Shown here: positions 1 through 64,000 of the stretch, in pieces
Layout: each line of letters opens with the position of its first letter
How positions within the stretch are numbered: the stretch's first letter is position 1
The notes under the pieces: generated by a model
What the model was told of the DNA's origin: nothing
Database searches by the model: none
The model's input: only the letters and a program-made list of their open reading frames with translations
Translations under genes and position numbers: made by a program
NCBI RefSeq assembly: GCF_039545095.1
Contig: NZ_BAABRS010000003.1
Span: forward strand, 248,001 to 312,000
Source of the DNA: Fodinibius salicampi
Lineage (GTDB): Bacteria > Bacteroidota > Rhodothermia > Balneolales > Balneolaceae
Length of the DNA stretch: 64,000 bases
Direction: 5' to 3'

Positions 1-181
1 TATGATCTCCCCAGGCCGTACAGCATTGACAACCGGGATTTTTATACATCACTACCTGGTTATCTGATTGGCCCTGCATTGCGGACTGCTGTTCGTAATA
101 ATTGGCGATGATATACCAAATAGCTCCACCGGCTATGATGATAATAGCTGCAGCGTAGGTTATAAATCGGGAAGGCTTCAT
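1..181 (-). CDS. DUF411 metal-binding protein, partial (C-terminus off the window)
   Basis: Reading leftward from an ATG at 181, 60 codons are open to the window edge. Residues 1-25 form one hydrophobic signal/anchor segment (MKPSRFITYAAAIIIIAGGA). About 20 polar residues follow, then the block VVMYKNPGCQCCTAWGDH. A short strand followed by YK-x-P-x-C-x-C-C-x-x-W is the start of the DUF411 family, small periplasmic proteins often linked to copper or other metal resistance. Only the beginning is present, so the conserved downstream part cannot be checked. It is divergent from the lipoprotein on the right. Confidence 0.7.
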   Translation of the reverse strand, partial: MKPSRFITYAAAIIIIAGGAIWYIIANYYEQQSAMQGQSDNQVVMYKNPGCQCCTAWGDH

Positions 182-374
182 AAAATTAAGTTACTAATAT
201 TTAATGGATAACATTATCAAAGATAAGAATTCTTCGGGTCGATTAGAACTCCAAAATAGACTCTTTATTCTGCAAGAAATGAGTCCTCATTTTATTTATC
301 TGATTTACTTTGAGCCATCTTTGCCCAAAAATAACGTATACAATATTAGAAACCTTTTAATTAGTGACTATATC

Positions 375-1553
375 ATGAAGACATCTATAGATAATGCAAT
401 CAAGCGTCAAGGAAAGGAATATACGTTATTTTTCTTACTCCTATCATTAGCCATATTCCCTATCACGACTGCATGCTCAAATTCAACGGGTTCGGAGCCT
501 GATACTGAACAGCTTACAGAAGAGCGGGCAATTGAAACGCTCATTCAGGTTATACACGATGCCGGCCTGTATTTCCCATCCAAAAACAAGCAATCGTCCA
601 AAAATAAAGGTTTAGATACCAAGGACTTATCTGACATTAACTTGTTTGCCACGGATTATATTGATACGGACATAAATGATGCCGGGAATTTAAAAGTTCG
701 GTTGTGGCTTGGACCGGATGGAAATATTATTCCAAAACCTGACTGGCAGGCAGCCAATCCAAATATATGCTCTAAAAATGGTCAATATATGGAGCCGGCC
801 CGAACACTTTTAGAATTTACAATCTTTGCCGATTCCAAATCGGTGCAATTTAATTATATAGATATAGCAACCGGAAAAATAGAAAAGTCTGTGATGGCAG
901 AACCTGAACTTCCGGATCCAAATTGGCTGGTGAATGCTATGAGCGAAGCCTGGAATAAAATGCAACAACAGTCGGACATCAAAGATGCGACCACTCCTTG
1001 TGGAGACATAATGGACCTACAGGTACATTTAAAAACCAAAATAACAACAACTATAACTACCGAAACTGAGGAAGACGAAGTTAATATTGACGTTCATGTT
1101 GACAGTCTCCAGGCAAATTTTGAACTCTCTTTTGATGAGGATGATAATTATTATGATGGTTACGGACCTATTGAGCGTCATTACTCCTATCCAGGCCCTA
1201 CCGGAAATGGATCCTGCACGACCCCGAATAGAGCAATAGATGTAGAAGAACTGACAAAGCCCTGGTCACAAGACGGATCTCCCGAAGCGGTTATTCGCTT
1301 GTTTGGAGATGGCTCCTTAACAAAAGAATGTGGTATAGCTCAAGAACAGCAATATGTTTTCCCATTAGCCTGGCAAAAGCTCAACAACGTGCAGTGGTAT
1401 TATGGATCGTTCACTATATCGAATTGGGAAATGATGTCAACCACATCGGAAATCCTTATGCAAAAAGTTCTGGATCGCACAGTAACAGAAGATACAGGAA
1501 TCGGCTTAGTTCAAATTACTGAAAAAGGTATCATCGAAATTCGGAAAAAGTAA
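375..1553 (+). CDS. Hypothetical lipoprotein
   Basis: I do not recognise the family. An in-frame ATG at 204 would give a longer product, but the ATG at 375 is preferred because it starts a textbook lipoprotein signal: a basic N-terminus, a hydrophobic stretch around residues 18-30 and a lipobox ending ITTAC, with the acylated Cys at residue 34. The mature part (about 358 residues) is acidic and polar, with a Gly/Tyr-rich stretch and no membrane segment. Cysteines near NICSKNG, TPCGD, GSCTTP and KECGI could form disulfides in the periplasm. It is probably anchored to the outer or inner membrane. Function unknown; the gene is monocistronic and converges on the trans-sulfuration gene. Confidence 0.7.
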   Translation: MKTSIDNAIKRQGKEYTLFFLLLSLAIFPITTACSNSTGSEPDTEQLTEERAIETLIQVIHDAGLYFPSKNKQSSKNKGLDTKDLSDINLFATDYIDTDINDAGNLKVRLWLGPDGNIIPKPDWQAANPNICSKNGQYMEPARTLLEFTIFADSKSVQFNYIDIATGKIEKSVMAEPELPDPNWLVNAMSEAWNKMQQQSDIKDATTPCGDIMDLQVHLKTKITTTITTETEEDEVNIDVHVDSLQANFELSFDEDDNYYDGYGPIERHYSYPGPTGNGSCTTPNRAIDVEELTKPWSQDGSPEAVIRLFGDGSLTKECGIAQEQQYVFPLAWQKLNNVQWYYGSFTISNWEMMSTTSEILMQKVLDRTVTEDTGIGLVQITEKGIIEIRKK

Positions 1554-1600
1554 TGGTATGAGTTTTCCCTGATACCTGATTTACCAAATAGCATTTAGCA

Positions 1601-2719
1601 TTAGCCCAGCGCGTATTCCAGGTCCTCCAGGAGATCATCAGGATGTTCCAGTCCAACGCTAATGCGAATCAGGTTTTCGGGCGTCTGTGAATCGGGCCCC
1701 TCGCTACTGCGCCGGTGCTCCCAGGTGCTTTCGACGCCGCCCAGACTCGTAGCACGACTTATAAGCTTAGCTTTGCCAATAATATCTACGGCCTGATCCC
1801 GATTACCACCAATTAGAAAAGAAATCATTCCACCAAAACCACTCATCTGTCGTTGAGCAACTTCATATCCTTCATGAGAGGATAGTCCAGGATAATATAC
1901 CTTTTCTACCTTTGGATGGTCTTGTAAGTACCTGGCTAGTGTCATGGCATTTTCGTTGTGTCCCCGCATCCGATAAGGCAACGTTCGCGTACTTCGGGCG
2001 AGGAGCCAGCAATCATCCGGGGAGGGTACTGCTCCACCTATACGCTGGACAACACGTAGTTTTTCAAAGAATTCGTTTTCCTGCTTCGTTACTACTGCAC
2101 CTCCGAGGATATCACTGTGCCCCCCAAAATACTTTGTGGTTGAATGCACTACCAAATCAGCTCCCAGGTTCAACGGAAGCTGATTCACCGGGGTTGGCCA
2201 AGTATTATCTACACAAACAACGGCGTCATTATCATGCGCCAAATTACTTATCGCTTCAATATCCATGATGTTCATCATGGGATTTGAAGGAGTTTCGACC
2301 CAGATAAGCTGTGTATTTTCTTTAAGATGCCGGTCGATGTTATCCAAATCCGTCATATTAATAAAATCAGCCTCAAGGCCCCAAGGTTGCAATACTTCTT
2401 TCACCAGCCTGCGATTACCGGCATAGATATCTTCGGGAATCAGGATATGATCGCCCGGCCGGAGTGCCTGCAACACAGCCGATGCCGCCGCCACACCGGA
2501 AGAAAAAGCTGCCGCGGCTTCTCCCTCTTCCAATACCTTCAACACATGCTCCCACTGTACCCGGTTGGGATTCTCAAGGCGGGTATAGTGCCAATCACCT
2601 TCTGAACGACCTTCTTTATCTATTTCGTAAACGGTGGATCGGTGGACAGGCGGAACGATATCCGGTGTCTGATTAGCCACTTCCATAGCAGCGTGGATAG
2701 CTTGTGTATCTTTATGCAT
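1601..2719 (-). CDS. Trans-sulfuration family PLP enzyme (cystathionine gamma-synthase/beta-lyase type)
   Basis: A 372-residue fold-type I PLP enzyme of the Cys/Met metabolism family. Visible landmarks are SSGVAAASAVLQAL (cofactor phosphate loop, about 73-86), VETPSNPMMNIMDI (141-154), the cofactor-ring Asp in CVDNTW (D171), and the Schiff-base lysine in HSTTKYFGGHSD (K196). The C-terminal SLGGVEST block is also typical. It interconverts cysteine, cystathionine and homocysteine, but sequence alone does not separate gamma-synthase, beta-lyase and gamma-lyase. No SAM-riboswitch-like structure was seen in the roughly 140 bases upstream. Length matches the family. Confidence 0.9.
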   Translation of the reverse strand: MHKDTQAIHAAMEVANQTPDIVPPVHRSTVYEIDKEGRSEGDWHYTRLENPNRVQWEHVLKVLEEGEAAAAFSSGVAAASAVLQALRPGDHILIPEDIYAGNRRLVKEVLQPWGLEADFINMTDLDNIDRHLKENTQLIWVETPSNPMMNIMDIEAISNLAHDNDAVVCVDNTWPTPVNQLPLNLGADLVVHSTTKYFGGHSDILGGAVVTKQENEFFEKLRVVQRIGGAVPSPDDCWLLARSTRTLPYRMRGHNENAMTLARYLQDHPKVEKVYYPGLSSHEGYEVAQRQMSGFGGMISFLIGGNRDQAVDIIGKAKLISRATSLGGVESTWEHRRSSEGPDSQTPENLIRISVGLEHPDDLLEDLEYALG

Positions 2720-2852
2720 AATATATTTTGGTTCTATGTATAATATTCAATCTCAGAAGCCAAGGTGGTTTCGGAAGATCTCTAAATTTATGTTCCGACC
2801 GGCTTAGCACTAAATTCAGTTCTTAATAAAAATCGTAAAGTTCTGGCAAATA

Positions 2853-2887
2853 AAAAAAGTCCGTTTCCGAAGATTCGGAAACGGACC
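2853..2887 (-). terminator. Intrinsic terminator of the ArsI-type gene
   Basis: Two perfect 12-base arms (2860-2871 and 2876-2887) enclose a four-base loop. On the minus strand the hairpin is followed by a run of seven U (plus-strand A run 2853-2859). It lies 23 bases past the stop of the gene at 2910-3308, so it ends that transcript before the trans-sulfuration gene. Confidence 0.9.
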
Positions 2888-2909
2888 TAAGCTTATGAAC
2901 TATTTATGA

Positions 2910-3308
2910 TTAACAGCAAGCCGCCTGCTCTTCGTTGGCATAAACATCGCTCTCCCCGAACGTGTGGAAAGCTTCCCAAGCCACACCTTGGGGATCGGTA
3001 ACCCAGCTTTTATCTGAATTGGCATAACAACAGGTGGTTTCCCCTTCTTCTCGCTTCAGGCCGTGTGTGCGATCGATATTGGTTCGAAGTTCCTCAAGCT
3101 CCTCCTTTGACTCTGCCTCAATGCCGAGGTGTTCGATTCCTTTGGCACCTTCACGTTCTGCAATAGAGAAGTTCAGCCGTGGATCATCCAGCATCCACTT
3201 GGCGTAATCCTCCTTTTGTTTCGTGGGCTCAACGCCAAAGAGCGTCCTGTAGAATTCAACTGATTCGTTCAGGTTATTAACTTTTAACATTACATGCATA
3301 CGTTTCAT
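2910..3308 (-). CDS. ArsI/CadI-type VOC family protein (possible C-As lyase)
   Basis: A 132-residue single-domain glyoxalase-fold protein. Predicted metal ligands of the VOC fold are H5, H60 and E112. The block TTCCYANSDKSWVTDPQG has the vicinal cysteine pair (C93-C94) that in characterised ArsI enzymes binds the trivalent organoarsenical substrate. ArsI uses Fe(II) and O2 to break the carbon-arsenic bond; CadI homologues are cadmium-induced. The protein ends in a second vicinal pair (C131-C132), also common in this family. No arsR or other ars gene lies next to it, so the arsenic role is inferred from sequence only. It has its own terminator. Confidence 0.85.
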   Translation of the reverse strand: MKRMHVMLKVNNLNESVEFYRTLFGVEPTKQKEDYAKWMLDDPRLNFSIAEREGAKGIEHLGIEAESKEELEELRTNIDRTHGLKREEGETTCCYANSDKSWVTDPQGVAWEAFHTFGESDVYANEEQAACC

Positions 3309-3675
3309 AATGGTTTCTTTTGTTTTAGGTGATTTAGATTGTAATTAACCATCTACACCTATGTAGTCGGGGACCAACTAAAAAAGACGCAAAATTAACT
3401 TGGATTATTTTGATCTATATCATGTCCCTTATTTATCCCTAATAAAACTAAGAAGAACGGGCAATAGGAAGATGAAAAAGATAATTTCATACTGGTATAA
3501 TTACAGAAGCAAGCGCTGTATGCGAAGGACCTTTAAAATAATATATCAGATCATTCTTTCGTGTACTTTTTGGCTTGATCCAAAAGGTACTAAAAAAATA
3601 AAGGCTGTAGAATTGCAAATCAGCTTCAGCCTATAGAATGCGCGGATTTTGATGGTCCTTTTACTTTCGTGGTAG
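3309..3675. other. Intergenic region without a convincing gene
   Basis: The stretch holds the ArsI gene promoter area (a weak inverted repeat CTACA-N4-TGTAG near 3350) and a hairpin repeat at 3563-3590. A 78-codon open frame on the plus strand at 3400-3636 has no recognisable domain, runs through the hairpin repeat and is rich in Lys/Tyr/Ile as expected of AT-rich non-coding sequence, so it is not called a gene. Confidence 0.5.
3563..3590. repeat. Hairpin repeat, copy 1 (11-base arms, 6-base loop)
   Basis: Arms at 3563-3573 and 3580-3590 enclose the loop CTTGAT at 3574-3579. A second copy at 44070-44097, in the opposite orientation, has the same arm length and the same loop (ATCAAG on the plus strand) with related A/T-rich arms. 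No U-run follows on either strand, so it does not look like a terminator. It resembles the short palindromic repeats scattered between genes in Bacteroidota genomes. Confidence 0.55.
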
Positions 3676-3792
3676 TTAATCAGGCTTCACCGGTGCAAAA
3701 TCCACACCCGCATTCTTTGGCCTCAGCAAACAATTCTTAGGCCATATTGTAAGCCGCACAGTTATTTCTTTAAATACCTGTTCCAATTTCAT
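3676..3792 (-). pseudogene. Small ORF fused to the SigZ stop; remnant of a Cys-rich protein
   Basis: The stop codon TAG of the sigma-factor gene (3793-3795) is followed directly by ATG (3790-3792), which opens a 38-codon frame beginning MKLEQVFKEI and ending at 3676. That zero-base junction implies translational coupling. After about ten codons the more protein-like reading lies in another frame: NCAAYNMA, a TAA, then ELFAEAKECGCGFCTGEA and a stop. This looks like a small protein ending in C-G-C-G-F-C broken by one frameshift and one stop. Alternatively the 38-codon frame is itself real. I do not recognise the family; the decay call is an inference from the two frames. Confidence 0.45.
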
Positions 3793-4410
3793 CTAACAAT
3801 CTTCGCACGGCTCCTCTCCATTCTCATCTTTAATTTTGTGATAGGCTACGGCACGTCCCTCTTCACCAAACTCCACTTTGCAGCAAGCAGCTAATACTCC
3901 CCCCAGTTTTTGCCGTGCGCGCTGCACGCGCGATTTTGCCCCGGATAGAGATAATCCTAAATAATCAGCTACCTCCTGCTGTGTTTTTCCATCCACATCT
4001 GCCAATTTAAGTGGTACCCCGTATTTCTCTGGCAGTTCATCAATCATCGGAATCAGCCAGGAAAGCACCTCTTCGTGCACACCGTGCTCTCCTTCAAACT
4101 CGTTGAGATCCAGTACTGGCTTTTCAGTTTCCTCTTTTTGAATATCCGAGCCAGCTGGCTTTTCCCTTGCCCGGTTTTTCTTGCGATAATGGTCGACCAA
4201 CGCCCGGCGGGCAATGCCAAATACCCATGATTGCACCCGATCTTCGTGACGCAGATTATCTATTCCCTTGTGAATACGGATAAAAATATCCTGAAGGATA
4301 TCCTCGGCTTCTTGGTCACTGGAAACTCTCGATCGGATAAATCCACGTACTTGGTCACTGAATTGCTGCCAAAGGGTTTCGGTATTCACGTTTACTGATT
4401 TTCCAGACAT
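3793..4410 (-). CDS. sigZ: ECF RNA polymerase sigma factor, SigZ type
   Basis: A 205-residue sigma-70 family factor with regions 2 and 4 only. Region 2 spans about residues 10-85 (AEDILQDIFIRIHKGIDNL, then WVFGIARRALVDHYRK). Region 4 spans about 125-175 (IDELPEKYGVPLKLADVDGKTQQEVADYLGLS in two parts, then GAKSRVQRARQKL). A Cys-rich tail follows (AACCKVEF and CEDC at the C-terminus), as in SigZ-type factors. The tail suggests a metal- or redox-sensing role, but no anti-sigma gene lies adjacent. Its stop codon abuts the start of a decayed small Cys-rich ORF. The inserted acidic linker around residues 85-115 is variable in ECF factors. Confidence 0.85.
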   Translation of the reverse strand: MSGKSVNVNTETLWQQFSDQVRGFIRSRVSSDQEAEDILQDIFIRIHKGIDNLRHEDRVQSWVFGIARRALVDHYRKKNRAREKPAGSDIQKEETEKPVLDLNEFEGEHGVHEEVLSWLIPMIDELPEKYGVPLKLADVDGKTQQEVADYLGLSLSGAKSRVQRARQKLGGVLAACCKVEFGEEGRAVAYHKIKDENGEEPCEDC

Positions 4411-4452
4411 ACAACTCTAAAGTTGGTTTCTTACATCAATTATTTATCCACA

Positions 4453-5685
4453 TTAATCTATGGCCCTAATTGCTTTAATCCGCTGCAGTACAGGGGGGTG
4501 TGAATAGTTCAAAAACACATAGAACGGATGCGGCGTCAGGTTGGAGAGATTATCTTTGGAAAGCTTTTTCAGGGCGTTGATCATTGGTTCTCCCTGGTAG
4601 GTTGTTGAAGCAAACTCATCAGCTTCGAACTCATATTTGCGGGAAAGTACCTGCATAAAGACCGATACAATCATGTCAATGGGGGCATAGAGCATTCCGA
4701 AAAATATAAGTCCGGCATACACCGATATCTGCTCCATATAAAAGGCATCGAACAATCCCTGGGAATTGAGGAACACCGAAAGCAGAAAGAACATAATACC
4801 CGTCTGCAGGATGCTAATTCCCATATTTTTTATAATATGCTTCTTTTTATAATGCCCAATTTCATGAGCCAGTACCGCCACCAGTTCATCTTCCGTATGA
4901 TTTTCAATAAGCGTATCGTAGAGGGCTATTCGTTTATTTTTACCAAATCCTGTAAAGAAGGCATTGGACTTACTGCTTCGTTTTGAACCATCCATTACGT
5001 ATACGCCCTCCATGGCAAAGTTCACTTTGTCGGCATAACTGCGGATTTTCTGGCGCAAGTCACTCTCTTCTAGTGGTTCAAAATCATTAAAGATCGGCAT
5101 AATCCAAGTGGGAGCTACGAACTGAACAAAGAGCGTAAAGGCCGTCACCGCACCCCACGCATACAGCCACGCATATTGATCAATGAAAGTAAAAAATGCC
5201 AGAATACCTGCTAGCAGCGGTCCCCCAAGTACAATACCCAGTGCTAAGCCTTTCAACAGATCCAGCACAAAAGTCTTGGGGGTGGTTTTATTGAAGCCGT
5301 ATTTTTCCTCGATCACAAAGGTGGAGTAAATGCTAAAGGGCAGTGACAGAATACTTTTGGCAAGGATTAGGATCCCGATATACACCAGACCGGTCCAGAT
5401 AACGCCGAGTTCCCAGCTGCGAACGACCTCATCCAACCAATTAAAACCACCGGCAAGCCAGAACACCAGCAGCAAAATCAGGTTAAAAACCGAAGTAAAA
5501 ATACCAAATTTGGTCCGTTCCTTTGTATAAGACTGGGACTTTTCGTACGTCTCCTTATCATAAACGTCACTGAACTCATCGGGCAATCCTTTGTCCAGTG
5601 ATTGGAGGTTGTAGTAATCGGCCACCAGGTTCAGTACAAAATCGATGGCGAGTGTTACTAATATTATAGCGGCAAAAATATTCAT
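4453..5685 (-). CDS. M48 family metalloprotease, Ste24/CAAX protease type
   Basis: A 410-residue integral membrane zinc metalloprotease. Several hydrophobic segments precede the catalytic motif VLAHEIGHYKKKH (HExxH) in the C-terminal half, with the glutamate zinc ligand probably in YEFEADEFAS. The order of membrane helices followed by HEIGH is that of eukaryotic Ste24/FACE-1 and its bacterial homologues, longer than HtpX (about 290 residues). In bacteria such proteins are thought to take part in membrane-protein quality control; the substrate is unknown. The gene lies 42 bases upstream of sigZ on the same strand but has no obvious functional link. Confidence 0.88.
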   Translation of the reverse strand: MNIFAAIILVTLAIDFVLNLVADYYNLQSLDKGLPDEFSDVYDKETYEKSQSYTKERTKFGIFTSVFNLILLLVFWLAGGFNWLDEVVRSWELGVIWTGLVYIGILILAKSILSLPFSIYSTFVIEEKYGFNKTTPKTFVLDLLKGLALGIVLGGPLLAGILAFFTFIDQYAWLYAWGAVTAFTLFVQFVAPTWIMPIFNDFEPLEESDLRQKIRSYADKVNFAMEGVYVMDGSKRSSKSNAFFTGFGKNKRIALYDTLIENHTEDELVAVLAHEIGHYKKKHIIKNMGISILQTGIMFFLLSVFLNSQGLFDAFYMEQISVYAGLIFFGMLYAPIDMIVSVFMQVLSRKYEFEADEFASTTYQGEPMINALKKLSKDNLSNLTPHPFYVFLNYSHPPVLQRIKAIRAID

Positions 5686-5942
5686 GAATCAGATTATTTT
5701 TCTATTCCAGTGCGTTTTCAAAAGTTTTAAAGCGCTTCCATGTTATCTTGATCCAGGCCTAGCATCAATAATTAAGTGTGCTTAGCCTGTATGAGTTCGA
5801 TTTCCCTAAGTTAAGGTTATCTCTGCTCTTTTAGTAGAAATGATACACCAAAAACTTTAATTATTTTCGAATTTCAAAGTTACGGAAAGTGTTAAAGATC
5901 CTTAAATAGGTATCCCAATCATATTTCATTTACGGGATCTTA

Positions 5943-5972
5943 TTGTGAAACACATAGAAATTTGTACATTTG
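5943..5972 (+). promoter_or_regulatory. Bacteroidota-type promoter for the permease-USP gene
   Basis: TTG at 5943-5945, exactly 19 bases, then TACATTTG at 5965-5972. This matches the TTG/TAnnTTTG consensus known for the primary sigma factor of Bacteroidota. Transcription would begin a few bases downstream, giving a leader of about 30 bases before the ATG at 6009. The rest of 5686-5942 holds no gene and presumably the promoter of the divergent M48 gene. Confidence 0.6.
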
Positions 5973-6008
5973 TGCATCTTATATAAAAAACAAATTTAGG
6001 GTATAGTT

Positions 6009-8243
6009 ATGGCAGACTCACCAGCGGACCAGGAATTAGCTCGTGATCTTGGTTTTTTGGAAGCGTATACTATCGGCGTAGGCACCATGATTGGTGCCGG
6101 TATTTTTGTTCTGCCTGGTATTGTTGCAAATAATGCCGGACCCGCGGGTATGATTTCCTTTGCTATCGGTGGAGTTGTATCACTACTAACAGCTCTTTCT
6201 CTTTCGGAGCTGGCAACAGGAATGCCAAAAGCTGGTGGAAGCTACTACTATGTAAATCGCGCGATGGGTAGTTTCTTCGGTTCTATTGTTGGTTGGAGTA
6301 TGTGGGCGGGCCTCATGTTTGCTACCGCATTTTACATGTTAGGCTTTGGGCAATATCTGACCTTCTTCTATGGTAATATTCCCGTAGCTTGGTCCGCTTT
6401 GGGGATGGCATTTTTGCTTATTGGGGTGAACTATCGGGGTGTTAAAGAAGCCGGAGCCCTGCAGAATCTCATCGTGATACTACTTATTGGTTTTATTCTC
6501 GTATTCCTTTCGTTTGGGGTTTTTAATATCGACTGGTCCGTATTTCGCCCGTTTAATCCCAACGGATGGGGGGCAGTAGCTTCCACGGCAGCAACCGTTT
6601 ATGTTTCATTTATTGGTTTTGAGGTTATTGCAACCAGCGCAGAAGAAATAAAGGATCCCGGTCGCAACCTCCCCCTATCGATGATTGCATCGGTACTAAC
6701 GCCTATGATATTCTATGTGTTGGTCATGCTGGTTTCCACGGGTGTGCTACCGGTGGCGGAACTTGCCGGCTCTAATATTCCGGTAGCCGATGTAGCAAGT
6801 GAATATTTAGGAACTATTGGCGCATTTATGATGGTCGTAGGTGCCCTTCTTGCCACCGTATCGAGTGCCAATGCCTCTATTCTTTCTGCTGCGCGGGTAA
6901 ATTTTGCAATGGGACGAGATAAAATCCTGACCAGTTGGCTTAACAAAATTCACGACAAATTCCGTACGCCCTTTCGGGCCATTTTAATTACAGGAATTGT
7001 AATCCTCCTGCTTATCGGTATTGGAGTTGGCATTGAAACCCTGGCCGATGTTGCCAGTTTCTTGTATTTAATCACCTATGCATTGGTTCATATAGCCGTG
7101 ATTGTGATGCGGCGAGCGGAACCCGAGGATTATAATCCTGATTTTAAGCTGTCTTCCTGGGCGTATCCTACTATTCCATTGCTTGGATCAGTGTCATGTT
7201 TAGTCATCGTAGCTCAAATGCGTCCGCTTGTTATGATCATCGGCGGAGGTATTATCGTATTGGGCGTGCTTTGGTATTTTGGATATGCTGCCAGTCGAGC
7301 CATTAAACCCAGTCTTGTAGGGGATGCCATTGCGGCTCGTGATCGTACTCCGGCGCCCAATGAGCGTTACCGAATCGTTATTCCTGTCGCGAATCCCGAA
7401 ACGGAACAACACCTCATCCAAATAGGAGGTGCTATTGGCACCAATTATGGAGAAGCCGAAATTGTAGCGGTAAGCGTGTTAGAAGTCCCTCGACAGACAT
7501 CTCTTGAGCAAGGGATCCAGTATGAAGATGAGCGCGTTCAACGACAGCAAAAACTGCTGACCAATGCTCGCTCAACGGCCGAAAAAGCCGGATTGGGACT
7601 CAGGACCCGGTCGATTGTAGGCCACAGTGTCAGTTCTGCAGTGCTTAATGTCATCAAGGAAGAACGAGCCCAACATTTGGTTCTCGGTTGGAGTGGAAAA
7701 CGAAAACCTTACCAACACATTTTAGGCTCAAACATCGATAACATTGTCAAGAATGCCAGCTGTGAAATTACGCTGGTTAAAGCCGGCAATAAAGCTATAA
7801 AAGAAATTGTCGTACTCGTTGGTACAGGTCCCAATACGGCACTGGCTGTAAAACGCGGTCGGCAGCTATCTTCGAACAATAAGGATACTACACTGACCTT
7901 ACTGACGGTGCAATCTCCACAAACAGAAGGAGCCGTTGATCCTGAAAAAGAAGGAAAAGGACTTGTTACTTCGGTTGCTCATGAAGTTGGATTAGATTCC
8001 GAAAACTATTCCGCTGAAGTTGTGGTGTCTGATGATGTCCGAGAATCACTCCTACAGGCAGTGAAAAGTTACGATACAATATGCATTGGAGCTACTCGAA
8101 GTACAGCCGTTCGCCAAGCTCTCTTTGGCTCAATTCCCGAAGAGATCGGAGAAAAAGCTGAAGGAACTGTAATCATCACGCGGGGGCGAGAATACAAACC
8201 GCGGTCAGTAACCGAAGGTATTATCGAACGTTTATCGCGCTAG
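6009..8243 (+). CDS. APC-family amino-acid permease fused to two universal stress protein domains
   Basis: A 744-residue fusion. Residues 1-435 are an APC permease, with about 12 hydrophobic segments beginning at the TIGVGTMIGAGIFVLPG helix and the conserved FIGFEVIATSAEEIKDPGRNLP loop. From about 455 to 590 and 595 to 735 two UspA-type domains follow; the first ends near LVLGWSGKR and SCEITLVKAG, the second near ICIGATRS and GTVIITRGREY. This layout is known for cationic amino-acid transporter-like proteins in which the cytoplasmic USP domains are assumed to bind nucleotide and gate transport. Substrate unknown. It has its own promoter and converges on ktrA. Confidence 0.9.
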   Translation: MADSPADQELARDLGFLEAYTIGVGTMIGAGIFVLPGIVANNAGPAGMISFAIGGVVSLLTALSLSELATGMPKAGGSYYYVNRAMGSFFGSIVGWSMWAGLMFATAFYMLGFGQYLTFFYGNIPVAWSALGMAFLLIGVNYRGVKEAGALQNLIVILLIGFILVFLSFGVFNIDWSVFRPFNPNGWGAVASTAATVYVSFIGFEVIATSAEEIKDPGRNLPLSMIASVLTPMIFYVLVMLVSTGVLPVAELAGSNIPVADVASEYLGTIGAFMMVVGALLATVSSANASILSAARVNFAMGRDKILTSWLNKIHDKFRTPFRAILITGIVILLLIGIGVGIETLADVASFLYLITYALVHIAVIVMRRAEPEDYNPDFKLSSWAYPTIPLLGSVSCLVIVAQMRPLVMIIGGGIIVLGVLWYFGYAASRAIKPSLVGDAIAARDRTPAPNERYRIVIPVANPETEQHLIQIGGAIGTNYGEAEIVAVSVLEVPRQTSLEQGIQYEDERVQRQQKLLTNARSTAEKAGLGLRTRSIVGHSVSSAVLNVIKEERAQHLVLGWSGKRKPYQHILGSNIDNIVKNASCEITLVKAGNKAIKEIVVLVGTGPNTALAVKRGRQLSSNNKDTTLTLLTVQSPQTEGAVDPEKEGKGLVTSVAHEVGLDSENYSAEVVVSDDVRESLLQAVKSYDTICIGATRSTAVRQALFGSIPEEIGEKAEGTVIITRGREYKPRSVTEGIIERLSR

Positions 8244-8405
8244 CGCGGAGTTAACCCGGAGATCTCTTTGGCTGTTTTAAGCGTCCACGCTTGATAACAA
8301 TATAATTATGCTAAGCGTGGGTGGACACCTGCTATGCCGAAGCTCTTTGAGACGGATTGCTGATCGACCTTCTGATTGGCTCCGCGCAGGCAGGTTTAGC
8401 ATAGC
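8243..8405. other. Nested inverted repeats between convergent genes (structured intergenic element)
   Basis: Three nested pairings: GCGCGGAG 8243-8250 with CTCCGCGC 8380-8387; CTTTGGC 8266-8272 with GCCGAAG 8336-8342 (one G-U); and CCACGCTT 8285-8292 with AAGCGTGG 8313-8320. A further pair GCTATGC 8331-8337 / GCATAGC 8399-8405 would cross the outer stem. The region lies between the convergent permease and ktrA genes and has no coding potential. The symmetric pairing leaves the strand undefined. Confidence 0.4.
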
Positions 8406-8475
8406 TGGATTTTTCTATACAGCGTTTTATTTCTTAGATGAAGACTTCAATATCAAACTCACGTTAAAATGAGGG

Positions 8476-9177
8476 CTAATTTGTATCCAGTAACTTATCT
8501 ACATCGTCCTTATTTCCTACCAATAAAAAGCGATCTCCTTCTTTGATTTCCGTTGTTCCATCCAGAACTCCAATAGGCCGATACCGTTCGGCAAGGCCAA
8601 TTTTTTGATCTTCCTTACTTAGTCGTTTAATAGTAATCAAATTGAGCTGATATCGTTTCCTGATGTCGAGTTCTCCTAAGGTATATCCCACCATTGATTC
8701 GGGAGCATCCACTTCAAACACTGCCATCCCTTCTCCGAGATCAAAAACATCGGACATGCCCCGGCGGACCAGCGAAACGCCCATACGCTCGGCTACCTGT
8801 CGTTCCGGATGGATGACATCCGTAATACCAATTTGTTTAAGAATCTGTTCCTGGGTATAAGAACCAGCCCGGCCGTACACTTCTGCAACGCCCGCATTAA
8901 GTAAATGCATTGCAATTAATACCACGGGTTCAAAAGCCTCACCAATTGAAATAATAGCTACATCTACGTTCGTAATTCCATGTTCTTCCAACAGATCAGC
9001 ATCAGTACCATCAAAACAAATGGCATCAGAAACATAATCTTTGACCTGCTCAATGTGTTCCATGTTATTGTCGATGGCAATGACATACGCCCCCTCTTCA
9101 GACAACTTTTTCGCCAAGGCTTTTCCAAAAGCGCCGATCCCAATAATAGCGAACTGCAGTTCGGTTCTTCGTTTCAT
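8476..9177 (-). CDS. ktrA: KtrA/TrkA-type potassium uptake regulatory subunit
   Basis: A 233-residue RCK protein. Residues 8-125 form the TrkA-N Rossmann domain, with the nucleotide motif GIGAFGKALAKKL and an acidic ribose-binding position in VIAIDNN. Residues 145-230 form the TrkA-C ligand-binding domain. It forms a cytoplasmic ring that gates the membrane subunit in response to ATP/ADP or NAD(H). It lies 24 bases downstream of ktrB on the same strand, so the pair is an operon. The single RCK unit points to Ktr rather than the double-unit enterobacterial TrkA. Confidence 0.92.
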   Translation of the reverse strand: MKRRTELQFAIIGIGAFGKALAKKLSEEGAYVIAIDNNMEHIEQVKDYVSDAICFDGTDADLLEEHGITNVDVAIISIGEAFEPVVLIAMHLLNAGVAEVYGRAGSYTQEQILKQIGITDVIHPERQVAERMGVSLVRRGMSDVFDLGEGMAVFEVDAPESMVGYTLGELDIRKRYQLNLITIKRLSKEDQKIGLAERYRPIGVLDGTTEIKEGDRFLLVGNKDDVDKLLDTN

Positions 9178-9201
9178 CTTACTAGATATTAATAGTTAAT
9201 A

Positions 9202-11055
9202 TTACGATACCATAATACTTTCTTCCGGATATCGGTATTTTCGGTTGTCGGATCTGGTGGCAAAAGCAACCATAAAGGTCAAAATTCCTACTCTTCCCAC
9301 GAACATCGATACAATAATAATAGCTTTGCCCCACGAAGTCAGGTCTCCCGTAATTCCCCGGGATAACCCGACCGTAGCAAAAGCTGAAACTTCCTCGAAC
9401 AGCAAATCTAAAAATGCGTGATCTTCAACAATAGCAAGTAAAATCGTACTGATACTGATACAGGATACGGCCAAAAGAATCACGGTCATTGCCCGAAAAA
9501 TGATAGAGTTGGGAATGGTACGCTTAAACAATTCCATGCGACCGTGTCCGCGGATAGTCATCGTCATAGATCGTACCAATACGGCAAATGTGGTAGTTTT
9601 TATACCGCCTGCTGTGGAGGCAGGGGAACCCCCGATCAACATTAAAATTAACATCCCCAGAATCACAGGAATACCCATCGCGCCGGTATCAACCGTATTA
9701 AAGCCCGCCGTTCGAGTGGTAATACTTTGAAAAAGTGATAATAAAAATTTATCAATGGTAGAATGACCGGCAAGGGTATTATTCCATTCTAGAATGAGTA
9801 TCAATACGGTGCCGCTTACAATTAAAATGGCTGTGGTAACCAACACTAAACGAGTATGGATGGATAGTCGGCGGCGCCAGATTTTTTGTTCTGTCTTTCG
9901 CTGGATAACTTCCCAGATGACGGTAAATCCAAGTCCACCCAACACAATAAGCAGCATGGTAGTTATATTGATCCCCCAGTTTGTTGCATTACGGGCGTCG
10001 GCCAGGCTGTTGGTAAAGAGCGAAAAACCGGCATTACAAAAGGCGGAAATAGCATGGAAAACGGAAAAAAGGAACCGCTGCCCCTGTGAAGAAAACTCCA
10101 TATTCCAGCTCAGATAGTATGCAACTACAGCAATAGCTTCTACCAGAAAGGTAAATCCAATCACTTTTTTTAACGTGGCTGTAACCAAGCTTGTATTTTT
10201 CTCAGCCACCATATCTTTGATGGTATTCATTTGTCCCACGCCAAGCCCCCCGCTGATAAACAGAAACAGAAAAGTGGCGAAGGTAATGATTCCAATCCCT
10301 CCGAGCTGTATTAGGGTCATAATGACGAGCTCCCCAAATAGAGTAAAATGGGTAGCGGTATCTACAACAATGAGACCGGTAACACAGACAGCGCTAGTTG
10401 ATGTAAACAGGGCATCAATAAACACCAGGCCTTCACCATTCTGGGTAGCACCAGGCAGCATCAACAGAAGAGTACCTCCAGCAATAAGGGAAAGAAAACT
10501 ATATACCAGAAATCGAGCTGTATTTCTCTGGTCCTCAAGCAGCTCCGGCAGATACTGTATAAATTTGATAACAACAATAAACAGGAGGTATCCCTTTAGA
10601 AACTGAAGGAAAAAAACTTCGGGTTCCTCCACCATAAAGAATAATGGCTCAATGATGTTAATCGACGGGACCCATAAATCGAGAAGAATAAATACCGAAA
10701 AAACGGTAAGCACTCCTTCAAACCAGCGTTTTTTCAAGTAACTCTGGCGATCGCTGGTCAGTACAAACCTTACTAGAAAACCCGCTGCAAACCCAATAAG
10801 CAAAAAAACTTCTATTTGATAGTTTATCTGCTCCAACTCAGGTGTTAATTCAAATCCCACCGGGATGAGGATACTGGTAACGACCAAAAGAGTTAGCAAA
10901 ATTGTAAATGCTCGTAGATAGGGATGAGCAATCTTATCTATCTCATAAATGTCATCCTGTACATAGTGGAAGAAAAGATTGGCTCTTTTCTTAAAATCAC
11001 GCCACTGCCTCAGGAACCGAAACCATTTTTGTTTCCAATGCCTAGGTATTTTCAT
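9202..11055 (-). CDS. ktrB: TrkH/KtrB-type potassium transporter membrane subunit
   Basis: A 617-residue membrane protein of the TrkH/KtrB superfamily. All four pore loops with their selectivity-filter glycines are visible: SAVCVTGLIV, SAFCNAGFSL, TTRTAGFNTV and SAFATVGLSRG. A charged cytoplasmic N-terminus and about 150 residues of extra hydrophobic segments precede the pore module, common in Bacteroidota members. Low-affinity K+ uptake, probably Na+-dependent as in KtrAB, fits a salt-adapted organism. It is the first gene of the ktrB-ktrA operon. Confidence 0.92.
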   Translation of the reverse strand: MKIPRHWKQKWFRFLRQWRDFKKRANLFFHYVQDDIYEIDKIAHPYLRAFTILLTLLVVTSILIPVGFELTPELEQINYQIEVFLLIGFAAGFLVRFVLTSDRQSYLKKRWFEGVLTVFSVFILLDLWVPSINIIEPLFFMVEEPEVFFLQFLKGYLLFIVVIKFIQYLPELLEDQRNTARFLVYSFLSLIAGGTLLLMLPGATQNGEGLVFIDALFTSTSAVCVTGLIVVDTATHFTLFGELVIMTLIQLGGIGIITFATFLFLFISGGLGVGQMNTIKDMVAEKNTSLVTATLKKVIGFTFLVEAIAVVAYYLSWNMEFSSQGQRFLFSVFHAISAFCNAGFSLFTNSLADARNATNWGINITTMLLIVLGGLGFTVIWEVIQRKTEQKIWRRRLSIHTRLVLVTTAILIVSGTVLILILEWNNTLAGHSTIDKFLLSLFQSITTRTAGFNTVDTGAMGIPVILGMLILMLIGGSPASTAGGIKTTTFAVLVRSMTMTIRGHGRMELFKRTIPNSIIFRAMTVILLAVSCISISTILLAIVEDHAFLDLLFEEVSAFATVGLSRGITGDLTSWGKAIIIVSMFVGRVGILTFMVAFATRSDNRKYRYPEESIMVS

Positions 11056-11134
11056 AGAAAGCGAAGATAGGAATAATTACAAAATCTTAAAGCGAATTGA
11101 TACTCTTTTTCATGAAGCACAATAAATAAGTATC

Positions 11135-11692
11135 TCATTCTATTGATGACTTCTCTTGTAAAACGCGTCCCACGCTTAAGAAAGAAACTCCCTGCTGATT
11201 TGAAGTACTGATATTTACCGCCTCAATTACGGGAGGTATTATGGGTTCTTCAGATTCCCAACTGACCAGAAAATTTGCCCCTACCCCTCCCCGTAAATCA
11301 CGCTCTTCAATTACATAAGATGTTGAAGCCAATGGGTCTATCTTTACTTCTGAATCAATATATTGTTGAACAAGATTTCCCCTGGAATCGTAATAATCTA
11401 CTCTCGAAATAGTAAAAGTGCGATATGGATCGGCATTGCGGATACTCAGCGTAGTTGTCAAATTAAATGTCTTTTCTCGGTCACGCTGATAGATATGTGA
11501 ATAAACCGGCACATAAATTAACTGTCCAATACTGCTGGAAGTACGGTTGAATGAATCAGCCTGTTCAATCAAAACCGAGTCAGCCACTGTATCTTTTGCC
11601 CTTGACTCCTCATCAGAAGAGGATTCCTGTTGCTCACTGCAGCCTATAATAGTCAGTGTTATTAATAATATAGCAGTATAAAAGCATTTCAT
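11135..11692 (-). CDS. DUF3124 lipoprotein
   Basis: A 185-residue protein with a short lipoprotein signal; the hydrophobic segment ends in TIIGC with the acylated Cys at residue 18. After an acidic linker (residues 20-55) comes the DUF3124 domain, shown by VPVYSHIYQRD, LTTTLSIRNADPYRTF, YYDSRGNLVQQY, GGVGANFLVSWES and GVSFLSVGR. The function of DUF3124 is not known to me. It lies 79 bases upstream of ktrB on the same strand and could be cotranscribed. Confidence 0.85.
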   Translation of the reverse strand: MKCFYTAILLITLTIIGCSEQQESSSDEESRAKDTVADSVLIEQADSFNRTSSSIGQLIYVPVYSHIYQRDREKTFNLTTTLSIRNADPYRTFTISRVDYYDSRGNLVQQYIDSEVKIDPLASTSYVIEERDLRGGVGANFLVSWESEEPIIPPVIEAVNISTSNQQGVSFLSVGRVLQEKSSIE

Positions 11693-11940
11693 AGGCTCAT
11701 AATTATCTTATGTGTAACAGAAGGAAAAACTAATATAATCAATATACAGTACTGATTAATGCTTTCTTAATGATGCAAGAGAAGAGGAATACGTTTATCA
11801 ATAACTGAGTTAATGAATCATAAAAACCTTGATTCTCAAACAATATTAGATAACTGATCCTACAATTAAATCCAATGTGAATGAATCAGTTAAACCATGC
11901 GTTGAATTAATTCAGAATTAAGCAAAAAAGTATTATACCT

Positions 11941-12654
11941 ATGGATTTCACAAACCGACATATTGTTGTAACCGGGGGCACCGGGGCGTTAGGATCTGCT
12001 GTTGTCGAATTGCTGATTAATGCAGGAGCCAAATGTAGTGTTCCCTGTTTTGACTCCAAAGAGCTAGAGTCCTTTTTGCAAAAAGATGAACAGGGAGTCT
12101 ATATAAAAACACCGGTCAACCTGACAGATGAAAAACAGTGCCAGTCTTTCTTTGATCTGGCGGTATCAGCGCAAGGCGACCTTTGGGGGTCTATCCATAT
12201 TGCCGGCGGTTTCGGCATGGGAAACATAGAAGATACATCCAAGGCCGACTTTATGAAGCAAATTAACCTTAACCTGGTTACCTGCTATAATAGCTGTCGC
12301 GCTGCAGTACAGCACTTTAAAACACAAGGCAACGGCGGACGTATTGTCAACATTGCCGCGCGACCTGCTTTGGAACCCCGGCAAGGAGCTGGCATGACGG
12401 CCTACACCACTGCTAAAGCTGGCGTTGCAGCCCTTACCCAATCACTCGCTGCGGAGGTTATTGAAGATAATATCCTGGTAAATGCCATTGCGCCTTCGAC
12501 CATCGACACACCCCAAAATCGTGATAGCATGCCTAACGCCGATTTTGAGAAATGGCCCAAACCCAAACAACTGGCTAAGCAAATTGCCTATCTGGTTTCA
12601 TCCGATAATGAGGTCACCCGCGGCGATATCGCTACTGTATATGGTGAAAGCTAA
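11941..12654 (+). CDS. Short-chain dehydrogenase/reductase (SDR)
   Basis: A 237-residue Rossmann oxidoreductase. The cofactor motif TGGTGALG is at residues 11-18, NIAARPALEP is the strand before the active site, and Y155-x-x-x-K159 is the catalytic pair. The usual active-site serine about 13 residues before the Tyr is not in its normal place (ARPA instead of an S-containing segment), which I associate with an SDR subgroup rather than with inactivation. Substrate unknown. It lies at the left edge of an electrophile-stress cluster. A perfect 12-base palindrome (11903-11914) sits just before the gene. Confidence 0.85.
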   Translation: MDFTNRHIVVTGGTGALGSAVVELLINAGAKCSVPCFDSKELESFLQKDEQGVYIKTPVNLTDEKQCQSFFDLAVSAQGDLWGSIHIAGGFGMGNIEDTSKADFMKQINLNLVTCYNSCRAAVQHFKTQGNGGRIVNIAARPALEPRQGAGMTAYTTAKAGVAALTQSLAAEVIEDNILVNAIAPSTIDTPQNRDSMPNADFEKWPKPKQLAKQIAYLVSSDNEVTRGDIATVYGES

Positions 12655-12675
12655 TTCAAGAAGGCCCAAATAAAC

Positions 12676-12693
12676 ATGATTAGCGCTAATCAT
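12676..12693. promoter_or_regulatory. Perfect 18-base palindrome downstream of the SDR gene
   Basis: ATGATTAGCGCTAATCAT reads the same on both strands, flanked by complementary AAATA (12668-12672) and TATTT (12696-12700). It starts 21 bases after the SDR stop codon. It may be a dimeric regulator site or the stem of a weak terminator; there is no loop, so as RNA it would need to open its centre. Nothing here decides between these. Confidence 0.4.
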
Positions 12694-12759
12694 TCTATTT
12701 AGGAGGAACTATTTGGAATACCAATCGACTACATAGAGAATAACTATTTTGATATAATA

Positions 12760-12777
12760 TAGTTTAACATTAAACTA
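12760..12777. promoter_or_regulatory. Palindromic operator candidate upstream of the OYE gene
   Basis: TAGTTTAACATTAAACTA consists of two 8-base perfect half-sites around a central CA. It lies 168 bases before the OYE start, just after a TATAAT-like stretch. Size and symmetry are those of MarR/TetR sites. A partial relative (TAGTTTCTAAA on the minus strand, near 17409-17419) is found in the marR upstream region. Assignment to the MarR protein at 16923 is a guess. Confidence 0.4.
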
Positions 12778-12945
12778 ATTGAAGGAATTAAAACAGTTGA
12801 ACAATACACGTGCAAGAATTAGTTATGAATAACCTCTCTGATCTTTTCAGGTCTAAAAGCATTAGAAAAAGAATTGTTATACAGCAAACTGTGAGGTCTC
12901 ATTTTCCTTATAATTCTTCTACGCGTAAAAACATTATTAACAACT

Positions 12946-14055
12946 ATGAGCAAGCAACAACCACTTTTAAAGTCATATAATCTTTCAGGGATCGAACTTT
13001 CAAATCGCGTGGTCATGGCCCCCATGACCCGAAGCCGGGCCAGTGAGGGCAATGTCCCGACTGACCTGATGGCCAAATATTATAAACAGCGAGCTTCGGC
13101 CGGACTTATTATTACGGAAGGCACCCAGATTTCCCAACAGGGCGTAGGCTATCCATGGACACCCGGAATTCACACGGATGGACAAATAGAAGGCTGGAAA
13201 AAAATAACAAAGGCCGTCCATGAGGAAGGCGGACATATTTTTGCACAAATCTGGCATGTGGGATCCGTTTCCCATCCAATTTACCACAATGGAGATAAAC
13301 CCGTAGCCCCCTCTGCCGTTAAACCCGAAGGTGAGACTTTTACAGCCAAAGGGATGAAGGAATTTGTAAAGCCGCGCGCCCTTGATATAAATGAAATCCC
13401 TGGTATTGTTGAAGATTATGCCAATGCAGCCCGTAATGCAGTGGAAGCCGGATTCGACGGCGTGGAAATCCACGGGGCTAACGGATACCTGATCGATCAG
13501 TTTATTAAGGACGGCACCAACAAACGGGACGATCAATATGGGGGAAGCATCGCAAACCGCAGTCGTTTTGCGCTCGAAGTAGTCGAGGCTGTTTCCAATG
13601 CCGTTGGTGCAGAAAAAACCGGAATTCGCTTTTCTCCTGTGGGAAATAACTATGGAATCAGCGATTCTAATCCAAAAGAGGTTTTTAATTACCTGTTAAA
13701 ACAGCTCAATAATTTTGATTTGGCCTACGTGCACCTGATGGAACCGATGGGAGACATCAGTGACTTGCCGAACTATCCCCAAAAAGTAACAGAATTTTTC
13801 CGTCCGTTCTATAACGGCACACTGATTACAAACGCAGGTTTTGATCAGAAGAGTGGCAATAAAGCTATTGAAAACGGCACGGCCGATTTGGTTGCGTATG
13901 GACAACTTTTCCTGGCCAATCCGGATCTGCCGGAACGCTTTGCGGCCCATGCCGGACTCAATGAACCCGATCCGGATACCTTCTACGGCGGTGATGAAAA
14001 AGGGTATACCGACTACCCGTTTATGGATGAATCCGAAAAGGTAGCCGCTGAGTAA
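12946..14055 (+). CDS. Old Yellow Enzyme family alkene reductase (NemA/OYE-like)
   Basis: A 369-residue FMN-dependent TIM-barrel ene-reductase. Signature segments are VVMAPMTRSRA (FMN pocket), LIITEGTQIS, the substrate-binding H-x-x-N in EIHGANGYLIDQF, and NKRDDQYGGSIANRSRF. It reduces activated C=C bonds of quinones, enones and nitro compounds with NAD(P)H. Full family length. It stands between the SDR gene and the dioxygenase operon, fitting a role in detoxifying electrophiles. A palindromic operator candidate lies upstream at 12760-12777. Confidence 0.93.
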   Translation: MSKQQPLLKSYNLSGIELSNRVVMAPMTRSRASEGNVPTDLMAKYYKQRASAGLIITEGTQISQQGVGYPWTPGIHTDGQIEGWKKITKAVHEEGGHIFAQIWHVGSVSHPIYHNGDKPVAPSAVKPEGETFTAKGMKEFVKPRALDINEIPGIVEDYANAARNAVEAGFDGVEIHGANGYLIDQFIKDGTNKRDDQYGGSIANRSRFALEVVEAVSNAVGAEKTGIRFSPVGNNYGISDSNPKEVFNYLLKQLNNFDLAYVHLMEPMGDISDLPNYPQKVTEFFRPFYNGTLITNAGFDQKSGNKAIENGTADLVAYGQLFLANPDLPERFAAHAGLNEPDPDTFYGGDEKGYTDYPFMDESEKVAAE

Positions 14056-14088
14056 AATATAAATGGCAATTGTTGTCCCGGGTACCGG

Positions 14089-14157
14089 TACCGGATGCGC
14101 CTTCTTATATGTTTAAATAACTATATTTGGAGTAAGATTTTTATTGCGCATCCGGTA
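14089..14157 (+). promoter_or_regulatory. Promoter region with 12-base inverted repeat before the dioxygenase operon
   Basis: TACCGGATGCGC (14089-14100) is the exact reverse complement of GCGCATCCGGTA (14146-14157). In the 45-base interval lies TATATTTG (14122-14129), a match to the Bacteroidota -7 element, though no good -33 TTG is seen. The repeat therefore brackets the likely transcription start and could be a regulator site or a 5'-leader stem. Confidence 0.4.
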
Positions 14158-14207
14158 TCTTATTATTTTGATAACCTAATCGCAGAAAATAGAATTTAAT
14201 CTTTGAT

Positions 14208-15134
14208 ATGACGCACGCCAACGGCATCCATCATATAACGGCCGTCGCAGGAGATCCCAAAGTAAATTATAAATTTTATTCCCAAGTGCTGGGACTTCGC
14301 CTTGTTAAAAAAACCGTTAATTTCGATGATCCATCGGTTTATCACCTCTACTATGGCAATGAGTCCGGCAAACCGGGTACCATCCTTACTTTTTTTCCAT
14401 GGCAACATCTGCAGCAGGGCAAACCAGATCGCGGACAGGTAGTAGCCATAGGGTTCTCGGTACCTACTTCTTCCAAAGAATTTTGGGTCAATCATCTGGA
14501 GGAACAGAACATCGACTTTGAAGCTCCCTTCACCCGCTTCGGTAAAGAGATCATCGGTATACAGGATCCGCATGGCCTGCACCTGGAACTCGTAATGGAC
14601 CCCACAGCGGATAACGCAGAAGGATGGGAAGAGGGCCCCTTGCCGAAAACACATACTATCCGTGGACTCCATGGCGCCACTCTTGCCGAAAAAGATTATG
14701 AGGGGACAGGGCGGCTGCTTGAAGAGAATCTGGGTTTCGAGCTCACAGGTCAGCAAGACGACCGCTTTCTTTATGAAACAGACTCAGATTTTGGTTCAGT
14801 AATTGAAATTATTGACCAATTCGGTCCCGATGGAAACCCCGGTAAAGGTACAGTTCACCACATTGCCTTCCGTGCAGAAGACGAAAAACATCAGCAGTTG
14901 CTGAGTAAAAAGCTGCACAACAAAGGATATTATTTAACCGAAGTAAAGGATCGACAGTACTTTAAGTCGGTTTATTTCCATGAGCCGGGAGGCATCCTTT
15001 TTGAAATCGCTACGGACCCGCCGGGCTTTAGCCGCGATGAGGAACCTGATCAACTGGGCCAGGAACTTAAACTTCCACCCTGGCTGGAAAAGCACCGGCT
15101 CAATATAGAACGTGAACTTCCAGACTTAACATAG
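14208..15134 (+). CDS. Ring-cleaving dioxygenase, VOC family (MhqO-like), first copy
   Basis: A 308-residue protein with two tandem VOC modules. Likely metal ligands are the His in GIHHITAVAGDP, the His in VHHIAFRAED and the Glu in ILFEIATDPPG. This layout is shared with Bacillus MhqO/MhqA/MhqE, annotated as extradiol ring-cleavage dioxygenases induced by hydroquinones and catechol. First gene of a tight three-gene operon (10-base gaps). It is clearly paralogous to the next gene (shared opening HHI, VKKTVN, HLxY, FFPW). Confidence 0.88.
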   Translation: MTHANGIHHITAVAGDPKVNYKFYSQVLGLRLVKKTVNFDDPSVYHLYYGNESGKPGTILTFFPWQHLQQGKPDRGQVVAIGFSVPTSSKEFWVNHLEEQNIDFEAPFTRFGKEIIGIQDPHGLHLELVMDPTADNAEGWEEGPLPKTHTIRGLHGATLAEKDYEGTGRLLEENLGFELTGQQDDRFLYETDSDFGSVIEIIDQFGPDGNPGKGTVHHIAFRAEDEKHQQLLSKKLHNKGYYLTEVKDRQYFKSVYFHEPGGILFEIATDPPGFSRDEEPDQLGQELKLPPWLEKHRLNIERELPDLT

Positions 15135-15144
15135 AGGCTAACAT

Positions 15145-16077
15145 ATGTCAAAACACAGAGGACTCCATCATATATCGGTCATTGCCAGCGATCCCCAGGA
15201 TAACTACGATTTCTATGTTAAAAAGCTGGGTATGCGCATGGTCAAAAAAACCGTTAACCAGGATGACCCTACTAAATACCACCTGTTTTATGCCAACGCG
15301 GAAGGCAGTCCCGGCTCAAGCCTAACCTTCTTTCCGTGGCCAAACGCCCGAAAAGGACAGTCTGGATCCGGAGAGGCTACCGCCGTTTCCCTAGCTGTAC
15401 CGGAATCATCCCTCGACTATTGGAAGCAACGATTAACTGATCAAAACATTACCTACAGTGGACCCCATCAGCGATTTGGCAAAAAGCTGCTTTCGTTTGA
15501 AGATCCCGATGGACTTCAATTGCATCTGGTCTTTGAAGATCGCAAAAATGATCTCCCCGGCTGGTATAAATCTGCGGTACCTTCCGAACATCAGATACAG
15601 GGATTCTGGAGTAACACGCTAAAGCTTGACGTGGTTGAGGACACAGAACACATCGTTACTTCTATCCTGGGTTTTGAGAAACAGTCCTCCGAAGGCAATG
15701 CTACCCTTTATCAAACACAAAGTGAGCTTGGCCACTCACTTATCATAGAAAAAGTGCCGAGTCGCCAGGGACAAAACGGAGCCGGCATTGTTCATCATGT
15801 AGCTTTCCAAACCGAAGACAATGATGACCTCCAGAACTTGCGACATAAAGTACTGCAACTGGGACTTCGTCCTACTGAAATTATTGACCGGCATTTCTTT
15901 AAATCTGTTTATTTCCAGACACCCGGCGGCGTTCTGTTTGAGATGGCGACGCACGGACCGGGCTATTTTGTAAATTCGGATCCCGCTGAAGATCAGGCCG
16001 AAAAACTGGAGCTTACTCCCTGGCACGAATCCAAGCGTGAGCAAATCGAGGCGGCTTTGCCTGAAATTAAAACCTAA
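15145..16077 (+). CDS. Ring-cleaving dioxygenase, VOC family (MhqO-like), second copy
   Basis: A 310-residue paralogue of the preceding gene, 10 bases downstream. It has the same double VOC architecture: LHHISVIASDP, KKTVNQDDPTKYHLFYA, SLTFFPWP, VHHVAFQTEDN and LFEMATHGPGY. The last two blocks carry the second His and the Glu of the metal site. Tandem duplication of this gene is common in quinone-resistance clusters. The substrate is not determined from sequence. It is followed after 10 bases by the esterase gene. Confidence 0.88.
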   Translation: MSKHRGLHHISVIASDPQDNYDFYVKKLGMRMVKKTVNQDDPTKYHLFYANAEGSPGSSLTFFPWPNARKGQSGSGEATAVSLAVPESSLDYWKQRLTDQNITYSGPHQRFGKKLLSFEDPDGLQLHLVFEDRKNDLPGWYKSAVPSEHQIQGFWSNTLKLDVVEDTEHIVTSILGFEKQSSEGNATLYQTQSELGHSLIIEKVPSRQGQNGAGIVHHVAFQTEDNDDLQNLRHKVLQLGLRPTEIIDRHFFKSVYFQTPGGVLFEMATHGPGYFVNSDPAEDQAEKLELTPWHESKREQIEAALPEIKT

Positions 16078-16087
16078 GATTAACTCT

Positions 16088-16753
16088 ATGTCACTATTCC
16101 GAGTAGATCCTGAAAATCCATTTAGTGGTCCGCATCAACAGCAAGAAATTATAACTGCCGGAACCGAAATTGAGGAGGCTAAACTTGCCATGATTCTGAT
16201 TCATGGTCGCGGCGCCACTCCCCAGAGCATGCTTCCGCTTGCCAGGGAATTTAAACGAAATGATATCCATTTTCGGGCACTGCAGGCCAAAAGACATACT
16301 TGGTATCCCCGCTCCTTTCTGGCTCCCAAAGAAATGAATCAACCGGGCATTTCAAGCGGGTTACAGGCCATCCATGATCAAATAAATGAACTTAATGAAG
16401 CCGGCATTCCAACCAACACTATCGTTTTGCTGGGCTTCTCGCAAGGCGCATGCCTGGCTACCGAATTTGCCGCCCGACATCCACAGAGATACGGCGGAGT
16501 GGTCGGACTTAGCGGCGGACTTATAGGTGAATCCATTGATCCTGCAAACTACAGTGGTTCCCTGCAGCAAACGCCGATTTTCTTAGGCTGCAGTGATCGC
16601 GATCCCCATATTCCACAGGAGCGTGTTGATCAGACCGAGAATGTTTTTCTTCAGCTGGAAGCAGATGTCAACAAACAGATTTATAAAGGAATGGGACATA
16701 CGGTTAATCAGGATGAAATAGCCCATGTTAATATTATTCTGAATAATATTTAA
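16088..16753 (+). CDS. Alpha/beta hydrolase, phospholipase/carboxylesterase family (MhqD-like)
   Basis: A 221-residue serine hydrolase. The ATG at 16088 is used because it lies 10 bases after the dioxygenase stop; an upstream in-frame ATG at 16037 would overlap that gene by 41 bases. LIHGRGATP forms the oxyanion region, GFSQGACLA carries the nucleophilic Ser, GCSDRDPHIP the Asp and GMGHTVNQDE the His. In the Bacillus mhqNOD operon a homologue accompanies the dioxygenase, so the three genes here are probably one quinone-detoxification operon. Confidence 0.88.
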   Translation: MSLFRVDPENPFSGPHQQQEIITAGTEIEEAKLAMILIHGRGATPQSMLPLAREFKRNDIHFRALQAKRHTWYPRSFLAPKEMNQPGISSGLQAIHDQINELNEAGIPTNTIVLLGFSQGACLATEFAARHPQRYGGVVGLSGGLIGESIDPANYSGSLQQTPIFLGCSDRDPHIPQERVDQTENVFLQLEADVNKQIYKGMGHTVNQDEIAHVNIILNNI

Positions 16754-16922
16754 ATACCCTGAATCATATCGGGCTAGTTTCGGTATCGCTTCCGGCAAAA
16801 ATCAACCATGACTGACTGCTAATTGTGGACAGGGATTGGGAGCAGGGGTATCAGATCTAAGGATTAACACCCGACTTAATATTAATATCGGATACCACTT
16901 TTGATCTAATGAAAATAAATTC

Positions 16923-17357
16923 TTAACTATTTTCCATGGTATCCAGTGCTTTGGAAATCATTTCAGAAAGCACCGATACATAACGTTCTCCCAGCTCTTC
17001 CTGCTTACCTTGTAACAGCTCCTGCCATTGCTCGCTTATTCTTTCCGCCATCCGGATTCCCTTACCCGTACAGCTGATTGCCGTAGCTCTGCCCTGCGAT
17101 TCCTTTTCCACCAGTTCGCGTCGCTCCAGCTTCTGCACCAATCGCGTTATAGTGGAGGGCTTCAGATGCAACTTATTGGCCAAGGCTCCGGGTTGCACTC
17201 CGGGATCCCTGTGGATAAGCAGCAGGAGAAGAGCATGGGAGGAAGATAGGCCCACCGATGCAAAAGCTTCATCCGCCTGGTAAGATAATTCCCGGGATAA
17301 AGCGCCCGCCAAGAAAAAAAGGTTTTGTGAGAGATCTAAATCGCGTTCATCTGCCAT
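16923..17357 (-). CDS. MarR family transcriptional regulator
   Basis: A 144-residue winged-helix repressor. The HTH is in GALANKLHLKPSTITRLVQKLE (two parts, about residues 57-79), followed by the wing RRELVEKESQGRATAISCTGKG. Dimerisation helices lie at both ends. It converges on the dioxygenase/hydrolase operon, whose Bacillus equivalent is controlled by the MarR protein MhqR. The single Cys lies in the wing (SCTGKG), so thiol sensing is not obvious. It is divergent from a decayed CMD-family gene, a usual arrangement for a MarR gene and its target. Confidence 0.87.
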   Translation of the reverse strand: MADERDLDLSQNLFFLAGALSRELSYQADEAFASVGLSSSHALLLLLIHRDPGVQPGALANKLHLKPSTITRLVQKLERRELVEKESQGRATAISCTGKGIRMAERISEQWQELLQGKQEELGERYVSVLSEMISKALDTMENS

Positions 17358-17440
17358 AAACCATTATTTGTTTGAACATGCAATTATAACTTAATCAAAT
17401 ATTATCTATTTAGAAACTATTACAATACTTGTAAGAAATC

Positions 17441-17696
17441 ATGGGAGCGATTCGAAACGATGACAATATACCGAATCCCAAGCTGGCCGCTTTGAGCAAT
17501 TTTACCCAGAGCATAGTTGTAAATCGGGGCAGAGAATCAGAAAAATTAGAAAACTTTTTAGACGCCCGCTATGAAGAAGAGCATCTATTAGGGATTATTA
17601 TCCAATTAGAGTTAACAAATCATTAGATCAGAAATACCTCACTATACAAAAAACAAAATAGGTGGAATAACCAACACTCCTGCAGATGAGGTTTAG
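17441..17696 (+). pseudogene. Decayed carboxymuconolactone decarboxylase (AhpD-like) gene, remnant 1
   Basis: A 61-codon open frame (17441-17626) reads GAIRNDDNIPNPKLAALSNF, then TQSIVVNRG, ENFLDARYEEEHLLGIII and a shortened ELTNH. This is the C-terminal half of a CMD-family protein, where intact members continue ALKTISNYTNHI-x-x-TP. The frame stops at TNH; the expected next words ITNTPADEV appear at 17667-17693 in another register, ending in TAG. The N-terminal half with the catalytic C-x-x-C is gone. Internal deletion, insertion and missing start domain mean it is not functional. It is divergent from marR. Confidence 0.7.
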
Positions 17697-17806
17697 CTGA
17701 TTGGTTATTATATTATCTACTTTTGCTCTACGTCGCAGGTTATTTAATTAAGTAATAGTGTATAAAAAATAATGTTTTACACCCTTTTAGTGTGATTTCC
17801 ATCTTC

Positions 17807-19126
17807 TCATAGGTTTACTGTTGTAGAATTAGTGGTTGAGACTTGCTTTTCAGGAACACCAGCCTTGATAAGATTTTCCGGATCATTGCACCATTCATAC
17901 CAGCCGCCGTCGTAAACCGATACATTGGGCCACCCCATCAGCCAGGCGTTCATAAAAGCTTCACTCCCCCGCCAGCCCGTACCGCAATAAAAAGCAACAT
18001 GTTTATCAGGAGTAATCCCGCCCTCTTCCCAGGCCGAGGCAACTTCCTGGTATTCGCGCATTGTATGATCAAAGTTACGATAATTTTCCATATGATAGGC
18101 ATCACTCCCACAGTTGCCAAAAATAGCGCCGGGTATTCGTCCTTTTTTTTCAATATAATGATAGCCGCTGCGATTACCGATAAACTCCTCCCAGCTTCTG
18201 ATACTCACCAGTTCGCCTTTATCCGATGCCAATAACTGCTTTGCCTCTGGCATATCAATCATGTATTCCGGATGGACAGGAATCTCCTTCCCAAAATCCT
18301 CAACGGGGGTCGGTTTATACTCATCAGTTGTCAAATCAAAACCTTCGGTTTCCCAGCTGGTAATACCGCCATTGAGTATTCGAATGTCTTCGACACCGGC
18401 ATATAGCATAATAGCTGCGCAGCGAAGCGCTCCCAGGTGTCCTGCACTTTTTCCGGGAAATTTCTCCTCATTATAAACCGGCGATGAAAAACGTCCGTAG
18501 ATTACAACCGTGGTATCATGGCGAATCCCAAGCTTTAGCAACGTTTCCCGAAGTTCTTCGGGAGAACGTCGATTCCATGTTTCCGGTGACTCCAGGCTGT
18601 TGGTATCCATGGGAATAGCTCCCGGAATATGTCCTTTATGGTAATCCGCTATATGATCGTAATGGGAGTGACAAAGAACGTAATCACCATTAGTGTAATG
18701 GAGAGGTTTTTGTTTGTCAATGAGCATTTTTACCCATTCAGGATACACCAAGTGCTTGAATCGAGGTAACTGATCCAAGGGTAGGTCGGGGTTACCGACC
18801 CACTCTTCGATAAAGGTATTATAGACTCCAACATCTGAATACCCAAGGTCAATCAATCTTTTAGCCATCCCGGCGCTTTGCTCCTCATCATACCCGTACA
18901 CCACAACCGCCTTTTCTTTATTAATATTTTTTTCTTCCAGCACTTCCACCCAATCCATATACTGGGTCCACTGCAGGGGGATACTTTTTGCACCGGGGAT
19001 ATGTCCGCCCCGCTGCTCGTTTTGCAGGGCCCATCCATTATAAGCGGCAATGGGACGAACATCGATTAGGATGATACTGGTTTCTTCAAGCTTTGAAATA
19101 ATTTCTTGAGTAGATAGGGTATTCAT
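17807..19126 (-). CDS. Multi-domain rhodanese sulfurtransferase
   Basis: A 439-residue protein with three rhodanese-like domains (about 1-115, 130-270, 290-425). The ATG at 19126 is chosen because the rhodanese fold starts at once (MNTLSTQEIISKLEE, IILIDVRP); an in-frame ATG at 19204 would add 26 non-conserved residues. Only the last domain has an active-site loop with cysteine (FYCGTGWRGSEA). The first has GYDEEQSAG and the second IYGRFSS, so both look catalytically inactive. It probably transfers sulfane sulfur to a thiophilic acceptor. It lies downstream of the CMD-type gene on the same strand. Confidence 0.88.
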   Translation of the reverse strand: MNTLSTQEIISKLEETSIILIDVRPIAAYNGWALQNEQRGGHIPGAKSIPLQWTQYMDWVEVLEEKNINKEKAVVVYGYDEEQSAGMAKRLIDLGYSDVGVYNTFIEEWVGNPDLPLDQLPRFKHLVYPEWVKMLIDKQKPLHYTNGDYVLCHSHYDHIADYHKGHIPGAIPMDTNSLESPETWNRRSPEELRETLLKLGIRHDTTVVIYGRFSSPVYNEEKFPGKSAGHLGALRCAAIMLYAGVEDIRILNGGITSWETEGFDLTTDEYKPTPVEDFGKEIPVHPEYMIDMPEAKQLLASDKGELVSIRSWEEFIGNRSGYHYIEKKGRIPGAIFGNCGSDAYHMENYRNFDHTMREYQEVASAWEEGGITPDKHVAFYCGTGWRGSEAFMNAWLMGWPNVSVYDGGWYEWCNDPENLIKAGVPEKQVSTTNSTTVNL

Positions 19127-19249
19127 GTTATTTTTTTGATGCCAAATGATAAAGTTAGCGTTTGCAGATTCCACAAGATATCGGGGCGGAGGCCGGGATG
19201 ACACAGAATATGCTATGTTGATTTTGCAATTTTTGGGTACTACCGGTGT

Positions 19250-19477
19250 TCAGGATTGGGATGATCTAAACGGCAGCCGGCCTTCCACTCGAACCGCTGA
19301 TTTATTTCCGTGCGCAGGAATACCACCCGTTTGGTCGAGCATGTGTGCCATATGCATGAGGTTCCAAGTCATAAAGGTGGTATTGCGCTGAGTAAACTCA
19401 TTGTCAAAACCAGGTATAGATGTAATCTCTTTTCCGTTAGAAATATTAATACTTATATCCCTGCACTTCCTTTTCAT
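19250..19477 (-). CDS. Small unrecognised ORF, possibly a gene remnant
   Basis: A 75-codon frame between the peroxidase-related gene and the sulfurtransferase on the same strand, overlapping the former's 3' end by 32 bases. From about residue 17 it reads as plausible protein (IPGFDNEFTQRN, TTFMTWNLMHMAHML, then PAHGNKSAVRVEGRLPF) with balanced codon use. It has no recognised domain and an unusual Met/His cluster. It could be a small gene or the end of a lost one; 19127-19249 holds nothing else. Confidence 0.25.
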   Translation of the reverse strand: MKRKCRDISINISNGKEITSIPGFDNEFTQRNTTFMTWNLMHMAHMLDQTGGIPAHGNKSAVRVEGRLPFRSSQS

Positions 19478-20006
19478 CGGCTTTCACGCCCAAACCAAGT
19501 ACCAACCGGTTTACAAAATTGAAGTAGCTAATCACCAACACTGCATCCAAAATACCCCGGTCGGATAAACCTGTATTTTTGAGTGGTGTGATATATTTTC
19601 TTTCGTCAATGCTATTCGGATTTAGCGTCAAATCTTTTGCCAACTGGCATAGTCGCTTATCTACATTATTTAGATCTACCTTATTGTAGTTTGCTCTCAA
19701 TTGCTCAACACGTTTGCGATCTTTCCAGTAGTGATTGAGAGCTTCTCCATGATGAAGCTGACAGTATTCACAATCGTTCACAGCGGAAACCACGACCGCT
19801 ATCATCTCTCGCTGGGCTCTACTCAATGGCGACTTGCTGAACATAATAGACATATACAAATCTATATGCTTTACGATGGTATCGGGATTCAGGCTTTGTA
19901 TTTTGTGAATCCGTGCCAGTTTCCCCCGCTTTTCTTCTAACTCTTTATAAATTTCTTTGAGATTACCAGTGGCTTCTTCAGGTTCAATAATGTCGATAAA
20001 TGCCAT
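19446..20006 (-). CDS. Peroxidase-related protein, AhpD/CMD-like family
   Basis: A 186-residue all-helical protein of the carboxymuconolactone decarboxylase/AhpD superfamily. The segment REMIAVVVSAVNDCEYCQLH contains the catalytic C-x-x-C (CEYC) and the trailing HHGEAL histidine. It corresponds to the uncharacterised peroxidase-related subfamily of about 180-190 residues, thought to use the thiol pair against peroxides. It is the only intact CMD-type gene here, flanked on both sides by remnants of other CMD genes. Probably first gene of a unit reading toward the sulfurtransferase. Confidence 0.85.
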   Translation of the reverse strand: MAFIDIIEPEEATGNLKEIYKELEEKRGKLARIHKIQSLNPDTIVKHIDLYMSIMFSKSPLSRAQREMIAVVVSAVNDCEYCQLHHGEALNHYWKDRKRVEQLRANYNKVDLNNVDKRLCQLAKDLTLNPNSIDERKYITPLKNTGLSDRGILDAVLVISYFNFVNRLVLGLGVKADEKEVQGYKY

Positions 20007-20339
20007 CCCAGATAGATTTGTAGTTTAATAAATCATTTTTTTGACGTTTAACACTATGGTTATCTTACCTAATATATTTAACAATAGTTTCACGCTCATT
20101 CAAGATGAGACTTTTCTTGTTTCTAAACTGTCCTCATAAGAATGCCGATCTACATAAAGTCTATGCTTTCAACGGATAGTTATATTTGGTACAAATAATT
20201 GGGTATAGAAATATGAATCCGAAGAGGCCTTGAGAATAGCTGGGAAAGGAATTCAATAGGCTATAAGTGCAAAAAACTTACTTCAACAAAAAGGAAGAGA
20301 TAAATCTGCAGACTAATTTTAATGATATGTGACTAAATA
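20007..20339. other. Gene-free AT-rich stretch
   Basis: Besides the promoter-like TATATTTG at 20181-20188 and a closed short frame from 20213, I find no coding potential, repeat or RNA signature. It probably holds the promoter of the peroxidase-related gene and eroded upstream parts of remnant 2. Confidence 0.4.
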
Positions 20340-20492
20340 TCAATCAAGGCGCCCCTGAATACCGGATACAAGAAGCGCCAAGCTTTGGAAATAAATCTCA
20401 TCATCGCCTTGAAAACCATCAGCAACTATACAAATCATATTACTGACACCCCGGTTAATGAGGCTTTTGAGGCAGAAAAGCTTGAGTTTTAA
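20340..20492 (+). pseudogene. Decayed CMD-family gene, C-terminal remnant 2
   Basis: A plus-strand frame not starting with ATG encodes PLNTGYKKRQALEINLIIA, then LKTISNYTNHITDTP and VNEAFEAEKLEF before TAA at 20490-20492. LKTISNYTNHI-x-x-TP is the C-terminus of CMD-family proteins; in-frame stops (TAA at 20334) close the reading upstream. A promoter-like TATATTTG (20181-20188) and an ATG at 20213 stopped after six codons may be remains of the 5' end. It overlaps remnant 1 in family coordinates with different residues, so it derives from a separate paralogue. Confidence 0.65.
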
Positions 20493-20522
20493 ATAATCCT
20501 AAACAGATTATAAAATCATAAT

Positions 20523-20555
20523 AAGGGGTTGACTATAGAAGGAGTCAACCCTTTT
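20523..20555 (-). terminator. Intrinsic terminator of glycogen phosphorylase
   Basis: Arms 20523-20534 and 20543-20554 pair over 12 bases with one G-U, around an eight-base loop. The hairpin begins directly after the glgP stop codon (20562) and is followed on the minus strand by a moderately U-rich tract. On the plus strand the short run TTTT follows, so it might also stop rightward transcription. Confidence 0.7.
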
Positions 20556-20561
20556 ATATTT

Positions 20562-23021
20562 TTACACTTCAACATCCCAAATTCGCTCGCAATAATCGCG
20601 AATAGAACGATCGGAGGAGAAGTGTCCCATATTGGCCACATTTATAATGGCCTTTCTATTCCATTCGAATTCATCTTTATAGCAGGCTTCCACCTCTTCC
20701 TGCTTATCCACATAGCTGCGGAAATCGCCCAGCACCATAAAATAATCCCCGTCACTGAGCAATGCTTTGGTTATTGGGTGAAAAAGGTCGGGCTCGGAAG
20801 GACTAAAATATCCTTCATGTATTTGATCAATAACCTGCTTTAGTTCTTCATCTTCCTCATAAAGTTTACGGGGACTATAACCGCTGTCTCGGTTCTCTTC
20901 AATTTCATCTACCGTCTGACCAAAGATAAAAATATTATCCTCTCCAACCTGCTCGCGGATCTCTACATTGGCGCCATCCAGCGTACCGATAGTGAGCGCT
21001 CCGTTCAGTGCAAATTTCATATTTCCCGTGCCCGAAGCCTCCATACCCGCTGTTGATATCTGTTCGGAAAGATCAGCTGCAGGAATCATTTTCTCTGCTA
21101 ATGACACACTATAATCAGGCAAAAAGAGCACCTTTAGCTTTGATGAAACATCCGGATCGTTATTAATGATTTCTGCTACATTATTTATCAATTTAATATG
21201 CAGTTTTGCCATCGTATAGCCCGGGGCCGCTTTACCAGCAAACAAAAGTGTTCGAGGTTCAATATCGGCATTGGGATTCTCCCTCAATCGGTTATAAAGT
21301 ACGATAGCATGCATTACAGCCATCAACTGACGTTTATACTCGTGAATACGCTTAATTTGTATATCAAAGATAGAGTTCGGATTTACCACATTTCCACTCG
21401 TCCTTTCGATATGATCAGCCAGCCGTTTTTTATTGCGGTACTTAATCTCTTTAAAGGTTTCCTGGAAATCAGCATCCTCAGCAAATTGCTCTACTTCTTT
21501 AAGCTGATCTAAGTGTGTTACCCAATCTTTTCCAATACGATCGGATATAAGATCGGCCAGATCACGGTTGCATTGCCGCAACCATCGGCGAGGAGTAATA
21601 CCATTTGTAACGTTGGTGAATTTCTCTGGAAAGTGTTTAGCAAAATCTTTGAAAATGGTCTTTTTCATCAAATCACTGTGCAGCTCTGATACACCGTTTA
21701 CTTTTTTTGCTCCAACAATACCAAGATTGCCCATCCGTATTCGGGGATTCATTTCATTACTGATGATCCGCATGCGATCTTTCCGGTTCGAATCCCCATT
21801 CGTCATGTGGACAGTATTCAAAAAGCGTCGGTCAATTTCCCGTATAATTTGCGTATGGCGGGGCAGAAGATCCGACATCAGAGAGATAGGCCACTGTTCC
21901 AGTGCCTCAGGCATCAGCGTATGGTTGGTGTAATTCATTGTTTTGGTTACAATATCCCAGGCTGTATCCCACTTTAACTCCTCCTCGTCCATGAGCATAC
22001 GCATCATCTCTGGAATTGCCAGATTGGGGTGCGTATCATTACACTGCACAGCCATCTGCTGTGGTATCTTACGAAAATCATCGAATTTCTTCTTAAATCG
22101 GGCCATGGCGTCCTGCAGAGAGGCGGAAACTAAAAAGAACTCCTGTTTCAGTCGTAGTTCCTGCCCTTTGAATACCTTATCATTAGGATAAAGTACGCGC
22201 GAAATATTTTCTTCCAGCAGATTACTGCGCACCGCCTCAATATATTCCCCCTGATTAAAACTCTTCAGATCAAACCCCTCATCTGAAGAAGCTTTCCACA
22301 GTCTTAGATTATTTACCACATCATTCTGAAATCCCGGGACGGGCGTATCATAGGCAACGGCTGTCACATTGTGCGTATCTACCCAGTCAAAATGCAATCG
22401 GCCGCCTTTATCTTCCGTTGCTTTCACTCTTCCATAGAAAGGAACTTTATAACTTTTTTGGGGTCGTTCTACTCCCCAGGGATAGCCATACTGCAGCCAC
22501 ATATCGGGCTTTTCAATTTGCCAGCCATCTTTAATATCCTGGTCAAAAATGCCATAGTCGTAACGGATACCGTATCCAATAGCCGGCACTCCAAGTGTGG
22601 CCATAGAATCCAGAAAACAAGCCGCCAGACGACCCAGTCCGCCGTTACCGAGACCGGCATCGATTTCGGCTTCGCGCACTTCATCATAGTCGAAGCCTAC
22701 CTCTTCAATAGCTTCGGCCGCAACATCTTGCAGGCCCAAATTAATAAGCATGTTGTCCATTAACCGTCCGATAAGGTACTCCATGGACAGGTAGTATACC
22801 CGCTTGGACTGTTGATCGTAGTATTGCTGCTGAGTGTCTATCCACCGATCGTGCAGGCGGTCCATAACCGCAAGTACCACACTTTTATATTTGTCCCATT
22901 CAGTGGAGGAGTATTGATCCTTGGCCAGAGTATAATGGAGGTGCTGGCGAATATCCTCACGGAAAGAATCAACATCCATTCCGGTTCGGGGATTTAAAGC
23001 TTGCCGTTGATCTGTAGGCAT
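20562..23021 (-). CDS. glgP: Glycogen/alpha-glucan phosphorylase
   Basis: An 819-residue GT35 enzyme releasing glucose-1-phosphate from alpha-1,4-glucans. The ATG at 23021 is chosen because the family's N-terminus follows (DIRQHLHYTLAKDQYSST); an upstream ATG at 23138 would add 39 low-complexity residues. Landmarks: YYLSMEYLIGRLMDNML, GLGNGGLGRLAACFLDS, FQIKRIHEYKRQ-like IQIKRIHEYKRQLM, and the PLP lysine in GTGNMKFALNGALTIGTLDG. Length matches E. coli GlgP. A TATATTTG on the minus strand at 23127-23134 is a possible promoter -7 element. No other glycogen genes are nearby. Confidence 0.96.
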   Translation of the reverse strand: MPTDQRQALNPRTGMDVDSFREDIRQHLHYTLAKDQYSSTEWDKYKSVVLAVMDRLHDRWIDTQQQYYDQQSKRVYYLSMEYLIGRLMDNMLINLGLQDVAAEAIEEVGFDYDEVREAEIDAGLGNGGLGRLAACFLDSMATLGVPAIGYGIRYDYGIFDQDIKDGWQIEKPDMWLQYGYPWGVERPQKSYKVPFYGRVKATEDKGGRLHFDWVDTHNVTAVAYDTPVPGFQNDVVNNLRLWKASSDEGFDLKSFNQGEYIEAVRSNLLEENISRVLYPNDKVFKGQELRLKQEFFLVSASLQDAMARFKKKFDDFRKIPQQMAVQCNDTHPNLAIPEMMRMLMDEEELKWDTAWDIVTKTMNYTNHTLMPEALEQWPISLMSDLLPRHTQIIREIDRRFLNTVHMTNGDSNRKDRMRIISNEMNPRIRMGNLGIVGAKKVNGVSELHSDLMKKTIFKDFAKHFPEKFTNVTNGITPRRWLRQCNRDLADLISDRIGKDWVTHLDQLKEVEQFAEDADFQETFKEIKYRNKKRLADHIERTSGNVVNPNSIFDIQIKRIHEYKRQLMAVMHAIVLYNRLRENPNADIEPRTLLFAGKAAPGYTMAKLHIKLINNVAEIINNDPDVSSKLKVLFLPDYSVSLAEKMIPAADLSEQISTAGMEASGTGNMKFALNGALTIGTLDGANVEIREQVGEDNIFIFGQTVDEIEENRDSGYSPRKLYEEDEELKQVIDQIHEGYFSPSEPDLFHPITKALLSDGDYFMVLGDFRSYVDKQEEVEACYKDEFEWNRKAIINVANMGHFSSDRSIRDYCERIWDVEV

Positions 23022-23134
23022 AAAATTCTTATTGCTGGTTGCTAATTCATTGAAGGGGTAATTAATGATGAAAAAAGGAGAATTAAAAACAGAAAGATAG
23101 GACAAACACAAAAAAGTTGAGGACGACAAATATA

Positions 23135-23434
23135 TCATATTATATGGATATACTTGTCACTCAGTACAAAAGATAAATACGCCCAAAACATCCCTCTTAA
23201 TAGACAGTCAGTTATTATTAGCGCCGTTATTCAGTACTCGTATCCCCGATGTCCCATATAATAAAAAATAACTGAGCCCTGAAGCATTACCTACGTAATT
23301 AATGCTTTAATATGAAACTATTTTACCGTTATTTATAAAAAAGAATAATTTGCACTGAGGCTTCTGAATAATATACCGCCAACTTGCCAACACTTAGATA
23401 GTACGTATCCAAATACTGATTTACTACTACTTTT
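23135..23434. other. Divergent intergenic region glgP / kelch protein
   Basis: No gene is seen. An 8-base inverted repeat AAGCATTA (23282-23289) / TAATGCTT (23300-23307) forms a small hairpin without a U-run. The region presumably carries both divergent promoters. Confidence 0.4.
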
Positions 23435-24964
23435 ATGAACCTGTTCAGAACTACCTGCACATATAGCCTGCTAACAGTATTTATTGCTGTTTTTTTATGG
23501 ATTGGTATATTCTATACTCCTGTCGTGTCAGGACAGGAGCTTCAGCCAACACTCATATCTGATTCAGAAGGCCCCATACATCAACATAATTCATTCTTAT
23601 ATGCTGATATCGATACTCTCAGGCAACAGGTATATCTATTTATAGAGTCGGGTTTATGGAGGTTTAATTTAGAAAATAAACAATGGCAGTTTTTGGATTC
23701 GTTAAAAAACCGTCCGGATGATATCGAGCATTATGAGTTCGGCTTTAACACTCCTAAACAAAAGTTACAGTTATGGTCGCACGGCGTGGGAGAAATGTAC
23801 GATATTTCCCTATCTGATTACTCAATCGAACGCATCGATAACTCACATAATCACAGGAATCAGTTTGGGCACGCTCCGTTCTTTCATAAAAACGGATCTC
23901 TCTTTGCATTTGGGGGATATGGTTATTGGAACTGGAAAAATATCATCACCTTTTACAATGAAAAGATACGTGAATGGAATATTCAGCCGATTCAGCCCTC
24001 GTCCGATCTCCCGGCCCCAAGAAAACCGCTAGCCGTAGCTTACAGTCCTAATGATGATAAATTCTTTCTTCTGGGAGGCAACCATCCGGAAAAGGGTAGA
24101 CAGGATGATCAATACACGAAAATTAACTTAAAATACGATTACTGGACGTTCGATTTCAAGAAGCAGCGTTGGAAACAAATTACTAATTATAACTGGCCAA
24201 ACTTAAATTTTTACGAATCCCAACAATTAATACAGTTCAGTAAAACAAACCAAATTTCAAATACAGCCTTCAGCACTGACAGCCATTACTGGTATCTTCC
24301 CTTCTGGCGTAAAAATCAATCAAAAGATGTTATATACCTCAAACCTCTAAATGTAGAAACCGGTCAGGCTGCAGAACCGATACTGCTCAATTTCGGACTA
24401 AGCAGAGAATTTTTGCCCGTCAATTTTCTGTATAACAATTCCAGGAAACTTCTTTTTGTGGGCCTTGATTACCTTTCGCATACCTCAACCTATCCAATTC
24501 GGATATATGCATTAGATGAAAATCGGGTTTCAAATGCAATAATTCCCCAGAATAATGCACCCAATACCTGGACGTGGATTATTATTGCAATTACACTACT
24601 ATTTATAATACTGGTAATCGGTTATATCTATATCAGAAACCAATCTCATTCAACCATTAAAACAGAAAAGAAATCCGTACTCGAGAGTTTAGACCGCTAT
24701 GAATGGCTGAATGAGTCGGAACAAAAGCTAATTCATTTTCTACAGAGAAGCGATGCCTTTAAACAAACCCACGAGATTGAAGAATTCTTGTGGCCGGATG
24801 TCAATAATTACGACTACAGGCGACGTATGAGGAATGATATTATCAAATCAATAAACAACAAGATGCAGCAACATCTGGATCTGGATGAGCAGCTTATCAT
24901 TAATAAAACCGATCCCAATGACAGGAGGAAGAAGCTATACGGTATTAACCCCGATATTAATTAG
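23435..24964 (+). CDS. Membrane-anchored kelch-like protein with C-terminal winged-helix-like domain
   Basis: A 509-residue protein with four parts. Residues 1-33 are a signal/anchor. About 40-370 form a beta-propeller of kelch-like blades, with repeated ends such as GLWRFNLENKQWQFL, LFAFGGYGYWNWKNIITF, KFFLLGGN and YWTFDFKKQRWKQI. One transmembrane helix is at about 378-401. A cytosolic C-terminal domain (about 418-505) contains EIEEFLWPDVNNYDYRRRM and the wing-like DPNDRRKKLYGI, reminiscent of the DP-x-DRR wing of winged-helix DNA-binding proteins. This suggests a one-component sensor; the DNA-binding role is inferred. No partner gene is evident. Confidence 0.6.
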   Translation: MNLFRTTCTYSLLTVFIAVFLWIGIFYTPVVSGQELQPTLISDSEGPIHQHNSFLYADIDTLRQQVYLFIESGLWRFNLENKQWQFLDSLKNRPDDIEHYEFGFNTPKQKLQLWSHGVGEMYDISLSDYSIERIDNSHNHRNQFGHAPFFHKNGSLFAFGGYGYWNWKNIITFYNEKIREWNIQPIQPSSDLPAPRKPLAVAYSPNDDKFFLLGGNHPEKGRQDDQYTKINLKYDYWTFDFKKQRWKQITNYNWPNLNFYESQQLIQFSKTNQISNTAFSTDSHYWYLPFWRKNQSKDVIYLKPLNVETGQAAEPILLNFGLSREFLPVNFLYNNSRKLLFVGLDYLSHTSTYPIRIYALDENRVSNAIIPQNNAPNTWTWIIIAITLLFIILVIGYIYIRNQSHSTIKTEKKSVLESLDRYEWLNESEQKLIHFLQRSDAFKQTHEIEEFLWPDVNNYDYRRRMRNDIIKSINNKMQQHLDLDEQLIINKTDPNDRRKKLYGINPDIN

Positions 24965-25022
24965 GCTTTTTTCAGTAAAACAGAACACTATTTTAAATGA
25001 TACCCTGTTTATAGTCCGGCAT

Positions 25023-25886
25023 TTATCCCTTGCGATAAATACCGTAATCCGGAGAAAAGCCGGGACGAGTTATATTTGCGGGAAGGTCAAGTTCTAAAAA
25101 TCCTTTATAGGCGTTAGTTGCTACAAAATCCTGCTCAAATATTCCATATACGGCCGAACCGCTGCCTGTCATTGAGGCATAAAGAGCCCCAAATTCATAC
25201 ATCTGGTCTTTCAGGTTCCCCGCTACGTGGATACGTGGAAATACTGCCTGCTCTAAATCATTACTGAGCATATATTGCCATTCATCGATATGAATTTCAG
25301 TTAGTATCTTCTCCAGATCAAATTCCGGATCAGAATTAGACATACAGTTCTGATAAGCCTCGGCCGTACTGCTCTGTTCATTCGGAAAACAGGTAACGAT
25401 CCAATAATTGGGCTGGATATCCAGGGGCTTTATATCATGACCTATGCCCCGGCCGAGGCCTGTCTTTCCCTTGATAAAGAAGGGAATATCCGCTCCAAGA
25501 TCACGGCTCAGGTCTATCATCTCATCTTCGCTTAATCCCAGATCCTCAATTTTATTAAGCATCCGAAGCGTCAGGGCAGCATTACTGCTTCCGCCCCCAA
25601 GCCCCGCGCCAACCGGTATTTTTTTATCAACGCGAATCAGATAATTATGCTCTAATCCTACATAACGATCTAATACTCCTACTGCTTTTGTAATTAAGTT
25701 GCGATCGTCAGTGGGAATATCCTCATCACTAATTTCCAACTTCATTTCCGGCGCCTGCTTGACCTCAAAGCGATCACTCCACTCGATAAAACAGAAACCG
25801 GTTTCAATTTCATGATAGCCGGTGGGTAACCGTTCCAGCACGTGCAGACCCAAATTTATTTTAGCATATGATTCAGCAATCCACAT
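25023..25886 (-). CDS. ispE: 4-diphosphocytidyl-2-C-methyl-D-erythritol kinase
   Basis: A 287-residue GHMP kinase of the MEP isoprenoid pathway, phosphorylating CDP-ME at the 2-hydroxyl. Visible are SYAKINLGLHVLERLPTGYHEI at the N-terminus (in which the Lys/Asn positions line the active site), the ATP loop KIPVGAGLGGGSSNAA, and the third GHMP motif ASMTGSGSAVYGIF. Length is typical. It lies 77 bases upstream of the cca gene's 3' end... that is, cca precedes it on the same strand, separated by a hairpin-forming spacer. Confidence 0.94.
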   Translation of the reverse strand: MWIAESYAKINLGLHVLERLPTGYHEIETGFCFIEWSDRFEVKQAPEMKLEISDEDIPTDDRNLITKAVGVLDRYVGLEHNYLIRVDKKIPVGAGLGGGSSNAALTLRMLNKIEDLGLSEDEMIDLSRDLGADIPFFIKGKTGLGRGIGHDIKPLDIQPNYWIVTCFPNEQSSTAEAYQNCMSNSDPEFDLEKILTEIHIDEWQYMLSNDLEQAVFPRIHVAGNLKDQMYEFGALYASMTGSGSAVYGIFEQDFVATNAYKGFLELDLPANITRPGFSPDYGIYRKG

Positions 25887-25896
25887 GGATAGGTGA

Positions 25897-25971
25897 TTAG
25901 TTAGTTGTTAATAGCTATTCGTTATTGGCATAATCAGCCAAAAATTTAAAATCCCAATAACGATTAACTAA
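25897..25971. repeat. Imperfect inverted repeat between cca and ispE
   Basis: Inner arms CGTTATTGG (25920-25928) and CCAATAACG (25954-25962) and outer arms TTAGTTA (25897-25903) and TAACTAA (25965-25971) form one long interrupted stem that covers the cca stop codon. Its wording (GTTATTGG / CCAATAAC, taken together with 40149-40198) suggests a scattered intergenic repeat type. Confidence 0.4.
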
Positions 25972-27376
25972 GATATTTATCTTTAATTTTAAGCATATAA
26001 TCGAAAGCGGCATCGTGTTCATTGGGAATTTCACCGTCTAGGATAGCCTCCTTAATCGCATCTTTTATGTCTCCGATTACCGGCCCTGGTTCCAGTCCCA
26101 GTGTTTCCATGATCTCATCTCCGCTGATGGGATTCTTCCATTTGCGCAGTCGGTCTTTTTTCTCGACCTCTTCAATCCTCTGTTCTACATAATCAAAATT
26201 CTCGTTATATCTTTGCACCCGGTAATCATTTTTACTGGTGATATCGGCTCGGCAAAGCATCATCAGATCATCAATATCATCACCAGCTTCGTAAATAAGT
26301 CTCCGTACAGCGCTATCGGTCACCTCCTCCGAAACAAGCGCAATAGGACGCAGATGCAGGCGTACCAGCTTTCGAACATACCGCATGCGTTCATCCAGAG
26401 GAAGCCCTAAGCGGCGAAAAATACGTTTCACCCACTTTGCCCCCAAGGCATCGTGTCCATGGAAGGTCCAGCCAACCCCCTTTATAAATTTCTGGGTGGC
26501 CGGCTTTGCTATATCGTGCATGATGGCCGCCCAGCGCAGCCACAAACTTCCTTCCATTTCTGCTACGTTATCCAATACTTTAAGCGTATGCCAAAAGTTA
26601 TCCTTATGACGAACACCATTGACTTCCTTGACACCGTGTAGCCTTACCATTTCGGGAAAGAAGTGCTGCAAGAGGCCTGTTTTAAACAAATGCGCAAAAC
26701 CAAGAGAAGGTTTGGAAGACATTACAATTTTGTTCAGTTCTTCAATGATGCGCTCCTTGGAAATAATCTCAATACGATCGGCCATCTCCTTTATACCACT
26801 GTATGTATCCTCCTCAATATCAAATTGTAGCTGTGTAGCAAAACGAATAGCCCGCATCATACGCAGCGGATCGTCATCAAAAGTTGTTAATGGGTCAACC
26901 GGTGTACGTATCAATTCTTTCTTAAGATCCTGTATTCCCTGGAACGGATCAATGAGCTCTCCATAATTTTCTTCATTGAGCGACCAAGACAGGGCATTAA
27001 TGGTAAAGTCGCGCCGTAGCTGATCGTCTTCAAGTGTACCGTCCTCAACAATCGGCTTGCGGGAGTTGCGCCGATAACTTTCCTTGCGAGCACCGACAAA
27101 CTCCAAATCCATATTCTGATATCTAATATGTGCGGTACCAAACTGCTTAAATACAGAAAGGTGATCGGTCCCCAGTAGTTCGGCCGTCTTGCGAGCCACG
27201 GCAATTCCCGAGCCCACGGTAACAAAATCGATATCCAGGTTTTCCGGCTTCTTTATACGGTTCAGGTAAAAATCCCGTACATAGCCACCTACTACATATA
27301 CCTTCTGATCAACAGCCGCTCCGGCCTGTGATATTATATCAAATACTTCTTTATGTTTAGGAGGAATGTCCTGCAC
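25964..27376 (-). CDS. cca: CCA tRNA nucleotidyltransferase / poly(A) polymerase family with HD domain
   Basis: A 470-residue protein. The N-terminal nucleotidyltransferase head has VVGGYVRDFYL and the metal-binding DIDFVTVG (DxD), followed by RRDFTINALSW and DPFQGIQDL, then DDPLRMMRAIRFATQL, the family hallmark for RNA binding and base selection. The C-terminal half contains an HD phosphohydrolase signature (WAAIMHDIAKP and FHGHDALGA). This layout belongs to class II CCA-adding enzymes of the HD-containing type, which complete the 3' CCA of tRNA. Poly(A) polymerase activity cannot be excluded. Confidence 0.9.
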   Translation of the reverse strand: MQDIPPKHKEVFDIISQAGAAVDQKVYVVGGYVRDFYLNRIKKPENLDIDFVTVGSGIAVARKTAELLGTDHLSVFKQFGTAHIRYQNMDLEFVGARKESYRRNSRKPIVEDGTLEDDQLRRDFTINALSWSLNEENYGELIDPFQGIQDLKKELIRTPVDPLTTFDDDPLRMMRAIRFATQLQFDIEEDTYSGIKEMADRIEIISKERIIEELNKIVMSSKPSLGFAHLFKTGLLQHFFPEMVRLHGVKEVNGVRHKDNFWHTLKVLDNVAEMEGSLWLRWAAIMHDIAKPATQKFIKGVGWTFHGHDALGAKWVKRIFRRLGLPLDERMRYVRKLVRLHLRPIALVSEEVTDSAVRRLIYEAGDDIDDLMMLCRADITSKNDYRVQRYNENFDYVEQRIEEVEKKDRLRKWKNPISGDEIMETLGLEPGPVIGDIKDAIKEAILDGEIPNEHDAAFDYMLKIKDKYLS

Positions 27377-27535
27377 TGTATCTATATCTTTTCCTTATAC
27401 TACAAAACACTCAATAGTTTAATTGCTGCTTTATAGCCTTTCAAAATGAGCGTAAAAATAAGAACAAATACACTTGCTTTCAGGTATTCTTTGCAAGATC
27501 TTTCAGAAAACATTTGAAGGCCATTTTTATAGATA

Positions 27536-28468
27536 ATGAAATCATCTTCTGCTAAAACAGCCCTGCGTATCAGCTTGTTGGTTTCTTTTATCTCGCTCTG
27601 CCTGAAACTGAGCGGTTTCTGGATCACTTCATCTACGACGGCCCTGTCAGACGCGGCCGAATCGGTTATTCATCTTCTTGCTGTGGCCTTCGTTTATTAC
27701 GGCCTGCTATTGAGCGCCAAACCAGCAGATAAAAAACATCTGTACGGACATGAGCGCGTGGAATTCTTATCTGTAGGCATTGAAGGAGCCGTTATTATCA
27801 TAGCGGGCATCACTATTATTTATCAATCGATAGATAATTACCTGCATGGCTATGACCTGCAACAATTGATGAACGGAATCTACCTGATTGGAGGAGCGGG
27901 TATCATAAATCTGGCACTGGGAAGCTATCTGATGAAAGTTGGACAGCGCGAAAACAATATGATCGTAATCAGTAATGGCAAGCATACACTCACTGATGTT
28001 TGGACCAGTGCCGGTGCGGTAGTTACTCTTTTGATAATCCGGTTTACCGACTTTGTTTTACTCGACTCACTCGTGGCCGGAGCACTGGCATTTTATATCA
28101 TGTTCGAGGGATTCAAGCTCTTACGGTATTCCATAGACGGTCTTATGGATTCACGCAATCCAAAAGCCGATCGTAAAATTCGGGATATACTTACCCGAGA
28201 ACACCCGGGCTCTATGATGAGTGTCCATAACCTTCGTCATCGCACAACAGGCAATACCACCTGGATAGAATTGCATGCCATCTTCAAAGAGGGTGTATCT
28301 CTTGAAGATGCTCATGATGATGCCACTATCTTAGAAAAAAGGTTGATCAACAATTTGTCGGGAGACGTTATTGTAACCATCCATCTGGAGCCGGAAGGCA
28401 GCCACGAAGATGTTCACCATCCACTTAAAGACGCCGACCAGAAACGTCCGCTGGAGGATTTTATTTAG
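27536..28468 (+). CDS. Cation diffusion facilitator (CDF) family metal transporter
   Basis: A 310-residue inner-membrane exporter of Zn2+/Fe2+/Co2+/Mn2+ type. Six hydrophobic segments lie within residues 10-205. Metal-site motifs are SDAAESVIHLLA in helix 2 (H in place of the usual D at one ligand) and NGKHTLTDVWTSAG in helix 5. The C-terminal cytoplasmic ferredoxin-like domain (about 210-290) contains HNLRHRTTGNTTWIELH, and the tail HEDVHHPL is His-rich. The ligand pattern does not fix the metal. It starts 160 bases from cca and is divergently transcribed. Confidence 0.9.
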   Translation: MKSSSAKTALRISLLVSFISLCLKLSGFWITSSTTALSDAAESVIHLLAVAFVYYGLLLSAKPADKKHLYGHERVEFLSVGIEGAVIIIAGITIIYQSIDNYLHGYDLQQLMNGIYLIGGAGIINLALGSYLMKVGQRENNMIVISNGKHTLTDVWTSAGAVVTLLIIRFTDFVLLDSLVAGALAFYIMFEGFKLLRYSIDGLMDSRNPKADRKIRDILTREHPGSMMSVHNLRHRTTGNTTWIELHAIFKEGVSLEDAHDDATILEKRLINNLSGDVIVTIHLEPEGSHEDVHHPLKDADQKRPLEDFI

Positions 28469-28494
28469 CTAGCAGAATGCGAAAGTATCAAGCA

Positions 28495-28594
28495 GAAAGT
28501 GTTCGAGTTGAAGAAAAATGATTCGTTAGATTAATACAACTCAAAACCTGGATCTGATTACCTTGCATTCAAAAATCCCGATCCAAACACTTTC
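28495..28594. other. Possible three-way-junction RNA element between convergent genes
   Basis: GAAAGTGTT (28495-28503) pairs perfectly with AACACTTTC (28586-28594). Within it GAGTTG (28505-28510) pairs with CAACTC (28537-28542), and TGGATC (28549-28554) with GATCCA (28580-28585), which stacks directly on the outer stem. The element fills the space between the CDF and sugar-nucleotidyltransferase stop codons. Strand cannot be decided. Confidence 0.3.
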
Positions 28595-28618
28595 CACGAT
28601 CTACTTTTTACTAAGAAT

Positions 28619-29626
28619 TTAAACTTCAACGCCTACCTTCGAGTGGTCCCCCAAATGTACTTCCTGGTCCACATTATCCAGTTCGGCATGGCGCCCAATA
28701 GTTGAGCGTTCGATATTACAACCTTCCAGCCGGGCATGCTCTTGTATCAAGCTGTTTTTAACGGTGCATTTTTTTAGGATACTCCCTTCTGCGATACTGG
28801 CATTGGGACCTATTATACAGTTTTCAAGCTCCACATTATCCCCGATATAGACCGGAGGAATAATTTTTGTCCCTTCAAATCGATCTTCATCTATATCTTC
28901 GTGTTCTTTTTCTACAATAACACCGGAAGTATTTAGCCAGGAAGGCAACGTTCCACAATCAAGCCACTCATCCACGGTAGCTTTTTTAAAGACATTATCC
29001 TTTTTGAGCAGACGATCAAGTGCATCTGTCAATTGAAATTCCCTGCCATGACCACGAATATCATTATCAAGCAGGTACTGAATTTCATCCAGCAATTTCT
29101 CTGCCTTTTTAAAGTAATAAACGCCAATAATAGCCAGATTGGAAATAGGTTCGTCAGGCTTCTCCACAAAATCTGTAATACGACCGTCCTTTTCGACTGC
29201 TACCCCAAAACGGGAAGGATCTTCAACTTTTTTAAGCCAGATAACGCTATCGGCGTCACCAATAGTAACCGAACCCTCCATATCAAATATGGTATCGGCA
29301 AAGACGATAATGCATTCTCCTTCCAGGTCTTCTTTCGCACAGTAAACGGCGTGTGCCGTTCCTTCTGCTTGTTCCTGCACACGGAATGTAGCCTCTGCAT
29401 CCTGCCGATCACTCATCGCTTTTAAAGCATCCTTAATCTCTTGACCAAAATCAGGTCCCAGTATAAATACTATTTCGTCAATATCACGGTCCAGAGTGCG
29501 TCCAAACGTCTCTACAATACGTTCTACGATCATTTTTCCAGCTACCGGTAACAACGGCTTGGGTACAGTATGCGAATGCGGACGTACTCTGGTTCCACGT
29601 CCTGCCATTGGGATTATTAATTTCAT
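28619..29626 (-). CDS. Sugar-phosphate nucleotidyltransferase with left-handed beta-helix tail
   Basis: A 335-residue protein. Residues 1-230 are the NTP-transferase domain, with MKLIIPMAGRGTRVRPHSHT as the nucleotide loop, KPLLPVAGK, and FADTIFDMEG as the metal-binding Asp region. Residues 245-335 contain hexapeptide-repeat-like sequence (YIGDNVELENCIIGPNASIA and following). The family makes NDP-sugars such as dTDP- or UDP-glucose, or acts on GlcN-1-P/Man-1-P; the substrate is not decided by sequence. It is divergent from the membrane-fused Mur ligase, with which it may share a role in envelope synthesis. Confidence 0.85.
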   Translation of the reverse strand: MKLIIPMAGRGTRVRPHSHTVPKPLLPVAGKMIVERIVETFGRTLDRDIDEIVFILGPDFGQEIKDALKAMSDRQDAEATFRVQEQAEGTAHAVYCAKEDLEGECIIVFADTIFDMEGSVTIGDADSVIWLKKVEDPSRFGVAVEKDGRITDFVEKPDEPISNLAIIGVYYFKKAEKLLDEIQYLLDNDIRGHGREFQLTDALDRLLKKDNVFKKATVDEWLDCGTLPSWLNTSGVIVEKEHEDIDEDRFEGTKIIPPVYIGDNVELENCIIGPNASIAEGSILKKCTVKNSLIQEHARLEGCNIERSTIGRHAELDNVDQEVHLGDHSKVGVEV

Positions 29627-29746
29627 ATATTTGAGCGAATTTAGATGAAAGTTTGTTCCTTGCTTTTAGCGACATTAATATAACAGATGTTCTTGAAATT
29701 AGCGACTTTGCGTCTTTTAAAAATCCTATAATTAAATTTCATTCTA

Positions 29747-31390
29747 TTGAACTGGTATCTAAACGTACTTGACGGTCTCATTATATTTTTTGTCATAATC
29801 ATGGCCCGTCATACCATACTTCGGGGACGTTATTTCCTTCATATCTTTCAGCAACACGGTTATAAGTTCAATGAATTCTGGCAATGGCTGCTTGACCATT
29901 GGAACCAGCGGGTTATTACCCCTGAACATATACTCTATAATATAGTGATTGCCGTTTTACTGTTGTTACTCTCTACCTCAGTAACCGGCAGTACCGCTAT
30001 TGTGATACTTTCTCTTTTTGGAATTATCTGGTTCTGGTCATTTGACTATTATAGGGGGCAGGAAGAAAAGAAACCCTTGGTATTTACGCCCCGCATGATC
30101 CGCCTGACTATCCCTTTTGCTCTTCTAGGCCTGATGCTGCCGGTTGCTTCTTCTTATCTTGCATATCTCAACCGGGATATACTATTCCTCGCTGATATCT
30201 ATATCCTCTCTTTTGGATGGGTATTGGGCAATGCTCTTTTACCACTATTTATTTTTGTGGCGGGACTATTAACCAGACCGATCGAGAATTATATTCACCG
30301 GCATTTTATTAAGCTGGCAAAGAAAAAACTGCGGCAAATGCCTGATCTGACGGTTATTGCAATTACCGGTAGCTATGGCAAAACAAGCACGAAGTTTATG
30401 ATACGCGACCTGCTCAGTGAACGCTTTTCGGTTTGCTCCACACCCGGCAGTTATAATACCCCAATGGGCATTTGCAAGGTTATTAATAACGATCTGGAGG
30501 CTCATCATCAGATACTGGTTCTGGAAATGGGTGCCCGCTATGAAGGTAATATTGACGAGCTATGCAATATTGCAGAACCCAATATTTCCGTAGTTACAAA
30601 TGTGGGAATTGCCCACCTGGAAACTTTTGGCTCACAGGATGCCATCGCACGTACCAAATCTACGGTGGTAAAACGTACGAAAGAGAACGGTAAAGCAATT
30701 CTTAATGCCGATGATAAGCGTGTTTCGGCTATGGCTAAACTCCGTGATGACTTAGAAATTATCCGCGTAGGGTTGAAAAAAGGTGACATACAGGCATCTG
30801 ACATTCGATATAGTACGCGGGGCATGCAGTTTACTGTTACCGGAGGGAGGGAATCCGAGACTTTTAGCATGAAGCTACTCGGCGCTCATAATGTACAAAA
30901 TATGCTGCTGGCTATTGGGGTCGCCCGCTCATTTGGAATGCGGATGGCCACCATGGCCTTGGCAGCCAAACGCATGGAACCCGTTGAACATCGACTGGAA
31001 TTAAAACACCAAGGCAGCCTTACCGTCATTGACGATGCCTTTAACTCCAATCCCGTTGGAGCAAAAAATGCAATAGAAATTCTTGCTCAGTTTGAGGATG
31101 GACGGCGCATCATTATAACTCCAGGCATGATTGAGCTGGGAGAAATTCAGGAAGAAAAAAACTACGAGTTTGGCCAGCAGATAGGAGAAGCAAAACTGGA
31201 TCTGGTTATCCTCGTGGGGAAAAAGCAAAGTCGCCCCATCCGGGAAGGAATACGTTCAACCGGCTTTGACATGGAGAACGTCCAGGTTGTCCAAAGCCTC
31301 TCCGCCGCCAATAAGTTAATGCAGGAATACGCCAAAGCCGACGACATTGTCCTATACGAAAATGACCTGCCCGACAGCTTTGACGAATAG
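29747..31390 (+). CDS. MurF-like Mur ligase with N-terminal membrane domain
   Basis: A 547-residue protein that starts at TTG: an in-frame TAA at 29729-29731 precedes it and the first internal ATG is 19 codons later, inside the first hydrophobic segment. Residues 1-190 hold about five membrane segments. From about 205 the Mur ligase ATPase follows (ITGSYGKTSTKFMIRDLL; NTPMGICKVIN; LEMGARYEGNIDELC; NVGIAHLETFGSQDAIA). The C-terminal domain contains MEPVEHRLELK and DDAFNSNPVGAKNAIEIL, and looks MurF-like (addition of a dipeptide to a nucleotide-linked tripeptide). Membrane anchoring sets it apart from soluble MurF, so a specialised envelope role is possible. Confidence 0.8.
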   Translation: MNWYLNVLDGLIIFFVIIMARHTILRGRYFLHIFQQHGYKFNEFWQWLLDHWNQRVITPEHILYNIVIAVLLLLLSTSVTGSTAIVILSLFGIIWFWSFDYYRGQEEKKPLVFTPRMIRLTIPFALLGLMLPVASSYLAYLNRDILFLADIYILSFGWVLGNALLPLFIFVAGLLTRPIENYIHRHFIKLAKKKLRQMPDLTVIAITGSYGKTSTKFMIRDLLSERFSVCSTPGSYNTPMGICKVINNDLEAHHQILVLEMGARYEGNIDELCNIAEPNISVVTNVGIAHLETFGSQDAIARTKSTVVKRTKENGKAILNADDKRVSAMAKLRDDLEIIRVGLKKGDIQASDIRYSTRGMQFTVTGGRESETFSMKLLGAHNVQNMLLAIGVARSFGMRMATMALAAKRMEPVEHRLELKHQGSLTVIDDAFNSNPVGAKNAIEILAQFEDGRRIIITPGMIELGEIQEEKNYEFGQQIGEAKLDLVILVGKKQSRPIREGIRSTGFDMENVQVVQSLSAANKLMQEYAKADDIVLYENDLPDSFDE

Positions 31391-31476
31391 ATAACTTATC
31401 TCAAAGCCTCTAATCTTCTTTTATACTTTCTTATCACTAAGATAAAAAGACTTTTAAGCAGGTAGGTGTTCTTTTA

Positions 31477-32805
31477 TTAAGCCATCTCCTTTTCTATTTC
31501 GGATCGTTCTTTGGGGACATCCGTCATATTTTCAAAGCCATCGTCTGTAATAATGAGGTTATCTTCAATGCGAACCCCACCAAATTCCATCATATTTTTA
31601 AGCTTTGAAGCATTCAAGAATTTGGACATTTCTTCATCTTCCAGAGCAGGTTTTAAAAGCGCCGGCACAAAATACAGTCCGGGCTCAATGGTTAGCACCA
31701 TGCTGGATTGAAGGGTCCGGCGCATTCGCAAGTATTTGATTCCGGGCCGCTCAATACGCTCAACACCTTTAGGATAACCGCCTACATCATGTGTATCGAG
31801 TCCAAGGAAATGGCCCAAACCGTGCGGAAAGAACAGGGCAAACACATCGTTCTCCATTAAATCATCAATGCTGCCAGTAACAATATTCGCATCCTTAAGT
31901 CCCTGCATCATGACCCGGGCAGATAAAACATGCAGATCTTCCATCTTCACATCAGGTTCAGCTGCCTCAATCACCTGCTTTTGAGCTTCCAGTACGGCTT
32001 CATAAATTTCAGCCTGCTCAGCACTAAATTTACCACTCGCCGGATAGGTACGGGTAAAATCAGAGGCATAACCATTACATTCATATCCGGCATCAATAAG
32101 AAACAGGTCCCCATCTTTTATTTTACGGCTGTTCTCCACATAATGTAAAATAGCACTATTCTTTCCAGCAGCGAAAATACCGTTATAGGCATCCTGCATC
32201 AAACCATTGCCAATCTGATGATAATCGAATACGGCTTTCATTTCATATTCGTATTTACCGGGCTCTAACGCTTCCAAAACGCCGCGGTGTGCAATGTTGT
32301 TTACCCGTGCCGCTTCTCGCAGCTGGTCAAGTTCCCAATCGGTCTTAAACACCCTACAATGAGTAAGTGCATCTGGCAGAGCCTCTAAATCAATAGACAC
32401 TTCACGGTCAAACTCTTCAATAAATTCCGCCTGTTCTTCATCCAGGCAATAAATTTTTTCAGCATCCAACTCTTTTAATACCTGGGGCAGTTTACTGTCA
32501 TAGTGAAGATGGTCAGGATCATACTCCGACTGATATTGTTCTTTGCTCTTCACAATTCCGTGCCATACAGCATACTGTGCATCACGATTTGGAACGAACA
32601 GATGATATTCCTGGGTATTAAGATCTAAAATAAGATGAAAATCAGCTTCATCTACTCCGGTCAGATACCAAAAGTTGGACTCCTGCCGAAAGGCGAACTC
32701 ATAATCCGTATCATAACGGTACATTAATTCAGCGCCTTTCACATAAACAATGGCGGTTTCCTCATCAAATAATGAAAATAATTTTTTGCGATGTAGATGG
32801 TGCAT
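31477..32805 (-). CDS. Xaa-Pro aminopeptidase (aminopeptidase P, M24 family)
   Basis: A 442-residue pita-bread metallopeptidase. The N-terminal non-catalytic domain covers about residues 1-160. The catalytic domain shows LIDAGYECNGYASDFTRTYP (two Asp ligands), GLGHFLGLDTHDVGG (His ligand), LTIEPGLYF (Glu ligand) and GVRIEDNLIITDDG (last Glu). It removes N-terminal residues preceding proline, using two Mn2+. Full length with all five ligands, so it should be active. It is monocistronic, convergent with the Mur ligase gene. Confidence 0.92.
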   Translation of the reverse strand: MHHLHRKKLFSLFDEETAIVYVKGAELMYRYDTDYEFAFRQESNFWYLTGVDEADFHLILDLNTQEYHLFVPNRDAQYAVWHGIVKSKEQYQSEYDPDHLHYDSKLPQVLKELDAEKIYCLDEEQAEFIEEFDREVSIDLEALPDALTHCRVFKTDWELDQLREAARVNNIAHRGVLEALEPGKYEYEMKAVFDYHQIGNGLMQDAYNGIFAAGKNSAILHYVENSRKIKDGDLFLIDAGYECNGYASDFTRTYPASGKFSAEQAEIYEAVLEAQKQVIEAAEPDVKMEDLHVLSARVMMQGLKDANIVTGSIDDLMENDVFALFFPHGLGHFLGLDTHDVGGYPKGVERIERPGIKYLRMRRTLQSSMVLTIEPGLYFVPALLKPALEDEEMSKFLNASKLKNMMEFGGVRIEDNLIITDDGFENMTDVPKERSEIEKEMA

Positions 32806-32885
32806 AAGAGTCTAATAATTTTATGAAAAAATGAGTCTGAAACTTACGAGAAATTCAGAGGGGATAAAACTGTATTCATAGACTT

Positions 32886-33803
32886 TTATGTCGCATATTC
32901 CTTAATAACTTCCAATAGCTTCTCAGAGAGTTCAGATGGCTTTAAAAACGTATCAAGGTCAAAATAATCGGACAGGTCGAATAAATGAGTCCCCCCATTT
33001 GAATATACTGTTGTGTTACGACTGCTTTCGTCAAAAAGAAGGTCAAGATTAATTTCCAATACCGCTCTGTTTTTATTTTGCTCATTCAGAATGGCCGTCA
33101 TTCGACTACCTCCATAAGCCGTTGTTAAAGTGGAAAATGCCAACCGGCGTTCTTCTTCCAGCGAATGCACATAATAGTAATGGCTCAAATTAAGATCACT
33201 TAGTTCCTGGTTGAATGACAGATACCGAATATCTGCATAATGACGAGAATCCCATATTTCGGGTAGCATTTTCATAAACCACTTACGAAGAACAGGTGAA
33301 GCTTTTTCACCGGCAAATCCCCGTTCCCTCCAGTATTCAAAATTTTTCTGGAATTGTGATAAGTTTTCTGGTAAGCCGGAGGGACGAGTTCCGAGTTTTT
33401 TCACTTTTTGTCCGCCCATCTGATACCAAAAATCCGTTACACCGTTGGTTAACAGCAGGTAAGGGGCTTCCACATGTTGATTATACCGGGCCGCCTGCCG
33501 GGCGGTATCTCCCGATATAGGAACATACTCAGCTTTACATTCGACCAAAATCCGGGGCTCAAACTGCTGACTATAACAAATAATATCCGTGCGCATTTCT
33601 GTACCCGCCAGCTTACCAATGGACTCTTCTGTAGAAATGCGATGCTTTGACCAACCAGCTCGGATTAAAAACTCAATAATACGAAGCCGAACCCGCTCTT
33701 CCGGGAGGTTTTTTAACGGTTTCCGATGGATGGTATTCCAGAGCATTTTTTTACCCGCCCTCCACACCACCTGTGGATATGTTGAAATGGCTATACTTTC
33801 CAT
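32886..33803 (-). CDS. HsdR-N-like PD-(D/E)XK domain protein
   Basis: A 305-residue protein whose N-terminal 125 residues match the type I restriction enzyme R N-terminal domain seen as a stand-alone protein in Bacteroidota. RLRIIEFLIRAGW is the leading helix, RTDIICYSQ supplies the core Asp (D73), and ILVECKAEY the E88-x-K90 pair, followed by ARQAARYNQHVEAPYLLLTNG. No helicase, methylase or specificity gene is nearby. The remainder (130-305) has no recognised domain. It may be an orphan nuclease or a degenerate binding protein; no defence context is seen. Confidence 0.75.
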   Translation of the reverse strand: MESIAISTYPQVVWRAGKKMLWNTIHRKPLKNLPEERVRLRIIEFLIRAGWSKHRISTEESIGKLAGTEMRTDIICYSQQFEPRILVECKAEYVPISGDTARQAARYNQHVEAPYLLLTNGVTDFWYQMGGQKVKKLGTRPSGLPENLSQFQKNFEYWRERGFAGEKASPVLRKWFMKMLPEIWDSRHYADIRYLSFNQELSDLNLSHYYYVHSLEEERRLAFSTLTTAYGGSRMTAILNEQNKNRAVLEINLDLLFDESSRNTTVYSNGGTHLFDLSDYFDLDTFLKPSELSEKLLEVIKEYAT

Positions 33804-33844
33804 AGGGCTTTAATATAGCGATACATCTTAAAGCGAAAACCAAT

Positions 33845-33877
33845 AAAAAAGGCTCCGATCAATTGGAGCCTTTTTTT
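33845..33877 (-). terminator. Bidirectional-looking terminator after yidC
   Basis: GGCTCC (33851-33856) and GGAGCC (33865-33870) form the stem with an eight-base loop. An A-run (33845-33850) and a T-run (33871-33877) flank it, so both strands have hairpin plus U-run. It lies 17 bases after the yidC stop and ends the rpmH-rnpA-yidD-yidC operon. Confidence 0.9.
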
Positions 33878-33893
33878 GAAGATACTCTGAACG

Positions 33894-35717
33894 TTATGCT
33901 GCGGCAGCCTCTTTTTCCTTGTCAATTTGACGGTAAATAAGCAGTTGCTGACCAATGGAAACAACATTATAGATCAGATAATAGAGGCTAAGTCCCGCTG
34001 CAAAATTGTTGAAAATAAACAGCAGCATGAAGGGGAAAATATATTGAAGGGCCTTCATATTTGGTCCACCAGCGGCACCACCGCCTCCGCCACCGGGACC
34101 CATACCCCCGGTAAGCTGACTCTGAACCATCATTGCGGCAGTCATTAGTAATACAAATCCAGCCAGTTGGTCGCCCAGAAAAGGGATTTCAAAAGGCAGG
34201 CTTAGAATATAATCAGGAGCCGAAAGGTCTTCTGCCCATAAAAATTCCTGTTGCCGGATAAGAATAGAATTTTGGAAAAATCGCCACAGGGTAATCAAAA
34301 TTGGGAGCTGTAATAGATTCGGCAGGCATCCTCCAAGTGGGTTAACGCCTTCCTCTTTGTACAACTTCATAGTTGCTTTCTGCTGCTTCTCGGGATCATC
34401 CGCATACTTTTCCTTTATCTCCTGCATTTTGGGCTGTAATTCCTTCATGGCAGCCATACTCTTATAACTTTTCTTCGTAAGCGGGTAGAGCACCAGCTTA
34501 ATCAAAACAGCAAACAGGATAATAGCCAACCCCACATTCATATATGGATCCACAAAACCAAAGTAGGGTATGATGAGATATTTAACCAGCGGATCAGAAA
34601 TCCAGCTCAGCCAACTATATCCTGTATCAACCATGTCATAGGTAGTACTGCTATAATCCCTCAGGGCATGGTATGCCATGGGACCCGTATACATCTGGAA
34701 TGATGCCGTTCCCTGATCAGAAATATCGGTAGTAATAAACGACTGATAATGATGTTTTGTACTTCGTTGCTCAGTAGTACCTGTCTGCTCTCCCAACAGC
34801 AGGGCTCCCTGTGTTGGGTTATCTGTTTTAATAATTTGAGAAAAGAATTTCGTGCGTGTTGCTACCCAGTCAATATCACCGTTATAATTCTGCTCGCTTT
34901 GGCCTGCTTCGCTTAGCTTAAGCTGTTCCATTTCACCGCCAGTATAGACATAAGCTGAAGCATAGACAGCTTCCGCACTCGGATCTTTCTCAGTAAACCG
35001 AAGCCGGGGCTTCCATCCAAAATCAACCGCTCCTCCAATTATGTCACGCTCTAATCCTACAAACTGAACATTCAGCTCGTATTGATGTGAATCCCCATTC
35101 AGTACATAGGTATAAATGATGCGTCGTTCGTCATCAATATTTAAGGCATATTTTACTTCTGTGGTGTCTCCCTCCCCAATCGATAAAGAATCAGCTTCCG
35201 TCAGGGGCTCAAAGACCAGCTCATCCGTTTCGACATTATAGTTTTCACTCGTTAGAAAGCCCAGGGAATAAGCTGACCTTGTAGTATCAGCGATCATGCG
35301 AAGGGGCTGATGGTCCCAGCTCTCGTAATCCTTCAAAATCATTTGCGAAAGTCCGCCACCTACATTCGTAAACACCGCCCTATAAAGAGGCGTATTTACA
35401 ACGGTCGTTGATGTATCCGTCACGCTGGCCTCAGAAAACATCCCCATTTCTGCTTGTTCATCCTCATCTTCTGCACTTAAAGACGGACTGCGACTCTCAT
35501 TGCCAGTATCATCAGCTTGTTGTTCCACAACCTGGGCACTATCATTGGCCTGCTGGCGAGCCTGCTGACTATCTTCCTGCACAGCAGCAATACTATCCTG
35601 ACGGGCTTGCTCTGCCTGCTGTTGACGCAATTCTTCTTCTGTTGGCATGGTAAAATAGGCCCATGCAACCATTACAAGTAATATTAGTATGAGTCCAGTT
35701 ACAGTATTACGATCCAA
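33894..35717 (-). CDS. yidC: Membrane protein insertase YidC
   Basis: A 607-residue insertase. One N-terminal transmembrane segment (residues 5-24) precedes a Gln/Asp/Ala-rich linker and a large periplasmic beta domain (about 90-340). The conserved 60-kDa inner-membrane domain follows (about 365-600), with five helices and blocks YPLTKKSYKSMAAMKELQPK, LYKEEGVNPLGGCLPNLLQ and FNNFAAGLSLYYLIYN. A Gly-rich loop (GGMGPGGGGGGAAGG) lies before the last helices. It acts with SecYEG or alone. It is the last gene of the rpmH operon, 14 bases after yidD, followed by a strong terminator. Confidence 0.96.
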   Translation of the reverse strand: MDRNTVTGLILILLVMVAWAYFTMPTEEELRQQQAEQARQDSIAAVQEDSQQARQQANDSAQVVEQQADDTGNESRSPSLSAEDEDEQAEMGMFSEASVTDTSTTVVNTPLYRAVFTNVGGGLSQMILKDYESWDHQPLRMIADTTRSAYSLGFLTSENYNVETDELVFEPLTEADSLSIGEGDTTEVKYALNIDDERRIIYTYVLNGDSHQYELNVQFVGLERDIIGGAVDFGWKPRLRFTEKDPSAEAVYASAYVYTGGEMEQLKLSEAGQSEQNYNGDIDWVATRTKFFSQIIKTDNPTQGALLLGEQTGTTEQRSTKHHYQSFITTDISDQGTASFQMYTGPMAYHALRDYSSTTYDMVDTGYSWLSWISDPLVKYLIIPYFGFVDPYMNVGLAIILFAVLIKLVLYPLTKKSYKSMAAMKELQPKMQEIKEKYADDPEKQQKATMKLYKEEGVNPLGGCLPNLLQLPILITLWRFFQNSILIRQQEFLWAEDLSAPDYILSLPFEIPFLGDQLAGFVLLMTAAMMVQSQLTGGMGPGGGGGGAAGGPNMKALQYIFPFMLLFIFNNFAAGLSLYYLIYNVVSIGQQLLIYRQIDKEKEAAAA

Positions 35718-35731
35718 GAGAAAACCTCAGT

Positions 35732-35965
35732 CTAAACTTTTGTTTTTGTTTTCGATTCGGGTACGGGGTCATAACCTTCATCCCCCCAGGGATGGCATCG
35801 GCTGATGCGCTTAACGGTGAGCCATAAACCTTTCAAAGCCCCATGCTTTTGAAATGCTTCAATGCTATACGAACTACATGTAGGATGATAACGACAACTA
35901 TTGGGCATCCATGGAGAAATCACCAGCTGATAAAACCGTACAAATCCTATAAAAAGATATTTCAT
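35732..35965 (-). CDS. yidD: Membrane protein insertion efficiency factor YidD
   Basis: A 77-residue protein with the full family pattern: [56 protein letters not shown]. Three conserved cysteines are present. It is an amphipathic inner-membrane-associated protein that helps YidC. It sits 7 bases after rnpA and 14 before yidC, the classical order. Confidence 0.95.
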
Positions 35966-35972
35966 GGATATA

Positions 35973-36398
35973 TTAGGAAATGGTGGGAAGTTGATCGCGA
36001 AGTTGAGTCAATACTTTTTTCACATCACTCTCAACATCGGTATAGGTGGCATCGATTTGCCGGGCCATCAATACTCCATGTAATGTTCTTTGCACATTAC
36101 TTAAAGAATCGGTTACTATATGCTGATGCCGACGATAAGCCTCTCTGAGAAGCCGTTTCATGCGATTTCGTTTATGAGCTTTTCCTAAGCTTTTCTTTAC
36201 AATAAAACCCATAAGGCAACCGGAAGAAGTTTTATTGATAATTTGATATCGCAACGCCAAAACACGTCCGCGAATTATATGAGCATCTTTTTCGAAAAGA
36301 CGCTGAAAGTTCTTCCGGCCCCTCAGGATTTTTTTTCTTGGTAAGCTTAAATCACCGTTTGAGGTCGAAGATTGATTACTTCGGTCCTTTTTCATCAC
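35973..36398 (-). CDS. rnpA: Ribonuclease P protein component
   Basis: A 141-residue basic protein subunit of RNase P, which matures tRNA 5' ends. Landmarks are [14 protein letters not shown] at the start of the fold and the RNR motif [17 protein letters not shown]. The start is one of two adjacent ATGs (36398 or 36395). Both lie inside the 3' end of rpmH, giving a 20-23-base overlap that implies coupled translation. A Ser/Asn-rich extension of about 20 residues precedes the family core. Confidence 0.94.
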
Positions 36399-36531
36399 TA
36401 ATCGTCAAACGATGTCGTCCTTTCTTACGTCGACTTTTCAGTACTTTTTTTCCGTTCTTACTTTTCTTCCGTTTACGGAAACCATGCTTATTCTTACGCT
36501 TCCGATTGCTTGGTTGATATGTACGCTTCAT
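36376..36531 (-). CDS. rpmH: 50S ribosomal protein L34
   Basis: A 51-residue, strongly basic protein, shorter than usual gene-calling limits. It begins [20 protein letters not shown], the L34 signature, and continues [20 protein letters not shown]. The last eight residues (TISDEKGP region) are an extension encoded by the sequence that overlaps the rnpA start. First gene of the rpmH-rnpA-yidD-yidC operon. No dnaA gene or cluster of DnaA boxes is seen nearby, so there is no support for an adjacent origin. Confidence 0.96.
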
Positions 36532-36680
36532 GGGTAAATCGGTTTATGAAAACTTCAATTCGTAGATAGACCCACAATTTAAAAATAAATTTAGACAATA
36601 AGAACCATAATTTATTGGTTACATTAAATGAAAGGATTAGTAAAAAGATAGAAAAAACCGGCTTTTAAGCCTTAATTAAT

Positions 36681-36711
36681 TTGAACAGACTCTAAGTTAG
36701 CTGTAACTTTC
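36681..36711 (+). promoter_or_regulatory. Probable secA promoter
   Basis: TTG at 36681-36683, 20 bases, then TAACTTTC at 36704-36711, which matches TAnnTTTG at seven of eight positions. It lies 39 bases before the secA ATG in the divergent rpmH-secA region. A second element for rpmH on the minus strand could not be identified. Confidence 0.45.
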
Positions 36712-36750
36712 GTAAATCATATATAATACAGAGATTAAGTAATACGCTTT

Positions 36751-39700
36751 ATGTTCGACAAAATAGGCGACATTTTAACTAGTATTTTCGGTACGAAGAG
36801 CGAGCAGGACCTTAAGAAAATCTGGCCCATCGTTGAAGAAATTAATGAGCACTATGAAAAGATGGAGCAGCTCTCCGACGAAGAGCTCAAACAAAAGACC
36901 GAAAATTTCAGACAAAAAATATCCAATGCAACAGCGGAAGTTAAGGAAGATATTGCCTCTGTTAAGGAAATCCTGAACAGCAATGAAGAACTATCGGTTG
37001 ATCGGCGCCGGGAACTCGGCGAAGAGCTGGAGGAGCTCGAACAGGAACACACCGATACCATTGAAGATGTTCTGGAGGAAATCCTGCCTGAAGCATTTGC
37101 GGTAATGAAGGATACCTGCCGCCGCTTTGTCGGTGAAAAATGGAAGGTAGGCGGCAGCATGAACGAATGGGGGATGATTCCCTACGATGTTCAGCTGGCC
37201 GGGGCCGTAGCGATGCACCAAGGGAAAATTGCCGAAATGAAAACCGGTGAAGGTAAAACACTGGCCGCAATCATGCCTGCCTATCTGAATGCACTCAGTG
37301 GGCGTGGAGTACATATCGTAACGGTCAACAACTACCTCGCCAAGCGTGATGCCGAGTGGAACGAACCCCTGTTTAACTTTCACGGACTTGAAGTGGATTG
37401 CGTGGATCTCTACGATCCGAACTCTGAGCAACGCCGAAATGCCTACAGGGCAGATATAACGTATGGAACCAATAACGAATTTGGGTTCGATTACCTGCGT
37501 GACAATATGGTGATTAACTCTGAACAGCTTGTTCAGCGTGATCACAACTTTGCTATAATTGATGAGATTGATTCTATTCTGATTGATGAAGCGCGAACGC
37601 CACTCATTATCTCTGGCCCCGTTCCGGAAGATAATAAATCCCAAAAATATGAAGAGCTTAAACCCCGTGTTGAGTCTCTGGTTAACGCACAAAAGAAACT
37701 GGTGGCCTCTCTCGTTAAAAAAGGTCAGGAAGCACTAGATGAGGGGAATGAGGAAGAGGCAGGTCTGGCGCTTTATCGTGCCCAGCGCGGATTTCCCAAG
37801 AACAAGAAGTTCCGCAAAATGATGCAGGTGCCCGCCAATCAAAAGCTGGTTCAGCAAACAGAGGCCTTTTACCTGCAGGATAATGCTCGTCGACTGCCTG
37901 AAGTGGATAAAGAACTTTACTATTCGGTCGATATGAAAATGAATAATATCGAGCTTACCGAAAAGGGCCAGGAATTTATTACAAAGGCGAATGAGGATCC
38001 CGATTTCTTTATTATTCCGGATCTGGGTACGGAAACTTCCCAAATAGAAGAAGAGATCGAAGAACTCCGGGAAGAAAAAATCAGCGAAATTAAAGAAAAT
38101 AATGAGTTCAGCGAAGAATACAAGGAAAAGAAGATAAAAGAAGCGCGGCAAGAGGTTGAACAGGAACGAGAACGCCGTTTCAATGAGCTTCACCGACTGT
38201 TTGCCGAACGCAGTGACCGTATCCACACGGTTAACCAGCTCCTGAAAGCCTATACCCTCTTCGAACGAGAAGAAGAATATATCGTACAGGAAGGCAAAGT
38301 GCAGATTGTTGACGAACACACCGGCCGTGTACTATCGGGACGCCGCTATTCGGATGGCCTCCATCAGGCTATTGAGGCGAAAGAAAATGTTAGCGTGGAA
38401 GCAGCTACTCAAACCTACGCCACTATTACTCTGCAGAATTACTTCCGGATGTACAACAAGCTTGCCGGTATGACGGGGACAGCGGCTACGGAAGAAGGGG
38501 AGTTTAATGAAATTTACGATCTGGATGTAGTTATCATTCCCACGAATGAACCGGTTATCCGTGATGATAAAGAGGACTTGGTATTCCGGACTAAGCGCGA
38601 AAAATATAACGCTGCCATCGAGCGTATCCGCGAATATCACGAAAAAGGACAACCCGTACTTGTGGGTACTACCAGCGTGGATGTTTCCGAAACGATCAGC
38701 CGGATGCTCAAGCGCGAAGAAATTCCACATAACGTTCTCAACGCTAAACACCATGCCCAGGAGAGTGAAATTGTCGAAAATGCGGGTCAGCCGGGGGCAG
38801 TAACCGTAGCAACGAACATGGCCGGTCGTGGTACGGACATTAAACTGGCGCCGGGCGTCAGGGAAAAAGGCGGACTGGCTATTTTGGGAACGGAACGCCA
38901 TGAATCGCGCCGCATTGACTTGCAGCTGAGAGGACGTTCCGGGCGTCAGGGAGATCCCGGAGAATCCCAGTTCTTTGTCTCTCTCGAAGATGACTTGATG
39001 CAGCTTTTCGGTTCTGACCGCGTCGCCAAAGTAATGGACCGGCTCAACTTTGAAGAAGGCGAAGTCATTACCCATTCCTGGATTACCAAATCGCTGGAAC
39101 GGGCACAGTCCAAGGTAGAGCAAAACAACTTCAGCATTCGTAAGAAACAGCTGGAGTACGATGATGTTCTCAATAATCAGCGGGAAGTTATTTATGCCCG
39201 CCGAAAGCACGCTCTTTCGGGTGATGAACTGAGGAGCGATATTTATGATATGCTCGAAGACTTGGTTCAAAGCGTTGTAGAGGAGCACTATCCTAAAGGA
39301 GAACTCGAAGAAATTCGGGATACCATCCTCCGATTCCTGGCAGTAGATATTGACCTGGAACGTGAAGAAATGGGCAAGCTGGGAGAGGATAAGCTTATTG
39401 ACCATATTATAGAGCGGGCCTACGAGGTCTACAACAAAAAGGAAAAGATGATTTCAGAGCCGCTCTATGAAGTTATCAAAAATATTGAGGCTTCCGATGC
39501 CGAGGACAAACCTTCCAAAGTTCAGGTTATCTTTACTGACGGCATTCGTCGCATGCGCGTTGTGGTGGATGTAGAAAATGCACTCGAAAATGAAGGACAT
39601 GAGGTGGCGCGTGCCCTTGAACGTACGGCCGTTCTCTCTATTATTGATGATAAATGGATGGATCATCTGCGGGAGCTTGATTCCGTAAAAGAAGGGATCG

Positions 39701-40146
39701 GCCTTCGCTCATTTGCCCAAAAGGACCCCCTCCTGGAATACAAGCGTGAAGCTTTTGATATGTTTAAACAGCTGCTTGATGAGATCAACCAAGAGGCAAT
39801 TTCCCTGATTTGGAAAGCGATTCCCGAAATGCAGGCCGACAAACAGCGGCTCCAGCAAGCACCCGAAAAACGCGCTAAGGTGAATATGAACCAAGCTAAA
39901 ACAGAGCATTCGGATGCTACCAACATGGGCTTTAAAACCAATGCCCAGCAGAGTCAAAATGGAGGTCAACAGCAACAACAACAGCGGAGTGACCAAAAAC
40001 CCCAGCCGGTTACTGTAGAAGAAGAACCAGGACGCAACGACTATGTTAAAATACAAAACATGGGTAGCGGGGAAGTAATCGACATCAAGTGGAAGAAAGC
40101 CAAACGCATGATCGAAGAAGACAGCTGGGTCCTTATAGAAAAATAG
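36751..40146 (+). CDS. secA: Preprotein translocase ATPase SecA
   Basis: A 1131-residue motor of the Sec pathway. Walker A is in EMKTGEGKTLAA, then VNNYLAKRDAEW, YGTNNEFGFDYLRDN and the Walker B IIDEIDSILIDEARTPLIISGP. The second nucleotide domain has GTTSVDVSE, NMAGRGTDIKL and RGRSGRQGDPG. An extra acidic coiled-coil-like insertion lies at about 429-480. The usual C-terminal zinc motif (C-x-C-x8-CH/C) is absent; after a Gln-rich linker the protein ends GRNDYVKIQNMGSGEVIDIK and a short WVLIE tail, a form found in Bacteroidota. It has its own promoter, divergent from the rpmH operon. Confidence 0.97.
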   Translation: MFDKIGDILTSIFGTKSEQDLKKIWPIVEEINEHYEKMEQLSDEELKQKTENFRQKISNATAEVKEDIASVKEILNSNEELSVDRRRELGEELEELEQEHTDTIEDVLEEILPEAFAVMKDTCRRFVGEKWKVGGSMNEWGMIPYDVQLAGAVAMHQGKIAEMKTGEGKTLAAIMPAYLNALSGRGVHIVTVNNYLAKRDAEWNEPLFNFHGLEVDCVDLYDPNSEQRRNAYRADITYGTNNEFGFDYLRDNMVINSEQLVQRDHNFAIIDEIDSILIDEARTPLIISGPVPEDNKSQKYEELKPRVESLVNAQKKLVASLVKKGQEALDEGNEEEAGLALYRAQRGFPKNKKFRKMMQVPANQKLVQQTEAFYLQDNARRLPEVDKELYYSVDMKMNNIELTEKGQEFITKANEDPDFFIIPDLGTETSQIEEEIEELREEKISEIKENNEFSEEYKEKKIKEARQEVEQERERRFNELHRLFAERSDRIHTVNQLLKAYTLFEREEEYIVQEGKVQIVDEHTGRVLSGRRYSDGLHQAIEAKENVSVEAATQTYATITLQNYFRMYNKLAGMTGTAATEEGEFNEIYDLDVVIIPTNEPVIRDDKEDLVFRTKREKYNAAIERIREYHEKGQPVLVGTTSVDVSETISRMLKREEIPHNVLNAKHHAQESEIVENAGQPGAVTVATNMAGRGTDIKLAPGVREKGGLAILGTERHESRRIDLQLRGRSGRQGDPGESQFFVSLEDDLMQLFGSDRVAKVMDRLNFEEGEVITHSWITKSLERAQSKVEQNNFSIRKKQLEYDDVLNNQREVIYARRKHALSGDELRSDIYDMLEDLVQSVVEEHYPKGELEEIRDTILRFLAVDIDLEREEMGKLGEDKLIDHIIERAYEVYNKKEKMISEPLYEVIKNIEASDAEDKPSKVQVIFTDGIRRMRVVVDVENALENEGHEVARALERTAVLSIIDDKWMDHLRELDSVKEGIGLRSFAQKDPLLEYKREAFDMFKQLLDEINQEAISLIWKAIPEMQADKQRLQQAPEKRAKVNMNQAKTEHSDATNMGFKTNAQQSQNGGQQQQQQRSDQKPQPVTVEEEPGRNDYVKIQNMGSGEVIDIKWKKAKRMIEEDSWVLIEK

Positions 40147-40148
40147 TT

Positions 40149-40198
40149 AATGGTTACTGATTATTGGTCAGGGGGAAAACCAATAATAAATAACCATT
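40149..40198. repeat. Long imperfect hairpin between secA and ppgK
   Basis: AATGGTTA (40149-40156) and ATTATTGGT (40060-offset: 40160-40168) pair with ACCAATAAT (40179-40187) and TAACCATT (40191-40198), giving 8 + 9 pairs with a 3x3 internal loop. No U-run follows, so termination is unlikely. The words resemble the repeat at 25897-25971. Confidence 0.45.
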
Positions 40199-40213
40199 GC
40201 CCAATAACAACAT

Positions 40214-40972
40214 ATGGAAGTTTTAGGAATCGATATTGGAAGCTACGGTCTCAAGGGATGTATTGTAGATACGGTGAAAGGGGAAATTCTCTCAGAACGC
40301 ATAAGTACGCCACCCCTGGAGGATACCACCCCCCACAAAGTACTGGCACAGATGCACCGGATCGTGCGGAAAGAATTTGACTGGGAAGGCCCCATAGGAT
40401 GCGCTTTCCCGGCACCGGTACGGAATGGCATTGTATTATCCGCTAAACGTATACATGATTCCTGGGTTGACGCCAATGCCGAGCAGCTCTTTTCAGAAAT
40501 TACTGATAACCCGGTTTCCGTTATCAATGATACGGATGCCACTGGTCTTGCAGAAATGCACTTTGGGTCCGGACAGATGAAACAGGGACTTGTTGTTGTG
40601 CTTACACTGGGCACCGGAATTGGTTCTTCTCTTTTCATGAATGGTCAGCTGGTACCCAATACCGAACTGGGCCTTTTGGAAATTCGCGGCATTACGGTGG
40701 AAGAACGCGCTTCTAACAAAGCACGCGAAGAAGAAGGCATTCCTAAAAAATCATGGGCAAACCGACTGCAACTGGTACTTGAACACCTGGAAAAAGTATT
40801 CCATCCGGATCTTTTTATTCTTGGTGGACAGCTGAGCAAAAAAGCGGACAAAACATTCCCCTTTATCAAGATAAACACCACTTTCAAGGCCGCAAGCTTC
40901 CAGAATGATTCAAGCATAGTAGGGGCCGCTATGATAGCAGCCCATCAAAAAAATGATGTTTTTTATCGCTAA
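40214..40972 (+). CDS. ppgK: Polyphosphate glucokinase (ROK-type)
   Basis: A 252-residue sugar kinase of the ROK/hexokinase fold. The phosphate-binding loop is VLGIDIGSYGLKGCIVD, followed by FPAPVRNGIV, the sugar-binding NDTDATGLAEMHFG with the catalytic Asp, LTLGTGIGSSLF, and PNTELGLLEIRG. The short length and the TP-rich segment (ISTPPLEDTTPHKV) match PPGK enzymes, which use inorganic polyphosphate (and ATP) to phosphorylate glucose. It follows secA by 67 bases across a hairpin. No polyphosphate kinase gene is in the window. Confidence 0.85.
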   Translation: MEVLGIDIGSYGLKGCIVDTVKGEILSERISTPPLEDTTPHKVLAQMHRIVRKEFDWEGPIGCAFPAPVRNGIVLSAKRIHDSWVDANAEQLFSEITDNPVSVINDTDATGLAEMHFGSGQMKQGLVVVLTLGTGIGSSLFMNGQLVPNTELGLLEIRGITVEERASNKAREEEGIPKKSWANRLQLVLEHLEKVFHPDLFILGGQLSKKADKTFPFIKINTTFKAASFQNDSSIVGAAMIAAHQKNDVFYR

Positions 40973-41017
40973 AAAAGTATTTCTTTAAGAAACTGCTTTT
41001 AAAATTTTGGGGGAAAG

Positions 41018-41725
41018 ATGAAATCGGCTTTTATCAGACTGGGGCGCTGGATTATTCAATTTATCGCAGGCTTTATCATTATCTCAAGCCTGATCGTATT
41101 GCTATTTCGATGGGTTAACCTGCCCACAAGCTCATTTATGATGCAACGCTCTGTTTCTGCATGGTGGAATGGGGAAGACCACTTTGAGCTCCATTACGAG
41201 TGGACCAACTGGGATGACATGTCTTCCCACATCAAGATGGCGGCCATTGCTTCAGAAGACCAAAACTTTGCAAATCACTGGGGCATTGATTTTGCCTCGG
41301 TCCAAGAAGCACTGGAAGAATATGAGCAGGGACAAGGTCTTCGCGGGGCCAGCACCATTACCCAGCAAACCGCTAAGAATCTCTTTCTTTGGCCCAATCA
41401 ATCCTATGTACGAAAAGGCATTGAAGCCTATTTTTCTTTGTTACTAGAGCTATTTTGGCCGAAAAAACGGATTTTAGAAGTATATCTGAATATTGCCGAA
41501 TTTGGGGATGGCGTTTACGGAGTTCAATCGGCGGCTGACCGATACTTTTTTACAACCGCCGCCCGACTATCCAAATCTCAAAGCGCCCTGATGGTTACAG
41601 CATTACCCGCTCCCAAACGGTATAACCTGGCCAGTCCCTCGGGCTATATGCTTAGTCGTCGTGATTGGGTGATGCAGTATATGGACCTTTTAGGCGGCTC
41701 TTATTACCTGGAAAAGTTGGATTAA
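41018..41725 (+). CDS. mtgA: Monofunctional peptidoglycan glycosyltransferase
   Basis: A 235-residue GT51 enzyme. A single N-terminal transmembrane helix (about 10-32) anchors it. The catalytic block IASEDQNFANHWGID carries the general-base Glu; GASTITQQTAKNLFLWP, RILEVYLNIAEFGDGVYG and ALPAPKRYN complete the family motifs. It polymerises lipid II into glycan strands without transpeptidation. A GGGGGAAAG-type ribosome binding site precedes the ATG. It follows ppgK by 45 bases, so it may be cotranscribed. Confidence 0.93.
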   Translation: MKSAFIRLGRWIIQFIAGFIIISSLIVLLFRWVNLPTSSFMMQRSVSAWWNGEDHFELHYEWTNWDDMSSHIKMAAIASEDQNFANHWGIDFASVQEALEEYEQGQGLRGASTITQQTAKNLFLWPNQSYVRKGIEAYFSLLLELFWPKKRILEVYLNIAEFGDGVYGVQSAADRYFFTTAARLSKSQSALMVTALPAPKRYNLASPSGYMLSRRDWVMQYMDLLGGSYYLEKLD

Positions 41726-41820
41726 TGTTCAGTTCATCGCAAGATTATACCAGCCCTTGCTTGCCCTTTCCGCAATCCTTTCTTTAATTCAAGCACTATT
41801 CTCTAATGACACAGATAGCC

Positions 41821-43896
41821 ATGAAATACTTTTTTAGGAGCGTAATCCTACTTTTATTACTTCCACTGGTAAGCCAGGCACAAAGCGAACTGGATACGTT
41901 AAGCCTCGAATCCATCTTCTATGAGCCGCTGCTGGCAGGCAACCGACCTGACTTTACCGCCTTTTCGCCTGACTTGTCCCGCATTTACTACCAGGCCAAT
42001 GATTCGGCCAAAACGGAGGAAAAGTATTATACGGTAGATCTGAACGGGCAAAACAAAGACACCACTTCTGCCCGCTTTAAATCTGTATTTCGTGTTTCGC
42101 CTGACGGATCAAAACTAACCTACAGCGACGAAGGGGATATCTGGATTGCCGATACCAACTTTACCAACAAGACCCGGCTGGTAAGCTCCGAGCTATCGGA
42201 ATACGACCCTACGTGGGGACCTGAAAGCCAGCGCATAGCCTACATCCAGGAAGGCAACGCATGGATATTAAACACCCAGACCTCAGAACTCAGACAAGTC
42301 ACCAACAAGAAGGAAGAGGAACCGGACTTTTCTATTCTTGACTGGGCGGGCAGTAATAAACTGGTTCTTTCGCAGTGGGACACCTCCGATTATGAAGAGT
42401 ACTATTTCCCCGAATATGTCGGGGAAAAGGTTCAAACAGGTGCTACCCGAAGGGGCATCCCCACACAGCTTATTTCTGTGGCCTACCTGGACTCGTCCAA
42501 GGTTGAGGTTATGCACAAACAGAAAGGCTACCTGGATACCGATATCAGTGCATCGGGACCATATCTTGCAATTGACGTGCTAGATGCTCCCATGAAGAAA
42601 AGAGAAATCATTGTTTTCGACCTCGAAGAGCCAAAGGAAACCGCCGTCTTTGAAGATTCCACCCAGGGTTGGTTTTACGGAACCGATCTGAATTTTTCCC
42701 CCGAAGGAAATAAGCTAATGTTCTTTTCCGAGCAGGATGGATGGAACCATATCTACAGCGTTGATCCCGATGGCAGCAACCTCCAAAAACATACGGAGGG
42801 CGAATTTGAAGTTAGCTGGGCAGAATGGATCAGTAACCATCGTATCGTCTTTGCCTCCAGCGAAACGGGCCCGGGAGAGCGACACCTATATACCCTGAAT
42901 ACCCAAACCAATGAGATCCAAAAACTAACGTCCAGGGCAGGCTACCGGCAGGATTTTAAGCTTAGCCGTGATCACCGCTACCTGGTTTACAAATATACCT
43001 ATTTCAATGAGCCTTTCGAACTTTACGCTTTGGATCTGGAGAATCCCAAGGAGGTCCGTCTTACCCATACCATCCCCGATCGCTTTAAAAACATTGACTG
43101 GCAAAGGGAAGACTATATCCGTTTTACCAGCCGGGATAGAGAGACCGAGTTATCAATGTCTGTCCTGGAACCGCTCGATATACAGCCCGAACGGGATTAT
43201 CCGGTTGTTGTATTTGTTCACGGGGCCGGATCGCTCCAGAATGTCTATAAAGGCTGGTCCAATAGCTATCCCCGTGAATATATGTTCCACCAGTATCTAA
43301 CGGCCCACGGGTACTATGTGATGGAAGTAGATTACCGCCACAGTACCGGCTATGGACGCGAGTTCCGTGAAGACGTAACCAACTGGATGGGCAAGTACGA
43401 AACCCGGGATATTATTGATGGGATTAACTATTTGGCGAAACACTACCCACAGGCCGATACCAGTAGCACCGGCATTTACGGGGGCAGTTATGGTGGATTT
43501 ATGGCCCTGTATGCCACTAGCGTAGCGCCCGAATATTTTGATGCGGCGGCAGCCCTGCGCGCCGTCACCAACTGGGAGAACTATTACAATACCAATCCCT
43601 GGTACACCCTCCCGCGTCTCGGCAAGCCGTCCCAGGATTCCATCCACTACGATCGGAGCTCTCCCATCGGCTATGTGGACCAGCTGGAAGATCCGGTACT
43701 TATTCTTCATGGCCTGACGGATAACAATGTGGGCTTTCAGGATGCCGCCCAGTATATCGAAAAACTGGTACAGGCCGGCGATAAAGAATTTGAGATGATG
43801 ATGTACCCTTCCGAGCGGCATAGCTTTGAAGATCCCGATGCCTGGTATGATGAATACAGCCGGATCTTTGAATTTTTCGAGGAACACCTGAAATAA
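41821..43896 (+). CDS. S9 family peptidase (prolyl oligopeptidase/DPP IV-like), secreted
   Basis: A 691-residue protein with a cleavable signal peptide (MKYFFRSVILLLLLPLVSQA). The ATG at 41821 is preferred over 41806 because it gives a standard signal; both are possible. Residues 30-430 form a DPP IV-like/TolB-like beta-propeller (repeated FSPEGNKLMFFSEQDGW-type blades). The alpha/beta-hydrolase domain follows, with GGSYGGFMAL (nucleophile Ser), LTDNNVG (Asp) and PSERHSFED (His). It is exported and probably cleaves peptides after proline or alanine in the periplasm. Confidence 0.92.
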   Translation: MKYFFRSVILLLLLPLVSQAQSELDTLSLESIFYEPLLAGNRPDFTAFSPDLSRIYYQANDSAKTEEKYYTVDLNGQNKDTTSARFKSVFRVSPDGSKLTYSDEGDIWIADTNFTNKTRLVSSELSEYDPTWGPESQRIAYIQEGNAWILNTQTSELRQVTNKKEEEPDFSILDWAGSNKLVLSQWDTSDYEEYYFPEYVGEKVQTGATRRGIPTQLISVAYLDSSKVEVMHKQKGYLDTDISASGPYLAIDVLDAPMKKREIIVFDLEEPKETAVFEDSTQGWFYGTDLNFSPEGNKLMFFSEQDGWNHIYSVDPDGSNLQKHTEGEFEVSWAEWISNHRIVFASSETGPGERHLYTLNTQTNEIQKLTSRAGYRQDFKLSRDHRYLVYKYTYFNEPFELYALDLENPKEVRLTHTIPDRFKNIDWQREDYIRFTSRDRETELSMSVLEPLDIQPERDYPVVVFVHGAGSLQNVYKGWSNSYPREYMFHQYLTAHGYYVMEVDYRHSTGYGREFREDVTNWMGKYETRDIIDGINYLAKHYPQADTSSTGIYGGSYGGFMALYATSVAPEYFDAAAALRAVTNWENYYNTNPWYTLPRLGKPSQDSIHYDRSSPIGYVDQLEDPVLILHGLTDNNVGFQDAAQYIEKLVQAGDKEFEMMMYPSERHSFEDPDAWYDEYSRIFEFFEEHLK

Positions 43897-44666
43897 AAAG
43901 AAAGCTGGTTAAATTTAGAAGCAATCAGTTTTTCAAGGCCGGATAGGCTATCTTGATAGTGACAAAACCAATCCGGACCATTTCTGTATAACGAAGGGTG
44001 GCCTGGAACAGTAATCAGTGTTTCCGACTAGTGTCCACCCTGAGGAGTTAAATGGTCCTTGATCTTTTCGTTTCTTTTGTATCAAGACAAAAGGAACACT
44101 ATAAAAATATGATTAGGGCTTTGCCTTTTAGTAAGGAGACATTCTTATACTTTTTCTTGTTCCATTTTTGAAACGACGCAAAAACAGAACCCAAAAACGT
44201 CGCTGGCTCCATGGAATCCTCTAAAGCGGGGCATACCATACACAGGGCTGGCCTTAGCAGATGAGTATAAAAGGAAATAAATGGGGAAAACGTAATAAAA
44301 GAAAGAGGCGTTGATGAACGAACACGAATGCTGAAGCCGGCTTGCCAGTCGTTCTACCTGTAATACTCCTGATCAGACTTCGTACAGGTCGCGGTGACTT
44401 GGAGTATTCTTACTATGAACGCTCACTGCCATGGAAATGACATCCTAAAAGTTATTAGTATAATTTCCTCACTGTTATGCTAATAACTCTATCTATAATT
44501 ATACCAATAACGGTATGATTGTCTCAGTTAGGGGAGGAAGGCGTTAGGCGGGGCAAAGTGGGTTAGCTGTTAAGCCAATCTTAGATGTAAATAGAACTTA
44601 TGACAAGAGATCCTGAACTCCCGAAACATCAGAAGAAAGATATCAAGATTCGGGAAGCATACCAGT
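43897..44666. other. Long gene-free region with repeat-derived sequence
   Basis: The 770 bases hold no convincing gene. 44041-44270 contains the second hairpin repeat (44070-44097) followed by sequence whose open frames look like repeat-derived noise. Further right, AATACTCC (44362-44369) / GGAGTATT (44401-44408) and ACCTGTA (44356-44362) / TACAGGT (44383-44389) are mutually exclusive pairings. I see no promoter, tRNA or peptide. Confidence 0.5.
44070..44097. repeat. Hairpin repeat, copy 2
   Basis: Arms 44070-44080 and 44087-44097 (11 bases each) enclose ATCAAG (44081-44086), the reverse complement of the loop of copy 1 at 3563-3590. The phrase ATGGTCCTT occurs near both copies (44052 and 3647), which supports a common longer element. 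Confidence 0.55.
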
Positions 44667-46004
44667 CTACTCTTCATACACAGTATCTTCACCAAAGGAG
44701 CCCCACTTTCTATTTAGCATATATAAAATGATTCCTACAATCATGATTCCCAGTCCCACGAGCGATTCCAGGGGGCGCTCCAGAATTACATAAACCATAA
44801 TAAAGGTATTCACCAGCAGAAATACAGCGGGAGTCACCGGATACCCCCATGTTTTGTAGGGGCGATCCATTTCCGGCCGCCGCCACCGCAGCACATATAC
44901 ACCAGCCACCGTCAGACTGCTCATTCCAATCAGTAAAAAGGTGGCATATACCATCACCTGCTCAAAAGTAGAAGTGTACAGAAAAAGCAAGGTAACAATT
45001 GCCTGAAAAATCAGGGCGTTAACCGGAATTTGCTTTTCATTTCTCTTGCCCAGCATCTTAAAAACGCCATAATCTTCTCCTATAACCTGCGCAATACGTC
45101 CCCCTATGAACACCATGGCGCTGATAGTAGAAATCATAAGTACCGAAATAAGAATAGATAGCACATCGGCTGCCGCCGGGCCCAGCATCTGTTCAGCTGC
45201 CAGAAAACCGACTTCCACCTTGCCCGCCAGCTCAGGGATGGGAACCAATAAAAGAAATACGTAATTGAGCAGCGCATACAGAACCGTAACCATCACCGTG
45301 GCTATAAATAGTGCTTTGGGCAAATTCTTTTGCGGCTTTTGGATCTCTCCTACAATATAAACGGCTGCATTCCATCCCGTATAGGCGTAAGAAACATATA
45401 CCAGGGCTACAGCAAAAAAAGGGCTTACTAATATCCCCCAGTCGGAACTCTTAGGCACAAGGCTGATAGGCTGATGATTGGATGCCATAAAGCCTAAAAC
45501 GATGAAAAGTACCACAACGCCAACTTTTACCGCGGTCGATATATTTTGCAGGTAGTTCCCCCATCGAATGCTGGTGCTGTGGACCAGCGTTATCAGTACA
45601 ACCGAAATGGCTCCAACATGGGTCACCGGGACAGCAGGAAAAACGGCATGGGTATATTCTCCCAGTGCAATAGCGGCAATGGCAGTGGGCGCAGCAAATC
45701 CGGCGGTAAGGGATATCCATCCGGAAAGAAATCCCAGCGATGGATGATATATTTCCGAAAGCAGGTGGTATTCGCCCCCGGACCGCGGCAGGGCTGCTCC
45801 TAACTCTCCATAAGAAAGCGCTCCACACAGGGCAACAACCCCTCCTACAACCCAAAGCATAACCAAGGCAAAAGCAGATTGTATATCCACAACCTGGTAA
45901 CCGAGACTGGTAAAGACCCCGGTTCCTATCATGTTTGCTACAGCAATAGATATTGCCGTAATCAATCCCACTGTTTTCTTTGTACCCGAAGACGATTCAG
46001 CCAT
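44667..46004 (-). CDS. APC-family amino-acid permease
   Basis: A 445-residue inner-membrane transporter with about 12 hydrophobic segments. The family's first helix (ISIAVANMIGTGVFTSLGYQ), YGELGAALPRSGGEYHLLSE and YAYTGWNAAVYIVGEIQKPQ are clear. Unlike the permease at 6009 it has no USP tail. It is the next gene after the TonB receptor on the same strand (153 bases) with no strong terminator between, so it may fall under the same cysteine-leader attenuator. Substrate unknown; a cysteine-related substrate is only a hypothesis from that context. Confidence 0.9.
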   Translation of the reverse strand: MAESSSGTKKTVGLITAISIAVANMIGTGVFTSLGYQVVDIQSAFALVMLWVVGGVVALCGALSYGELGAALPRSGGEYHLLSEIYHPSLGFLSGWISLTAGFAAPTAIAAIALGEYTHAVFPAVPVTHVGAISVVLITLVHSTSIRWGNYLQNISTAVKVGVVVLFIVLGFMASNHQPISLVPKSSDWGILVSPFFAVALVYVSYAYTGWNAAVYIVGEIQKPQKNLPKALFIATVMVTVLYALLNYVFLLLVPIPELAGKVEVGFLAAEQMLGPAAADVLSILISVLMISTISAMVFIGGRIAQVIGEDYGVFKMLGKRNEKQIPVNALIFQAIVTLLFLYTSTFEQVMVYATFLLIGMSSLTVAGVYVLRWRRPEMDRPYKTWGYPVTPAVFLLVNTFIMVYVILERPLESLVGLGIMIVGIILYMLNRKWGSFGEDTVYEE

Positions 46005-46157
46005 ATAACGTTAGTGGTGAAAGGTTAAAGGCTGCTGAAAGTAATAGATCTTGACAACGATTAAGCCCCAACAACCTTTAACTTTGAATTCAACTTGCAA
46101 TCCCAAAGCCTGTTTCTGGAATTGCTAAACCTACCTAAAGCAGAGGTTTTAAGAAGC

Positions 46158-48902
46158 TTAATTAATATTCAGCGTTAATTTTGTAAAGTAGTATGCTCCA
46201 TTAAACCCATGCTGGGAGGGCGGATACTTAAACACATTGAAATAACTATTGGCATAAACATGTTCATCGGGATATATGTCAAATATATTATTACCGCCAA
46301 CCGTGAAATCCAATTCATCGGTCACTCCATAGGTCAGGCTCAGGTCGGTTACAAATTTTGCGCTGTACGTCTGTGCTTCTCCGAAAGCACCGCCGGTATT
46401 CAGACTTACTTCTCCGAACCTGACTCCCCGGACCATCGCAGATAGTGGACCGATATCATATTGCAGGGTGGCCGAAATCTTAGATTGGGGATCGCCTTCT
46501 TCGAGTCGCAGCCTATCCCACGACTGCAGATATAAATCAGCTTGTTCTTCAAGCTGTGGAGATGTTTCCACGGCTCCCTGCACCTTTACCTCATTGAAGT
46601 TGGCTCCCAGTGAGAAATTCAGCTGATGATCATTTGAAAAAGGATGATTGTAAGTGGCTACAATATCGACTCCGCGCGTTCGGGTATCAATAGCATTGGT
46701 GAAGAAGTTTGCCGCTGATACTCCGTAGTCTCGAAGCTCAGCTGCAATATCCGCTGGCAGTTCATTTACGTTAAATTCACTCGTCAGTATGATACGGTCT
46801 TCCACATCGATCTGGTAGAAATCTGTGGTCAAGCTCAGGTTTTTAAACGGACGAAGCGCAAACCCTGCACTGTAATTAATGGATGTTTCCTCTTTTAGAT
46901 CCGGAATACCCAACAGGTCGGCCGGACGGCTGTTATTATTGAAGGTACCTATCTGCACCAATCGGTTATTATCATTAAAATCGCTGGATACCTTATTGTA
47001 GTACACCTGGTGGAGCGATGGAGCGCGGAACCCTGTATTAATGGCGCCCCGGAGGGTTAAGTATTCTCCAAAGAGGTACCGTGCGGATAATTTTCCATTG
47101 AGGGTATTCCCAAAATCGCTGTACCGCTCAAAACGGGTCGCTCCCGCAACCAAAAAGTCTTGGGTCAGGTTTACTTCTACATCTGCAAAAGCGGCAATAT
47201 TAGTACGGGTAGCACTTATTTCATCTGAGGGTCGAAATCCCGGATAACCCTGTGATCCGCCAGTTCTACCTAATGTATCTGTCTGTCCTACTACAAGACC
47301 ATTACTTGCTACGCTATCCACAATTCCGTAATTACGATAGGAGGGCTCGTCACCTGCATTAATGCCATAATTATCAACCCTGAATTCAGAGCCCAGGGCT
47401 ACATTTATGCCCGATAGGGCCTGATCAAAGTATTTCGCAAAGGTAAGTCCGGTTACATTTTGACTGAACGAAAACCCGCCCACATCAAAAGCAGTCGGGG
47501 AGGATGCGCCGAGAGTGGCGTTCACGCTATTGGTCACCCGAAAGTCAAATGCATTGCTACCAAAACTATTGCTAAAATCGATTTCCCATCCCCGGAATTC
47601 TCCACGGATACCGGCCGTCAGGGATTTATCTGTAATGGAAGATTTAGTCAGCGGCTGAAATCCGTGCGGATATATTTCCGGAACATTCCCACCGTCTACG
47701 GGCAGGCGCCGAAAAGGGAAACCGGTTCCCTGCTTGTTGCTTAATCCACCAAAGAAATACACTTCTGTGCCCTGATTACCCACGGGCACTGCTCCATTCA
47801 CAAAAGTCGAAGCGATCTGCATGCCAGCGTCGCCAATATGAAACTTAAAGTCATCTCGTGTTTTTCCCCTTTCCTGGATTTCTGAATTATCTTCAGCTCG
47901 AACTTCTTCCGGGTTGTCGTCAAATGGGTAGGCAAAACCGGGTATATACACATGTAAATCGTGATCACCGGTTCGATTCGTAGGCTCCCGGTTGGTAAAA
48001 GAACCGGTCACATTCACATACCCCTCTTCTCCCAACTCAAAGCCATAGTTTGCATTTACCTTTGCCGTTTCACCATCTCCGGCTTTATAACCGCCGGCGG
48101 TGGCACTTGCCGTCAATAAGCCGGTACCTTCCTTCAAAATAATATTGATCACGCCAGCGATAGCATCAGAACCATATTGAGCAGCAGCTCCGTCTCGTAA
48201 TATCTCAATCCGGTCGATTGAAGCAGTAGGTATTACGGACATATCTGTTCCTACAGTCCCCCGCTTGCCACCAAGCAGGTTAATAACCGAGCTGGTATGA
48301 CGCCGCTTTCCGTTTATCAACACTAACAGCTGGTCAGGCCCCATTCCCCGAAGAGAAGCAGGCGCATTATGCTCGGATTCATCCGCGGCGGACTGTCGAT
48401 TTGATTGAAATGAAGGAGCAACATATGTCAACAATTGATTTACATCCACCTGTGGCGCCTGGATATCAAGATCTTCTACCGAAATCACATCTATAGGCAC
48501 CGCAGACTCCAGGTTGCTGCGACCACCGCTGCGGGTTCCGGTTACTACGACCTCGCTTCCTGAGATATATGAAGAAGTGAGGGACACATTCAGTGTTACA
48601 ACTTCACCGGCAGAAAGACCTGTTAGTGATTCCGTTGTGCTTTCAAAGCCTATATAGGAAAATTGCAGCTCTGCATCCCCCGCTGGAACTGTCAGCGAAT
48701 AATCTCCGTCTCGGTCGGTTACCGTACCACGAGAAGAATCAATAAGACGGATATTTACACCCGGTAAATGTTCTCCGGTTGCTTCATTGATAACTTTTCC
48801 TTCAACGGTAGCAGTCTGTTGGCCCCAACTTACCGCAGAGGTAAATAGAGGAAACACAGCAATTAAAAACAGATATTTAAAAACGTTATTCACGGTGTAC
48901 AT
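46158..48902 (-). CDS. TonB-dependent outer-membrane receptor
   Basis: A 914-residue receptor. Signal peptide 1-27 (ends SWGQ); a carboxypeptidase-D-like Ig domain at about 30-110 (VEGKVINEATGEHLPGVNIR, then GDYSLTVPAG); a plug at about 120-260 (SLRGMGPDQLLVLINGKRRH, IDRIEILRDGAAAQYGSDAI, AGVINIIL); then a 22-strand barrel to the C-terminus. No SusD partner follows, so it is not a SusCD pair. It resembles BtuB/CirA-type porins that import one bulky nutrient with TonB energy. It is preceded by the cysteine leader and terminator at 48977-49103; the start lies 75 bases after the terminator's U-run. Confidence 0.93.
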   Translation of the reverse strand: MYTVNNVFKYLFLIAVFPLFTSAVSWGQQTATVEGKVINEATGEHLPGVNIRLIDSSRGTVTDRDGDYSLTVPAGDAELQFSYIGFESTTESLTGLSAGEVVTLNVSLTSSYISGSEVVVTGTRSGGRSNLESAVPIDVISVEDLDIQAPQVDVNQLLTYVAPSFQSNRQSAADESEHNAPASLRGMGPDQLLVLINGKRRHTSSVINLLGGKRGTVGTDMSVIPTASIDRIEILRDGAAAQYGSDAIAGVINIILKEGTGLLTASATAGGYKAGDGETAKVNANYGFELGEEGYVNVTGSFTNREPTNRTGDHDLHVYIPGFAYPFDDNPEEVRAEDNSEIQERGKTRDDFKFHIGDAGMQIASTFVNGAVPVGNQGTEVYFFGGLSNKQGTGFPFRRLPVDGGNVPEIYPHGFQPLTKSSITDKSLTAGIRGEFRGWEIDFSNSFGSNAFDFRVTNSVNATLGASSPTAFDVGGFSFSQNVTGLTFAKYFDQALSGINVALGSEFRVDNYGINAGDEPSYRNYGIVDSVASNGLVVGQTDTLGRTGGSQGYPGFRPSDEISATRTNIAAFADVEVNLTQDFLVAGATRFERYSDFGNTLNGKLSARYLFGEYLTLRGAINTGFRAPSLHQVYYNKVSSDFNDNNRLVQIGTFNNNSRPADLLGIPDLKEETSINYSAGFALRPFKNLSLTTDFYQIDVEDRIILTSEFNVNELPADIAAELRDYGVSAANFFTNAIDTRTRGVDIVATYNHPFSNDHQLNFSLGANFNEVKVQGAVETSPQLEEQADLYLQSWDRLRLEEGDPQSKISATLQYDIGPLSAMVRGVRFGEVSLNTGGAFGEAQTYSAKFVTDLSLTYGVTDELDFTVGGNNIFDIYPDEHVYANSYFNVFKYPPSQHGFNGAYYFTKLTLNIN

Positions 48903-48976
48903 AAGTATTTTTGCTTGTAAGTTTTATGAATTTATCTCGAACAAAAGACATTGGGTAAGAAAGGCTAATCCTTCAC

Positions 48977-49009
48977 AAAAAAGCCGCTTACCAAGACTGA
49001 TAGCGGCTT
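48977..49009 (-). terminator. Attenuator terminator upstream of the TonB receptor
   Basis: On the minus strand AAGCCGCT (49009-49002) pairs with AGCGGCTT (48988-48981) around a 13-base loop, followed by a U-run (plus-strand A run 48977-48982). It stands between a short leader ORF and the receptor gene it precedes, a position for premature termination. Its 5' arm shares the bases CGCT with the antiterminator. Confidence 0.8.
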
Positions 49010-49041
49010 AGGGCGTTCCCTGATTTTCAAACGCTATCAAT
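49002..49041 (-). promoter_or_regulatory. Antiterminator segment of the cysteine attenuator
   Basis: AUUGAUAGCG (49041-49032), beginning with the last base of the leader stop codon, pairs with CGCUAUCAGU (49005-48996) over ten bases with one G-U. The latter overlaps the terminator's 5' arm and loop, so the two stems exclude each other. A third small stem GCGUU (49034-49030) / AACGC could sequester the antiterminator's left arm. Confidence 0.65.
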
Positions 49042-49103
49042 CAACATCGGCAGTAACAACAGCAACAATGACAAGAAATTACCTGAGATTGATGTAACAG
49101 CAT
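49041..49103 (-). CDS. Cysteine-rich leader peptide
   Basis: A 20-codon ORF, ATG at 49103, TGA at 49043-49041. It opens MLLHQSQVIS and ends CHCCCCYCRC, so seven of the last ten residues are Cys. The ribosome binding site AAAAGGA (49115-49109) stands six bases before the ATG, one of the best in the window. The same DNA read in another frame gives a Leu run but has no start codon with an SD. Placed just ahead of an antiterminator/terminator pair, it is the expected sensor for Cys-tRNA charging. A metal-binding micro-peptide is the alternative. Confidence 0.7.
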   Translation of the reverse strand: MLLHQSQVISCHCCCCYCRC

Positions 49104-49138
49104 ATATATCCTTTTGCGTTCAAAAATTAATTGCGACC

Positions 49139-49165
49139 TAATTGTAACCATTTTCACCACAATTA
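49139..49165. promoter_or_regulatory. Inverted repeat upstream of the cysteine leader
   Basis: TAATTGT (49139-49145) and ACAATTA (49159-49165) are perfect 7-base half-sites 13 bases apart, 36-62 bases upstream of the leader start on the minus strand. Spacing of about two helical turns suits a dimeric regulator. No convincing -7/-33 pair was found here, and the rest of 49166-49300 shows nothing else. Confidence 0.35.
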
Positions 49166-49300
49166 TCCAACCTGATTGTTTCTATCTGAACGGTATTTTT
49201 TTATATTTACTTCATTCATGTATATAAACATTTGATATCATTTCACCTGTCCTTCTCTATTCTATAATTCCAAAGTAACCATTAACCTATTTAATTTTAG

Positions 49301-50377
49301 ATGTTCTGGTTTCCTATAGCAATAATTGGCACGCTCGGTCTGGCTTTATTTATTGTTGAAACTATTATTGCTGCTCCTCCCTATATTGAAAATAAATCTG
49401 ATCATTTTGACGGGAAAAAATTTATTAATCCCGAAGGATTAAATGAACACAGCTATTTTGATGTGCTAAAATGGTGGTTTTCAGGTAATGATAAAGGAAC
49501 CTGGCACAAGCTGAGCAAAAAGGATGTACCGCCCGGCCCCAAGCCCGCTCCAACAGTAGACGATGAAGAAGTTCATATTACCTTTATAAATCACGCTTCT
49601 TTTCTAATCCAAGTTAACGGACAAAATATTCTTACAGATCCCATTTGGAGCCGCCGGGCCAGCCCCTTTCAATGGATTGGCCCCAAACGAATGCGTCCAC
49701 CGGGACTTAATTTCGAGGATTTGCCCCCAATAGACACAGTGCTTATCAGCCATAACCATTACGACCACCTGGATATACAGACCGTTTTAGATCTTAATGA
49801 GGCTCATAAACCTACATTTGTGGTTCCGCTTGGTGTCGATCAACTATTGCATGAGCATAAAATCCAAGACACTATCCATATGGACTGGTGGGACCGTCAA
49901 CAACTAGGAGAAGAGTTGTCTATTTCAGCGGTTCCGGCACGGCACTTTTCTGCACGAGGTTTGTTTGATCGCAACAAAACGCTTTGGTGTGGATACATTA
50001 TCCACGCCAAGCCCGGGAATATCTACTTTGCCGGCGATACCGGATATGGAGAATTCTTTAAAGAAATCAGGCGCCGGTATGGTTCGATATTTACCTCTCT
50101 AATTCCGATTGGTGCTTATAAACCCCGGTGGTTTATGGAATCTATCCATCTTTCACCTAAAGAAGCGATACAGGTGCATCAGGATCTCCAGTCCGAACAA
50201 AGCTTTGCCATGCACTTCGGTACGTTCCCCCTGGCAGACGATGGCATGTTTGAGGCCACAAATGAGCTTAAAAAAGAACTTCGGGGAAAACCTATCCTAA
50301 AACAAAAATTTCGTATTCCTATTGAAGGAAAACGACAAATTCTTACCCCCGAAAAAACAGCCAAATATTTTTCCTGA
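49301..50377 (+). CDS. MBL-fold metallohydrolase (UlaG/NAPE-PLD-like)
   Basis: A 358-residue protein with an N-terminal membrane anchor (residues 3-23). The metallo-beta-lactamase fold follows: ITFINHASFLIQVNGQNILT, DPIWSRRASP, the zinc motif LISHNHYDHLD (HxHxDH), SAVPARHFSARG, and FAGDTGYGEFF, ending with AMHFGTFPL (last His). Extra loops KRMRPPGLNFEDLPP place it with the NAPE-PLD-like group of phosphodiesterases. Substrate unknown, perhaps a membrane lipid given the anchor. It is divergent from the cysteine-leader unit. Confidence 0.88.
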   Translation: MFWFPIAIIGTLGLALFIVETIIAAPPYIENKSDHFDGKKFINPEGLNEHSYFDVLKWWFSGNDKGTWHKLSKKDVPPGPKPAPTVDDEEVHITFINHASFLIQVNGQNILTDPIWSRRASPFQWIGPKRMRPPGLNFEDLPPIDTVLISHNHYDHLDIQTVLDLNEAHKPTFVVPLGVDQLLHEHKIQDTIHMDWWDRQQLGEELSISAVPARHFSARGLFDRNKTLWCGYIIHAKPGNIYFAGDTGYGEFFKEIRRRYGSIFTSLIPIGAYKPRWFMESIHLSPKEAIQVHQDLQSEQSFAMHFGTFPLADDGMFEATNELKKELRGKPILKQKFRIPIEGKRQILTPEKTAKYFS

Positions 50378-50468
50378 CAAACCCTAATTTTAGGACGAAA
50401 TTGCCCTTCATTTTTTGTAGATTTAAGCCTTGCTTATATAAATAACCTTCAGCTCAATACGAGCGCCA

Positions 50469-52376
50469 ATGTCTGATAACTATCGCGCATTAACCCGTAC
50501 ATATCGTCCTACATCATTCGACGATATTGTATCACAGAAACACGTCAGCAATACGCTTAAAAATGCCATTAAACAAAACCGACTGGCCCATGCATACATG
50601 TTCTGCGGCCCGCGCGGGGTTGGTAAAACAACTATGGCCCGTGTTTTAGCCCGTACGGTAAATGAAATAGATCAACAGATCGACGGGGAATCGCTCAATC
50701 AGACGCTGAATGTTGTTGAAATTGATGCCGCCTCGAACAATAAGGTAGACGATATCAGGGACCTGCGTGAACGTGTACGCATCCCTCCACAAAATGGACG
50801 GTACAAAGTCTATATTATTGACGAGGTCCATATGCTCAGCAAATCGGCTTTTAACGCCTTGCTGAAAACACTGGAAGAGCCTCCAGATCACATTATTTTC
50901 ATCTTCGCCACCACCGAACCGCACAAGGTACTGCCAACAATTCTCTCTCGCGTCCAGCGCTTTGACTTTAAGCGGATTAGCATTGATGAAATCGTGGACC
51001 GGCTGCGTTCCGTTGCCAAAAATGAAGGCATCCAAATTGATGATGAATCTCTTCATGTTATTGCTAAAAAAGCAGACGGAGCGTTGCGCGATGCCTTAGG
51101 ACTATTGGACCAGGCGATCTCATTCTGTGGAAACGACATCCAGCATGAAGAGTTGCTCCGCGCTCTCAATGTAGTGAGTACAGAGCGTATGTTTGACTTT
51201 ATGAATACGGTGGAGCAACAGGATGCCAGCAAGGGGCTGGAGCTCATTAACGACCTACTGCAGGAGGGATATGATATCCAGGAGTACTTGGTGGGACTCG
51301 CAGAGCATATCCGTAATCTATATGTAGCCAAAAGTTCGGCTAAAATGCATTTAGTCGAGGCCTCTCCTGATACAAAAAAAAGATATAAACAGGCCGCCAA
51401 ATCCTTTTCCGAGGATGATCTCATCCGTATGCTCCACATGGTCAGTGAAGCACAGTACAAAATAAAGGAAGCCCAGCAACCAAAAATTCAATTTGAAATT
51501 ACGCTTCTGAAATTAATTCACATGGAGCGGCGCAAGAATCTAGATACCCTTGTTTCTGAGCTGCAGCAGTTAAAAAAAAAGCTCAGTAACCAACCAGCGG
51601 TAACCACGGATACGGATGCCGACACCCAAACAGCATCCTCAGATTTACAGCAGGATAGCAGTACCGAAAAAAAGGAAATAAAGCCCGATTCAAATGTTTC
51701 TGGCTCAGAACGGCCGCCTCAACCACCGGAACCTGTTATTCGGGAAGAAACGGAAAATAGATCTGAAGAAACCAATAACGCGGATTCTCCTGAAGCAGAA
51801 ATAGAATCCGAAACAGAAACAGTTATAGCCACCGAGATTGCCGGGGAAGAAACCGAAGCAACCCCAAATGACGATGACTTCGACCAGCTGTTTGGAAGAT
51901 CCTCGCTAAATAAAGAAGTATCTAATGCATCCAACGGATCTGGTACGCCTGCAAGAGAAGAGCAAAAAACCGAATCTTCACCCAAACGCGCACCAAAAGA
52001 TATTTCTTTTGATGAGGTATTAGACTGCTGGGATCCCTTTATTGACGATCTGCGCAAAGAGGTCCCTCAAATGCTTTATTTTCAAATGCAGCGACTGAAG
52101 CCAGCGAAACTTGAAAATGGGGACCTTCTACTCCATTGCAATGATGACTTTGCCAAGCAGGTGGTGGAAGAGAACAGTCGCCAGCTGGGTCAAATTCTAG
52201 GGAAACAACTCAATGCATTTTTAAACATAAAATGCAAAGTTAAGAAAAGAGAAACGACTGAGGAAGAGTCTATGAGTCCCTATGAACGATTCAAGAAGCT
52301 CCAGGAACGAGACCCGACCATTAAAACGCTTGTTGAACTTTTTGGCGCCGAACTCGATTACAACCTAAACCAATAG
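50469..52376 (+). CDS. dnaX: DNA polymerase III subunit gamma/tau
   Basis: A 635-residue clamp-loader ATPase. Walker A GPRGVGKT (residues 47-54), then IIDEVHMLSKSAFNALLKTLEE (Walker B and sensor region) and FIFATTEPHKVLPTILSRVQRF. The four-cysteine zinc module that normally follows ARxLAKxxNC is missing: residues 60-90 run ARTVNEIDQQIDGESLNQTL and then VVEIDAASNN, with no cysteine. From about 370 an acidic, disordered tau-like linker leads to a C-terminal domain (500-635). No slippery heptamer for gamma frameshifting was searched for beyond the A-rich tracts. First gene of the dnaX-ybaB-recR operon. Confidence 0.95.
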   Translation: MSDNYRALTRTYRPTSFDDIVSQKHVSNTLKNAIKQNRLAHAYMFCGPRGVGKTTMARVLARTVNEIDQQIDGESLNQTLNVVEIDAASNNKVDDIRDLRERVRIPPQNGRYKVYIIDEVHMLSKSAFNALLKTLEEPPDHIIFIFATTEPHKVLPTILSRVQRFDFKRISIDEIVDRLRSVAKNEGIQIDDESLHVIAKKADGALRDALGLLDQAISFCGNDIQHEELLRALNVVSTERMFDFMNTVEQQDASKGLELINDLLQEGYDIQEYLVGLAEHIRNLYVAKSSAKMHLVEASPDTKKRYKQAAKSFSEDDLIRMLHMVSEAQYKIKEAQQPKIQFEITLLKLIHMERRKNLDTLVSELQQLKKKLSNQPAVTTDTDADTQTASSDLQQDSSTEKKEIKPDSNVSGSERPPQPPEPVIREETENRSEETNNADSPEAEIESETETVIATEIAGEETEATPNDDDFDQLFGRSSLNKEVSNASNGSGTPAREEQKTESSPKRAPKDISFDEVLDCWDPFIDDLRKEVPQMLYFQMQRLKPAKLENGDLLLHCNDDFAKQVVEENSRQLGQILGKQLNAFLNIKCKVKKRETTEEESMSPYERFKKLQERDPTIKTLVELFGAELDYNLNQ

Positions 52377-52441
52377 ATAGAATGAACGGACGTTGTTAAC
52401 CGTTATTTATAAACGAATATTAACTCAAAACGTATAAGATT

Positions 52442-52786
52442 ATGAATAGCAATATGGCCGACATGTTCGGAAAGTTTTCCGAGCTGCAATCCAAAGTAGA
52501 AGAAGCGAAACAGGAACTAGCAAAACTCGAGGTAGAAGCCGAAGCTGGCGGTGGCATGGTAAAGGTAAGAGCAAACGGTCAGCGCAAAATTCTGGGTATT
52601 GAACTGGATAAAGATGTCATCGATCCGGAAGATGCCGAAATGCTCGAAGACCTGGTAGTAGCCGGTGTTAATAAAGCTCTCGACAAAGCCGAAGAAGCGG
52701 CCCAGGAAAAAATGCAGAACACCTATAAAGATATGATGCCGGGCGGCGGACTTCCAGGTATGGACCTGAGTAAGCTGGGAATGTAA
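52442..52786 (+). CDS. YbaB/EbfC family nucleoid-associated protein
   Basis: A 114-residue small DNA-binding protein. ELQSKVEEAKQELAKLEVEA is the N-terminal helix and GGGMVKVRANGQRKILGIEL the central strands typical of the family. It ends in a Gly/Met-rich tail (MMPGGGLPGMDLSKLGM). It sits between dnaX and recR, its conserved location in most bacteria. A nearby spacer (52787-52862) contains repeated AACTTTCAAC words that pair with GTTGAAGGTT. Confidence 0.93.
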   Translation: MNSNMADMFGKFSELQSKVEEAKQELAKLEVEAEAGGGMVKVRANGQRKILGIELDKDVIDPEDAEMLEDLVVAGVNKALDKAEEAAQEKMQNTYKDMMPGGGLPGMDLSKLGM

Positions 52787-52862
52787 TATTTTGTTGAAGG
52801 TTGGATGTTATATGTCCAAGGTTAACTTTCAACCGGCAACTTTCAACTTTTAACAATTTTAT

Positions 52863-53471
52863 ATGGACGGAACTTCGGAAATACTTGAACAGGCTATAGA
52901 GCAGCTTGCCAAACTCCCGGGCACGGGGCGTAAATCAGCGCGACGCATTGCCCTTTACCTGCTGAAACAGAATGAGGACGATGTTATGAAGCTGGCCAAC
53001 GCTTTAATCAGCCTCAAAAAATCAATAACCCGCTGTTCTACCTGTGGTGTTATTAGTGATGGCGACCCCTGTTCAATTTGCGAAAATGCAAAGCGCCATA
53101 CTGGGCAAATATGCGTTGTTGAAGAATCACAGGATGTTTTTCTGATTGAAAAAACCAACGAATTCCGAGGACGTTATCACGTACTCGGCGGCGTCATCTC
53201 CCCACTAGATAACATCGGTCCCGATGATGTGCGTATCAATCAGCTAATGCAGCGCGTCAATGACGAGAATGAACAGTTAGAGGAAGTAATCCTGGCGCTC
53301 AATCCTGATTCGGAAGGCGAAGCTACCTCTTACTATATCAATAAATTATTAAAGCCTTACGAAAAGATAAAGGTTACTCGTATTGCCTATGGGATACCGA
53401 TGGGTACCGAGCTCGAATTTATTGATGAAGCCACTCTTGGGCGTGCATTTGCCAGCCGCAACACTTTTTAA
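52863..53471 (+). CDS. recR: Recombination protein RecR
   Basis: A 202-residue protein of the RecFOR pathway. The N-terminal HhH is in LAKLPGTGRKSARRIALYLL. The zinc finger has four cysteines in CSTCGVISDGDPCSIC. The Toprim domain follows (QICVVEESQDVFLIE, GRYHVLGGVISPLDNIGP, ILALNPDSEGEATSYYI). It loads RecA on gapped DNA together with RecO. Full length and every family motif present. Third gene of the dnaX operon. Confidence 0.97.
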   Translation: MDGTSEILEQAIEQLAKLPGTGRKSARRIALYLLKQNEDDVMKLANALISLKKSITRCSTCGVISDGDPCSICENAKRHTGQICVVEESQDVFLIEKTNEFRGRYHVLGGVISPLDNIGPDDVRINQLMQRVNDENEQLEEVILALNPDSEGEATSYYINKLLKPYEKIKVTRIAYGIPMGTELEFIDEATLGRAFASRNTF

Positions 53472-53498
53472 AACTATTAATCACATACGTATCTCGCT

Positions 53499-55379
53499 AT
53501 GAAGATAAAAGTACTGTCATTAACATTCGTTCTGTTTTTCAGTTCTCTTGCTCTATATGGCCAAGATAAAAATTACTGGCAGCAAGAGGTTGAGTATCAA
53601 ATGGAGATTGATGTAGATGCCGAAAACCATCAATTTACCGGCAGCCAGACCTTAACCTATCATAACAACTCACCGGATACCCTTCAGAGGGTATTTTACC
53701 ACCTATACTTTAATGCCTTTCAGCCTAATAGCATGATGGATGTGCGTTCCCGGACCATTGAAGATCCTGATAGCCGTGTTCGCGACCGTATCCAACAGCT
53801 CCCGGAAGATGAAATAGGCTACCATCACATCAACAGTCTGCAACAAGATGGCAGCGATGTAGAGTATACCGTTGATGGGACCATCCTCGAAGTTAACCTT
53901 AATGAGCCTATTTTACCCGGCGAATCAACCGTGTTCAGCATGGATTTTGACAGCCAGGTTCCCCGGCAAATTCGCCGTTCGGGCTGGATGAACAAAGAAG
54001 GCGTAGAATTTTCTATGAGCCAGTGGTATCCTAAAATTTCAGAATATGATGAAGATGGCTGGCATCCCAATCCCTATGTAGCACGTGAATTCCATGGTGT
54101 CTGGGGCAGTTTTGATGTAAAAATCCATATTGATAGTTCTTATGTGATGGGCGCCACCGGTCACTTGCAGAATCCGAAAGAAATTGGCCATGGTTACACC
54201 GATACCTATGAACGACCGGATTCCGAAAAAATAATCTGGCACTGGCAGGCCGATAAGGTCCATGATTTCGTTTGGGGTGCCGATCCCGACTTTACGCATA
54301 CGACCAAACAGATTCCCGACGGACCGACCCTCCACTTTTTGTACCAAACTGATCCCGTTGCCGAAAATGCAAATAGCCGCCAGCAGAGACAGCTACTCGA
54401 AAACTGGAAACAGTTGCCCGAATATGCCGCCCAAGCCTTTCAGTTTGTAAGCAAAAATTACGGCAAGTATCCCTATGATAAATACTCCTTTATCCAGGGA
54501 GGCGATGGAGGAATGGAATATCCCATGGCAACCCTGATTACCGGCAATCGCTCGCTGCGCAGCCTCGTGGGAGTCAGTGTCCATGAGCTTATTCACGCCT
54601 GGTACCAAGGGGTACTTGCAAATAATGAAAGCCGGTATCCTTGGATTGATGAAGGTTTTACCTCTTACGTATCGGCAAAAACAATGAATCAGCTTTTTAA
54701 TAATGGAGAGAGCGATAATCCACACAGAGGGTCCTATCGTTCCTATTTTAATATCGTAGATGCCGGCATGGAAGAAGCACTGGATATCCATGCGGATCAT
54801 TTTGAAACCAATCGAGGGTATGGGGTAGCCTCTTATTCCAAAGGAGCAATTTTCCTTCATCAGCTGGAATATATTATTGGGAAGAAAGCGCTCGACCGTA
54901 CCATGAATCGTTTTTTTCAGGAATGGAAATTCAAACATCCCGACGGACGTGATTTTCTCCGTATCGCAGAAGAAGAATCAAATATGATCCTTGACTGGTA
55001 CTACCAGTATTTCATCGAAACAACCAAAACCATCGATTATGGAATTACTTCTGTAATTGCGGATGAAGGACAAACCCGAATAACACTTGAAAGGCATAAT
55101 CTTATGCCCATGCCTATCGATCTTATGGTAACATATAAAGATGGGAGCCAGGAACTGTTTTATATCCCATTACGAATAATGCACAATGTTAAGCCCCAAG
55201 GGGAGACCGATGTTAGCCGCACCATTGTAGAAGACTGGCCCTGGGTTAATCCTACTTATACGCTAACCATTGATAATGCAGGCAGTGATATAGAGCATAT
55301 AGAGATAGAACCCTCCGAGCGCATGGCCGATATTGATCGTAGCAACAATACTATTAATCTGACAGAGGAAGAAGATTAA
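53499..55379 (+). CDS. M1 family metallopeptidase, secreted
   Basis: A 626-residue gluzincin. Signal peptide MKIKVLSLTFVLFFSSLALY; the N-terminal saddle domain (about 25-290); then the catalytic domain with GGMEYPMATLITG and the zinc motif VSVHELIHAWYQG (HExxH), the third ligand Glu in WIDEGFTSYVS, and a later Tyr in GYGVASYSKGAIF. The extra C-terminal domain (480-626) ends acidic. It probably trims peptides from proteins in the periplasm. It follows recR by 27 bases, so it may be transcribed with the dnaX operon, ending at the terminator at 55410. Confidence 0.92.
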   Translation: MKIKVLSLTFVLFFSSLALYGQDKNYWQQEVEYQMEIDVDAENHQFTGSQTLTYHNNSPDTLQRVFYHLYFNAFQPNSMMDVRSRTIEDPDSRVRDRIQQLPEDEIGYHHINSLQQDGSDVEYTVDGTILEVNLNEPILPGESTVFSMDFDSQVPRQIRRSGWMNKEGVEFSMSQWYPKISEYDEDGWHPNPYVAREFHGVWGSFDVKIHIDSSYVMGATGHLQNPKEIGHGYTDTYERPDSEKIIWHWQADKVHDFVWGADPDFTHTTKQIPDGPTLHFLYQTDPVAENANSRQQRQLLENWKQLPEYAAQAFQFVSKNYGKYPYDKYSFIQGGDGGMEYPMATLITGNRSLRSLVGVSVHELIHAWYQGVLANNESRYPWIDEGFTSYVSAKTMNQLFNNGESDNPHRGSYRSYFNIVDAGMEEALDIHADHFETNRGYGVASYSKGAIFLHQLEYIIGKKALDRTMNRFFQEWKFKHPDGRDFLRIAEEESNMILDWYYQYFIETTKTIDYGITSVIADEGQTRITLERHNLMPMPIDLMVTYKDGSQELFYIPLRIMHNVKPQGETDVSRTIVEDWPWVNPTYTLTIDNAGSDIEHIEIEPSERMADIDRSNNTINLTEEED

Positions 55380-55409
55380 CAGTACCAAAGTAACTTAGAG
55401 AAAACCAAA

Positions 55410-55437
55410 AGCCCTGGCATTAAAACCGGGGCTTTTT
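55410..55437 (+). terminator. Intrinsic terminator after the M1 peptidase
   Basis: AGCCCTGG (55410-55417) and CCGGGGCT (55426-55433) pair over eight bases with one G-U, followed by T-run 55433-55437. It lies 30 bases after the stop codon at 55379. Confidence 0.85.
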
Positions 55438-55599
55438 ACTTTGTATGTAATCCAAGGATAGTGGGAAGGGGCAGCCCTTTCATATCTGAAATAGCAATCG
55501 TATTTGCTGGCAAATAAATACGAAACTTTCTCTCGAACACGAGTTAGAAATCCTTCTTTATTGTTTTATTGTATTGAAAATAACAGTAATAAAAACAAG

Positions 55600-55636
55600 G
55601 ATTTCTCATTTCGCTTCGCTACATTCGAAATGACGG
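55600..55636. repeat. Dispersed intergenic repeat, copy A (hairpin)
   Basis: CATTTCG (55607-55613) and CGAAATG (55626-55632) pair around the centre; on the minus strand it reads CCGTCATTTCGAATG and so on. It is a relative of copies B and C (shared GTCAT-x-TCGA-x-C core) that flank the GIY-YIG gene. No gene lies in 55438-55777. Confidence 0.5.
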
Positions 55637-55685
55637 ATAAGCCTTAATAAAAAATGACCAAGTTCTATTAACCGCAGTTAATTTA

Positions 55686-55713
55686 TCATCTCGACCGTCA
55701 GGAAAAGATCTTT
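55686..55713. repeat. Dispersed intergenic repeat, copy B
   Basis: 28 bases beginning TCATCTCGACCG. It is identical to copy C (56223-56250) at 24 positions and in the same orientation. The two copies bracket the frameshifted GIY-YIG gene. Confidence 0.6.
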
Positions 55714-55777
55714 CTTTACCCTCCATAATCCAAATGATTCCTCTCTTTATTAATTATGGCCAAAATGATATTTAAAA

Positions 55778-56084
55778 TTAGATGCGACCAACTCGGAAAT
55801 CATCTTTATAATTAAGAAACTCCCAATCAGAGTTCACCTTATTAATTAGTGCTTCTTTTTTCTCACGACGCCACTTTTTTAATTTTTTCCCGTTTTATCA
55901 CCTCATAAGCTGTTCTATAGGCTTCATAGTAAATAAGTTTGTAGCAATAGTAACGACCAGCAAAAGTTTGCCAATCACCTCTATGTCTATAATGATCATT
56001 GAGACGTTTACCAAGATCATTCGTCATTCCAATATATAGCGTTGTTCTATGGGGATTGGTCTTAATGTAAACGTAATATGGCAT
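55778..56084 (-). pseudogene. GIY-YIG nuclease family protein, frameshifted near its C-terminus
   Basis: The frame from 56084 codes MPYYVYIKTNPHRTTLYIGM, TNDLGKRLNDHYRHR and YKLIYYEAYRTAYEVIKREK, i.e. the YhbQ/UvrC-like GIY-YIG core (motif as YYVYIK...LYIG), and then stops at 55863 after 73 residues. Intact members continue with KKWRR. Two A6 runs (minus strand, 55888-55883 and 55880-55875) precede the break. One base fewer in either restores KKWRREKKEALINKVNSDWE to a TAA at 55778. So it is frameshifted by one base in a homopolymer, or a sequencing error. It lies between two copies of a direct repeat. Confidence 0.75.
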
Positions 56085-56222
56085 TCTAGCTTAGCTTTCA
56101 AAGTTTAGATCTTTATTAATTAGTAAGACCCAAAAAAAGCTAAATCCTTACAAATTTATCGGCGAAAAAGAATATTTCGAAATCGAAATGGGTCCTAAAA
56201 CAGAAAATCACAATCCTATTTG

Positions 56223-56250
56223 TCATCTCGACCGCCAGGGAGAGGTCTTT
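56223..56250. repeat. Dispersed intergenic repeat, copy C
   Basis: 28 bases beginning TCATCTCGACCG, a direct repeat of copy B. A degenerate related phrase (TGCCAGGATCTTTT, 56302-56315) follows. The rest of 56085-56412 is AT-rich without genes, ending in a run of A and AAAGAAAG words. Confidence 0.6.
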
Positions 56251-56412
56251 GTTTTAAAGCCCAAAACAAATGGAGATAAAAATTTCACTTTGCTCGACTA
56301 CTGCCAGGATCTTTTGGAATGAGGAAAAATAGGAAAAGCTTCAGCCCACTTTATCCTTTATAGCGAGAGGTTTACCAACTTTGCCCAAACAAAAGAAAGA
56401 AAAGCAAAAATT

Positions 56413-56982
56413 CTAAAAAAGACTGGTTTGTTCGTGATCTTCTTTTTGAGCCTGCTTTAGAGTAGGACGAGAAACATCGCTTCGGTTCACCTTCAACATA
56501 TCCGCATTGAACTTTTTCCCGTATATCCTCTGCGCTATCCCATGGAGAGCTTTTTCACCGCGTGGAGTTATAAACAGGCGTTTGTGGTCATCCGTTGAAA
56601 GGAAACCGAACTCTTTTAGATCATTTACAATCATATAGGAAAGTTTATTGACCGTACCCGAATGCTGCTCAACAAAATCCCGCTGTGGAGCTTCGTCATC
56701 TGCCGAATAAGCCAATCCCAAAATATTCATCTCCACTTCCGTTAGGGGATATCCTTCACAACTCTTAGTTAGCGTACGATCCCAAGCCTGTTGCTCATAA
56801 TACTGTCCGAACCACCATTTCCCCTCTTTAATGAGCTTTTTAGTTACCGCACACGAAAAGTATTCGCCGGGTTTAGCTTTCTTAGGAATTCCCCGATCCC
56901 GGTACATGGAGACCAATGTTGCCAGATCGATCTCATGGAGATTCGGGGGATATTCAAAATGATGTTTTGAAGTTTTTTCCAT
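56413..56982 (-). CDS. Hypothetical protein with a winged-helix-like core
   Basis: A 189-residue protein I do not recognise. No signal or membrane segment. Residues 60-160 look helical with a wing-like turn (VNKLSYMIVNDLKEFGFLSTDDHKRLFITPRGEKALHGIA), the pattern of a winged-helix repressor or DNA-binding domain. A charged, disordered tail ends ...QTSLF. Two Trp-rich stretches (KWWFGQYYEQQAWDR) are unusual. The C-terminal residues LF and the position upstream of repeats give no functional clue. It is separated from topA by 119 bases on the same strand. Confidence 0.6.
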   Translation of the reverse strand: MEKTSKHHFEYPPNLHEIDLATLVSMYRDRGIPKKAKPGEYFSCAVTKKLIKEGKWWFGQYYEQQAWDRTLTKSCEGYPLTEVEMNILGLAYSADDEAPQRDFVEQHSGTVNKLSYMIVNDLKEFGFLSTDDHKRLFITPRGEKALHGIAQRIYGKKFNADMLKVNRSDVSRPTLKQAQKEDHEQTSLF

Positions 56983-57101
56983 GACACACCAAATTAGAAA
57001 ACTAACAGATCATTGTCATCTATAATTTGGGAATTTTAGCAGAAAGATAGAAGGGTAAATAAGATTGCCTTATTCTCCCCTCACCTTACGCATGGTCAAT
57101 A

Positions 57102-59648
57102 TCACTTGGCCTTTTCAGCGATCAGCTGCATCGCAATATCCATAGTTACATCTTCGGGATCAAAATCATCGGGCAAGCTTATATTTGTCTTTCCAAACTT
57201 TATATAAGGTCCGTACCGGCCAGTCATAACGCGCACCTTTTTCCCTTCTTCCGGATGATCTCCCAACTCTTTAATAACATTACTTTTACGGGAAGATTTG
57301 TTTTTCTTCTGCTCCAAAAGTTCCAGCGCCCGATCCAGTTCCACATCCAGTACACTATCACTTTTTTTAAGCGAAGCAAACGTACCGTCATGTACTACAA
57401 AGGGACCATATCGCCCCACGCCAGCCCTCACTACCTTATCCGTTTCAGGATGTTTTCCAAGTGGACGCGGTAACTCCAACAAACGAAGAGCAAGATCAAC
57501 ATCGACTTCTCCGGGTTTCATCCCTTTCAGAAGCGACGCACGTTCGGGCTTTTTATTATCCTCGGTAACTTCACCCAACTGTACATAGGGTCCATAGCGG
57601 CCATTAAGCACAAAAATAGGGTCTCCCGTTTCCGGGTGTTCCCCAATGGATTTTGGACCTTCTTGTTCAGCCTTAATTAATTCCTCGAGCTTTTCAACGG
57701 TAATATCGCTTGGCTTCCAGCTGTCAGGAATAGAAGTACTTAGCTCCTCGCCATTCATCTCTTTTTTGATATAAGGTCCATAACGACCAACAAATACTTT
57801 AATGCCATTCAAGTTTTCTAAAGGGAGATCAAGATGGCGGGCTTCTTTGGGATCTATTTCATCTTCCTGCTCATCAACCTTTGCTTTTAATCCTTTTTCT
57901 CCCTTATAGTATTCACTTAGATAATCATTGGTATTGAGTTCACCCCTTGCGATTTTATCTAACTTTGCCTCCATCTCAGACGTAAAATCACTATCTACCA
58001 AATCATGCAGGTTTTTCTCCAGCAACTCAGTAACCGCAAAGGCTGTAAAGGTAGGAACAAGTGTTTTGCCCTCGGCTTCTACATAGCCCCGGTTCTGGAC
58101 CGTACTTATAATTGACGCATAAGTACTTGGACGTCCCACCCCACGCTTTTCAAGCTCTTTAACAAGCGTAGCCTCCGTATAACGGGCTGGTGGCTTCGTT
58201 TCATGAGATATCGGCTCAATTCCCTCCTCAACGACTTCCTCTCCTTCTTTAAGTTCGGGCAGAAACTTCTCTTGGTTCTCCAGAGCCGCATCAGGATCAT
58301 CACTCCCTTCCACATAAGCTCGGAAGAAGCCCGGGAAAACGATTCTCTTACCACTAGTTCTAAACTCAGCTACCTTACCGTTTGCTTTTGCTTCAATGGT
58401 AACATTGGTAAATTCAAGCTCAGCCTTAGCCATCTGGGTTGCAATCGTTCGCTTCCAGATCAAATCGTAAAGCTTAAATTGATCTCCGCGAAGTCCCGCT
58501 TCTTCGGGCTTCCTGAAATAGCTACCGGCCGGACGAATTGCTTCGTGGGCTTCCTGTGCTGCTTTTTGTCCGCCATAATTACGCGGTCGATCAAACAGAT
58601 ATTCTTCTCCGTACTCATCCTTAACCGCATTGCGCGCCGCATTAATGGCCTGTCCCGATAACCGGGCGGAATCGGTACGCATGTACGTTATATAACCATT
58701 TTCGTAAAGCTTTTGAGCTACACCCATGGTTCGCTTAGCCGAGAAATTCAGCTTACGGTTGGCCTCCTGTTGAAGCGTCGAAGTAATAAAAGCCGGGGAA
58801 GGATTGCGCTTCTTACGATTTTTCTTAACCTCAGAAACCTTCCATTCAGCCTTATCCAGATTATCGCGCAGCTCAGAGGCTGATTTGTCATCAAGTAAAA
58901 CAACCTTTTTGGGCTTCTTGAGCTTTCCGGTATGTTCATCAAAATCTTTGCCGGAAGCCAGACGCTTTCCATCCAAATGCGTCAGATCCGCATCAAAAAT
59001 ATATTCGTCATTTTCTTTGTGAAGCTGGGCTTTCAAATCCCAGTACCGGGCCGAACGGAACTTCATCCGCTCACGCTCGCGCTCAACCATGAACCGTACC
59101 GCTACCGACTGTACACGTCCCGCCGACAAGCCGGGAGCAATCTTTTTCCATAACAGCGGGGAGATGGTATAACCCGCAAGCCGATCTATGATGCGACGGG
59201 CTTCCTGGGCGTTTACCAGATTCATATCGATATCCCGGAAATGGTTGAGTGCCTCTTTAATAGCTTCTTCTGTTATCTCACGAAAGACCATTCGCTTAAC
59301 CGGCACATCAGGCTTCAGAAGCTCCGTTAAATGCCAGGATATAGCTTCTCCCTCGCGGTCTTCATCCGTAGCAAGGATCAGCTCATCCGAATTCTTTAAT
59401 TCCTTTTTAAGACGCTTTATCACTTTTTTCTTACCCCGGGGGATTACATAAATAGGCTCAAAATCTTTTTCTGTATTCACGCCCAGATTTGCCCATTCTT
59501 CACCCTTAAACTTTTTGGGTACCTCCTTAGCGTTAGCCGGAAGATCCCGTATATGTCCCATTGACGAATCTATTACATATTCGGCAGGAAGATATTTCTT
59601 TAACGTTTTTATTTTTGTAGGTGACTCTACAATTACAAGAGACTTCAT
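57102..59648 (-). CDS. topA: DNA topoisomerase I
   Basis: An 848-residue type IA enzyme. The Toprim domain starts MKSLVIVESPTKIKTLKKYL and includes LILATDEDREGEAISWHL (acidic metal residues). The active-site Tyr is in ENGYITYMRTDSARL; GLSAGRVQSVAVR and YTEATLVKELEKRGVGRPST complete the core. The C-terminal third lacks Cys4 zinc fingers and has four repeats of GRYGPYI/V/F type (about 640-848), the variant typical of Bacteroidota and some other phyla. It relaxes negative supercoils. bcp lies 9 bases upstream, so they are cotranscribed. Confidence 0.96.
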   Translation of the reverse strand: MKSLVIVESPTKIKTLKKYLPAEYVIDSSMGHIRDLPANAKEVPKKFKGEEWANLGVNTEKDFEPIYVIPRGKKKVIKRLKKELKNSDELILATDEDREGEAISWHLTELLKPDVPVKRMVFREITEEAIKEALNHFRDIDMNLVNAQEARRIIDRLAGYTISPLLWKKIAPGLSAGRVQSVAVRFMVERERERMKFRSARYWDLKAQLHKENDEYIFDADLTHLDGKRLASGKDFDEHTGKLKKPKKVVLLDDKSASELRDNLDKAEWKVSEVKKNRKKRNPSPAFITSTLQQEANRKLNFSAKRTMGVAQKLYENGYITYMRTDSARLSGQAINAARNAVKDEYGEEYLFDRPRNYGGQKAAQEAHEAIRPAGSYFRKPEEAGLRGDQFKLYDLIWKRTIATQMAKAELEFTNVTIEAKANGKVAEFRTSGKRIVFPGFFRAYVEGSDDPDAALENQEKFLPELKEGEEVVEEGIEPISHETKPPARYTEATLVKELEKRGVGRPSTYASIISTVQNRGYVEAEGKTLVPTFTAFAVTELLEKNLHDLVDSDFTSEMEAKLDKIARGELNTNDYLSEYYKGEKGLKAKVDEQEDEIDPKEARHLDLPLENLNGIKVFVGRYGPYIKKEMNGEELSTSIPDSWKPSDITVEKLEELIKAEQEGPKSIGEHPETGDPIFVLNGRYGPYVQLGEVTEDNKKPERASLLKGMKPGEVDVDLALRLLELPRPLGKHPETDKVVRAGVGRYGPFVVHDGTFASLKKSDSVLDVELDRALELLEQKKNKSSRKSNVIKELGDHPEEGKKVRVMTGRYGPYIKFGKTNISLPDDFDPEDVTMDIAMQLIAEKAK

Positions 59649-59657
59649 ATAGTTCTT

Positions 59658-60131
59658 TTACAAATTACTGATCAGCTCTTTTAACTCAGAAGCATGATCT
59701 TTAGTATTTACTTTTTCAATAATTGCTTGTACGGTCCCATCGGTATCAATGACATAAGCAGAACGAGTAGGGGCCTCATATTTATTGCCGAACATATTCT
59801 TTTCAACAATGGAATCAGTCGCTTCTGCAAACTTATAATCCGGATCGGAGGCCAATATATAATTTATGTCTAACTTTTCAGCATAGTTTTTATGCGATCC
59901 ACAGCTATCTTTGCTAATTGCAACTAGATTGTACCCCTTCTGATCAAACCAGTCTGATTCATCTGCCAGACTTTTATTTTGCTTATCACATCCAGACGTA
60001 TTATTGCGCATATAGACCGAAACAATAGTCGGACGATCTAGTAAATCACTAAAGGGTACGGTTTTTTCTTCGCCATCTTGTAGGATATCAAGAGTAAAAT
60101 CAGTATTTATCTTGCTGCCTTCTTCAATCAT
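59658..60131 (-). CDS. Peroxiredoxin, BCP/PrxQ-type
   Basis: A 157-residue thioredoxin-fold peroxidase. The peroxidatic Cys is C48 in YMRNNTSGCDKQN; the usual P-x-x-x-T-P-x-x-C is relaxed to T-S-G-C without the Pro. A second Cys (C82 or nearby, SKDSCGSHK) could be resolving. Later blocks DPDYKFAEATDSIVEKN, APTRSAYVIDTDG and VNTKDHASELK are those of the family. It detoxifies peroxides using thioredoxin. It lies in an operon with topA (9-base gap). Confidence 0.85.
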   Translation of the reverse strand: MIEEGSKINTDFTLDILQDGEEKTVPFSDLLDRPTIVSVYMRNNTSGCDKQNKSLADESDWFDQKGYNLVAISKDSCGSHKNYAEKLDINYILASDPDYKFAEATDSIVEKNMFGNKYEAPTRSAYVIDTDGTVQAIIEKVNTKDHASELKELISNL

Positions 60132-60343
60132 TTGATAAAATAATAATATTGTTATTAGCTATTAATCCCATTACTACAAACTCAAAACAATCGCGGCTAT
60201 TGTGCGCTATACCGATAGGAATTGAACTTTTATAATAACGTGATCATTCAGATACTGCAATAATTCATTTATCGATTGCGGAAAGTATCGTTTCTAATTG
60301 AAGATTAGATGAAGGACAAAGGATAAAATCGGGTCTGCAGCAC

Positions 60344-60922
60344 CTACATCCGCTCCCTTAATAAATACCGGGCTACTGCGGCCACCATAATACTATGATG
60401 GATAGTCCCCTCTTCCACCATCGATAAAAAATCTTCAAGTAGTAGAGCATGCACTTTAATGCGTTCATGGATATCACTTTCCGTTTCCCGGAACCCCGAA
60501 AACTCACAATTTTGTGCTAAATATAAGTGCGTGTAATTGGTCATTATAGCCGGATTTGCACTTACCTTTCCCAAGTTCTCCCATTGTTCTGATTTATAAC
60601 CCGTTTCTTCTGCCAATTCACGCTGGATAGCCTCCAAAGGCGTTTCTCCCGAGTCTACCATACCTCCCGGAATTTCAAGCGTAGGCTGTTCAATTCCATA
60701 ACGGAATTGCTCAACCAATACTACTTTTTTATCCTCCGTTATAGGCAACACATTTACCCATTCAGGAGCTTCAAGCACATAAAAATATCCTTCGTTATAT
60801 TCTGACTCCGACTCCAGTCGCATCTTTCTATGCAAAAGATTAAAAATTGGTGTTTTATATTCCTTATTTTCACGGACTACTGACCACGGTTCGATAGTAA
60901 AGCGAAATGATTTATCACTCAT
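60344..60922 (-). CDS. NUDIX hydrolase (ADP-ribose pyrophosphatase type)
   Basis: A 192-residue enzyme. The Nudix box at residues 86-108 reads GGMVDSGETPLEAIQRELAE plus ETG, matching G-x5-E-x7-REUxEExGU. The upstream strand VVLVEQFRYGIEQPTLEIPGG and downstream segment NPAIMTNYTHLYLA resemble ADP-ribose/GDP-mannose pyrophosphatases. It hydrolyses a nucleoside diphosphate linked to another group. Divergent from the AMP nucleosidase gene, 17 bases apart. In 60132-60343 I find no gene. Confidence 0.88.
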   Translation of the reverse strand: MSDKSFRFTIEPWSVVRENKEYKTPIFNLLHRKMRLESESEYNEGYFYVLEAPEWVNVLPITEDKKVVLVEQFRYGIEQPTLEIPGGMVDSGETPLEAIQRELAEETGYKSEQWENLGKVSANPAIMTNYTHLYLAQNCEFSGFRETESDIHERIKVHALLLEDFLSMVEEGTIHHSIMVAAVARYLLRERM

Positions 60923-60939
60923 AAGTAGCAGAATATTTT

Positions 60940-62127
60940 ATGGCAAATCAGTTTGAATTTGAAACAAAAGAAGTTACCTCAAAAGAAGAACTCCACGATC
61001 GTATGGTGGAGGCTTGCAACGCGATGGAAGCAATTTACAAAAATGGTGACTATCCCCAAGTATTTGTTAAACGATCGTGGTCAAAACATAATCCTATTAT
61101 CACCGGAGAAATGGCGAAGCCCGAAGCCTATCGCTGGTATCTGCTTCGTGAACTAAAAAAGCTGGGTAGAAAAGGTGCTGTTATTAAAGTTTTACCTTCT
61201 CGTGAACGACTGCCCCTGAATGATCCCGAACTTCTGGATAACACCGACGAGGACGATTGGGATATTACGCAAAAGAAACTTTTCCTTTTTAGTCCCGAAC
61301 GCATCGAGATCTCTCTCAATCGCCTTCAGCACTACACTGGCACCGATCCAAAAGACTTCCAGCGATATATTCTCTTCACCAATTATGACATGCATATTGA
61401 GGTTTTTCTCGACAAATTCCCTGACTGCGTGAAACCGTCTAGGGAGGGGGTACAAATGCCCGCTTACCACCATAAACTGGACGACAACAAAGGCGTGTCT
61501 CTTGTCAATATTGGCGTGGGTCCCTCTAATGCAAAAACCATCACCGATCATATTGCTGTACTACGTCCGGATGCTATGCTAATGGTTGGTCACTGCGGTG
61601 GCCTGCGTAATCATCAGGAAATCGGGGACTTTGTTCTTGCAACCGGATTTATGCGCAATGACGGAGTACTGGATGATATCCTTCCGCTTAATATTCCCAT
61701 TACCCCCAATTACCTGTTAAATGTGTACCTGAAAGAAGTACTCGACAAATATGATCGCAATCACCGGATGGGCACCATATTTACAACGGCTAACCGCAAT
61801 TGGGAATTCATCAAACGCCGTACCGTCGAACAGATTCATATGAGCCGTAGCATTGCCGTAGATATGGAATCAGCCACTGTTGCTACCAACGGCTATCGCT
61901 ATCGCATCCCCAATGCTACCCTCCTTTGTGTAAGCGATAAACCGCTGCACGGTAAGCCAAAGCTCAGTGACGAGGCGCAGGAATTTTACGAGGATTCCAA
62001 GCAACTCCATCTGGAAGTTGTACTTGAAGCGCTTAACATCTGCAAAGAAAACTATCCCGAAGGTCTCCCCAATGCCAGCATCCGGGCTATGAACGAACCC
62101 CTGATGGGTGGCCCGGATGAAGAATAA
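60940..62127 (+). CDS. amn: AMP nucleosidase
   Basis: A 395-residue enzyme of the PNP/UDP phosphorylase superfamily. An N-terminal AMN domain of about 150 residues (RSWSKHNPIITGEMAKPEAYR) precedes the catalytic domain (NIGVGPSNAKTITDHIAVLRP, MVGHCGGLRNHQEIGDFVLA, and VDMESATVATNGYRYRIP with the purine-binding region). It splits AMP to adenine and ribose-5-phosphate. About 90 residues shorter than E. coli Amn but with both domains. It reads away from the NUDIX gene. Confidence 0.9.
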   Translation: MANQFEFETKEVTSKEELHDRMVEACNAMEAIYKNGDYPQVFVKRSWSKHNPIITGEMAKPEAYRWYLLRELKKLGRKGAVIKVLPSRERLPLNDPELLDNTDEDDWDITQKKLFLFSPERIEISLNRLQHYTGTDPKDFQRYILFTNYDMHIEVFLDKFPDCVKPSREGVQMPAYHHKLDDNKGVSLVNIGVGPSNAKTITDHIAVLRPDAMLMVGHCGGLRNHQEIGDFVLATGFMRNDGVLDDILPLNIPITPNYLLNVYLKEVLDKYDRNHRMGTIFTTANRNWEFIKRRTVEQIHMSRSIAVDMESATVATNGYRYRIPNATLLCVSDKPLHGKPKLSDEAQEFYEDSKQLHLEVVLEALNICKENYPEGLPNASIRAMNEPLMGGPDEE

Positions 62128-62196
62128 AGTAGGTTAGGGAAAAGAGACCCAGAAAATATCAACCGCAGTATTCTCCCCGTTTCCCCTTGACTGCCA

Positions 62197-64000
62197 TTAA
62201 CTCCGAATCAAATACTGAAACTTAACGAAAAACTGACGGTCCGTTTCTTTATACCCGTTAAATCCATTGGGTCCGGGCTGGTCAAAATGATTCATATAAT
62301 CCGTCATCCCTATATAGAACTTGGTAAACGGATTGGCTTTATAATAAACCAACGGATATACCTGGATCTGTTCGTCAAAAGAATTGTATTGAGTAATTAA
62401 TCTTGCAAAAAGCTTCTCAGTAAAATTATATCGACCAGTCATGCGAAAAATATCACCACTGTAGAAGCTCTGGTCATCGTCATACGAAGAGAGCGTTGAA
62501 TAATCATAGCTTAAGTTTAATTCCAACCGACTGGTAGGCTTAATTGTAGAACTAGCTGAAATATTATAGCCTTTCCCCATTTCAGGATTGCGCGATCGAT
62601 AAATATCTTTTCCGAAACCAACATGACCCTGAAAAGAGAGTGCATCAAGCGGATTTGTTCGTGCATTAATCATTACACGATTCATTTTTGTAAAAAGCCT
62701 TCCTCGAAATCGTTCATCATTAAGAGGCAAAAAACTGATCGCTAAATTGGTCTGACCGCCGAAGCTGTTACTAAGCCGAGTAAAAATATATCGCTCCTGG
62801 AACTGCCCGTCAAAATCATAACGCCATGTTCCGCTCACACTCAATCTTCCCTGCGATAAGAGTCTTGTATTCGGATAATAAGAGAGACTCTGACTTGCTT
62901 CAAACTCCCTGCGGTCTGTCTGATTAATGAAGCCGGCCTGAGTTTGAAATGTCGGTGAATAGGCGGAGTATTCCAGTGAAAAGTCATAATACTTTGCTTC
63001 TCGCGAAAACTCCGTACTGATCAATGAACCGCCGAACTGCTCACCGTTAAAAGCAGCGTCATGAGAACTCTGTCCAAAGTTTCTTGTCTCATCGAACAGG
63101 GTGGTATCACTTAGCTCCTTCGTATCAGAATAAGCCGCCTGACCGCTAAAATAATACTGATCAGTCAGCCGAAAGTTCCAGTCGATACTGCCTACATAAT
63201 TTTCACCGTCTTGTTGGTTTCGGGTCGTTAATAAACCACCAACATATGATTCTGACCCAAAACTGTATTTTCCCCGCAGTACATTACTGTAGGAGTCTTT
63301 TTCTGAACGAATGAGCGAACTTCCATAGCGACCCGGTACTATAAAGGGAGTATCACGATCATAGGCTGTTAAAAAAGCCACACTGTAACTACTCGACTGA
63401 TGGGTAACCTTACCAGCTGCGATAGGATGGTTAATCATTCGGGAATAAAAAAGATCTTCCGAGGTACTAAACAGATCACTTCCCTTCATAAAAAAGGGCC
63501 GTTTTTCGGGATAGTACAGCGCAAATGTTTCATTGGCTCCAATCTGTGCAGCATCCGTTTCTACCTGACTAAAATCAGGATTTAGAACGGCATTCAATGA
63601 GGTAGTTGAGGTTGGTGAGTACATTACGCTCCCGCCAATACGGCCTTCAAGCGGACCATGATCCAGACCAGAAGAAGGATCATCGGGAGTATTGAGTTCA
63701 CTGCTTTGGTAACTCATTCCATAGGGAAGCAACTCAACGGTATTACTGTTTTCTATTCCTTCCATGCCTGTCAAAAGCCCGTTCTGGCACAATAGGCATG
63801 AATTACTGAGCTTAACATCACTCCATGTTAACTGGTAGCGATTACTTCTCGGATAGTTGCGAAGAAACTGTACAGACCAATCCTGAACTTCACGCTTGGG
63901 AAAATTGAGACTTTTGAATGGGATTTTCATTACGGCCGTATATCCAAAATCCGTTATATGAGCCTCCGAACTCCACAGCATATCAAAATTCATATCCTCA
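62197..64000 (-). CDS. DUF5916 outer-membrane protein, partial (N-terminus off the window)
   Basis: An open frame from the window's right edge to 62197. The visible 600 residues carry the DUF5916 features found next to carbohydrate-binding family 9-like domains: EAHITDFGYTAVMKIPFKSL, then YYPEKRPFFMKGSDLFS and regularly alternating beta-strands (RGKYSFGSESYVGGLLTTRN) ending QFFVKFQYLIRS, as in outer-membrane beta-barrels. The codons upstream of the ATG at 63993 are also open, so it continues beyond the window. Function of the family is unclear to me; probably a surface barrel. Confidence 0.85.
   Translation of the reverse strand, partial: EDMNFDMLWSSEAHITDFGYTAVMKIPFKSLNFPKREVQDWSVQFLRNYPRSNRYQLTWSDVKLSNSCLLCQNGLLTGMEGIENSNTVELLPYGMSYQSSELNTPDDPSSGLDHGPLEGRIGGSVMYSPTSTTSLNAVLNPDFSQVETDAAQIGANETFALYYPEKRPFFMKGSDLFSTSEDLFYSRMINHPIAAGKVTHQSSSYSVAFLTAYDRDTPFIVPGRYGSSLIRSEKDSYSNVLRGKYSFGSESYVGGLLTTRNQQDGENYVGSIDWNFRLTDQYYFSGQAAYSDTKELSDTTLFDETRNFGQSSHDAAFNGEQFGGSLISTEFSREAKYYDFSLEYSAYSPTFQTQAGFINQTDRREFEASQSLSYYPNTRLLSQGRLSVSGTWRYDFDGQFQERYIFTRLSNSFGGQTNLAISFLPLNDERFRGRLFTKMNRVMINARTNPLDALSFQGHVGFGKDIYRSRNPEMGKGYNISASSTIKPTSRLELNLSYDYSTLSSYDDDQSFYSGDIFRMTGRYNFTEKLFARLITQYNSFDEQIQVYPLVYYKANPFTKFYIGMTDYMNHFDQPGPNGFNGYKETDRQFFVKFQYLIRS

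Follow-up and report, generated by a model that had tools for sequence, protein, structure and literature searches.

A candidate cysteine-codon attenuator upstream of a TonB receptor–permease operon in Fodinibius salicampi

We analyzed a 64,000-nucleotide stretch of the Fodinibius salicampi genome (hereafter, the window), in which a gene for a TonB-dependent receptor follows a short open reading frame (ORF) that ends in a dense run of cysteine codons. The likely explanation, in our judgment, is a ribosome-mediated transcription attenuator that reads the supply of charged Cys-tRNA to regulate a receptor–permease operon, which most likely imports a source of cysteine or of another sulfur amino acid. 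The region carries the sequence elements of such a device, these elements have mutually exclusive predicted folds, and the receptor family has a sulfur and glutathione context. From these observations we infer that the leader is translated, that transcripts terminate in the cell, that termination responds to cysteine, and what kind of substrate is transported.

Results

Anatomy of the leader region

All of the elements lie on the minus strand, in the order in which they would be transcribed:

49109..49115, minus strand: Shine-Dalgarno-like AAAAGGA read from the sequence, with a 5-nt spacer to the leader ATG
49041..49103, minus strand: predicted leader ORF of 20 codons, MLLHQSQVISCHCCCCYCRC, with its ATG at 49103 and its stop codon at 49043-49041
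49088..49103, minus strand: protector strand (segment 1), predicted to pair with 49045-49031 if the leader is untranslated (minimum free energy of -17.7 kcal/mol for 49103-49031)
49044..49073, minus strand: Cys-codon run C-H-C-C-C-C-Y-C-R-C, the presumed sensor, from sequence reading and ribosome-position folding
49032..49041, minus strand: 5' arm of the antiterminator (segment 2), ATTGATAGCG, which begins on the final base of the leader's stop
48996..49005, minus strand: 3' arm of the antiterminator (segment 3), CGCTATCAGT, overlapping the 5' arm and loop of the terminator
48977..49009, minus strand: intrinsic terminator with arms AAGCCGCT (49009-49002) and AGCGGCTT (48988-48981) and six T at 48982-48977
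46158..48902, minus strand: TonB-dependent receptor of 914 amino acids, the presumed regulated gene, with carboxypeptidase-regulatory-like, plug and beta-barrel domains
44667..46004, minus strand: APC-family amino-acid permease, presumably the second gene of the operon

A preliminary description of this DNA had reported the Shine-Dalgarno sequence AAAAGGA, a 20-codon ORF ending in CHCCCCYCRC and a 10-bp antiterminator, and direct reading of the sequence confirmed all three; the antiterminator core pairs 49041-49032 with 49005-48996. The terminator that it had given as an 8-bp stem with a U-run is also present, with the arms as described, but its predicted stem is longer, with 8 + 4 bp on either side of a single bulge and a computed folding energy of -15.0 kcal/mol. 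This terminator is absent from a simple terminator scan, which admitted loops of 3-8 and no bulge. The protector pairing (49103-49088 with 49045-49031) is a third pairing that was overlooked in the first reading. The receptor ATG (48902) lies 74 nt beyond the six-T run.

Seven of the final 10 codons of the leader encode cysteine. To put this density in perspective, we counted ORFs of at most 80 codons with at least seven Cys within 10 codons; the real window contains one, and none occurred in 400 replicate dinucleotide shuffles of the whole window. A search of the window against Rfam gave no match above the gathering score, whether to SAM, T-box, cobalamin or other families.

Folding as a function of ribosome position

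In the predicted folding the three segments are mutually exclusive, with antiterminator and intrinsic terminator switched by the position of the ribosome. The probability of the terminator at equilibrium is 0.87 without a ribosome, and 0.86-0.90 across alternative transcript starts. When Cys codon 10, 12 or 13 occupies the A-site, it falls to 0.015 or less, and the antiterminator reaches 0.94-0.96. From codon 14 through the stop codon the terminator returns (0.82-0.90), in agreement with the earlier proposal that a ribosome at the stop codon permits termination. The companion proposal, that stalling at the Cys codons frees 49041-49032 for the antiterminator, is borne out for the first three Cys codons but not for the later ones, as stalling at Cys codons 14, 15, 17 and 19 still yields the terminator in the equilibrium model. 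The trend is robust to the assumed ribosome coverage (9-14 nt, within one codon, in a scan offset by one base) and to the transcript start.

Shuffled sequences rarely reproduced this behavior. When the 5' part was shuffled and the terminator kept, four of 1000 sequences switched and one did so as strongly as the real sequence; when only the spacer was shuffled, there were five switches per 1000 and none as strong. Shuffling only the loop left a switch in 160 of 1000 sequences, and because loop shuffles reach the switch this often (16%), the terminator loop adds little specificity. The model is an equilibrium one only, and the folding result therefore supports the mechanism but falls short of proving it.

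The proposed mechanism would have three states. Without translation of the leader, the protector would pair with segment 2, the terminator would form and the operon would be off; the computed protector pairing thus predicts termination without translation, as this class of attenuators requires. If cysteine were scarce, the ribosome would slow at the first Cys codons and leave segment 2 free to capture segment 3, so that the terminator would be blocked and the operon turned on. With ample Cys-tRNA, the ribosome would reach the stop codon and cover segment 2, and the terminator would form and again turn the operon off.

The presumed regulated operon and its orthologues

By sequence, the nearest solved relatives of the receptor are siderophore receptors, and the solved structures closest to the permease are the light chains LAT2, b(0,+)AT, Asc-1 and xCT. 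Receptor orthologues occur in two species of the same genus, F. roseus (87% identity) and F. salsisoli (77%), and both keep the receptor–permease pair. The Cys leader is absent upstream of both, so the expected conservation of the leader across related genomes fails at the two nearest orthologous loci. Because the leader was found in one genome only, the receptor locus provides no covariation evidence. This pattern may reflect a lineage-specific gain or loss, and it weakens the attenuator claim without excluding it.

At the aligned terminator site, F. salsisoli keeps a similar stem, CCGCT...AGCGG, whose U-run is weak, and lacks any leader ORF (locus L024, upstream of 3001). This stem is possibly a remnant or a precursor of the attenuator.

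Sulfur context of the receptor family

We sampled 394 genomes of the phylum and found relatives of the receptor (E 1e-140 or better) in 47. Four of 49 upstream regions of these homologues contain a SAM-I riboswitch above the Rfam gathering score; for scale, the 12 genomes of the genus carry one SAM-I riboswitch each. The matches are:

L013 4518-4618: SAM-I riboswitch before a receptor homologue
L109 867-981: SAM-I riboswitch before a receptor homologue
L112 4042-4146: SAM-I riboswitch before a receptor homologue
L115 1214-1319: SAM-I riboswitch before a receptor homologue

The same permease adjoins the receptor in eight homologous loci, and a gamma-glutamyltransferase gene adjoins a receptor homologue in seven (L151 8613-13690, and L011, L012, L018, L111, L121 and L127). 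One locus (L013/L151) combines a SAM-I riboswitch with a divergent gamma-glutamyltransferase gene. In a maximum-likelihood tree, the receptor of the window falls within a supported clade (96/94; 95/95 one node up) together with permease-linked receptors, including three under SAM-I control. The neighboring gamma-glutamyltransferase suggests, as far as gene context can, the use of glutathione or gamma-glutamyl peptides. Given the SAM-I, permease, gamma-glutamyltransferase and clade evidence, the receptor family is probably tied to sulfur amino acids, with glutathione, gamma-glutamyl or cyst(e)ine compounds as putative substrates.

Cysteine-rich leaders before cysM

A pattern search recovered a second leader of this type in the source genome, a poly-Cys ORF that ends in CACCCCCCS before its stop codon and precedes a cysM operon:

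L091, just upstream of 5484 (G000:C2:711614), minus strand: poly-Cys leader ORF of the cysM operon

This operon consists of cysM, a JAB-domain (Mec-like) gene, a small ThiS/CysO-like gene and a ThiF/rhodanese (MoeZ-like) gene. Among 129 genomes of the order, all 15 cysM orthologues (58-100% identity; L152-L166) carry a Cys-rich leader, whereas none of the eight paralogous cysK-like synthase loci checked has one. The leaders of the order start at TTG or ATG and contain 5-9 consecutive Cys (CCCYCCC in one case) that adjoin the stop codon or lie near it. In most of them a stem follows the stop codon and pairs despite variable sequence (GTTACCGG/CCGGTAAC, ATTACCGA/TCGGTAAT, AACCTG/CAGGTT); these Balneolales stems enclose a pyrimidine-rich loop and have no U-run.

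Seven further cysM orthologues come from more distant Bacteroidota. In five of them (L211-L215) an intrinsic terminator follows a Cys-rich leader; the other two (L210, L216) have neither element. The leader tail complements the 5' arm of the terminator in all five terminator-bearing loci (p of 0.001-0.12 against shuffled tails; Fisher-combined 6e-5). At equilibrium the terminator prevails at nearly all ribosome positions, so a switch at these distant cysM loci would need a kinetic antiterminator.

Leaders at the SusC locus

In the source genome, a SusC–SusD–M14-carboxypeptidase locus likewise follows a Cys/Met-rich leader, MIFNNCQLNMCNMACCMCMPMMCCMICTCWDDSGKRFPA, with a strong terminator. Four SusC orthologues (61-79% identity) show the same arrangement with diverged Met/Cys-rich peptides. 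The loci, beginning with that of the source genome, are:

L029 4239-4410 (G000:C3, about 509238-509409): Met/Cys-rich peptide and strong terminator, SusC locus
L031, L032, L033 and L042: Met/Cys-rich peptides and strong terminators, SusC loci

The tails of these leaders complement the terminator arm, and the complement differs in sequence in G044. The folding calculation was dominated by the terminator at nearly all ribosome positions, and any switch at these loci must therefore be kinetic; the test covers complementarity alone. The SusC-locus leaders may respond to sulfur amino acids or to a metal.

Discussion

The direction of the switch, the SAM-I, permease and gamma-glutamyltransferase context of the receptor homologues and the Cys-rich leaders of cysM together support the reading put forward in the preliminary description, that of a Cys-tRNA attenuator. 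Three other explanations were weighed. The Cys/His cluster of the nascent peptide could bind copper or zinc on the ribosome and alter stalling, with the receptor importing the metal or a metal chelate. CHCCCCYCRC could indeed bind metal, the Met/Cys-rich leaders before the SusC gene of the same genome also look metal-like, and a Cys-containing upstream ORF before a TonB receptor has a precedent in CruR (PMC9426467); however, the 145-residue DUF2946, CXXC, RAPP and Rho features of CruR are all missing here (PMC9426467). Moreover, the folding switch follows the position of the ribosome over the Cys codons, the receptor homologues are found under SAM-I riboswitches or next to gamma-glutamyltransferase or amino-acid permease genes, and cysM in relatives is preceded by poly-Cys leaders. 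We regard metal sensing as unlikely.

Still less probable, in our estimate, is a fortuitous or decaying Cys-rich ORF before a constitutive terminator, with the receptor expressed from another promoter or by simple read-through. Such an ORF would fit the missing leader in the 87% and 77% orthologues and the F. salsisoli locus, where a similar stem with a poor U-run stands without a leader ORF, but it sits poorly with the Cys density (0 in 400 shuffles), with a three-state switch that arises in 0-5 per 1000 shuffles and with the independent link of the receptor family to sulfur amino acids. Cys-tRNA could also be sensed with a mainly translational or Rho-dependent output, in which the stalled ribosome shields the RNA or exposes a ribosome site. 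Rho has been suggested for the Cys leaders of Actinobacteria, where no terminator is obvious (PMC1262725), and the cysM leaders of Balneolales show a pyrimidine-rich loop past the stop codon and no U-run. Against this, the intrinsic terminator of the receptor locus is well formed, has six U and is paired with an antiterminator switch in the computed folds, and we consider this output improbable to the same degree as the fortuitous ORF.

The Cys-tRNA attenuator proposed here is a mechanism of a known kind. The trp, his and leu attenuators of enterobacteria have a Shine-Dalgarno-led short ORF with regulatory codons near its end and are controlled by charged tRNA. The element in the window is like them in its Shine-Dalgarno-led ORF, its late codon run and its mutually exclusive protector, antiterminator and terminator segments. 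It differs in sensing Cys, in preceding a TonB receptor–permease operon rather than a biosynthetic one, and in belonging to Balneolales rather than Proteobacteria.

In Actinobacteria, Cys-rich leaders precede cys/cbs biosynthesis genes without an obvious terminator, and Rho has been proposed to act there (Seliverstov et al. 2005, PMC1262725). The polycysteine upstream ORFs of mycobacteria are leaderless, and cysteine-responsive attenuation has been reported for them (Canestrari et al. 2020, as described in PMC9094748 and PMC13236596). The present leader shares with the actinobacterial ones the Cys codons near the stop of a short upstream ORF before sulfur genes (here a putative sulfur role of the target), and is set apart by its Shine-Dalgarno sequence, its full intrinsic terminator and its uptake operon. 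CruR of Bordetella pertussis, encoded before bfrG, is an exported protein of 145 residues from the DUF2946 family; it carries CXXC and RAPP motifs, senses copper and acts through Rho (PMC9426467). Both systems have a Cys-containing upstream ORF and a TonB receptor gene downstream, and CruR controls transcription elongation (PMC9426467); the leader here, however, has 20 amino acids, no RAPP and a Cys spacing other than that of CruR. The SAM-I riboswitch (RF00162) precedes receptor homologues in four other genomes, but it is a metabolite-binding RNA without a leader peptide and none occurs in the window. Attenuators of the leader-peptide type have also been noted in Flavobacterium psychrophilum, of the same phylum in the GTDB sense; they precede amino-acid biosynthesis operons, and the portions of that report consulted name no Cys leader or TonB target (PMC9723704).

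A search of the literature available without subscription turned up no Cys leader ahead of a TonB receptor, no glutathione TonB receptor and no Bacteroidetes TonB receptor preceded by a SAM riboswitch. Nor did the literature searched describe a system that joins Cys sensing, a full intrinsic terminator switch and a TonB target in this phylum, which is weak evidence of novelty. To our knowledge, the regulation of TonB receptors is usually ascribed to metals, sigma/anti-sigma pairs or riboswitches. Placed before such a receptor, a Cys-codon attenuator would suggest that the receptor takes up a source of sulfur amino acids across the outer membrane, such as glutathione or peptides that contain cysteine, and would give it a testable substrate. 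It would also extend cysteine attenuation from Actinobacteria to Bacteroidota, with the full terminator and antiterminator that the actinobacterial leaders lack. We see an even chance that the phenomenon is broader, and that so far undescribed Cys-sensing attenuators govern, across Bacteroidota, both cysM-mec-cysO synthesis and import by TonB receptor–permease and SusCD–peptidase systems, replacing SAM riboswitches before one sulfur-related TonB family; members of this putative class would share a Cys run, an antiterminator strand within the leader tail or immediately behind it, and an intrinsic terminator.

Methods

For the switch model, equilibrium folding of the RNA free ahead of the ribosome was computed for each leader codon. 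The MAFFT alignment of the Balneolales cysM leaders misaligned the stem and was excluded from pair counts. The pattern C.CCCC.C was searched over 245 genomes, and clean intergenic matches alone were retained, as most matches lay antisense to coding genes, glutamine-rich or other. A census of four-Cys runs in the source genome yielded, apart from the leaders of the window and of cysM, two intergenic ORFs (L182, L188), which lack a sulfur context and were regarded as chance occurrences:

L182 1440-1545 (G000:C1:86796): five Cys codons in a row in an intergenic ORF a short way ahead of a photolyase-like gene, probably due to chance
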